Assembly (NCBI GenBank): GCA_019694215.1
Contig: JAIBCK010000031.1
Coordinates: forward strand, 1 to 35,473
Origin: Thermoflexales bacterium
GTDB taxonomy: Bacteria; Chloroflexota; Anaerolineae; J036; Brachytrichaceae
Length of the DNA: 35,473 bases
Reading direction: 5' to 3'
Shown here: positions 1 through 35,473 of the stretch, piece by piece
Position numbering within the stretch: the first letter of the stretch is position 1
How the letters are laid out: the number at the start of each line of letters is the position of its first letter
Made by a program: the position numbers and the translations under genes
The notes under the pieces: model-generated
What the model saw: only the letters and a program-made list of their open reading frames with translations
Told to the model about the DNA's origin: nothing
Database searches by the model: none

Positions 1-2
1 TC

Positions 3-113
3 GCCAGCTCGGGCATGCAATGGTCGAGGCAGGGCATTTCCAACCTCCTTCCCTTCCACATGGCCGAGCTCAGCGGCTCGTATGCCGATTTCTGGCGTCG
101 CACTCACCCCTAA
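3..113 (+). CDS. C-terminal fragment of a possible transposase (partial)
   Basis: An open frame enters from the left edge and stops at TAA 111-113, giving 36 residues. It includes a GMQWSRQGI stretch followed by a segment ending in SGSYADFWRR. From memory this resembles the extreme C-terminus of several transposase families, such as ISKra4-like ones, where a G-M-x-W-S/T-x-x-G motif is followed by a leucine-rich helix and a W-D-x-F-W-type ending. Only the tail is visible, so no catalytic residues can be checked. The family assignment is a guess based on one short motif. If correct, it places a mobile element next to the left end of the defence-like operon. Confidence 0.4.
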   Translation, partial: ASSGMQWSRQGISNLLPFHMAELSGSYADFWRRTHP

Positions 114-209
114 TGCCGGATGCACCCGATGGGGCCAACGGGTTGACGATATTCTCCGGGTTTGCGCCTGTGCTGTTACCATGACGCGACACTTGCCAGG
201 CGCACCCAG

Positions 210-3200
210 ATGAGCAACGCACTCTTTGACCCCATTACTGCCAGTCTTCAAATCCTCGATCGCTATCGCAGCCTTGTCCGTGAGACGATCGGCCGGGCGG
301 GCATTCCCGAGGCTGAGGCCGATGAGATCGTCAGGAACCTGCAGGTCGACCACGGGATGTTCCTCACGGCCAATCGTGCGTATGCGGCAGCGAAGGTCTC
401 GACCCAGGATCTCAGCCGGGAGCTGGGCCTTGCGCCTGCGCTGAGCGAGAGGCTGGCGGCCCGGATTCCGAGCCTGTATCAACACCAGGAGGAGGCAATC
501 CGCGCGATTCTGGCGGGGAATCCGACCGCCATCGCGACCGGCACGGGCAGTGGAAAGACCGAGGGGTTTCTCGTCCCGATCCTCGACTACTGCCTGAAAA
601 ACAGCGCTCGCAAAGGTGTCAAGGCCATCATCATCTATCCGATGAATGCGCTGGCTCGGGATCAGGCGCTGCGCATTCCTGGCCTGGCTGGGCACGAGAT
701 CACCTTTGGCATCTTCTCCGGCGCCACACCCCTGCACGCGCCATGGCCGCGACCCGAGGATGCGCCGCCGGGTCAACTGTTGTCGCGCGCCGAAATCGTG
801 CAGCGTCTCCCGGATGTGCTGATCACCAACCACGTGATGTTGGACTGGATGTTGACACGCGGCGACTATGCCGACATCTTTGGGCGCTCGAGTCAGACCC
901 TGAAGTACATCGTTGTGGACGAGCTGCACAGTTACCGTGGGAACAACGCCGCTCACCTGAAGTTCCTGCTCCGGCGTCTCAGGCACGCGGCGGGCAACCC
1001 GCCCATCATTCACTTGGGCGCCAGCGCGACGCTGGCCCGGACGGAATCCGAGATCGCCGAAGTCAAGGAGCATTTCCTGTTCCCGCTGTTTGACATCTCG
1101 GCCTGCGAGGTCATCACGCCGACCTACGCGGCCGAGGTTCGCCCGACGCCGATCCCGCTGCCGGATGATATTGGCGCGCGGCCACTGTTTCTCGGCCCCA
1201 ACGTGAGCATGAAGGAACACCTGGCCAACCTGGAAGCCTTGCTGGGAAACAGGGTGTCGCAGATGGCGCTTGCCAAACCAAAGCCCTACGATGATCTGCG
1301 GGCCAGCGTCCTGACCCAGCGGCTGAAAGACGCGCTCAATGAGCAAGGCACGGTCAGTTTCGACGACCTGGCAAAAATGGTCGAAGCGCTTCATCCGGAA
1401 CTCCCCGGGTCGCCAAAGGCGGTGGAGGTTGCCCAGGCTTTCCTGAGCACGGTCCGCTTTATGAACGCCCAGTCCAAGGCGACTTCTCAACCCGTTCTGG
1501 ACTTCCGGGCCCACCTGTTTGTGCGGAGCATCACCGGACACCTGAAGCGCTGCGTCAAGTGCGGCCGGTTCCATTCGGGCCGGCAGGCGAGTTGCCGGTC
1601 TTGCGGCGGGCCACTTTTCTACGTCTATCGCGAGGACCACCGGAAAGTCATTGCGGGTGTCTCCGGACGAGAGCTCATGCCCGCCCTGTTGGACAAGGGC
1701 GAAGCCGGGAAGGCTCGCATGTATGTCACCCTGGAGCCAGTGGGCACGGGAAGACCGTCAGGGGTGTCGTCCGCCTTGATCAGCCGGATTGAGGCGCAGG
1801 GCGACAAGCTGTTCATCGAGAGGGCGCGCGACGCGACCATCGACGAGGCGGGGCTGTTTCGGATCGCGTTGCTGGATGCGACGCGCCACAAGATCGAGGA
1901 GCAGTTGATTCCGCTGGCGAACCCGTACAAGCTGCATGAATACATGTATGACCTGGTGAAGACCAGCCAGCAACTGCTTGGGCCTGCCGACCCTCGGGTG
2001 CTGTGCTTTGTCGACAGCCGCGAGCGCGCTTCGCGCTACAGCACAGTCCTTCGTGATGAATTCACCAGCGAGTTCCTGGAGCAGTTCGCGCGCCAGGCGC
2101 TCGATGGGTTCGAACCGGATATCGATGCGGCCCTTGAGCTTCTTGCAAAGAACCTGCCCACGCTGCCATTCGAGGAGCCATCCGATATGCCCAGTTTGGA
2201 CGATCTGCAACTCTGGTTCTATCGGCGTCTATCCTCTGCTGTCGCCCAGGATCCGAGAACCGGGCCGCTTGCGCTGCGGGACGGCCCGAGCGACTCCGAG
2301 AGCCTCGCGGCCCGGATAGCCGAAATCTTCCTGGCCGAGCGCGCCATCTTGAAGCCGGATGATCTTGCCGCCGGGAGCGGCCGTATCACCTTTCGTCTGC
2401 GGCGTGCAATCACCCAGCACGGCATTCACATCGACGAACGTTCGGGGGCAATGCCGGCTGGCTACTCCTCGATTGCGTTGACGGCGGATGGCCGGAAGTA
2501 CTCTCCCATCATCGCGGCTCAGCTTGACCGGATCAAACCAACCGTCGAGGGTGAGCTGACTCAGAGTGGCCTCCTCGTCGCGCGTCAGCGTGATGACACT
2601 CGGTTCTTCTTTCTGAATCCCAAACGCGTGACATTGCGCTGGCCGTCGCCGATAGTGTCTGATCCAGCTCGATTGGTCAGGGACCTTTGCAAGCGGATTG
2701 AACTGCACAGTTCGGAGTTAAGCCTGGAGAAACGCGGGGGCGTTGAAAGGAACTTCAATTCGGGGCGCACCCAGGTGCTCATCGCCACGCCGACCCTGGA
2801 AATGGGGGTGGATATCGGTGGCCTCAGGCAGGTGATGATGATCGGTGTTCCGCCGAGCCCCACCAACTATGCCCAGCGCGCCGGCAGGGCCGGCCGCAAG
2901 AGCGACGACCGGTTTGCCGTCATCATTACACTGTGCGATGACACCGACAGCCACGACGCCTACTACTTCGACCACCCCCGCGACCTGATTAATGGCGTGA
3001 TCGCGCCGCCGCGCTTCAAGGCTGACAACGCCGAGATCGTCCGCAAGCACCTCCACGCTTTTGTGCTTTCGGGTCATGCTGAAAGCGGAGACGGATTGCG
3101 TCGGTTTCTGGCCGCGTATGAGCGGTGGACCACGCCCCTGCTCGGCGCCGTTCAGGCGCTCTTCGGGAATTACCTGGTCGACGCGCAGGCGTATGTTCAG

Positions 3201-4556
3201 CATGAACTCAAGGCCAAAGTGGAATCGGCCTTGGATTCAGCCGGCAGCGAGCAGCCCCGCATGCGCTTCTATGGCCGGGGCTTTTTCCCGGACTATGGGT
3301 TCCGTCACGACATCGTCAGGCTGATCGCAACGTGCCGCCGGGCAACGGAAGGCGACGAGGACGACATCGACGATCGGGTGATCTCACAGCGTGAACCGGA
3401 GCTTGCCATCCGCGACTATTATCCGGGCTCACGCATATTCGCCGCAAACGCTGTGTATCGCATCGGGGACGAAGGTGAGTACGAGACGATCGATCTGGAG
3501 CCGGTGGGATCTTCGAAACGGCCAGTCCGCAGCTACAGCAGTTTTCTCGCGACACCTGACGACTCGGATGTGACGCCGGACAAGGACTACACCCGGTTTG
3601 AGTTGCTCCGCGAATTTACGCAAAGCCAGGCGGTCAACGACCTCGGGCGCGTGGCCAGCTGGGTGTTCGAGCCTAACTGCGAACTCCTCCTGATCAACCG
3701 AGGTGTTGTGGACGGGCCGGAGACCTCCTCAGACACCGGAAGCGGCCCTGCAGGAGACAAAAAGAAGGGCCAGCCCGACTACGACCTGGGCTATCGGCTG
3801 GTCCGGGACACACTGGTTTTCCGGTTCGAGACAGCCCTGTTTTCCGACAATCGGGTTATTCTCAGCGCGATTGCGGCGCTTCAGTCCAGCATCGAGCGCG
3901 CCCTCAAGCTTGACAGTTCTGACCTTCGGGTGGCGGTTGGCTACCTGCCCAGGCGGCGCGATCCTGCCGATTCCGGCACCTATGTCCTCCTCCACGATGC
4001 TGATGGATCCGGGAATGCGCCAATAGCCGAGATTGGGGACCGGCTGCCTCAGCTTTTGGTCGATGCCTACGAAATGCTGGCTGGCTGCGACTGCGAGGAC
4101 GGTTGCCATAGGTGCCTAATAACGTATACTTCCCACTTCTACAATCCGAGTCCAACTCGAGATGGGGCGCTGATGCTGATTGGCTACTGGCTGGGAAGGA
4201 ACCGCTTTGTCCCCTCGATTGCGGGGCCATCGAAACTCGCGGCTCGGCCCGATATCGTGGTCAAACTCAAACGGGCCGGGAAACGCTACGAAGCGTGGAG
4301 GATGGACAAACCGTCGGTGGTTGCTCACGCCGAGATCGACGGAGCCCAGTATGCCGTCGCATGCAGCGTGTTGAGACAACTGTTTGAGTCGATTCAGTCC
4401 GACAAACGCGTCAACGTGCTCGTGGAGTGCGCCGAGGATGCACTGGTTGGCGTCCTGAATGGCAACAGCAGACCTGGGAAGGCACCGCAGGATCTTGCCA
4501 GGCTGTGGTACGAAGGGCTCCGCTTGGGCGATTTCCGGGCTCGGAAAGGAAATTGA
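210..4556 (+). CDS. Large SF2 DEAD/DEAH helicase with DUF1998-type C-terminus (DrmA/DruE/DpdJ-like)
   Basis: The protein has 1448 residues from ATG 210; a TTG start at 162 would add 16 residues that do not look native. Superfamily-2 helicase motifs are clear: Walker A GTGSGKTE at 111-118, DELHSYRG at 237-244, SAT at 272-274, and QRAGRAGR (motif VI) at 889-896. A long insert between the two RecA lobes carries a CxxC...CxxC zinc knuckle (C448, C451, C462, C465). A second Cys4 cluster near the C-terminus (C1293, C1295, C1299, C1302) is typical of DUF1998, as in the MrfA/YprA repair helicases. Size and domain order resemble DruE of Druantia, DpdJ of the Dpd system, or a DrmA-DrmB fusion of DISARM. 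The likely role is ATP-driven DNA translocation or unwinding. It is the first gene of a six-gene operon, and the next gene starts 1 nt after its stop. Confidence 0.9.
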   Translation: MSNALFDPITASLQILDRYRSLVRETIGRAGIPEAEADEIVRNLQVDHGMFLTANRAYAAAKVSTQDLSRELGLAPALSERLAARIPSLYQHQEEAIRAILAGNPTAIATGTGSGKTEGFLVPILDYCLKNSARKGVKAIIIYPMNALARDQALRIPGLAGHEITFGIFSGATPLHAPWPRPEDAPPGQLLSRAEIVQRLPDVLITNHVMLDWMLTRGDYADIFGRSSQTLKYIVVDELHSYRGNNAAHLKFLLRRLRHAAGNPPIIHLGASATLARTESEIAEVKEHFLFPLFDISACEVITPTYAAEVRPTPIPLPDDIGARPLFLGPNVSMKEHLANLEALLGNRVSQMALAKPKPYDDLRASVLTQRLKDALNEQGTVSFDDLAKMVEALHPELPGSPKAVEVAQAFLSTVRFMNAQSKATSQPVLDFRAHLFVRSITGHLKRCVKCGRFHSGRQASCRSCGGPLFYVYREDHRKVIAGVSGRELMPALLDKGEAGKARMYVTLEPVGTGRPSGVSSALISRIEAQGDKLFIERARDATIDEAGLFRIALLDATRHKIEEQLIPLANPYKLHEYMYDLVKTSQQLLGPADPRVLCFVDSRERASRYSTVLRDEFTSEFLEQFARQALDGFEPDIDAALELLAKNLPTLPFEEPSDMPSLDDLQLWFYRRLSSAVAQDPRTGPLALRDGPSDSESLAARIAEIFLAERAILKPDDLAAGSGRITFRLRRAITQHGIHIDERSGAMPAGYSSIALTADGRKYSPIIAAQLDRIKPTVEGELTQSGLLVARQRDDTRFFFLNPKRVTLRWPSPIVSDPARLVRDLCKRIELHSSELSLEKRGGVERNFNSGRTQVLIATPTLEMGVDIGGLRQVMMIGVPPSPTNYAQRAGRAGRKSDDRFAVIITLCDDTDSHDAYYFDHPRDLINGVIAPPRFKADNAEIVRKHLHAFVLSGHAESGDGLRRFLAAYERWTTPLLGAVQALFGNYLVDAQAYVQHELKAKVESALDSAGSEQPRMRFYGRGFFPDYGFRHDIVRLIATCRRATEGDEDDIDDRVISQREPELAIRDYYPGSRIFAANAVYRIGDEGEYETIDLEPVGSSKRPVRSYSSFLATPDDSDVTPDKDYTRFELLREFTQSQAVNDLGRVASWVFEPNCELLLINRGVVDGPETSSDTGSGPAGDKKKGQPDYDLGYRLVRDTLVFRFETALFSDNRVILSAIAALQSSIERALKLDSSDLRVAVGYLPRRRDPADSGTYVLLHDADGSGNAPIAEIGDRLPQLLVDAYEMLAGCDCEDGCHRCLITYTSHFYNPSPTRDGALMLIGYWLGRNRFVPSIAGPSKLAARPDIVVKLKRAGKRYEAWRMDKPSVVAHAEIDGAQYAVACSVLRQLFESIQSDKRVNVLVECAEDALVGVLNGNSRPGKAPQDLARLWYEGLRLGDFRARKGN

Positions 4557-4557
4557 T

Positions 4558-6426
4558 ATGGCCGAATTGATCGATTCAAGTCGCCCGCCGAGCAATGACG
4601 GCGAGAAGAAGATGCGGAGTTTCCTGCTTCAGCTACCCGCCGGGTATTGGGTATTTCGCGAGTTCTCAGTGAGCGAAGAGAATCCGCGCAACCGCAACCG
4701 ATTTGGGCAAAAGCGCCCCGACTTTCTGGTTCTGGCGCCCGACGTGGGCCTCGTGTCGATCGAGGTGAAGGATTGGGATATTCAGGCAAACACCTATCGC
4801 TGGCGCGATCAGGATACAGTGATCAGGAAATCGCGCGATGGACGAGAAGAGGAGATTGCCAACCCGGCGGCGCAGGCGGATGCCTACTACCATGCGCTTA
4901 AGGACTTGATCAAGGATGTTGCGCCGGTCTTTGTCACTTCATATGTTGCTTTCCCGAATGTCGCCAAACAGGACTTCCTTAACCGCATCGCCGACCTGAA
5001 GGTCATCAAGAACCCTCAAAGCCGTTTTCTGCTCCACCTGGATCGCACCATATTTAAGGATGATCTGGATCGGCACGTGAGTGGTCCTGACGCGTTCCTC
5101 CGGGAACTGGTCTGGCGCAACCCCGACTTTCACCGGTCAAGATTGGCGGAGATCGACTGGGTATTTGAGCGCCTCCTGCCGCGGCACTTTGCGATTGACG
5201 ATCTCCGCAAGCGTCAGGACGCGAAGCAGAAGGTCGGTGTTCTGGATGCGACGCAGAGAAAGTGGGTGCTCAGTCTTGACCACCATTCCTGGCATTTGCT
5301 GGACGTTGCTGGAAGCGGCAAGACGACGGCTCTCGTCGCGAAGGCACTGCATCTTGTAGATGCTGCCAAAGGGCAGCCTCCCAGAATCTTGTTGACGACC
5401 TACAACGAGAACCTGGCCAACAATATCAAGCGCATTCTGCGCCGGAAAAAAGAAGACGCGAAAAGGTCCTACCACAGCATCGAGGTTGCGAGCATACCGG
5501 CCCTTATGCGGCAGATTGTTGAGAAGGCATACGACGACAAAGTGCCCGAGAACGCTACGGAAGAAAATCTCCGCGCGGACGTGGAGGCTATTCTTGCTGA
5601 CCAACCCGATCTGGTTCGCGTCTATGACCACGTCTTCGTCGACGAAGTGCAGGACTTCGACACTCTCTATCTGCAGATTGTCGACCATCTCAGCGTATCG
5701 GGCCGCCTGTTCTTTGTCGGCGACATCGGTCAGCGCATCTATCAGCGCACCTATAACCTCACCCAACTGCGGGAGTTGCCTGCCGACATCGAACTGAAAA
5801 GAACACTCGCCATGTATCGCACCCCGCGCGGCATTGCCGAACTCGCGACGCGTTTTGTGTTTGGCAGCCCGCTGACAGAACAAGACTTGACCGATTTCAA
5901 GTACCGCGAAGACAAGATCGTGTATCCGAGCCCGCTGGACAACTACGCCGTCATGATGCGATCGAACGACGAATTCGTCGACCTCGTGAGGCGGGTCCAA
6001 GGCTATCTTTCGGCGGGCCGGTTTCTCGACGAGCTCATGCTGATCGCCGATGAAGGCAGTCTGCATCGCATTCAGTCGAGCCTGGAAAAGGCCGGGATCC
6101 GGTGCGGCATTGGCGATCGGGATGATGGCGATGCGGCCGTTACGTTGGTCAGCTATGAGAATGCGAAGGGCCTCGAGAAGCCAGTCGTCATCGTTTCGGG
6201 AATCGAGCATCTCTTCGAGAGCATGGTCAAATCGGCGATTCTGCAATCGGCGAAGGATCGTGACCTGCAGGAACAGCTTTGCCGGCGCAAGGTGTATGTG
6301 AGCCTGACCCGCTGCACCGAAGAACTGATCATTCTGTACCGCGATCCAAGCAATCGTCTGGTGGCCGACTTGCTGAGATACGATGCGAAGCTGCAGGAGA
6401 GACGAACCCATGGCAGCCAGCGTTAA
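4558..6426 (+). CDS. NERD-nuclease/UvrD-like SF1 helicase fusion
   Basis: ATG 4558 is chosen because GGAAAGGA at 4543-4550 lies 7 nt upstream and the gene then starts 1 nt after the previous stop; the frame is open further upstream. The protein has 622 residues. Residues ~15-125 form a NERD (nuclease-related) domain of the PD-(D/E)xK type, with D55 in RPDF, E69 and K71 in SIEVK, and Q106 in NPAAQ. Residues ~228-600 are a superfamily-1A helicase: Q-motif-like DATQ at 230-233, Walker A AGSGKTT at 251-257, Walker B VDEVQD at 361-366, GDIGQRIYQ (motif III) at 388-396, and YVSLTR (motif VI) at 580-585. SF1A helicases usually move 3'-5' on single-stranded DNA. The fusion suggests coupled unwinding and cleavage. 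Similar NERD-helicase proteins occur in defence islands. It overlaps the next gene by 17 nt. Confidence 0.88.
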   Translation: MAELIDSSRPPSNDGEKKMRSFLLQLPAGYWVFREFSVSEENPRNRNRFGQKRPDFLVLAPDVGLVSIEVKDWDIQANTYRWRDQDTVIRKSRDGREEEIANPAAQADAYYHALKDLIKDVAPVFVTSYVAFPNVAKQDFLNRIADLKVIKNPQSRFLLHLDRTIFKDDLDRHVSGPDAFLRELVWRNPDFHRSRLAEIDWVFERLLPRHFAIDDLRKRQDAKQKVGVLDATQRKWVLSLDHHSWHLLDVAGSGKTTALVAKALHLVDAAKGQPPRILLTTYNENLANNIKRILRRKKEDAKRSYHSIEVASIPALMRQIVEKAYDDKVPENATEENLRADVEAILADQPDLVRVYDHVFVDEVQDFDTLYLQIVDHLSVSGRLFFVGDIGQRIYQRTYNLTQLRELPADIELKRTLAMYRTPRGIAELATRFVFGSPLTEQDLTDFKYREDKIVYPSPLDNYAVMMRSNDEFVDLVRRVQGYLSAGRFLDELMLIADEGSLHRIQSSLEKAGIRCGIGDRDDGDAAVTLVSYENAKGLEKPVVIVSGIEHLFESMVKSAILQSAKDRDLQEQLCRRKVYVSLTRCTEELIILYRDPSNRLVADLLRYDAKLQERRTHGSQR

Positions 6427-7621
6427 TGCGGTTCCGCTCAAGACGCGCGCCGAGGATTTTGTCCTCGCGTTGGCGGAGGCCGGGTTCAAGGGGCGAGTGG
6501 TGCCAGAATCACTGAGTGAGTATGGCATCAAGGTGGCCGTATCAAGGGAGGGAAAGGATCTGGGCCTGGCCGTCGTCTTTTACAAACCCAAAACGGATAC
6601 ATTCAAGCTCGTCTTGACTGAACTCCGTGACTCGAGCTGCAACGACGCGCTCATGGCGGTTTGGAACCGGCCCCGGGATGCTGCAGGAAAAACTGCTCCA
6701 GATCTAGCCATCTACGTGGATGGCTCATATCAAGAGGGCGTGGCGTGCGTGGGTTGGGCGGCAGTCATTTGCGCGAATGGCAGCGTAACTGAGGAGCTTT
6801 CGGGAACGATCGATGACACCTCGCAAAGGCAGGTGCTGGGGGAGTTGGAGGCGGCAACGCAGGCGCTTTCGTGGTGCCAGAGGCAAGGGCATAGCGCGGT
6901 GATCATCTACTACGACTATGAAGGTGTCGCTGCCTGGGCGACCGGAGCCTGGAAGGCCAAGAACAACCGGACCCGCGAGTATGCCGAGTTTGTTCATTCG
7001 AGCAACATCAAGATCGACTGGCAGAAGGTGGCCGCGCATTCCGGTGATTCGGGCAATGAGCGCGCTGATGCCTTGGCGCGTCTTGCGCTGACAAGAAAGG
7101 CGTCAGGCTCTTCAGCAGACGCGGCCACCGTGTCGAACCCCGAGGAGCAGCTCAAAACGCGCGCCCAGGCGTTTTGTGATCATCTGGTCGCGGCGGGCTA
7201 TTCCGCCGCCATTCGAGGTTTCTACAATCATTCTGATGCGCAGATCTCGTTGGCGCGGGGCGGCAATTCCTTGGGCGTATTGCATCTCTATTTGACGGCC
7301 AAAAGCCCGCTGAGTCTCAAGCTTCATGATGTCCGAGTGGATCCCGCAACGCTCGCGTCTTTGGAAGGCGAATGGCAGGACTTTCTTGGGATAGCGGCCG
7401 GCACGAAAGCCGAGGATCTTGCCGACGGCGACGGGCTGGTCGCCGTCGACCACTACAACAAGATCCTGCTTCCCTTCGCGGGTTGCGACTTTGACTTCAT
7501 CCAACTGGCCGAGGCGGTCGCCGAGGCATGCCGGTATAGAAATCGACCGGTGGTTCCCGTGGATGAGCTTCGATACGATTACACCGCTCTCCAGGCACAG
7601 ATTCAGGCATTGCGCTGTTGA
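6410..7621 (+). CDS. RNase HI domain flanked by two copies of an unrecognised domain
   Basis: ATG 6410 is preceded by GCAGGAGA (6393-6400) and overlaps the upstream stop by 17 nt; the protein has 403 residues. Residues ~97-230 are a complete type-1 RNase H domain: D104 (YVDGSY), E145 (GELEAA), D169 (YYDYEG), H210 and D220 (AAHSGDSGNERADALA) match the E. coli D10/E48/D70/H124/D134 set. It should therefore cut RNA in RNA-DNA hybrids. On each side sits a ~65-residue segment starting with LKTRA (residues 10-74 and 248-311). The two share the pattern LKTRA-x2-F-x4-L-x2-AG[FY], a central LG, and a final beta-strand ending in R-x-D or RD, so they are an internal duplication. I do not recognise that domain. 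A further ~90 residues follow the second copy. No CxxC clusters or membrane segments are seen. Confidence 0.85.
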   Translation: MAASVNAVPLKTRAEDFVLALAEAGFKGRVVPESLSEYGIKVAVSREGKDLGLAVVFYKPKTDTFKLVLTELRDSSCNDALMAVWNRPRDAAGKTAPDLAIYVDGSYQEGVACVGWAAVICANGSVTEELSGTIDDTSQRQVLGELEAATQALSWCQRQGHSAVIIYYDYEGVAAWATGAWKAKNNRTREYAEFVHSSNIKIDWQKVAAHSGDSGNERADALARLALTRKASGSSADAATVSNPEEQLKTRAQAFCDHLVAAGYSAAIRGFYNHSDAQISLARGGNSLGVLHLYLTAKSPLSLKLHDVRVDPATLASLEGEWQDFLGIAAGTKAEDLADGDGLVAVDHYNKILLPFAGCDFDFIQLAEAVAEACRYRNRPVVPVDELRYDYTALQAQIQALRC

Positions 7622-7649
7622 GCACAACGGCGTTGAAAGGAGTATTCCC

Positions 7650-8954
7650 ATGACAAACACGATCGAGTTGCGAGATAAGGCTTCGGCACTGAGGAAGAGC
7701 AAGGACTTCAATGCGGCGCTGCCGCTATATGAGGAGCTCTGGAAGAACAGGCCCAACGAGCGGAATGAATGGGATGGCTGGGGCTACGCCAGTTGTCTCA
7801 GAAAGGTCCGGCGTGCTCAGGAAGCCGAGCAAGTGTGCCGGGATACTCTGAAGATCAAGTCGGACTTTGCATATGCCCGCAACGAGTTGGCGTGGTGTCT
7901 CTATGACCTGTATATCAAGAAGTCGGATGAAGAGATCTCCAGAGATGAGCAACCCTATTTGCGCGCTGCCAAAGAGGTCACTTCGCTCGTGCGCCAGGAC
8001 CAATTTAGCGCTTTCGCAAAGACGATTCTGCATGTGTCGGACTACCTGAAATCAAAGCCGAATCCGCGCGCCCAGGATCGGTACGCCTGGCTCAGCCAAC
8101 TTGATCCGGCCCAGCTCTCCACGGACACATTTCAGTTTACCGATGCGACGGGCGCGCAGCGAAAGCTCGCATCGGACAAGGAACGCTGCTTCGCGTCGTT
8201 GACGGACGTTTTGGTGGGACTCACCCAATGGGAGAAGTGCATAGCGGTCGGTGAAGAGGCCCTCAAGCAGATTCAGCAGTTTCACTATGACAATGATATC
8301 TGGATCAGGCGGCGCATTGCGATCGCCAAGGGAAAGCTCGGTCGCCGAACAGAGGCTATCGCTGACCTGCGGGATCTGCTTGTGCGAAAGAAGGAGTTCT
8401 TTATCCAGCATGATCTGGCAGAGCTTTTGGCGCAGGAAGGCCTGACCGATGAAGCGTTCTCTTTTGCCGCCCAGGCGGCTATTGGGCACGGTGAGCCGCA
8501 GATGAAGCTGGGCGTTTTTGAGTTGCTCGGTCAGTTGCTTCGCGCGGCAGACAGACCGAAGGAAGCCGCCGAGCATTATGCGTTGATGGCCGCCGTTCGT
8601 CTCGAGCACAACTGGCCAATCAGCTCCGACCTCGCGAATGTCCTGTCCGAGGCAGGTGTTCAGATCGACAAACTTGAGTCATCAAATGCAATCATCAAAC
8701 GGCTGACGCCGGTTTGGGCCGCGGTCGCTGCGGAAAGACAGGAGCGATTCACGGGGAGGATCACCGAGATCCGTGAAAAGTTCGGCTTTGTCTTGACCCA
8801 AGATCGAAAGAGCTACTTCTTTCGGTTGAGTGAGTTCAAGGGTCCGCGTCGGCTATTGGCAGCTGGCCAAGAAGTTACTTTCGCTTTGGAAGACGGGTTT
8901 GACAAGAAGAAGAACATTCCCGCCAAAAATGCCGTGAACCTGCAGCCTGCATAG
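7650..8954 (+). CDS. TPR-like repeat protein with C-terminal cold-shock-like domain
   Basis: ATG 7650 has GAAAGGAG at 7635-7642 and lies 28 nt after the previous stop; the frame is open further upstream, but that part overlaps the RNase H gene. The protein has 434 residues. Most of it (~1-350) is helical with TPR-like units, for example residues ~8-70 (FNAALPLYEELWK...EAEQVCRDTL) and a later set (WEKCIAVGEEAL; GRRTEAIADLRDLL; DRPKEAAEHYALMA). Residues 366-434 look like a cold-shock/S1-type OB fold: GRITEIREKFGFV with the RNP1-like KFGFV at 377-381, SYFFRLSEF at 388-396 in the RNP2 position, then GQEVTFALE and a KNAVNL ending. The family would suggest single-stranded RNA or DNA binding combined with a protein-protein scaffold. 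The stop codon directly abuts the next ATG, so translation is probably coupled. Confidence 0.8.
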   Translation: MTNTIELRDKASALRKSKDFNAALPLYEELWKNRPNERNEWDGWGYASCLRKVRRAQEAEQVCRDTLKIKSDFAYARNELAWCLYDLYIKKSDEEISRDEQPYLRAAKEVTSLVRQDQFSAFAKTILHVSDYLKSKPNPRAQDRYAWLSQLDPAQLSTDTFQFTDATGAQRKLASDKERCFASLTDVLVGLTQWEKCIAVGEEALKQIQQFHYDNDIWIRRRIAIAKGKLGRRTEAIADLRDLLVRKKEFFIQHDLAELLAQEGLTDEAFSFAAQAAIGHGEPQMKLGVFELLGQLLRAADRPKEAAEHYALMAAVRLEHNWPISSDLANVLSEAGVQIDKLESSNAIIKRLTPVWAAVAAERQERFTGRITEIREKFGFVLTQDRKSYFFRLSEFKGPRRLLAAGQEVTFALEDGFDKKKNIPAKNAVNLQPA

Positions 8955-10598
8955 ATGGCCCGCTTGCCCCAATGGACGTCCCGATCGAAGGTGAGCGATA
9001 TCAACCGGGATCCTCTTGGCTTGGTGCGCGTCTTTGATCGTATGGGCGAGTGGTTGCTGTCTGGGGTCACCACCGCTACTCGGCGGGCGCGCTACTATGC
9101 TTTCTATCCCTGGGCGATCTGGTCAACGACGACGGTCCACCATACCCATGCCAGACCTGGATTTGTCAATGGCCTGCGCCGGCGCGAAGCTGCCTTTGTG
9201 CTCGCTCAGGCAGCCGTGGAATCCAAGTCGGAGCCAATCGGAACGAATCTCCTGGGCGTTGACGAAGGCCGGCGACACTGGAATGAGCGGGAGCCTTCCC
9301 AACCCATCTCACTGGATTTCCGCCCGCTTCCGGCAAATGATCTCGGCGGGTATGGACAGGTATATCAAGGCTCGCTCTTCAAGCTCGGCCTCGTGTCGCG
9401 TCCTGAATCAGCAAACGGATGTGACCTCGTCACGGAAGCTGCCATGCCGCTCGTGCGCGCGTATCAAGACGCCATTGGGCATACCGCCTATGGTCAAACG
9501 CTGGCAACAAGCGATCCCGCGTCCTTGTCGGCCGAGAACCTTGTTGGCTATGGGAAGAAATGCCGAATCAGGGCATTGAGTGTCGGCGAGAAAGTAACGA
9601 TTCAGGATCTCATGTTCGGACCTCCCACGCTTGATGCTCCCGAGGCGATCAATCGTCGTGATAGTTTCCTGTGGTGTCTTTGGGTGACTGGCCAGGCAGA
9701 ACGCGCTGATGGTTTCGAATCCGAAACCATTGATCGACTGCTCCTCGGGCAAGCGGCTTACACGAATCGACTTCTCAGGGACGGGCGTGAGATTCAACTG
9801 GAGGTGCCCGAGGCCTTGCGGACGTGCGCTGATCGCTATGCTCTCCTGCGCGGCCATGGCTACGCGATGTGTGCTCTGGAAGCGGTCTTCGGTCTTCTTC
9901 TGGATGCGACTGCCCCTGACCCCCTCACGGTCGAAGGTTTTGTCGATGGACTGTCTCTTCCGAATTTAAAGCGCGCTTGGTCAAGGCGAATGCGCGTGCC
10001 ACCCGCGCGAGATGTATTGGCCGGCTGGCTGGAATCCTCGGCCGCCACGCCCAATCGAGGGCGGGGTGCATTGACCGATCCGGGTTCCGAATACGGTCTC
10101 GAGTTTGCTTTTGACGACGCCGGCCCCGCCGATGTTCTGGCGGCCTGCGTGATGACGTTCTTCGCCATCTACGAGCGCCAGCGCGCATGGCGTGGCGTGC
10201 ATCCCCCTTGGATTGAAATGAGTGGGTGGGCTGGGGACGATCTGTGGTTTGAGCAGATTGCAAAGCTGATTGATGAGTGCGCCGATCAGCGCGTGTCGTT
10301 TCGAGATTTTCTGGTTCGGCTCATTCGAGACATCATTCTTCGTCACGAGAGGCGGACCCATTCACAGCGCGGTCAGTCGCATAGCCCATGGTTGCGACAG
10401 GACGATCGGAACCGAATTGGCCGCGTCAAGGGCTATGAGACCTTCATGCGCCCGTCGAGGCTGAACAGCGCCATGTCAATCCTGAACGACCTCGGACTGG
10501 TAGATATGAACAGTGACCCTGATGCTGAGACTGCAAACGCCATTCGGCTGACGGCTGATGGCCGGCGATTGTTGCGCGCGCGGGGCCTCGGAGGCTGA
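8955..10598 (+). CDS. Uncharacterised defence-operon protein (possibly DUF6361-like)
   Basis: The protein has 547 residues and starts at ATG 8955 immediately after the previous TAG. It has no clear Shine-Dalgarno of its own, which suggests translational coupling. I do not recognise the family with certainty. The N-terminal pattern DPLGLVRVF followed by LLSGVTTATRRARYYAFYPWAIW recalls, from memory, DUF6361-type proteins found beside helicase and PLD genes in defence islands. There are no Walker motifs, zinc clusters, transmembrane segments or obvious nuclease motifs. The last ~70 residues (GYETFMRPSRLNSAMSILNDLGL...ANAIRLTADGRRLL) look like a winged-helix unit, so DNA binding or a structural adaptor role is possible. 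The following gene begins 1 nt after the stop. Function is unknown. Confidence 0.8.
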   Translation: MARLPQWTSRSKVSDINRDPLGLVRVFDRMGEWLLSGVTTATRRARYYAFYPWAIWSTTTVHHTHARPGFVNGLRRREAAFVLAQAAVESKSEPIGTNLLGVDEGRRHWNEREPSQPISLDFRPLPANDLGGYGQVYQGSLFKLGLVSRPESANGCDLVTEAAMPLVRAYQDAIGHTAYGQTLATSDPASLSAENLVGYGKKCRIRALSVGEKVTIQDLMFGPPTLDAPEAINRRDSFLWCLWVTGQAERADGFESETIDRLLLGQAAYTNRLLRDGREIQLEVPEALRTCADRYALLRGHGYAMCALEAVFGLLLDATAPDPLTVEGFVDGLSLPNLKRAWSRRMRVPPARDVLAGWLESSAATPNRGRGALTDPGSEYGLEFAFDDAGPADVLAACVMTFFAIYERQRAWRGVHPPWIEMSGWAGDDLWFEQIAKLIDECADQRVSFRDFLVRLIRDIILRHERRTHSQRGQSHSPWLRQDDRNRIGRVKGYETFMRPSRLNSAMSILNDLGLVDMNSDPDAETANAIRLTADGRRLLRARGLGG

Positions 10599-10599
10599 T

Positions 10600-12756
10600 G
10601 TGGAAAAAGTCTCGCTCACGGAAGTGCTGAAGAAGGCGCCAGGATATGACCACGCCGTCGTCTGCACATATCGGTTTGGCGCAACGATATTTGAAAACGC
10701 CATTCTGAACGACTTTCGGGCATTCAGAGGGTGCGCGGTCATCAGTGTCCTGACGGATGTTGCTGACTTCGCCCGGTTGTGCGATGACGCGGATCTTCGA
10801 TACGTCAACCATCGTTACCTTCTCCAGGACGTGACTGTGGGATCGCGGGTATTTCATCCGAAACTGATGCTCTTCACCTCAGGCAGCGCCGCACGGCTGG
10901 TTGTGGGCAGCGCCAACTTCACAGAGAGCGGTCTGGGCGAAAACGCCGAATTGATCCAGGTATTTGAAGCACGAAAAAGCGATGGACGCAGCCCGCGCAT
11001 CTTTCATGCGGCACTCGATATTCTGGAGGCGATTGCCATGCGATGGTTGCCGGCGGACGGCGCGTTTTCCGGCCACCTAGCTACAATCCGCGCGAACACA
11101 GACTGGCTTTTTCAAGCGGTTCCGGAAGATGATCATTCGCCTGCATTAGTCCACAATCTTGACCGCCCGCTGCTTGATTCATTTGAAGAGGCGCTCGGCG
11201 CCGGACCCGTTGAGGAGTTCATCACTCTCTGCCCATATTTCGACGCGAATCTGGATGCGTTGAGCGAGATCGCGCGACGCTTTGACCCGCGCGTGATTCG
11301 CCTGATTACGCGCGATCGAGATACGACGCTGCCGGTGGATCGCCTCGCTGGCTGGCGTTCCGCGCATCCGAATACCGAACTGAAGATTCAATTGCTTGAG
11401 TATGCCAATGGCGAGGACGCGGGCCGCATGCTACACGCCAAGTTCCATGCTGCCCGCCGCGGAGAGGTGGTGGTGTGTATGTCCGGGAGTCCGAATTGCA
11501 CAGCATCGGCATTGCTGCGAAAAGCTGGGCCCGGCAACTTCGAAACAGGACTTCTGGTCAAGGACGCGCGGCGGAGGGAGGTCAGCGCGCTGATCAACGC
11601 TATGGGGAGACTCGTAGTGCCGGCCGACGAGACCAGGATTATCTGCGCCCCCCAGCAGCCGACGTGGGTATCGTCGCCGACCTATGTTGCCCTCTCACGT
11701 GTCGAATGGCGTGAGCCGTATCTAGTATTGGACTATTCGCCACTCTGGAATGGCCCGCTGCGCGTGGCGTTGTCTACAGAGCCTCCCGTCTCGATTTCGG
11801 TCGCTGCTAATCAGTCGCCTCTCAAGATCATGCTCCCTGAGGCGGCCCGAGAGGCGCTCAGAAAGGGCGCGGTCCGGGCCCGTCTCGTTTCCGAGGATGG
11901 CGAGCCACTCTCCGGATGGCGTTGGATTGAGAACGCGCGAACCGGTGATCTCCCGCACCGATTCCGACCCAACTGGGAGGCAAGTCAACGTGATCCCGGC
12001 AAGTTCTACCTGGTCCTCAAGGACCTAGTGGATCGCGGCGAGATCAAGGCGATCATTGACTTCCTGCAGTGGATGAACATCCCAACTGAGGGTCTTCATC
12101 GAAACACTCGGGGCCGACGATACGTGGAGGCAATGCGCGGATTTTCGGGAATCCCGCCGTTGCTGGCCAGGAAAGTTGAGACCCTGCGTTCGGCGATGGA
12201 TGAGTTCTATCCAAAACACAGGCGAAAACTGGAAAGTCATGCGCGGACCCCCAACATGGATGGCATTGACAACTTCGTCCAGATTTTTGAAACGCTCGCG
12301 ATGGCGCTGCGTTGTCACTGGGATCACGAACTAACCAACATCTCGTCAGCGGATAGTCAGATCCCCGCGGACGCCTGGGCGGACTTCAGACAGTATGCCG
12401 GCATCTGCGTGCAGCGCTACTTTGAATTGCTTCCGATACTCCAGCGCTTCGTCTCAGGCTTACGTACAGGTCGCGGGAGCGGCAACTACCGTCCCGAGTC
12501 TGACCTCGAGGAGACGCTGCTTGGTGGGCATGCCATGTGGCTGAATGACGTGGCGTTGGGCATCCAGCGGCTCACGACAACCGCTCGCGTGAGAACGCAG
12601 GGCGGTCAATTACTCGCGTTGCCATTCGGAACGCATGACGAGCTCGAGCTCGGGAACCTGCGAGAAGCGCGTTCAACTGCCGACCGCAACATTGCTTCGG
12701 CGCTAAGTGGGCTCTCGAGATTTGTTGGCGAGGTTCCGACGCGACGCGCTATATGA
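10600..12756 (+). CDS. Phospholipase-D-superfamily (HKD) putative nuclease
   Basis: GTG 10600 is chosen as the start: GGAGG at 10590-10594 sits 5 nt upstream and the gene then begins 1 nt after the previous stop. An in-frame ATG at 10558 would overlap the upstream gene by 41 nt. The protein has 718 residues. The first ~330 residues hold two PLD catalytic half-sites: H86-x-K88 with GSANF at 103-107, and H279-x-K281 with GSPN at 296-299. The aspartate of the classical HxK(x4)D motif is not in place in either half (T and R instead). The remaining ~390 residues are unassigned and include a conserved-looking helical part around NMDGIDNFVQIFETLA. PLD proteins partner DUF1998 helicases in DISARM (DrmC) and Dpd (DpdK), but this one is much larger than DrmC as I remember it. 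It is the last gene of the operon. Confidence 0.82.
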   Translation: MEKVSLTEVLKKAPGYDHAVVCTYRFGATIFENAILNDFRAFRGCAVISVLTDVADFARLCDDADLRYVNHRYLLQDVTVGSRVFHPKLMLFTSGSAARLVVGSANFTESGLGENAELIQVFEARKSDGRSPRIFHAALDILEAIAMRWLPADGAFSGHLATIRANTDWLFQAVPEDDHSPALVHNLDRPLLDSFEEALGAGPVEEFITLCPYFDANLDALSEIARRFDPRVIRLITRDRDTTLPVDRLAGWRSAHPNTELKIQLLEYANGEDAGRMLHAKFHAARRGEVVVCMSGSPNCTASALLRKAGPGNFETGLLVKDARRREVSALINAMGRLVVPADETRIICAPQQPTWVSSPTYVALSRVEWREPYLVLDYSPLWNGPLRVALSTEPPVSISVAANQSPLKIMLPEAAREALRKGAVRARLVSEDGEPLSGWRWIENARTGDLPHRFRPNWEASQRDPGKFYLVLKDLVDRGEIKAIIDFLQWMNIPTEGLHRNTRGRRYVEAMRGFSGIPPLLARKVETLRSAMDEFYPKHRRKLESHARTPNMDGIDNFVQIFETLAMALRCHWDHELTNISSADSQIPADAWADFRQYAGICVQRYFELLPILQRFVSGLRTGRGSGNYRPESDLEETLLGGHAMWLNDVALGIQRLTTTARVRTQGGQLLALPFGTHDELELGNLREARSTADRNIASALSGLSRFVGEVPTRRAI

Positions 12757-12845
12757 ACGTCCTCAGGTGTACTAGGCAAGATTTCATCTGCCGCTCCGCG
12801 CACTTCGATGGCAGATCGCCTCCATCCCCACCCCGAAAAACGAAT

Positions 12846-12869
12846 ACGCCGCCCTCATTGGGGCGGCGT
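12846..12869 (-). terminator. Hairpin terminator downstream of tRNA-Asp
   Basis: A perfect 9-bp inverted repeat (ACGCCGCCC, six-base loop, GGGCGGCGT) lies 25 nt beyond the tRNA 3' end. Read on the minus strand, the stem is followed by ATTCGTTTTTCG, giving a short U-rich run. It is also 89 nt past the stop of the plus-strand PLD gene and might halt that operon, but the plus side lacks a T tract. Confidence 0.65.
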
Positions 12870-12894
12870 TGGCGCCGTTTGCAGTTGCCATTAG

Positions 12895-12968
12895 CGGAAG
12901 CGACGGGATTCGAACCCGCGGTCTCTGCCTTGACAGGGCAGCGTGTTAGGCCTCTACACCACGCCTCC
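12895..12968 (-). tRNA. tRNA-Asp (anticodon GTC)
   Basis: On the minus strand the sequence folds into a full cloverleaf. The acceptor stem is GGAGGCG with CGCTTCC (one G-U pair). The D arm is GTGT...ACAC. The anticodon stem is CTGCC/GGCAG around the seven-base loop CTGTCAA, whose anticodon GTC decodes aspartate. The T arm is GCGGG-TTCGAAT-CCCGT. The discriminator is G and CCA is not encoded. The 3' end faces the defence-like operon at 210-12756, the orientation expected if an island had integrated at the tRNA 3' end. I found no second copy of that 3' end in the first 200 nt. Confidence 0.95.
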
Positions 12969-12984
12969 AGACCGTAGCCCGAAA

Positions 12985-12990
12985 ATTCTA
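12985..12990 (-). promoter_or_regulatory. -10 box of tRNA-Asp promoter
   Basis: TAGAAT on the minus strand, preceded by TGTGG, lies 16 nt upstream of the mature tRNA 5' end. That would place transcription start about 8 nt before the tRNA. No good -35 box is visible. Confidence 0.5.
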
Positions 12991-13102
12991 CCACAGCGAT
13001 CACGGACTGCATATTCGCGCGACTTGCGCGATTCACCGTTCACGCCCAGAATCGCCCATCAGGTCAAAGATCGTTGGGTTCGGCCCGCACGGGGAGGTCA
13101 GG

Positions 13103-16100
13103 ATGAACAGAATCGCTCAAGTTGGTCGCCTCTCGCTGGCGCTGGGAATCTCGCTCAGCGCCCTCGCCAGCGCAACGCCCTCGACACCCCCCGCACGCAC
13201 GGCCACGGCCGGCCCCGGCTTCGCCACCCAACCCGGCAGCGCCGCGGAACCCTATCTCACCCTCGACCCGGCCCAGGCCAGCCCCGGCCAAATGGTCACC
13301 GTGCGCGGGCAGCACTTCTGCCCAACGCTCACCTGCGGCCCACTCACGCTGCAGCAGGACGACACCCCCCTCGCGGCCGACATCACCGTCGACGCCGACG
13401 GCAGCTTCAGCGCCACGCTCCCCGCCGCCCGCAGATACGGCACCCATGAGATCGCCGCGACGCAACAGGGCCCCGACGGCGCGCTTCGCGATGCCAAATA
13501 TCTGATCGTTGGACGCATCGAGGCCAAACGCGAGAAGGACTCTGAGGAGGTGCGCGAGTACTTCCCGCCGCCCCCGCCCTCCAACCTTCCCAGCCCGGAG
13601 GCGGCCAGCGCCACCGCCTTCCAGCCCAATATCGGCTGGGGCGGGCGCGCGGTCGCGGTCGATGTCAACCCGACCAACGTCAACGAGGCCTGGGTGGCCA
13701 CCGAGAGCGGCGGCCTGTTCAAGACGACCAACGGTGGCGCCACCTGGGCGCACTACGGCAACACGGTGCAGTTCCGCATGGCGGATGTCAAATACGTCAC
13801 GACGGATGGCCAGTGGGTGATTGCCACCTCCACCTATGACACGCGCTCGACCAATCAGGGCGGCATCCTGCTCTCGACCAACGATGGCGCTTCCTGGTAT
13901 CACCCCGCCAGCGCGTCTGTGAGCTGCGCCACCGCGCCACGCGCCAGTGCCTATGGCATCGCCGTCGTCACCAGCGCCAACGAGGTCTACGTCGGCACGG
14001 ACTGCGGGCTGGCCATCAGCCGCGACAAGGGGGCCACCTGGACGCACGTCAGCAACTGGAACCCCGGCGCATCGCCGGGCACGTATTCGGTCATCGCCCG
14101 CGCCAACGGCGCCAACCGCATCGTCGACATCTGCGGCGACTATGGCCACCGCCGCTCGCTGGACAGCGGCGTGACGTGGACGACGACGAGCGCGCTGCTC
14201 GGGGACTGCACGGGCGCCTGGTCGCACGCGCTGGCCTCTTCACCCTCCGAGCCCAACGTCCTGTTCGCGGCCGTCAACGGCGCCGGCCTGATCAATTGTG
14301 GGGGCGCGCTCTACTTCGACGAGCGGCTGTACGAATCGGACAACGGTGGGCTGTCCTGGACGCCGGTCATCGCGCAGTACTGCCCCAACCGTCCGGCGCT
14401 GGTCTACACGCGGCCGTCCCGCGATGGCGTCGCCGGCCACTTCGATGTCTATTTCGGTGACGGGGTCGGGATGAGCCGCCAGATCTGCATCGCGGGCGGT
14501 CCGGGCAACCGCTGCTCGAGTTCTGCCTGGTCGTCGGTGACGCTCAGCCACGCCGACCCGGCCGCCATGGCCTGGGGCTGGGCGAGCAATTGTCCGTTGT
14601 ACGTGGTCGGCGACGGCGGCCCCTCGACCAGCACACTGGTCAGCTGCGGCGCCGCCTGGACGGCGGTCGGCGGTGGGAATGCCGGGTTCAATGCGCTGCA
14701 AGTCTATGAGGTCGCCAACCAGGTTCATCCCGGCGCAACGGATGTCTACTTCGGCACGCAGGACAACAGCCTGTGGGCGTCGTCCGACAGCGGCGTGAGC
14801 TGGCCCTACAACACCTGCTGCGAGGGCTTCTTCCTCCAGATGGCGCGCAACACAGCGTCGTCGGTGGGGCAGACCCTCGCGTATGCCGCGTGTGGCCCCT
14901 GCTCAAACCTCGGCAGCGGACCGTACTTCGGCGGGGAATATCTCTGGAACAACCCGCCCGGTGGCGGTGGCAACCCCGTCTTCGTCGCGGCAGGCGTGTA
15001 TCTGCAATGGAGCGTGCCCAACGCACCTACCAATACCGTGTCACAGCTCTACCTGACCACGAACACGGGCGGAAGCTGGACGCCCGTGGCCGGCGCCACC
15101 ATCGCGCAGGCGCTGTGGGGGCCACCCCGGCTGGCGGGGTCGGCATCCAACCCCGTGGCGCTGCAGCCCATCCAGCGCGCCGGCGGCGGGATCGGCCTGC
15201 GCGCCGTGTTCAACACGCGCTCCGGGGTGCCCTCCGTGAGCGGCGACCTGCTCCCGGCCGGGGACATCAGCATCTACTGCATGGGCCAGGGCACCTTCAT
15301 CTGCCCGGCCGTGTATGGCGTCAACCCGACCGACTCCAATCACATCATCTACGCGGACAAGGTCTCCAGCACGATGAAGGTGACCCGCAATGGCGGGGCC
15401 AGCTGGACGACGGACTGGGTGCTCACCGACCAGCTGACCGACCACGGGGCGAAGCTCTTTTCCGCGGGGGGTCTGCTGCAGCCGCATTTCATCCAGTGGG
15501 ACCCGACCAACCCGAACCGCATCTTCGTCAGCACCGATGAAGCCGGGACGATCATGAGCCTTGACAACGGCGCGTCGTGGGGGCGCCTGAAGGACAGCAC
15601 GCAGATCATCAATGCCTCCAACTTCGCCTTTGACGAGGCGCGTGGTCGCGTGATTGCGGCAAGCTACGGGCGCGGGCTGTGGATCCTGGACACGACGACG
15701 GCGGATGTCTCGATCCAGAAGACGGCCGCGGCCGTCTCCGGCGCGCAGATCCGCTACGCCATCACCGTGACCAACAACGGCCCGCTGGACCTGGCAGAGC
15801 GGGTGGTCTTCACCGATGTGCTGCCGGCTGGAACAACATTCGACCGTTTGACGGTGCCGACGCTGGTGGGCTGGTCGTGTTCGACACCGCCGGTGGGCGC
15901 GGGCGGGACGGTCAGCTGCATCAATTCCACGGGCGTGTATTCGAGCTACGGCCCACAGGTCATATCGCTGGTGGTCGACAGCTCGGCGCTCGCCGATGGC
16001 GTCAGCGTGTGCAACACGGCCTCGGTGCGCAGCGATTCGCCCGACCCGAACATGGCCAACAACGCGTCGCAGGCCTGCACGCTCATCCGCAAACTGACGG

Positions 16101-18247
16101 TCGATCGCAGCGACGACCTCAACATCACCGCCTGCACCACGGCGCCCAATGACTGTACGTTGCGCGGGGCGATCAACAAGGTCCACCTGCTGGGCGGAGC
16201 CGGGCTGGCCATCGACTTCGATCCTGCCGTGAGCCAGGTCAATCTCACGGCGTCGCTGCCGCCGATGACCGCGACCGGGACGAGCGTACGGGGCCGCATG
16301 GGCACCGTCATCATCAATGCGGCCGGGAGCTCCAGTGGTGACACGTTTGCGCTGAATGGCAATGAGCAATCCCTCAGCCTGCTCAGCATCGTCAACAGCT
16401 TTGGTTCGGATGTGCGCATCCTGTCCGGCGCGCAAAACGAATTGGACTCGCTCTATCTCGGTGTCACGCCGGCCACGACGAACAATTGCGGGGGGCTCAG
16501 CCGGCAGGGGCAATACGGCATATTTGCCGACCCGGTAAGTTCGAGCGCCAGCTCATTTTGGCTGCACAACAGCGTGATTGGCTGTCACACCGCGCACGGG
16601 GTGCTGCTGTATGGCACCGATGATGCGAAGATCGGCGTCGCACCGGACACCGCCGCGCGCGGCAACCTCATCGGGATCGGGCCGACGGGCGAGCTCTGGC
16701 CCAATGCGGTCGGCATCGCCGTCCTGGCGAACGGCAGCAATGGCGCGCGGCGCAATGCCCTGCGCAACAATGAGATTGCCAATAATCGTTACGCGGGTAT
16801 CTGGCTGTCCGGAACGGGGAGCAATAACATCAACAGCACATCGAGCAACGTGCTGACCAACAACCGCGTTCACCACAATGCATCGGTCAACGGCGCCGGC
16901 GGGGTGTATCTGAGCAACGCATCCTTCCTGAATGGCATCGGTGGAAGCGGGGATGGGGACGCCAATCTCATCTATGGCAATACCGGCAACGGCATCAGCG
17001 TCTATGGCTCCGATGCCAACGGCATCCTCGGCAATGTCATCGGCGCGGTCTACCCGGCGACGATGACGAACAACAGCGGGGATGGCATCCTCCTCTCCGG
17101 GAGCAGCGACAACTGGCTGGGAGGCATCTTCGTCATTCTGGCCGTCTTCGAGCAGGGCAACGTCATCGGCGGCAACACGGGGAATGGCATACACCTCGCG
17201 GATGGCACGCACGGGACCTCCATCACCCGCAACTGGATCGGCGCGCGGCCGGACGGGTGGTTGATCCCCAACGACAACGGCGTGCTGATCGATACCGGCG
17301 CCTACAGCAACACCATCGGCGATGGCACCGTAGACCGCCTCAACGTCATCGGCGGCAATGTCAACAACGGCGTTCGTGTGGTGGGCGCCAACACCCTCAG
17401 CAACTCGATCCGGTTGAATGACATCGGCCTGAGCAGCGCGCTGGCCGCCGGGCCGCTGGCTCCGAGCGGGCCAGCCCCACGCCTGGCCAGCAAGCCGAGC
17501 GCGCCCCTGCTGCGGGCCCTGGCGAACGGAGCATATGGCGTCATGCTGGACGCCAGTTCGCGCAACACGCTGATCTCGGATGGCAATTGGATCGGCAAGA
17601 ATGTGGCCGCCGGCATTGGCATCTTTGGGGACGCCAACCACAACACGATTGGGCCGGGCGACTCGATTTTCGACAACCTGGGGTCAGGGATCGAATTCGG
17701 CGGCCCGGGTACGGCCTGGAACACCGTCATTACGGATAGCGTCTCGCACAACGGTTATGATGGCATCGAGGAATGGGGCGGCGCGCATGATAATCGTTGG
17801 TTGAGCGTCGCAGCCTATGCCAATGGCGGCCTGGGCATCGACAAGGACACCCCGACGGCGCAGTCCAACGTGCCCACCCCGGGTTGGCCGGTGATCACAC
17901 AGGTCATTCGCAGCGCGGGCGATGTCACGCTGATCGGGACCAGCGATGCCTTCTACTTTGGTGCGCTGGGCTCGAACAGCACCCACGTCTACGTCTTCCG
18001 CGATGGCCTTGACATCTCCGGATATGGCGAGGGTCAGACGTATATGGGCGTCGCGGCCGTCGATGCGCAGGGGATCTGGCAAATCACCCTGAGCGAAGGC
18101 GCCGTCCCGCGCTGCTACGCCGCCTACAAGAACTCGGCCGGGTATTTCTGGACGCTCTCGGGCTTTGCATACTACGACTATGGCTCGGAGTTCAGCCCCA
18201 GCACCTGCACACCGCCCAAAGCCTATCTGCCGATCATTGCCCGCTGA
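13103..18247 (+). CDS. Giant secreted protein: BNR/VPS10-like repeats, DUF11, CSLREA and parallel beta-helix
   Basis: The protein has 1714 residues from ATG 13103, with GGGGAGG at 13091-13097. Residues 1-25 are a signal peptide with an ASA-type cleavage site. Residues ~50-125 are Ig/IPT-like (ASPGQMVTVRGQHF). Residues ~165-860 contain sortilin/BNR-type propeller repeats with S/T-x-D/N-x-G-x-x-W cores (TTNGGATW, STNDGASW, SRDKGATW, SDNGGLSW). Residues ~866-990 are a DUF11 repeat (YAITVTNNGP...VLPAGTTFD). Residues ~997-1030 are a CSLREA-type unit (LTVDRSDD...CTLRGAIN). From there to ~1600 runs a right-handed beta-helix rich in N-x-I and G-N-x-I-G turns. The C-terminus is AYLPIIAR, a tail often seen in exported Chloroflexi proteins. 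The likely role is a cell-surface or extracellular adhesin or polysaccharide-binding protein; no catalytic motif is apparent. It stands alone, convergent with the ABC-importer genes. Confidence 0.87.
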   Translation: MNRIAQVGRLSLALGISLSALASATPSTPPARTATAGPGFATQPGSAAEPYLTLDPAQASPGQMVTVRGQHFCPTLTCGPLTLQQDDTPLAADITVDADGSFSATLPAARRYGTHEIAATQQGPDGALRDAKYLIVGRIEAKREKDSEEVREYFPPPPPSNLPSPEAASATAFQPNIGWGGRAVAVDVNPTNVNEAWVATESGGLFKTTNGGATWAHYGNTVQFRMADVKYVTTDGQWVIATSTYDTRSTNQGGILLSTNDGASWYHPASASVSCATAPRASAYGIAVVTSANEVYVGTDCGLAISRDKGATWTHVSNWNPGASPGTYSVIARANGANRIVDICGDYGHRRSLDSGVTWTTTSALLGDCTGAWSHALASSPSEPNVLFAAVNGAGLINCGGALYFDERLYESDNGGLSWTPVIAQYCPNRPALVYTRPSRDGVAGHFDVYFGDGVGMSRQICIAGGPGNRCSSSAWSSVTLSHADPAAMAWGWASNCPLYVVGDGGPSTSTLVSCGAAWTAVGGGNAGFNALQVYEVANQVHPGATDVYFGTQDNSLWASSDSGVSWPYNTCCEGFFLQMARNTASSVGQTLAYAACGPCSNLGSGPYFGGEYLWNNPPGGGGNPVFVAAGVYLQWSVPNAPTNTVSQLYLTTNTGGSWTPVAGATIAQALWGPPRLAGSASNPVALQPIQRAGGGIGLRAVFNTRSGVPSVSGDLLPAGDISIYCMGQGTFICPAVYGVNPTDSNHIIYADKVSSTMKVTRNGGASWTTDWVLTDQLTDHGAKLFSAGGLLQPHFIQWDPTNPNRIFVSTDEAGTIMSLDNGASWGRLKDSTQIINASNFAFDEARGRVIAASYGRGLWILDTTTADVSIQKTAAAVSGAQIRYAITVTNNGPLDLAERVVFTDVLPAGTTFDRLTVPTLVGWSCSTPPVGAGGTVSCINSTGVYSSYGPQVISLVVDSSALADGVSVCNTASVRSDSPDPNMANNASQACTLIRKLTVDRSDDLNITACTTAPNDCTLRGAINKVHLLGGAGLAIDFDPAVSQVNLTASLPPMTATGTSVRGRMGTVIINAAGSSSGDTFALNGNEQSLSLLSIVNSFGSDVRILSGAQNELDSLYLGVTPATTNNCGGLSRQGQYGIFADPVSSSASSFWLHNSVIGCHTAHGVLLYGTDDAKIGVAPDTAARGNLIGIGPTGELWPNAVGIAVLANGSNGARRNALRNNEIANNRYAGIWLSGTGSNNINSTSSNVLTNNRVHHNASVNGAGGVYLSNASFLNGIGGSGDGDANLIYGNTGNGISVYGSDANGILGNVIGAVYPATMTNNSGDGILLSGSSDNWLGGIFVILAVFEQGNVIGGNTGNGIHLADGTHGTSITRNWIGARPDGWLIPNDNGVLIDTGAYSNTIGDGTVDRLNVIGGNVNNGVRVVGANTLSNSIRLNDIGLSSALAAGPLAPSGPAPRLASKPSAPLLRALANGAYGVMLDASSRNTLISDGNWIGKNVAAGIGIFGDANHNTIGPGDSIFDNLGSGIEFGGPGTAWNTVITDSVSHNGYDGIEEWGGAHDNRWLSVAAYANGGLGIDKDTPTAQSNVPTPGWPVITQVIRSAGDVTLIGTSDAFYFGALGSNSTHVYVFRDGLDISGYGEGQTYMGVAAVDAQGIWQITLSEGAVPRCYAAYKNSAGYFWTLSGFAYYDYGSEFSPSTCTPPKAYLPIIAR

Positions 18248-18258
18248 CAACCGGGGGG

Positions 18259-18292
18259 CCCCGGTGGTCCGGCATGAAAGGGACCGCCGGGG
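18259..18292. terminator. Intergenic hairpin between convergent genes
   Basis: CCCCGGTGGTCC (18259-18270) pairs with GGACCGCCGGGG (18281-18292) in a 12-bp stem with one G-U wobble in the plus-strand RNA and a 10-nt loop. It lies between two converging stop codons (18247 and 18301) and probably ends transcription from both sides. Neither side has a clear T tract. Confidence 0.5.
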
Positions 18293-18300
18293 CGCGTTGT

Positions 18301-19233
18301 CTAGCGGCTCTTGCGCGGGTCGAGCGCGTCGCGCAAGCCCTCGCCGAGGTAGTTGACGGCCAGCACAGTGATGAAGATCATCAGGGCGGGCAGCAGCACG
18401 GCGTGGTTGAGGATGCCGATGAAGTCCTTGTACTGAAAGACCAGGCTGCCCCAGGTCGGCCAGTCGGCCTCGAAGCCGACGCCGAGGAACGACAACACGG
18501 ACTCGGTGATGATGGCCCCGCCGACGTTCAACGTGGCCGAGATCACGATGGGCCCCAGCGCGTTGGGCAGGATGTGACGGAACATGATCGCCGCCTCGGA
18601 GACGCCCAACGCATGCGCCGCCTCCACGAAGTCGCGCGCCTTGAGGGACATGAAGGAGCTGCGCACCAGGCGCGCCGTCGTCATCCAGTTCAGCGCGCCG
18701 ATCATGCCCACGACCAGCACAAAGACGCCGAGCTCGCGCCCGAGCGAGACCTTGATCGGCTCCTTGAACAGATAGGTCACCAGCAGCAGCACCGGCACGA
18801 CGGGCAGCGCCTGAAACAGGTCGGTGAAGCGGCTGAGCGCGAAGTCGCGCAGGCCGCCGTAGTAGCCGGCATACGACCCGATCAGCGTGCCGATGATGAT
18901 CGACACGAGCATGGCGAACACGCCCACGGCCAGCGAGATGCGTCCGCCAAAGAGCAGGCGCGCGAGCAGGTCGCGGCCGACGTCGTCGGTGCCGAGCGGC
19001 GCCTTGGGCGAGAACATCTGCACATACCCGTTGAGCGGGTTGGGCTTGATCGGGTTGACGGTGTAGATCATCGGCCCGATCGTCACGATCAGGATCAGCA
19101 CGATGAGCGTGATGAGCGCGACCATGGCCGAGGGATGGCGGCGGAAACGCCGCCAGGCCAGTTCGGTCTGGGTGCGCACCTTGGTTTGATTGGTTGTGCG
19201 CGGGGAGAGGGCGGCCTTGGCGAGGGTGCTCAT
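18301..19233 (-). CDS. ABC peptide/nickel-type importer, permease (DppC/OppC-like)
   Basis: The protein has 310 residues. An N-terminal cytoplasmic stretch (ELAWRRFRRHPSAM) is followed by a first membrane helix, the conserved PLGTDDVGRDLLARLLFGGRISL region typical of DppC/OppC, further membrane helices, and the EAA loop AHALGVSEAAIMFRHILPNA that docks on the ATPase. It ends with LGEGLRDALDPR, the standard tail of this family. It forms the inner-membrane channel together with the permease encoded 3 nt upstream. It is the last gene of the operon; no ATP-binding subunits follow, so they must be encoded elsewhere. Substrate cannot be read from the sequence; oligopeptides are the usual cargo. Confidence 0.92.
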   Translation of the reverse strand: MSTLAKAALSPRTTNQTKVRTQTELAWRRFRRHPSAMVALITLIVLILIVTIGPMIYTVNPIKPNPLNGYVQMFSPKAPLGTDDVGRDLLARLLFGGRISLAVGVFAMLVSIIIGTLIGSYAGYYGGLRDFALSRFTDLFQALPVVPVLLLVTYLFKEPIKVSLGRELGVFVLVVGMIGALNWMTTARLVRSSFMSLKARDFVEAAHALGVSEAAIMFRHILPNALGPIVISATLNVGGAIITESVLSFLGVGFEADWPTWGSLVFQYKDFIGILNHAVLLPALMIFITVLAVNYLGEGLRDALDPRKSR

Positions 19234-19236
19234 GGC

Positions 19237-20196
19237 TCAGGAAAACTTGATGCGCGGATCGAGCAGCCCGTATGCGGCGTCGGCGATGAGCTGACTGCCG
19301 ACGACGAGCACGGCGTAGATGAAGACGACGCCCATCACGACGGGCGTGTCGGAACGCTGGATCGACGACACCAGCAGCTCGCCGATCCCGTTGACGCGGA
19401 AAATCTGCTCGGTGATGATCGCCCCGGTGAAGACGGCCGGCAGGTTGACGGCGATCAGCGTGACAACCGGGATCAGGCTGTTGCGCAGCGCGTGCTTCAC
19501 GATCACCGTCCACTCGCTCAGGCCTTTGGCGCGCGCGGTGCGCACGTAATCGGCGGGCAGGTTGTCCAGCATGGCGCTGCGCATGAAGCGCGTCATCGCC
19601 CCGGCATTGAACAGCGCCAGTACCGCGATGGGCATGATGCTCTGCTTGATCTGCTTGCCCCAGGCCTCGGCGCTGGTCAGCTTGAGGTTGGTGTCGTAGA
19701 TCATCGGCAGCACCCCGAGCTCGACACTGAAGATCAGGATCAGGATGATGCCGGTGAGAAAGGTTGGCAGCGAGATGCCGACCATGGTGAGGAGGCTGAC
19801 CGCGTGGCTGGCCAGCGAGCGGGGTTTGACGGCGGACAGCACGCCCACCGGGATCGCAATCAGCAGGGAGAGCAGGTAGGCCACACCCACCACCATCATC
19901 GTCTGCGGCAGGCGCTGGCCGATCAGCTGGGTCACCGGAATCTTGGCCGCAAACGAGAAGCCCAGATCGCCGCGCACCACCGTCGACGCCCACTTCACGT
20001 AGCGAACCGGCCAGGGCTGATCCAGCCCGAGCTGTTTCTTGATGTTCTCGCGCACCTCGGCAGGCACATCCGGGTTGGCCCCGAATTCGGACATGGGGTC
20101 GCCAGGCGCCAGGGCAAGGATGGCGAAGATGATGAAGCTGATCCCGATCAGGCTCGGAATCGCATACAGGACCTTGCGGATGAAGTGATTGAGCAT
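19237..20196 (-). CDS. ABC peptide/nickel-type importer, permease (DppB/OppB-like)
   Basis: The protein has 319 residues. It begins with the family hallmark FIRKVLYAIPSLIGISFIIF and an LAPGDP segment, followed by a periplasmic loop and five more hydrophobic helices. The EAA loop is ARAKGLSEWTVIVKHALRNS, and the protein ends in the YGLLDPRIKFS tail typical of DppB/OppB. It is the partner of the DppC-like permease, whose start lies 3 nt downstream. It is separated from the upstream binding-protein gene by 66 nt that contain a strong hairpin, so it is probably expressed at a lower level than the binding protein. Confidence 0.93.
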   Translation of the reverse strand: MLNHFIRKVLYAIPSLIGISFIIFAILALAPGDPMSEFGANPDVPAEVRENIKKQLGLDQPWPVRYVKWASTVVRGDLGFSFAAKIPVTQLIGQRLPQTMMVVGVAYLLSLLIAIPVGVLSAVKPRSLASHAVSLLTMVGISLPTFLTGIILILIFSVELGVLPMIYDTNLKLTSAEAWGKQIKQSIMPIAVLALFNAGAMTRFMRSAMLDNLPADYVRTARAKGLSEWTVIVKHALRNSLIPVVTLIAVNLPAVFTGAIITEQIFRVNGIGELLVSSIQRSDTPVVMGVVFIYAVLVVGSQLIADAAYGLLDPRIKFS

Positions 20197-20215
20197 GGCG
20201 CCTGCCGAAGATGAA

Positions 20216-20248
20216 GACAGGGGCGCGCTGGTTGGGCGCGCCCCTGTC
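20216..20248 (-). terminator. Strong hairpin between binding-protein and permease genes
   Basis: A perfect 13-bp inverted repeat (GACAGGGGCGCGC, seven-base loop, GCGCGCCCCTGTC) fills the 66-nt gap after the binding-protein stop codon. There is no T tract. Such structures often protect the upstream mRNA or partially terminate, so that binding protein exceeds permease. That regulatory reading is inference. Confidence 0.6.
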
Positions 20249-20262
20249 CAAGGCTTACGAAC

Positions 20263-22095
20263 CTAGCGGGACCAGTCTGCGATGTCCCACATTTCGGAAT
20301 CCCACGGCGTGCCCTTGACGCCCTTGAGATCCTTGGCCATCGCCGAGACGCGCTTGCGCGCGACGAGCGGCACGACGAAGGCATCCGTCACCAGCAGGTC
20401 ATTCATCTTGACCACGATGTCCTTGCGGGCGGCATCGTCGGCCGCGGCGCGGAGCTGATCGCACAGCTTGTCATACTCGGGGTTGGAGTAGCGGACGTTG
20501 TTGCCCGAGCGCCAACCGTTGGACTTCGCCGAGATCTGGCCGGTGGTGAAGTCACACAGATAGTCGGTCGGGTCCGGCGTCGTGTAGTTGTTGGTGTACA
20601 TCTGCACGTCGTTGAAGAACTTGCCGATGGTGTCGTTGCTGCCGGCATCCGTGCTGAAGAACACCGTCGAGCTCACGTTGAGCAGCTCGGTGTCCACGCC
20701 GATCGCCGCCCAGGCATCCTTGATCAGCGCCTGCTCCTTCTGGCGGAGCGTGTTGGTGCTGGTGAGGAAGGTGACCTTGAGCTTCTTGCCGTCCTTCTCG
20801 CGGATGCCGCCCGCGCCAGCCTTCCAGCCGGCCTCGTCGAGCAGCTTCTTGGCGCCCTCGATGTTGGGCTCGCACTTGCGCAGGCCGCCATACAGCTTGG
20901 AGGGCGAGATGAACGGATCGGTCGTGATCAGTTCGCAGGTCGGATCGCCGGTCTGGCCGTAGAGCTGCTCGGCGATCGTCTTGCGGTCGATCGCCATCGC
21001 CAGCGCCTGGCGCACCTTCTTGTCGGTGAAGAAGGGGTGCGGGCTGCCGACTTCGCCGCGCTTGTCGCCCAGCGCCGCGCTCGGATCGGTCGCGTTGAAC
21101 ATCACGCGCTCGACGTTGGAGGTCGGCGTGTTGACGAGAACGGCCTTGCCGCCGGTCTTGACCAGCTGATCGAGCACCGCCCACTCAACCTGCAGGTTCC
21201 AGGCGTAGTCGGTGTCGCCGGTCTGGAAGGCCGCGCGCGCCGCGCTCGGGGCATCGCCGCCGCCCTTGAAGACCACTTCCTTGAAGAAGGGCTTGTCCGG
21301 GTCGCGGTAGTTCTCGTTCATCACATACGTCACCGTGTCGCCGGACTTGAATTCCTTCAGCTTGAAGGGGCCGGTGCCGACGGGCGCGTTGTTCGCGGCC
21401 TGGCAGGCGCTGTCCTTGGCGGCATTGGCGCCGATGCAGTTGGCGAACTGCTTCTTCTGCAGGATGTAGCCCTGCGTGCTGACGAAGGTGCGATACGGGG
21501 CCGCGCTGGGCTTGTCGAAGGTGATCTTGACCGTCGAGGCATCCACCGCTTCGACCGACTTCAGGCCGGCGAAGGCCGACGCCGTCGAGCAGCCGGTTTC
21601 CTTGTTGGCGCAGTAGTTGTAGGTGAAGACCACGTCATCGGCGGTGAAGGGCGTGCCATCCGACCACTTGACGTCCTTCTTCAGCTTCCACGTGATGGAC
21701 GTCTGGTCCTTGGCGATGCCGCCGTTGGCCAATGTCGGGATCTCGGCCGCAAGCGTGGGTACGGGCGAGCCATCCGGGCCGATCGCGGCCAGGGGCTCGA
21801 GGATCAGGCGCGAGGCGTCGAAGTCCTTGGTCCCGCTCGCCAGGTGGGCGTTGAGGATGGTCGGGGCCTGCCAGTACAGAATCCGCAGGGTGTCGCCGGC
21901 GCCGCGCTTTCCGGCGGGCTTGGCGGGAACTGCCGTGGCCGCGGGGGCAGCCGTGGTCGCGGCGGGTTTGGCGGGGGCGTCGGTGGCCTTGGGGGCCGCG
22001 GTCGGCGCGGTGGGTGCCGTGCTGCCGCAGGCGGCCAAAAGCATGGAAGCCGCCGCAGTCAGACTGCACAACTTAAAGAACCGATACTTGGACAT
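20263..22095 (-). CDS. ABC importer substrate-binding lipoprotein, family 5 (DppA/OppA-like)
   Basis: The start at 22095 is set by GGAGGAG (22101-22107 on the minus strand) 5 nt upstream and by an immediate lipoprotein signal; the frame is open further upstream but without signal features. The protein has 610 residues. The signal peptide ends in the lipobox LLAAC with the lipidated Cys23, followed by an Ala/Pro/Thr-rich linker to about residue 67. The mature part is an SBP_bac_5 protein: TLRILYWQAPTILN, DGSPVPTLAAE, WKLKKDVKWSDGTPFTADDVVFTYN and VRQALAMAIDRKTI are hallmark stretches. It should capture oligopeptides or similar solutes outside the membrane and hand them to the two permeases encoded downstream. 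It is the first gene of the operon. Confidence 0.94.
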   Translation of the reverse strand: MSKYRFFKLCSLTAAASMLLAACGSTAPTAPTAAPKATDAPAKPAATTAAPAATAVPAKPAGKRGAGDTLRILYWQAPTILNAHLASGTKDFDASRLILEPLAAIGPDGSPVPTLAAEIPTLANGGIAKDQTSITWKLKKDVKWSDGTPFTADDVVFTYNYCANKETGCSTASAFAGLKSVEAVDASTVKITFDKPSAAPYRTFVSTQGYILQKKQFANCIGANAAKDSACQAANNAPVGTGPFKLKEFKSGDTVTYVMNENYRDPDKPFFKEVVFKGGGDAPSAARAAFQTGDTDYAWNLQVEWAVLDQLVKTGGKAVLVNTPTSNVERVMFNATDPSAALGDKRGEVGSPHPFFTDKKVRQALAMAIDRKTIAEQLYGQTGDPTCELITTDPFISPSKLYGGLRKCEPNIEGAKKLLDEAGWKAGAGGIREKDGKKLKVTFLTSTNTLRQKEQALIKDAWAAIGVDTELLNVSSTVFFSTDAGSNDTIGKFFNDVQMYTNNYTTPDPTDYLCDFTTGQISAKSNGWRSGNNVRYSNPEYDKLCDQLRAAADDAARKDIVVKMNDLLVTDAFVVPLVARKRVSAMAKDLKGVKGTPWDSEMWDIADWSR

Positions 22096-22276
22096 GTCAT
22101 CTCCTCCTGGTTGAGTGATCCCAGGCCGAAAAAAGACGATCGTCGCGATTGTGTTTCCTGACGGGAAGCGCAGCCAAGACCGAGCCTGGAAATACGCCGA
22201 CCGGATTTGTTGTCCCGAGACACGGGGCTCACACACTCACGACGAACGGCTGACTTGCGGACTGGATTGCAGCGCG

Positions 22277-22309
22277 ATTATAGGGGATGAAATGGGGTTC
22301 CGGCGTCAA
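22277..22309 (-). promoter_or_regulatory. Promoter of the ABC-importer operon
   Basis: On the minus strand a perfect TATAAT (22277-22282) lies about 180 nt upstream of the binding-protein start. A TTGACG (22304-22309) is upstream of it with a 21-nt spacer, longer than the usual 17, so the -35 assignment is weak. It overlaps the stop codon of the kinase gene. The resulting mRNA leader would be ~175 nt. In it I see only a small CCTGG/CCAGG hairpin touching the Shine-Dalgarno and no known riboswitch. Confidence 0.5.
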
Positions 22310-23097
22310 CCTCCCCGCAGCGTGCTGCCGGGTGTCTGGCCGGCCAGGGCGCGCTCGACCGTGCCGGGCACCAGACCAGAGAAGATGACGGCCTCCAGCC
22401 CGGGGTGGGCGCGGCAAAGGGCGAGCATGTCCGCAACCTTGGACGCCATCCCGCCGGTCACGTCGGCGCCACGCGAGCCGCCGACACCGGATCGCAGGGC
22501 CTCCCAGTTGGCCGGGGTGATCACCGGCACGATGTGCTGGTTGGGCCTGCCAAAGTCGGCATACACGCCCTCGGTCTCACCTGCCAGCAGGATGCGCTGC
22601 GGGTGCAGCGTGGCGACGAGGTGGGCGAAGACCTCCTCGGTCGAGACGATCGTGCCGCCGCGCTGTGAGTCGATGGCGACATCGCCCATGACCAGTGGCA
22701 CCAACCCCTGCTTCAGCGCGACCTGGAGCGGGCCGGTGTCCAGATCAACGAGCACGCCGTCGCGGCAGCGCGCGCTGGCCGAGGGGGCAAAGACGATCAC
22801 CGGGACGCCGGCCTCGTGCAACGCGTCCGCGACGATGCGGTTCAGGCGGGCGGCCATGACCGAGACCTCCGCAAAACCGCGCCAGCCCGCGGCGTCATGC
22901 ACGCCGCCGCGGGTGCCATATCGGCGGGCGGCGGTGTGGCCAAAGGAGCCGGACCCATGCCCGAGGACGAGCGGGCCGGGTGCCTGGGCGAGGCCACGGG
23001 CGACCTCCGCGCAGACGCGCTGCAGGACCTTCGGGCGCGGGGTGTTGTCGCGGGTCTTGTCGGTGATGAGCGAGCCGCCCAGCTTGAGAAAACGCAT
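22306..23097 (-). CDS. Isopentenyl phosphate kinase
   Basis: The protein has 263 residues of the amino-acid-kinase fold. N-terminal KLGGSLITDK (5-14) binds phosphate. GHGSGSFGH at 46-54 contains the histidine (H54) that marks isopentenyl phosphate kinases rather than glutamate or carbamate kinases. DVTGGMASKV near residue 215 is the nucleotide-site loop. The enzyme phosphorylates isopentenyl phosphate to isopentenyl diphosphate, the last step of the modified mevalonate route described in archaea and in Roseiflexus. No other isoprenoid genes are nearby. It diverges from upp across only 42 nt. A TAGAAT box 8 nt before the ATG and the lack of a Shine-Dalgarno point to a leaderless mRNA. Confidence 0.9.
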   Translation of the reverse strand: MRFLKLGGSLITDKTRDNTPRPKVLQRVCAEVARGLAQAPGPLVLGHGSGSFGHTAARRYGTRGGVHDAAGWRGFAEVSVMAARLNRIVADALHEAGVPVIVFAPSASARCRDGVLVDLDTGPLQVALKQGLVPLVMGDVAIDSQRGGTIVSTEEVFAHLVATLHPQRILLAGETEGVYADFGRPNQHIVPVITPANWEALRSGVGGSRGADVTGGMASKVADMLALCRAHPGLEAVIFSGLVPGTVERALAGQTPGSTLRGG

Positions 23098-23105
23098 CGT
23101 CGGTC

Positions 23106-23111
23106 ATTCTA
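23106..23111 (-). promoter_or_regulatory. -10 box for isopentenyl phosphate kinase (leaderless)
   Basis: TAGAAT on the minus strand ends 8 nt before the kinase ATG at 23097, so transcription would begin at or next to the start codon. No Shine-Dalgarno is present. It lies between the divergent kinase and upp genes, back to back with the upp -10 box. Confidence 0.5.
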
Positions 23112-23123
23112 AAGGCGCTGCGG

Positions 23124-23129
23124 TAAAAT
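23124..23129 (+). promoter_or_regulatory. -10 box for upp (near-leaderless)
   Basis: TAAAAT lies 10 nt before the upp ATG at 23140, again without a Shine-Dalgarno. The two divergent -10 boxes are only 12 nt apart, so polymerase binding at one should hinder the other. Confidence 0.5.
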
Positions 23130-23139
23130 CCCGCGCGCA

Positions 23140-23766
23140 ATGCCGGAATTGCATGTTTCGACGCATCCCCTGATCCTTCACAAGCTGGCCCTGCTGCGCG
23201 ACGCGACCACCGAGCCCAAGAAGTTTCGCCAGCTCATCCGTGAGATCTCGATGATGATGCTCATCGATGCGACCGTGGATGTGCCGGTCAGCGCGATCAC
23301 GGTCGAGACGCCGATGGGCAGTGCGCCCGGCCATCGCCTGGCCAAGCGGCTTGGGCTGGTCCCGGTGCTGCGGGCGGGGCTGGGGATGGTGGATGGCATC
23401 CTCGAAATGGTGCCCTACGCGCAGGTCTGGCACATCGGCCTGTATCGTGATGAGCGCACGCTGCGGCCGGTCGAGTACTACAACAAGCTGCCCGTCGCGC
23501 CGAGCGTCGACATCTGCCTGCTGCTTGATCCGATGCTGGCGACCGGGGGCAGCGCCTCCGCGACGGTGGACATCCTCAAGCGCTGGGGGGCCAAGCAGAT
23601 CAAGTTTCTCGGCTTGATTGGCGCGCCGGAGGGTGTCGCGCGGCTGCATGGCGATCACCCGGATGTCCCGATTTATCTCGCAGCGCTGGATGAGCGCCTG
23701 AACGAGCGCGGCTACATCGTGCCCGGCCTGGGCGACGCCGGAGACCGGCAGTTTGGCACAGGCTAG
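23140..23766 (+). CDS. upp: Uracil phosphoribosyltransferase
   Basis: The protein has 208 residues, the normal length for UPRT. It converts uracil and PRPP to UMP in pyrimidine salvage. Visible hallmarks are the N-terminal [31 protein letters not shown], the PRPP-binding loop DPMLATGGS at 130-138, and the uracil-binding C-terminus [17 protein letters not shown] at 191-207. The start at ATG 23140 fits the family N-terminus and lies 10 nt after a TAAAAT box. It is followed 81 nt later by the DedA-family gene in the same direction. Confidence 0.97.
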
Positions 23767-23847
23767 GCGCGGCCGCTTCATCCCAACAACCTGCGCCCGC
23801 TCAGGTCGAGCGCGCGCCAAACACATTCCCTCAGGAATTACGCACCC

Positions 23848-24498
23848 ATGCTTCACCTCATCGAACAGATCTTCGACACCCTCGGCAGCGGCCCCTTCCC
23901 AGCCCTGGCCTACATCGCCCTTTTTGGGATCATCTTCGCGGAAAGCGGCCTGTTCTTTGGCTTCTTTCTGCCGGGCGACAGCCTGCTGTTCGCCGTGGGC
24001 GCGTTGGCGGCCGTGACCCCGGGCAAGCCCTTCGAGATCGGGTTGATCCTGATCGGCACGTTCATCTCGGCGGTGCTCGGCGACAACGTGGGCTACTGGT
24101 TTGGCAAGAAGACCGGCCCGCGCATCTTCAGCCGCGAGGACTCCCGGCTGTTCAAGCGCCAGTATTTGATCTCGGCGCGCGAGTTTTATGACAAGCACGG
24201 TGGCAAGGCGGTGGTGCTGGCGCGCTTTGTGCCCTTTGTGCGCACCTTTGCGCCCATCGTGGCGGGCGCAGTCGAGATGCACTACCGCACCTTCGTCACC
24301 TACAACCTGCTGGGCGGCCTGCTGTGGACGGCGGGCGCCAGCCTGGCCGGCTACTTCTTCGGCCAGATTCCCATCATCAAGAACAACTTCGAGCTGGCCG
24401 TCGTGGCGATCATCGCCGTCTCGCTGCTGCCGGTGGTCGTGCATCGCATCTCCGACCAGCGCAAGGAGCGCGCACAGCGCGAGGCCGCGTCGAAGTAG
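23848..24498 (+). CDS. DedA-family (VTT/SNARE-associated domain) membrane protein
   Basis: The protein has 216 residues. Two hydrophobic segments at the N-terminus (YIALFGIIFAESGLFFGFFL; a long one around IGLILIGTFISAVLG) frame the LPGDSLLF and GDNVGYWFGKKTG motifs. The second family motif ARFVPFVRTFAPIVAG follows, then two further membrane helices and a basic, Lys/Arg-rich cytoplasmic tail. DedA proteins are inner-membrane transporters or scramblases linked to polyprenyl-phosphate or phospholipid recycling and envelope integrity; the exact substrate here cannot be assigned. A weak CAGGAA lies upstream of ATG 23848. It may be co-transcribed with upp. Confidence 0.92.
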   Translation: MLHLIEQIFDTLGSGPFPALAYIALFGIIFAESGLFFGFFLPGDSLLFAVGALAAVTPGKPFEIGLILIGTFISAVLGDNVGYWFGKKTGPRIFSREDSRLFKRQYLISAREFYDKHGGKAVVLARFVPFVRTFAPIVAGAVEMHYRTFVTYNLLGGLLWTAGASLAGYFFGQIPIIKNNFELAVVAIIAVSLLPVVVHRISDQRKERAQREAASK

Positions 24499-24655
24499 CA
24501 GGGCGCGCCCAACCCGCCGTCGGCAAACTGGCCACCTGGCGGGTGCATCAGCCCGCACGGACGCATATGCTTGCAGGCACATCCAGTGCTCGTCCGGTCC
24601 GCTGTGGCCGGCTGGCGCGCCGTGAATCGTCATTTCCAGTATTCAGGAGACAGCC

Positions 24656-26107
24656 ATGAGCTTCCGCACCGAAAAAGACTCGTTGGGCGAGATGCAGGTT
24701 CCCGCCAATGCCTACTATGCCGCGCAGACACAGCGCGCCATCCTCAACTTCCCGATCAGCGGCATGCGCCCGTATCGCGCATTTGTCTGGAGCATGGCCG
24801 CGATCAAGCGCGCCGCTGCCGAGGTCAACCGTGATCTGGGCCTGCTCGATGCCAAACTGGCCGCGGCGATCATCCAGGCCGGCGAGGAAGTGATGGGCGG
24901 ACAGCTCGCCGATCAGTTTGTCGTGGATCCCTTCCAGGCCGGCGCCGGCACCAGCCACAACATGAACCTGAACGAGGTGCTGGCCAACCGCGCCAACGAG
25001 ATCATGGGCTTCGGGCTGAACGCCACCGAGAAGAAGCCGATCAACCCCAACGACCATGTCAACATGGCCCAGAGCACCAACGACACCATCCCGACCGCGA
25101 TCCGGTTGGGCTGTCTGTGGCGCCTGCCGGACCTGCTCAAGGCCGTGAACGACCTGGCCGCCGCGCTCGAGGCCAAGGCCGCCGAGTTTGACGATGTGGT
25201 CAAGAGCGGTCGCACGCACCTGCAGGACGCCGTTCCGGTCCGGCTGGGACAGGAGTTTGGCGGTTATGCGAAGGCCATCCGCCGCGATGGCGAACGGCTC
25301 AGCCGCGCCGCGGATGCGCTGCGCCGCATGCCGATTGGCGGCACGGCGACGGGCACCGGGCTGAATGCACACCCGGACTATCACAAGAACATGACGCGCG
25401 TGCTCAGCCGGTTGCTCAGCCAGCCCCTGCACGAGAGCGACAACCTGTTCGAGGGCATGCAAAGCATGGCCGATGCCGCCGACTTCAGCGCCGCCATGCG
25501 AACGTTGTGCGTGACGCTGACGCGCGTCTCGAATGACATCCGCCTGCTCAGCTCCGGCCCGACCACGGGCCTGGATGAGATCCGCCTGCCGGCCGTGCAA
25601 CCCGGCTCGTCGATCATGCCCGGCAAGGTCAACCCGGTCATGGCCGAGATGTTGAACATGACCTGCTTCCACGTCCAGGGCAACGACCACGCCGTCGCGC
25701 TCGCCGCGCAGGCCGGCCAGCTCGAACTCAACGTGATGATGCCGATCATCGCGCACAACCTGTTCGAGATGATGCACGTCCTGATCGGCGCGATCAACGC
25801 CTTCACGACCAAGTGCGTGGTGGGCATCACCGCGCAGCGCGAGAAGGCCAGCGCCTGGCTGGGCCGCAACGCCATCGTCGTCACCGCGCTCAACCCGGTG
25901 ATCGGCTATCTCGCCGGCGCCGAGCTGGTGAAGGAGGCGATGAAGCGCAACGCCACCATCCGCGAGGTCGCGGCCGCGCGCATCGAGGCCGGCACGCTGA
26001 CCAAGAAGGACGGGTCGCCGCTCACCCTCGCCGATGTCGATGCCGTGCTCGGGGATTTGCGCAAGCTGACCGATGGCGGCCTGGGGGGGCCTGCCGGCGG
26101 CGGCTAA
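24656..26107 (+). CDS. aspA: Aspartate ammonia-lyase (aspartase/class II fumarase superfamily)
   Basis: The protein has 483 residues; ATG 24656 has AGGAGA at 24645-24650. It belongs to the fumarase/aspartase superfamily: GSSIMPGKVNP occupies ~317-327, with the catalytic-base serine and K324 and N326. Three sites favour aspartase over fumarase: GAGTS at 96-100 (fumarases have GSGTQ), QSTND at 139-143 (fumarases have QSSND), and AGQLELNVMMP (fumarases have GNFELNV). T187-H188 in GRTHLQD match the Bacillus aspartase numbering. The reaction would be L-aspartate to fumarate plus ammonia, feeding the TCA cycle. Annotation as class II fumarate hydratase (fumC) is the main alternative, since the family is often mis-split. 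The C-terminus is Gly-rich and slightly extended. Confidence 0.78.
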   Translation: MSFRTEKDSLGEMQVPANAYYAAQTQRAILNFPISGMRPYRAFVWSMAAIKRAAAEVNRDLGLLDAKLAAAIIQAGEEVMGGQLADQFVVDPFQAGAGTSHNMNLNEVLANRANEIMGFGLNATEKKPINPNDHVNMAQSTNDTIPTAIRLGCLWRLPDLLKAVNDLAAALEAKAAEFDDVVKSGRTHLQDAVPVRLGQEFGGYAKAIRRDGERLSRAADALRRMPIGGTATGTGLNAHPDYHKNMTRVLSRLLSQPLHESDNLFEGMQSMADAADFSAAMRTLCVTLTRVSNDIRLLSSGPTTGLDEIRLPAVQPGSSIMPGKVNPVMAEMLNMTCFHVQGNDHAVALAAQAGQLELNVMMPIIAHNLFEMMHVLIGAINAFTTKCVVGITAQREKASAWLGRNAIVVTALNPVIGYLAGAELVKEAMKRNATIREVAAARIEAGTLTKKDGSPLTLADVDAVLGDLRKLTDGGLGGPAGGG

Positions 26108-26117
26108 GCGCCATCGC

Positions 26118-26123
26118 TATAAT
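26118..26123 (+). promoter_or_regulatory. -10 box before the sortase-like gene (leaderless)
   Basis: A perfect TATAAT ends 8 nt before ATG 26132 and there is no Shine-Dalgarno, so the mRNA probably begins at the start codon. It lies 10 nt after the stop of the aspartase gene and separates the housekeeping genes from the glycan cluster. Confidence 0.6.
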
Positions 26124-26131
26124 CGCCCGAA

Positions 26132-27649
26132 ATGTCGTCACAACCGCCTCCACCGCCGCCTTCGGGCGAGTCAAACGAAGACTGGCCTCTGCCCGGTGCG
26201 ACAAAGGGGGCCTGGGAACATGAAGAGGACGCGGCGGCCGGCAAAGCGTCGGCCGCCGCGCCAAGCCCGCTTCTGGAGGGCATCCGCGCCCCGCTGGCAG
26301 CGCTGTGGTCCGACCCACGCAGCCGGCCGCTGCTCTTGCTCTCGGCCGGGCTGCTGGTCGGCGTGTGCGCGCTGGCCTGTCTGGTCATCGCCCTCGCGGC
26401 GCTGTCGAACCGCCCCGACCAGCCGCGCATCGTCTCCGGCACGCCCGAGGCAACGCGCGCGATCACCAATTCGATCAGCCTGAACGTGATCGTGGCCGGC
26501 ACGCCGGCCCCCACGCCGCCGCCCGGCATCCCGACCCGCCTGCAGGTCGGCGCACGGGCGTTCTCCGTGAGCGCGGCGACGCTGAGCACGCGCAACGAAT
26601 GGAACTACGACCGAAACGCACAACGTACAGTGTTTTGGGCAAGTGGTTCGGCGATCAACTACGTGCTGGGTCTGCCCAACAGCACCGAGAACCGGGCCAC
26701 CTTCGAGGGTCTGAAGCTGGACGACCTGCTGGTGCTGGACACGGCGGCTGGCCAGGCGCGCTATCGCGTCTCCTCGCTCACCAGCGCCAAGGTCGATGAC
26801 ACCGCCCTGCTGCGCGATCAGAGCACGCCGCAGATCACGCTGCTCTTGCTGGGCGACACGGCCACGGCCAACCAGCGCCGCGTCGTCGTCGCGCGCTACA
26901 CCGACGAGGGTTCGCCGAATGTGCTCGCGTCTGTGGGCGCGCCGATCAACCTGGTGGATGTGCGCGTGCGGGCGAGCAACCCGCGGCTGCTGACGACGGC
27001 GCAGGCCGGCCTGCCGGCCGGGCGCAGCGCCTATCAGGTCGATCTCGAAATCACCAACCTTCTGACGCGGACCGTGGACGCGGGCGCGTTCGTCGTGGAG
27101 CTGCAGGACGGCAGCGGCGCGCGCTTCCCGCTTTCACCGGCGCTATCGGCGGCCTCGGGCGGAAAAGGCTGGTCGACGGGCGTGCTGGCGGCCGGCGCGA
27201 CCGTGAACGTGACGGCCGGCTTTGATGTGCCTGCCACGATGGCCGGCCCGAAGCTGGAACTCGACTTCTCGGTGGACCGCGCGAACGCTTTTGTCGCGCG
27301 TGTATCGATCCCGTATCGTGCCGTCGTCATTGTGCCGTCGCCGGCGCCGACCGCCGCGCCGGTGGCGGATGTCGATCTGCTGGCGGTGAACCTGTCGCCG
27401 GATGGTGCTGAGGTTCGCATCGTTGGGCAGATCCGCAACCTGACCGCGCGCGATCTGGCCGTCTCCCCGCGGGATGTCTCGCTGACCGGCAACGGGGTGC
27501 CCTCGGCGCTCAACGCGGCGCTGCCGGGTTTCCCATGGACGATCCCGGCCAATGAGACGCTGGCCTTCCAGATCAACTTCGTGCGGCCGCCGGCCGGCAA
27601 TGTCGTCTTCACCCTGTTCGGCCGCAGCTATCAGATCGACGGCCTGTAG
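26132..27649 (+). CDS. Membrane-anchored protein with degenerate sortase-like domain
   Basis: The protein has 505 residues. A Pro-rich, acidic cytoplasmic N-terminus (1-65) is followed by one membrane helix (~66-91) and a Pro/Thr linker. Residues ~136-257 resemble a sortase barrel: INYVLGLPN in the place of the usual NIVLSGHNN, FEGLKLDDLLVLDT, a YRV strand, PQITLLLLG where sortases have LTLxTC, and QRRVVVARY matching the catalytic-arginine strand. The catalytic His and Cys positions appear replaced by Leu (near 181 and 240), so transpeptidation is unlikely. The C-terminal ~240 residues form two beta-sandwich-like units rich in NLT-type turns, joined by a Pro/Ala linker near residue 405. The likely role is an extracellular binding or scaffold protein. 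The next ATG directly follows its stop codon. Confidence 0.7.
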   Translation: MSSQPPPPPPSGESNEDWPLPGATKGAWEHEEDAAAGKASAAAPSPLLEGIRAPLAALWSDPRSRPLLLLSAGLLVGVCALACLVIALAALSNRPDQPRIVSGTPEATRAITNSISLNVIVAGTPAPTPPPGIPTRLQVGARAFSVSAATLSTRNEWNYDRNAQRTVFWASGSAINYVLGLPNSTENRATFEGLKLDDLLVLDTAAGQARYRVSSLTSAKVDDTALLRDQSTPQITLLLLGDTATANQRRVVVARYTDEGSPNVLASVGAPINLVDVRVRASNPRLLTTAQAGLPAGRSAYQVDLEITNLLTRTVDAGAFVVELQDGSGARFPLSPALSAASGGKGWSTGVLAAGATVNVTAGFDVPATMAGPKLELDFSVDRANAFVARVSIPYRAVVIVPSPAPTAAPVADVDLLAVNLSPDGAEVRIVGQIRNLTARDLAVSPRDVSLTGNGVPSALNAALPGFPWTIPANETLAFQINFVRPPAGNVVFTLFGRSYQIDGL

Positions 27650-28708
27650 ATGATCATCAGCCGCTCGCCCTTTCGCATTTCGTTCTTTGGCGGGGGCACC
27701 GATTACCCGGGCTGGTATCGCGAGCACGGCGGCGCGGTCCTTTCGACCACGATCGACAAGTACTGCTACCTCACGACGCGCTATCTGCCGCCGTTCTTCG
27801 AACATCGCTTTCGCGTGGTGTATTCCCGCATGGAGAACACCTCGCGCATCGAGGACATCCAGCACCCGGCCGTGCGCGGGGTGCTGGGCCATCTGAACTG
27901 GACACGCGGGCTGGAGATCCATCACGACGCTGATCTCCCGGCGCGCAGCGGGATGGGCAGCAGCTCGGCATTTACCGTTGGCCTGTTGCACGCCCTGCAT
28001 GCGCTGCGCGGCGAACTGAGGGGCAAGGCGCAGCTGCTGCGTGAGGCCCTGCACGTCGAGCAGAACGTCCTCCAGGAGGTCGTCGGCTCGCAGGACCAGG
28101 CCGCGACGGCGTATGGCGGGCTGAACGTCTTTGAGTTTCTGCCCGATGGCGAGGTGCTGGCGCGGCCGCTGCTGTTGTCGCCGGAACGCACGCACGCGCT
28201 CGAGTCCCGGCTGATGCTGTTCTACAGCGGGATCAAGCGCACGGCCGCCGACGTGGCCGGCTCCTTCGTCCCGACCCTGGCGCAGAAGGCGCGCCAGCTG
28301 CGCCGTTTCCGCGAGATGGTCGACGAGGGCGCGGCGCTGCTGGGCGGCGATGGCCCGATCGACGATGTGGGCGCGCTGCTTGACGAGGCCTGGCGCCTGA
28401 AGCGCGAGCTCAGCCCGCTGGTGAGCAACGACGACGTCGATGAGATGTATCGTGCGGCGCGTGGGGCAGGTGCGTTGGGCGGCAAGCTGCTTGGCGCAGG
28501 CGGTGGCGGGTTTGTGCTGATCTTTGCCCCGCCCGGACGGCGCGAGGCCGTGCGCGCGGCGCTGGGGCACTACATTCACGTGCCGTTTCGCTTTGAGCGC
28601 TCCGGGAGCCAGATCATCTTCTACGACCCGGAACAGGAGTATCACGAGGCCGAGGCTGAGCGCGAGGCCGGTCCGCCGCGTGCCTTCCGGGAGCTGGGGA
28701 AGGGCTGA
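27650..28708 (+). CDS. GHMP-family sugar kinase (D-glycero-D-manno-heptose 7-phosphate kinase-like)
   Basis: The protein has 352 residues. N-terminal SRSPFRISFFGGGTDYP (4-20) is the sugar-binding signature of HddA-type kinases. The ATP loop PARSGMGSSS lies at 97-106 and the C-terminal KLLGAGGGGFVLIF motif near 279-292. HddA phosphorylates heptose 7-phosphate at C1 on the way to GDP-heptose for surface glycans; related enzymes act on fucose or galactose, so the substrate is uncertain. Its ATG is immediately adjacent to the previous TAG, indicating translational coupling. The other heptose-pathway genes (gmhA, gmhB, hddC) are not in the window. Location at the head of a flippase/methyltransferase/glycosyltransferase cluster supports a glycan role. 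Confidence 0.85.
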   Translation: MIISRSPFRISFFGGGTDYPGWYREHGGAVLSTTIDKYCYLTTRYLPPFFEHRFRVVYSRMENTSRIEDIQHPAVRGVLGHLNWTRGLEIHHDADLPARSGMGSSSAFTVGLLHALHALRGELRGKAQLLREALHVEQNVLQEVVGSQDQAATAYGGLNVFEFLPDGEVLARPLLLSPERTHALESRLMLFYSGIKRTAADVAGSFVPTLAQKARQLRRFREMVDEGAALLGGDGPIDDVGALLDEAWRLKRELSPLVSNDDVDEMYRAARGAGALGGKLLGAGGGGFVLIFAPPGRREAVRAALGHYIHVPFRFERSGSQIIFYDPEQEYHEAEAEREAGPPRAFRELGKG

Positions 28709-28726
28709 GTCCCGGCACGCCACATC

Positions 28727-30259
28727 ATGCGCGAAACGTTGAAACGCCTGGCGCGCTTCTCAGCCGCCTACAGCCTCAGCGCGCTGATCGGCCCGTTGTT
28801 CACGGTGCTGCTCACGCCGCTCTACACGCGCGTACTGGAGCCGGCTGATTACGGCGTCGTGGATGTGCTCATGACGTTGTCCGCGTTGCTCGTTGCGCTC
28901 GCCTCGGTCGGCATGGACCAGGCCCTCAGCGCGCACTTCTTCGACCGACCGGAGGCCGAAGGCGGGGATGGCTGGCGGCGCAATCTTTCGACGACGGCGC
29001 TGATCATCGTGGGCGGGCTGGCCCTCGTCGCGGCATTGCTTGTTGCTGCGTTTGCCGAGCCGCTGGCGCAGGCCCTGTTTCATGATCCGGCCCGCCGCGT
29101 CACCGTGCTGTTGCTGGCGGTGAATGTCGCCAGCCTGCCGCTGTACAACCTCACCATCGTCGCGCTGCGGTTGCGCATGCGCGTGGCGCAGGCCAATCTG
29201 GTCAGCCTGGTGTATTTGTTCGGGCTGATTGGCGCGGCGATCGTCCTGGTGCTGGGGCTGCGCCTGCGGGCGACGGGGATCATCGCCGCCAACGCCATCG
29301 CCAGCACCCTTGCGACCGCGATCGGGTTGGCGGTCGGGGCAAGGGGGTTGCGCGGGCAGCCCTCCGTGTCGCTGGGGCGGGCGCTGCTGGCCGTTGGTGT
29401 CGGCGCGCTTCCCGCGTCGATCGGCCTGCTGGTCTTCAACAACATCGACCGGCTGCTGCTGACGCAGTTCGTCAGCCCGACCGATCTGGGTCTGTATTCG
29501 ATCGCCAACAAGCTCTCCAGCATGTCGTACGTCGTCATGAGCCCAGTCCTGGCGGCCTGGTGGCCGATGGCGCTCGAGATGGTCAATCGACCCGATGCGC
29601 CGCGCCAGTTTGCGCGCTTCTTTGAATACTTCTTGGTCGCGGGTTGTCTATTGGCGTTAGGGATCGGACTTGGCGCACCGGAGATCCTGACCTGGTTCAC
29701 CCGGGATGCCTATGTGCCCGCGGCGCCGTATGCGCTGGCGCTGCTGGCCTACAACGGTCCGGTGGGGTTTGCGTTCGCCTTTCTTCAGGTCGCGCTGGTG
29801 GCGCGCAAGCGAACCGGGTTGATCAGCCTGGCGTTCCTCATCTCCGCGGCCAGCAACATCGTGCTCAACCTCATCCTGATGCCTCGCATCGGGGTGTGGG
29901 CGGCGGTGATCGCGACAGTGGTGGCGGGCATCATCCACACGGGCATCCTGTATCGCTTTGCACAACGCGTGTATCCAGTCCGCTATCGGTGGTTGCGGAT
30001 TCTGGTGCTGCTGGGCGGCTTCGCGGCGATCGTGCTCGCCTTCGTCGCGCAGCCCCTGCCGTGGCCGTTTTGGACGCGGCTGCTGGCGCTGGCGCTCATG
30101 GTCGTCCTGATCTTTGCGGTCGGGGTTGTCACCCCTGCGCAGGTTCTGGATATCGCGCGGGCGGCCCTGCGCCGGCTCGGTCGCAGGCCGGCGCCGTCCA
30201 GCGGAACGGGGCGCGAGACGCTCGCGCCAGTCAAGGGTCAGGAGGACTCTCCATCATGA
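28727..30259 (+). CDS. Polysaccharide/lipid-linked oligosaccharide flippase (Wzx-like, MOP superfamily)
   Basis: The protein has 510 residues with about 12-14 hydrophobic helices. It begins with a short amphipathic Lys/Arg stretch and the family-like segment TPLYTRVLEPADYGVVDVL. Mid-protein features include FNNIDRLLLTQFVSPTDLGLYSIANKL, characteristic of Wzx/RfbX proteins. The last ~40 residues are a Pro/Arg-rich cytoplasmic tail. It should move undecaprenyl-linked glycan units across the inner membrane. No Shine-Dalgarno is seen before ATG 28727, 18 nt after the kinase gene. It overlaps the next gene by 4 nt (ATGA). Confidence 0.9.
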   Translation: MRETLKRLARFSAAYSLSALIGPLFTVLLTPLYTRVLEPADYGVVDVLMTLSALLVALASVGMDQALSAHFFDRPEAEGGDGWRRNLSTTALIIVGGLALVAALLVAAFAEPLAQALFHDPARRVTVLLLAVNVASLPLYNLTIVALRLRMRVAQANLVSLVYLFGLIGAAIVLVLGLRLRATGIIAANAIASTLATAIGLAVGARGLRGQPSVSLGRALLAVGVGALPASIGLLVFNNIDRLLLTQFVSPTDLGLYSIANKLSSMSYVVMSPVLAAWWPMALEMVNRPDAPRQFARFFEYFLVAGCLLALGIGLGAPEILTWFTRDAYVPAAPYALALLAYNGPVGFAFAFLQVALVARKRTGLISLAFLISAASNIVLNLILMPRIGVWAAVIATVVAGIIHTGILYRFAQRVYPVRYRWLRILVLLGGFAAIVLAFVAQPLPWPFWTRLLALALMVVLIFAVGVVTPAQVLDIARAALRRLGRRPAPSSGTGRETLAPVKGQEDSPS

Positions 30260-31140
30260 TGTTGCGATCGACCTTGCGGCGGGTGGCGCGTTCCGTGGCG
30301 CGCCGACTGCCCTGGCTGCGCGCCGTCAGCGGGCGCTTTGGCTTGGGGCGGGCGCTGGCACCGGCCGGCAGCCATGAGATTCTCATGCTCGATGGGGACA
30401 TCAAGTTCGAGCTGGATCTCAGCGTGCCGATTTTCCGCTTCATGTACTTCAACTATGACGCCGCCAACCAGCCTGAACCGACCCTCATCGGCGCACTGAT
30501 GAATCGGACGCGAGTGTTTGTCGATGTGGGTGCCTTGATCGGTGAGATCGGGCTGATCGGTGCCAAATACGCCGCGCGGGCCTATCTCTTTGAGCCGAAC
30601 CCGCGCTCGTTTGCGCGGCTGCAACGCAACCTCGCCCTGAATCCGTCGTTGGCGGTGCGCATCACCGCGCGCCCCATCGCCATTGCCGAAAGCGCCGGGA
30701 TGCGCACGTTGTTTGCGCCCGAAGCGAGCCCGGGCATCTCCTCCTTCCATGCCATGGCCAAGCAGGTGGACTCGAACGAGGTGCAGACCGAAACGTTGGA
30801 TTCCGCCATCCCGGCCGCGGACGTCGTGGGCTTTCTCAAGATCGATGTGGAAGGCGCGGAGCTGGATGTGCTGGCCGGGGCGGAGCGGGTCATCACCCAT
30901 GATCGCCCGTGGGTGCACATCGAACTGGTTGAGAACAACCAGAAGGCGTTTGGCCGGACGTGTGATGACATCGTGGCGTGGATGGATGCGCGCGGCTTCG
31001 ATGGCTTCGAGATCAACGGGGATCGTCGCATGCCTCGCCTGAGCCCGGTCGCGGCACGCTCACGCGGCCCGGCCGACATCGCCAATGTGCTGTTCGCGCC
31101 GCGCGAGCGGCTGGCCGAACTGGATCGCTGGCGGGCCTGA
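30256..31140 (+). CDS. FkbM-family SAM-dependent methyltransferase
   Basis: ATG 30256 is chosen: AGGAGG at 30240-30245 lies 10 nt upstream and it overlaps the flippase stop as ATGA; the frame is open further upstream but inside the flippase gene. The protein has 294 residues. After a basic N-terminus, the SAM-binding region is VFVDVGALIGEIGLIGAKY with YLFEPNPRSFARLQRNL, and the FkbM signature FLKIDVEGAELDVLAGAERVI follows. FkbM enzymes O-methylate sugars or polyketides; here a sugar of the surface glycan is the natural substrate given the neighbours. It ends 45 nt before the glycosyltransferase gene. Confidence 0.9.
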   Translation: MMLRSTLRRVARSVARRLPWLRAVSGRFGLGRALAPAGSHEILMLDGDIKFELDLSVPIFRFMYFNYDAANQPEPTLIGALMNRTRVFVDVGALIGEIGLIGAKYAARAYLFEPNPRSFARLQRNLALNPSLAVRITARPIAIAESAGMRTLFAPEASPGISSFHAMAKQVDSNEVQTETLDSAIPAADVVGFLKIDVEGAELDVLAGAERVITHDRPWVHIELVENNQKAFGRTCDDIVAWMDARGFDGFEINGDRRMPRLSPVAARSRGPADIANVLFAPRERLAELDRWRA

Positions 31141-31171
31141 GCCGGGGGATGCAGCTGACGATGTGGATGTG

Positions 31172-31177
31172 GATAAT
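31172..31177 (+). promoter_or_regulatory. -10 box before the family-2 glycosyltransferase gene
   Basis: GATAAT, with a TG two bases upstream, ends exactly 8 nt before ATG 31186, the same spacing as at 26118 and 23106. There is no Shine-Dalgarno. It supports ATG 31186 over the internal ATG 31240 if the gene is leaderless. Confidence 0.4.
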
Positions 31178-31185
31178 GTCGCGCT

Positions 31186-32028
31186 ATGGCCGCCGGCAGC
31201 CCTACTCGAACTCACGATGACCCGCGGCGCACTGATCAAATGGCCCCCACCGTCACGGCTCTGATCATCGCGCGCAATGAGGCAGCCAATATCGCGCGCT
31301 GTCTCCGCAGTGTAGCCTGGGCGACCGAACGCGTGATGATCGACGCGGAGAGCACGGATGCCACGGTCGAGATTGCCCGCGGTCTGGGCGCAACGGTTAT
31401 TATTCATCCGTGGCCCGGATATTCCGAGCAGCGGAACTTCGGGCAGGGTGTTGCGGCCGGCGAGTGGATCTTCTGCATCGACGCCGACGAGCGGGCGACG
31501 CCACAGCTGCGTGATGAGGTGCTGAATTTCGTCGCGACGGCCCCCACGGAGGTCGCGGCTGCGACCATCCCCATCCGCGATTGGATGTTCGGCGCGTTTG
31601 TCGAGCATGGTTCGTGGCCGCATCAGCGGCACGTGCGGCTGTATCGACGCGCGCGCGCGACCTGGCGCGGTGCCGTGCACGAGGGCCTCACCATCGATGG
31701 CCAGACCGAAGCGCTCACGAGCCCGCTGCTGCATTTCTCGCATCTGACTCTTGAGCGTTTTATCGCCAAGCTGAATGCCTACACCGAGATCGAGGCGCGC
31801 GGGTTGAAGGCGAGCGGCAAGACCCCCAGCCTGGCGCGCGCGACCTTTGGCGCGCTGCGCGCGTTTCTTGGCCAGTATGTGCGGCTGTCCGGCTACCGGG
31901 ATGGCGGGCGGGGCTTCATCCTGGCGGTGCTGATGGCCGGCTACTTCTTCGTCACCCAGGCAAAGCTTTGGGCGGCCTGGCACGCCAGTGTCCCTCCGGA
32001 TCCAGATGGTCAGGAGAACGTGCCGTGA
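31186..32028 (+). CDS. Family 2 glycosyltransferase (WaaE/KdtX-like)
   Basis: The protein has 280 residues from ATG 31186. An alternative start at ATG 31240 would remove 18 residues and begin closer to the conserved core. The GT-A fold starts with TALIIARNEAANIARCL, continues with the nucleotide-sugar region IDAESTDATVEIA, and has the FCIDADER metal-binding DxD. Further hallmarks are WPHQRHVRLYRR and WRGAVHEGL, which match WaaE/KdtX-like beta-glycosyltransferases. A hydrophobic segment near residue 255 suggests peripheral membrane attachment. It transfers a sugar during surface-glycan assembly; donor and acceptor are unknown. The next gene overlaps it by 4 nt (GTGA). Confidence 0.9.
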   Translation: MAAGSPTRTHDDPRRTDQMAPTVTALIIARNEAANIARCLRSVAWATERVMIDAESTDATVEIARGLGATVIIHPWPGYSEQRNFGQGVAAGEWIFCIDADERATPQLRDEVLNFVATAPTEVAAATIPIRDWMFGAFVEHGSWPHQRHVRLYRRARATWRGAVHEGLTIDGQTEALTSPLLHFSHLTLERFIAKLNAYTEIEARGLKASGKTPSLARATFGALRAFLGQYVRLSGYRDGGRGFILAVLMAGYFFVTQAKLWAAWHASVPPDPDGQENVP

Positions 32029-32798
32029 CATGCCCGTTGTGTGGATCCGACCGGGCGCGGCCCGTGCCCGGCCCGCTCGTGCGCTGCGAGGGCTGTGGCC
32101 TGGTGCGCACCGAGCCGGCGCCGGTCGCGAGCGTGAGCTACGACCAGGACTACTTCACCGAGCGGAATGCCTACGAAGCGCGGGCCGAGGAATTCAGCGC
32201 CTACTTTCGGGCGCTGATGGATGACATCGCGCGGGTCAGGGCGACGGGTCGGCTGCTTGACATCGGCTGCGGCCCCGGCCTGCTGCTCGAAGAGGCTCGC
32301 AACCGTGGGTACGCCGCCGCGGGCTGTGACGTCTCGGCCTGGGCGGTTGAGTCCGCCCGGCGGCGCGGCTTTGATGCCCGCACGGGGGTGCTGCAGGCGC
32401 TTCAGTATCCCGAGGGTGCCTTTGACATCGTGGTGGCCAACCACACCCTCGAACACATCCCTGAGCCGCTGCCTTTTCTGCGTGAGGCGCGGCGTCTGCT
32501 TGCGCCGGGTGGCCTGCTGGCCATCGGGGTGCCAAATCATGCCAGCCTGATGTCAACGGTGATGGGCGCGCGCTGGCACTCGCTGTTGCCCGATCAGCAT
32601 TACTGGCACTTTACACCTGCCACCCTGACGCGCATGCTGCGCGAGGCGGGTTTTGCGCCGAATGTGATGAACACCGGCGGGGGAAGGCATGTTCATCCCA
32701 ACGCCGCAAAGGCGCTGGCGCTCAACCTCGTTGTTGCGATTGCCAACCGGGTGGGGCGCGGTGAGGCGCTGATCGCGCTGGCGACGCTGGCGGGGTAG
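32025..32798 (+). CDS. Class I SAM-dependent methyltransferase with N-terminal zinc ribbon
   Basis: GTG 32025 is chosen because AGGAGA at 32012-32017 lies 7 nt upstream and it overlaps the previous stop as GTGA. The protein has 257 residues. The first 25 hold a CxxC...CxxC zinc ribbon (CPLCGSD and CEGCG). The Methyltransf_23-type core has LLDIGCGPGLLLEEA as SAM motif I, then IVVANHTLEHIPEPLPFLRE, LLAPGGLLAIGVPN, and a DQHYWHFTP segment typical of glycan-cluster methyltransferases. The substrate is probably a sugar or a lipid-linked glycan intermediate. It is translationally coupled to the glycosyltransferase and followed by a 57-nt gap with a possible new promoter. Confidence 0.88.
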   Translation: MTCPLCGSDRARPVPGPLVRCEGCGLVRTEPAPVASVSYDQDYFTERNAYEARAEEFSAYFRALMDDIARVRATGRLLDIGCGPGLLLEEARNRGYAAAGCDVSAWAVESARRRGFDARTGVLQALQYPEGAFDIVVANHTLEHIPEPLPFLREARRLLAPGGLLAIGVPNHASLMSTVMGARWHSLLPDQHYWHFTPATLTRMLREAGFAPNVMNTGGGRHVHPNAAKALALNLVVAIANRVGRGEALIALATLAG

Positions 32799-32833
32799 GC
32801 GCGCTCTATCGATGTCGCCACTGGCGCAGGCTC

Positions 32834-32842
32834 TGTTATCCT
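32834..32842 (+). promoter_or_regulatory. Extended -10 box before the C-methyltransferase gene
   Basis: TGTTATCCT is an extended -10 element (TGn plus TATCCT) lying 13 nt before ATG 32856 in a 57-nt intergenic gap. The expected leader is only about 6 nt long. Confidence 0.4.
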
Positions 32843-32855
32843 AGCGCCCGCATCC

Positions 32856-34100
32856 ATGATTACACGTACCACCTGCCGTGTCTGCCACGGCGCCCTCGAA
32901 CCCATTTTGGATCTCGGCGAGCACCACGTTTCCGATTTTCCCCGACCGGGCGATCCGCAAGGCCCGCGTGCGCCGCTCGAGTTGGTCCTGTGTCGGCGTT
33001 GCTTGCTTCTCCAACTGCGGCACAGTGTGGATCCGGACCTGATGTATCGCAACTACTGGTATCGCTCCGGGACGAATCAGACCATGCGGGTCGCGTTGTC
33101 AGACATCGCCAACAAGGCTGAGGTGCTGATCGGTTTGCAGGAGGGTGACGCGGTGCTGGACATCGGCTGCAATGACGGCACGCTGCTGGCGGCGTATCGC
33201 ACGGGCGGCATCACGCGGGTGGGCATCGATCCCAGCAATGTTGCGGAGCTGTCGCGCAAGGTTGCGGACAAACTGGCGGTTGACTATTTCAGCGCCCGCG
33301 CTTATCAGGCGTTGATGGGAGAACGCCGCGCGAAGTTGATCACCAGCATCGCCATGTTCTACGATCTGGAGGACCCCAACGCCTTTGTAGCGGATATCAA
33401 GAAAGTGTTGGATCCGGACGGGCTGTGGATCATCCAGATGAGCTATCTCCCGCTCATGCTGAAGGCCAATGAATTTGGCAACATCTGCCACGAGCATCTG
33501 GAGTATTACGCGCTGCATTCACTCGAATACCTGCTTCACCAGCATGGCTTTGAGATCGTCGATGTCGAGTTGAACGACATCAATGGCGGCAGCCTGCGCG
33601 CCTATATTCGAAATCAGGGTGCCGATCCGGCGGCCTTTGGCGATCACACCTATCGCGCATTGGCGCTCGATCGCGTCGCCCACATGCGTGACAGTGAAAT
33701 CCGGCTGGGGTTGGGCGACATCACCGCGTACGCCGAATTTGGACAGCGTGTGGCGCGCATCAAAGAGGACGTGGTTGGCTTCGTGCGCGAGAAGGTCGGG
33801 CGCGGCAAGCGCGTCTACGTGTATGGCGCCAGCACCAAGGGAAACACCGTTTTGCAGTACTTTGGGCTGGATCACACCCTGATCAGCGGCGCGGCAGAGC
33901 GGAATCCCGACAAGTGGGGGCGGCTGACCATCGGCACGAACATCCCCATCGTCAGCGAGGCTGAGGCGCGCCAGGCCAATCCCGACTACTTCCTTGTGCT
34001 GCCCTGGCACTTCCTCGAGGAGTTCATGGCGCGCGAGCACGATTACCTGACCGCGGGCGGTCGCTTCATCGTTCCGTTCCCGTACTTCACCCTGATATAG
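32856..34100 (+). CDS. Sugar C-methyltransferase-like protein (NovU/TylC3 family)
   Basis: The protein has 414 residues in the three-part architecture of NDP-sugar C-methyltransferases. It starts with an N-terminal zinc-binding domain (C8-x-x-C11 and LCRRCLLLQL; Methyltransf_13). The SAM-binding core follows with VLDIGCNDGTLLAAY and SIAMFYDLEDPNAF. The C-terminal Methyltransf_14 domain contains VYVYGASTKGNTVLQYF. The EHLEYYALHSLEYLL and NDINGGSLRAYI stretches are family signatures around the active site. Members add a methyl group at C3 of a 4-keto-6-deoxy nucleotide sugar, giving branched sugars. This suggests that the surface glycan carries a C-methylated deoxysugar, although no sugar dehydratase or epimerase genes are visible here. 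Confidence 0.88.
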   Translation: MITRTTCRVCHGALEPILDLGEHHVSDFPRPGDPQGPRAPLELVLCRRCLLLQLRHSVDPDLMYRNYWYRSGTNQTMRVALSDIANKAEVLIGLQEGDAVLDIGCNDGTLLAAYRTGGITRVGIDPSNVAELSRKVADKLAVDYFSARAYQALMGERRAKLITSIAMFYDLEDPNAFVADIKKVLDPDGLWIIQMSYLPLMLKANEFGNICHEHLEYYALHSLEYLLHQHGFEIVDVELNDINGGSLRAYIRNQGADPAAFGDHTYRALALDRVAHMRDSEIRLGLGDITAYAEFGQRVARIKEDVVGFVREKVGRGKRVYVYGASTKGNTVLQYFGLDHTLISGAAERNPDKWGRLTIGTNIPIVSEAEARQANPDYFLVLPWHFLEEFMAREHDYLTAGGRFIVPFPYFTLI

Positions 34101-34116
34101 CTTCCTGCGCGACGCA

Positions 34117-35473
34117 ATGAGGTCCCGGTTGCGTTCCCTGATCGAATCGCGCCACGCGGCTCTTGTCGTCGGGCTGGGCTTTGCGGCGCTGTATCTGGCG
34201 CTGCTCACGCAGCAGTACATCGGGGATGGGATGCGCTGGTATGGTGCGATCGCCGGTCTTCGTCCCCCCGAGTTGGGCGGGACGAATCACCTGCTCTATC
34301 CCCTGCTCGGGCATGTGTGGTTTCGCGCCGGGTTGACGCTTGGGGCGGTCCCGGGCTACGCGCTGGCGCAGTCGATGAACGCCGTGTTTGGCGGGCTTGC
34401 GCTGGGCGCATACTTTGCCATGGTTCGGCACTGGACGCGCAGCGCCGGTCTGGCCGCCCTGGCGGTGCTGACGCTCGGCTTTGCGCGCGCATTCTCACTG
34501 CATGGCGTGGACATGACCGAGCCGATGCCCGGCGTGGCGATGGCGATGGTCGGGCTGTGGCTGCTGGCGCGGACGGCACCTGCGGGATATCGGCGCGGGA
34601 CGTTGCTTCTGGCCGGGGCGTGTCTGGGTCTTGCGGCGGCGCTGTATCAATCGAATACGTTGGCCGTTGTGGGGGCCATGGCCCTCGTTGCTCTGGTCGG
34701 GCCAGCACGGACCTGGCCGCGTCGGCTGTGGCAGGCCGCGCTCGTCGCGGCTGCGGCCGGCCTTGTCGCGGCAGGCCTGTATGTCGTGGCAATGCTGACC
34801 CTGGGCGGCGCGCACGATGTCGGGGAGGCAATCCGCATGAGCCTGGTCACCGAGAGCCAGCTGACCGGCGGCGCCTATGCCGAGGTCAGCCTACGGCGGG
34901 CGGCGGTGCTGGTCTTCGGGCTGGCGGACGCGCTCTTTGGCGTGCGGGGTCTGGACGGGCTGAGCAGCGATCTCTTCGCGCGCGGCTTTACGCGCCCGGT
35001 GGGCATCGCCATCGCGTTGACCGCGCTGAGCGTCAGTGTCCCGCTGGGGTTGGCCGTGCTGTCCGTCTTCCAGCGGCTGAGCGCGTTCCGAACTGAGCGA
35101 CAGACCGCGCTGCTGCTTGCGCTCGGCATCGGGTTGCTGGCGCAGTTGAGCCTGGCCTTCTACTTCGGGGCGCGCTATTCCAAGCTGTGGATGCTGCCGC
35201 TGGCGTTTCTGATTGGCGGGGCCGCTGTCGCCGTGGCCGCGCTGCGGGAGCGCCCATCCACGCGAGGGCGCCTTGGCCTTGGGCTGCTGTTGTGCGGGTG
35301 GACGATTCCCGTTGTGTTCACGGGCCTGTTCGCCAATCTGATCCCGGATCACAATACCCCACTCGCCTGCCTCGGGGATGCGAAGGCCATCGTGCAGCGG
35401 CTTGCCCCCGGCGATCTGTTGATCAGCGACTGGGGCGGCCTGCCCTGCGAGCCGCAGGCGCCGATGAAGACGC
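34117..35473 (+). CDS. Polytopic membrane protein, possible GT-C glycosyltransferase (partial, cut by window end)
   Basis: The frame opens at ATG 34117, 16 nt after the previous stop, and runs uninterrupted to the right edge, giving at least 452 residues. About ten hydrophobic helices are visible, starting with AALVVGLGFAALYLALL. An acidic residue pair in the first loop region (YIGDGMRWYG) and GVDMTEPMPG after the third or fourth helix recall the outward loops of GT-C glycosyltransferases, but no firm signature is seen. The visible end (GDLLISDWGG) looks like the start of a soluble C-terminal domain. Context in the glycan cluster suggests sugar transfer from a polyprenyl-phosphate donor or glycan polymerisation. 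Function is an inference only. Confidence 0.65.
   Translation, partial: MRSRLRSLIESRHAALVVGLGFAALYLALLTQQYIGDGMRWYGAIAGLRPPELGGTNHLLYPLLGHVWFRAGLTLGAVPGYALAQSMNAVFGGLALGAYFAMVRHWTRSAGLAALAVLTLGFARAFSLHGVDMTEPMPGVAMAMVGLWLLARTAPAGYRRGTLLLAGACLGLAAALYQSNTLAVVGAMALVALVGPARTWPRRLWQAALVAAAAGLVAAGLYVVAMLTLGGAHDVGEAIRMSLVTESQLTGGAYAEVSLRRAAVLVFGLADALFGVRGLDGLSSDLFARGFTRPVGIAIALTALSVSVPLGLAVLSVFQRLSAFRTERQTALLLALGIGLLAQLSLAFYFGARYSKLWMLPLAFLIGGAAVAVAALRERPSTRGRLGLGLLLCGWTIPVVFTGLFANLIPDHNTPLACLGDAKAIVQRLAPGDLLISDWGGLPCEPQAPMKT

Follow-up and report, generated by a model that had tools for sequence, protein, structure and literature searches.

The window analysed here, a stretch of 35,473 nucleotides, carries at positions 210-12756 an operon of six genes on the + strand, in which every intergenic gap is of 28 nt or less according to an ORF check of the window. 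Ribosome-binding sites and homologue alignment indicate that the likeliest starts are at 210, 4558, 6410, 7650, 8955 and, for the last gene, a GTG at 10600, with gaps of 1, -17, 28, 0 and 1 nt from gene 1 to gene 6. An earlier, sequence-only reading had described six tightly spaced genes on one strand, and all of these ORFs are indeed present on the + strand; its domain calls (DEAD, Helicase_C and MZB/DUF1998; NERD and UvrD; RNase H; TPR and CSD; PLD) were confirmed, and, as it had pointed out, no modification gene was found within the operon. Helicase, nuclease and RNase H motifs are intact across the operon genes. Long antisense ORFs (for example 5137-6531, - strand) overlap the six genes and were rejected as high-GC shadows. 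The GC3 of the six genes, at 0.63-0.75, is lower than that of four neighbouring genes (0.77-0.90), which suggests acquisition. The operon is bounded by a tRNA-Asp gene (12894-12968, - strand; ARAGORN and Rfam) whose 3' end faces it; this tRNA was considered as an attachment site, but a repeat of its 3' end is absent from the window, and integration at this position is thus unproven.

Products of genes 1 to 4

Gene 1 (210-4556, +) encodes a YprA-family SF2 helicase of the TALON clade, as assigned by Pfam, PADLOC and maximum-likelihood (ML) trees. Its DEAD (480-1046; Pfam 4e-20), Helicase_C (2694-2900; 4e-14) and MZB/DUF1998 (3873-4118; 9e-10) domains are all recognised, its P-loop and DExH motifs are intact, and it matches the PADLOC profile DruE3 at 1e-99. 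In a first ML tree the TALON YprAs form a clade of 9 rows (support 100/100) that is apart from Druantia III, ARMADA and BRIGADE-like proteins; the BRIGADE rows, which had long branches in this tree, were dropped from a second one, in which the placement of gene 1 is the same and its YprA is monophyletic with 10 other TALON-context YprAs (100/100). Both trees, among whose rows DISARM does not figure, place gene 1 outside the Druantia III and the ARMADA clades. The C-terminal region is conserved among TALON YprAs; these proteins are said to end in an inactivated RNase H fold (PMC12458937), and profile comparison of the TALON C-terminus with RNase HI gave a probability of 4.7%.

Gene 2 (4558-6426, +) encodes a NERD nuclease of the PD-(D/E)xK type fused to a UvrD-like SF1 helicase (Pfam NERD 1e-9, above its cut-off; UvrD-helicase 5e-15), which shares 28-43% identity with its counterparts in other TALON loci. 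The E-V-K motif of the nuclease and the P-loop are intact, and NERD residues E-V-K-D-W are invariant in an alignment of six gene 2 homologues. Gene 4 (7650-8954, +) encodes TPR repeats joined to a cold-shock (OB) domain, and matches the PADLOC profile PDLC01170 (‘TPR fused to cold shock-like domain’) at 7e-73; in Pfam, DUF7017 is matched at 2e-8 and CSD at 4e-4, the latter being under its cut-off.

Gene 3 (6410-7621, +) is of more unusual construction: Pfam (RNase_H 2e-13) and structural modelling reveal an RNase HI domain flanked by two alpha-beta4-alpha ‘TBP-like’ lobes. The N-terminal lobe (6419-6691) is common, in alignments, to the small TALON protein that lacks RNase H, while the second (7124-7405) is 24% identical to the first and has the same order of secondary structure in the model. 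The RNase HI domain between them (6692-7117), delimited by structure comparison and a seven-homologue alignment, superposes on 3aly_A with a VIA Z of 17.5 (2.5 A, 134 residues); its motif D113-E154-D178-(H219)-D229 (numbering from 6383) is intact, with D113, E154, D178 and D229, the catalytic residues, being conserved in that alignment. Gene 3 orthologues in loci L067, L068, L069, L115 and L116 also carry RNase HI, but it is missing from the Ktedonobacterales and L070 members of TALON, and hybrid cleavage is hence not essential to TALON in general. Since RNase HI dominated the first model of gene 3, the N-terminal lobe was folded on its own (pLDDT 90.8). RnlA is the recurrent nucleic-acid-enzyme match of this lobe in structure searches; the match, to the N-terminal domain of RnlA, is a weak one, with a Foldseek E of 0.19 and a VIA Z of about 7, the latter tied with those of KA1 domains. 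Sequence comparison of the lobes with the PDB yielded nothing credible, and no HEPN RNase domain was recognised in gene 3. In RNase HIII, TBP-like domains serve to bind RNA-DNA hybrids; RnlA has one such domain as well (PMC7221094, PMC3710099) and is coupled both physically and functionally to RNase HI (PMC5308261).

A TALON core

The name TALON stems from a 2025 preprint by Bell et al. (PMC12458937), which defines it by a YprA helicase that is accompanied by NERD, TPR-CSD and TBP proteins, places it within the defence branch of the YprA tree, and describes it as extremely rare and largely confined to Chloroflexota; no experimental test of any TALON is reported in the literature found. Judged by their sequences, genes 1-4 match this system. 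Eleven further genomes of Chloroflexota have them in the same order, overlapping or a short distance apart, and the window’s genome belongs to the same phylum as those identified as Ktedonobacterales, whose loci, given their gene content and phylum, would be the TALON of the preprint. The core genes diverge together, pairwise identities being correlated with an r of about 0.9 among genes 1-3 and of 0.52-0.56 when gene 4 is compared with them (p of 0.0002-0.003 by permutation), and their distribution is patchy: the core was found in 5 of 399 other genomes of the phylum and 2 of 395 others of the class.

A ZacA-like gene and a ZacB gene behind the core

Gene 5 (8955-10598, +) appears to encode a divergent ZacA-like protein (PADLOC ZacA 7e-6; weak similarity to DUF6361). 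It has no strong Pfam family, in line with the sequence-only reading, in which its family was unclear, and the ZacA profile matches only 3 of 10 homologues. Gene 6 (10600-12756, +) encodes a ZacB-type, phospholipase-D-like (PLD) nuclease (PADLOC ZacB 9e-15; PLDc_2 8e-13), and all 10 family members are matched by the ZacB profile. Its two HxK...GSxN half-sites are intact, both HKD half-sites being invariant in 10 sequences; its C-terminus is shorter than in homologues, and its similarity to DrmC is weak only. The pair thus resembles part of Azaca, as had been suggested earlier, a system that PADLOC profiles and citing papers present as ZacABC (Millman et al. 2022). A search with the ZacC profile found nothing on the window’s contig (C62), and weak matches only on C63 and C75.

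In each of the 12 loci examined, a ZacA-like gene lies next to a ZacB homologue, and the pair is portable: elsewhere it sits behind differing cores, namely HmaBC (with a HmaC-ZacA gap of 51 nt), BrxL-containing and DrmD-like, and in 11 loci it occurs without TALON, in some cases with no recognisable helicase beside it. The only plasmids found to carry the pair are those of Sphingobium, Undibacterium and Polaromonas, and a search of plasmids for TPR-CSD relatives gave none; viral contigs held neither TALON nor a relative of gene 5. The location of this module behind quite different defence systems suggests that defences are built from interchangeable blocks.

The explanation that we consider probable is that of an antiviral operon of TALON type, belonging to an RNase HI-bearing ‘TBP’ subtype, that has acquired a portable ZacA-ZacB tail and would destroy invader DNA in a non-suicidal manner. 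None of the other 11 TALON loci carries the pair, and the case for cooperation between tail and core therefore rests on one instance and on the junction between genes 4 and 5. This absence, together with the ZacAB loci that lack TALON and the fact that clustering of defence genes is common anyway, gives appreciable weight, although less than even, to the idea that a four-gene TALON, complete in itself, simply abuts a self-sufficient ZacAB pair, the two being co-transcribed but mechanistically unlinked. The junction itself argues against it: a TAG-ATG boundary of 0 nt (8954/8955) on the same strand, at which no promoter-like or terminator-like site was found, as does the repeated occurrence of ZacAB at the 3' end of other defence operons.

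The surroundings of other TALON cores raise a further alternative. In L067, GmrSD lies upstream of the core and DrmA-DrmB-DrmC follow 22 nt downstream; in L068, DruE precedes it by 59 nt; in L115 and L117 it is placed between BrxC and PglX-PglZ-BrxL; and in L116 it adjoins DrmD. Such nesting, along with the gapless link to ZacAB in the window, could indicate that the core is not a stand-alone system but a targeting plug-in for effector or modification genes of BREX, DISARM and Azaca, a tentative proposal, since no such partners were seen in the stretches read around the Ktedonobacterales, L069 and L070 cores, and nesting may be mere island build-up. It is of note that this proposal is compatible with the explanation favoured above, but alters what the TALON core is for.

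The sequence-only reading had instead raised the possibility of a categorically new, six-gene defence system (or of a strongly expanded relative of known ones), with the RNase H and cold-shock modules as marks of a new type. The exact six-gene set was indeed seen nowhere else, whether in 400 genomes of the phylum (gene 5 query) or 301 (gene 5 alignment), or in 396 genomes of the class or a scan of 84,980 species (gene 2 alignment). However, all of the genes belong to known families; only the four-gene core recurs, and genes 1-4 match one named system while genes 5-6 resemble part of another. Since the order of genes 1-4 is shared with other Chloroflexota and the published definition of TALON already includes TPR-CSD and TBP proteins (PMC12458937), these modules do not mark a new type, and the proposal, already largely refuted, is now very improbable. 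Least plausible of all is a DNA-repair operon akin to MrfAB/YprAB, which the repair roles of other YprA-family helicases (PMC12458937), of RNase HI and of SF1 helicases could evoke, but which is at odds with the patchy distribution, the low GC3, the defence-island neighbours, and the position of TALON in the published tree.

Proposed mechanism and relation to known systems

In the favoured explanation, an antiviral TALON with a ZacAB tail, the lobes and RNase HI of gene 3, together with the TPR-cold-shock protein, would bind RNA-DNA hybrids or single strands and thereby recognise invading DNA that is being replicated or transcribed. The two helicases would open this DNA and track along it, and the NERD nuclease, joined in the ZacAB variant by the PLD nuclease, would cut it, so that the invader is destroyed directly and the host cell is not killed; the non-abortive mode is suggested by analogy with ARMADA. 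A doubtful extension of this scheme regards the core as a portable module that senses and unwinds nucleic acid and attaches to effector or modification genes of other systems, and ZacAB as a portable nuclease tail, the window then holding a two-module chimera with a hybrid-recognition front end. A subclade with RNase HI between lobes, cores embedded in BREX or DISARM and a swap-in PLD pair offer a testable case for interchangeable modules, that is, targeting front ends and nuclease back ends common to defence systems, and for RNA-DNA hybrids as a possible sign by which infection is recognised.

Amongst known systems, the closest is TALON itself, with which the operon shares YprA, NERD, TPR-CSD and a small, putatively TBP-like protein, its occurrence in Chloroflexota and, with the Ktedonobacterales loci compared, its four-gene order; it differs in the duplicated lobe and inserted RNase HI of the small protein, and in the ZacA-like and ZacB PLD genes that adjoin the core without a gap. 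The main text of PMC12458937 does not mention an RNase HI domain that separates duplicated lobes in the ‘TBP’ protein, nor cores nested in BREX or lying 22 nt before drmABC, nor a ZacAB tail on TALON. Azaca, as represented in profiles and citing papers, likewise has ZacA-like and ZacB-type PLD genes side by side, but the operon is devoid of the ZacC helicase, its ZacA match is weak, and four TALON genes stand upstream. In RnlA-RnlB (RNase LS), a TBP-like domain is functionally paired with RNase HI in anti-phage defence, whereas gene 3 fuses lobes and RNase HI in one protein. According to PMC12458937, which cites Aravind et al. (2022), modules of the TPR, OB/cold-shock, TBP-like and RNase H kinds also occur in TOTE conflict systems; in the operon their counterparts, the TBP-like one being putative, are joined with a YprA helicase and a NERD-SF1 helicase. 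Lastly, the sequence-only reading was right in regarding this multi-nuclease, dual-helicase, defence-like operon as kin to DISARM, Dpd and Druantia while lying outside of them. A YprA/DUF1998 helicase is also central to DISARM, Druantia III, ARMADA and BRIGADE, some of which possess PLD nucleases as well, but the operon lacks DrmB/DrmC, DruH (with no match among genes 2-6), BrxHII and PglX; in Druantia III, ARMADA and BRIGADE the YprA is of another clade than gene 1, and DISARM has separate DrmA and DrmB, DrmC and a methyltransferase, whereas here helicase core and DUF1998 reside in one protein and the operon has no methyltransferase.

Genes 1 to 4 and the TALON family

The six + strand genes recognized in the sequence-only reading (operon 210-12756) are all real, their likeliest starts lying at 210 (gene 1; DEAD, Helicase_C and MZB), 4558 (gene 2; NERD and UvrD), 6410 (gene 3; RNase H), 7650 (gene 4; TPR and cold-shock), 8955 (gene 5; weak ZacA/DUF6361) and 10600 (gene 6; PLD), and thus giving junctions of 1, -17, 28, 0 and 1 nt. 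The catalytic motifs of all enzymes are unbroken. The same reading's proposal of a new six-gene system gives way to a known kind in a new variant, since genes 1-4 match the published TALON. In a full-text literature search a single paper brought DUF1998 together with NERD, RNase H and cold-shock proteins: Bell et al. 2025 (PMC12458937), who describe TALON as very rare and mostly found in Chloroflexota. Its ARMADA-like YprA helicase is joined there by a NERD nuclease and by the TPR-CSD and TBP proteins that TOTE systems also have.

Phylum, named-genome and class searches yielded 11 TALON loci besides the window. The gene 1 search of 400 genomes of the phylum identified five in one family, four of which were matched to Ktedonobacterales contigs by a named-genome scan; all five keep the order YprA, NERD-helicase, small protein, TPR-CSD, the small protein being a homologue of gene 3's first lobe. 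The named-genome scan, run with a gene 2 alignment, added four Chloroflexota loci, and the class search two. L069 is cut short by the start of its contig and so retains just the C-terminal portion of YprA. YprA trees place the window within a TALON clade (support 100/100), and Druantia III, ARMADA and BRIGADE-like sequences fall outside it. Pairwise identity in one core gene tracks that in another, as would be expected if genes 1-4 travel together: r is 0.89-0.91 within genes 1-3 and 0.52-0.56 where gene 4 is involved (permutation p 0.0002-0.003). At locus L116 (1904-3535, - strand), a more distant TPR protein replaces the TPR-CSD protein of gene 4, and matches the profile of PDC-M16B, a candidate defence family (2e-112).

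Gene 3 and a possible mechanism

In Ktedonobacterales and L070 loci the gene 3 counterpart is 160-190 residues long and has one lobe. The window, L067, L068, L069, L115 and L116 encode a protein of ~400 residues, in which a lobe, the RNase HI domain, a second lobe and C-terminal helices follow one another. The RNase HI domain is unambiguous (structure match Z 17.5), with D113, E154, D178 and D229 conserved; being optional in the family, this domain probably extends what the system can do and is not its central activity. The alpha-beta4-alpha lobe is predicted confidently (pLDDT 90.8), and the N-terminal domain of E. coli RnlA is a recurrent, weak match to it among solved structures (by Foldseek, probability 0.97 and E 0.19; by VIA, Z about 7, level with KA1 domains). 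The match is in line with the name TBP given by Bell et al., but falls short of proving it. TBP-like domains bind RNA-DNA hybrids in RNase HIII, and RnlA also has one (PMC7221094, PMC3710099); RnlA activation requires RNase HI (PMC5308261). A Lactococcus plasmid operon (L015, 5887-8291) physically links an RNase H protein with RnlA, in the order RNase H, RnlA, RnlB. From hybrid binding by TBP-like domains, the RnlA-RNase HI dependence and this adjacency, we infer RNA-DNA hybrid recognition by gene 3. Another gene of lobe-RNase H-lobe layout (L060, 75-1046, - strand) lies at the end of its contig with neither YprA nor NERD genes upstream, and is perhaps part of a TOTE system.

Beyond the gene families, motifs, conservation and association observed for the operon, a mechanism can be proposed in which hybrid- or single-strand-binding parts would sense the target, the two helicases would unwind it, and the NERD and PLD nucleases would cut, possibly in a non-abortive mode by analogy with ARMADA.

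Boundaries of the operon

GC3 is 0.63-0.75 in operon genes versus 0.77-0.90 in four downstream genes, which points to acquired DNA. The first 126-127 nt of the window (1-127) are an exact copy of the end of contig C14, with partial similarity to C181, indicating that the contig broke in a repeat; upstream genes may therefore be missing. An ORF, perhaps for a transposase, ends in this segment with the residues ...SGSYADFWRRTHP*. Downstream, a tRNA-Asp (12894-12968, - strand), whose 3' end points toward the operon, coincides with a step in GC content from 58% to 68% and is a possible island boundary; no attachment repeat for it was detected in the window.

Defence partners of TALON cores and of the ZacAB pair

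The gene contexts of TALON cores support a role in defence. In L067 (8351-16634), a GmrSD gene and the core are followed, 22 nt on, by DISARM DrmA-DrmB-DrmC; in L068, a DruE-like helicase lies 59 nt upstream of the core, with GmrSD close by. In L115/L117 (contig C23 of genome G475), the whole core sits inside a BREX operon with two PglX genes, after BrxC and ahead of the second PglX (PglX, BrxC, core, split PglX, PglZ, BrxL, on one strand). DrmD follows the core in L116, and ZacAB in the window; the other cores have no recognised partner. These few loci raise the hypothesis of the core as a plug-in that joins genes of other systems. The TALON-ZacAB composite is a single instance, and may act as one machine or consist of two adjoining units.

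Homologues of genes 5 and 6 adjoin in 12/12 loci examined, window included. Gene 6 matches ZacB (9e-15), as do 10/10 aligned family members, and retains the two PLD half-sites; for gene 5 the ZacA match is weak, and just 3/10 of its family match that profile. Upstream of the pair lie HmaB-HmaC in L020 (6188-18819, same direction), a BrxL-containing cluster in L016, a type I restriction-like protein in L017 and a DrmD-like SNF2 protein in L012, with nothing recognised in others. A profile search found no ZacC at the window locus, and the operon is therefore not classed as Azaca; what it shares with that system is a ZacB-type gene, here next to a weakly ZacA-like one.
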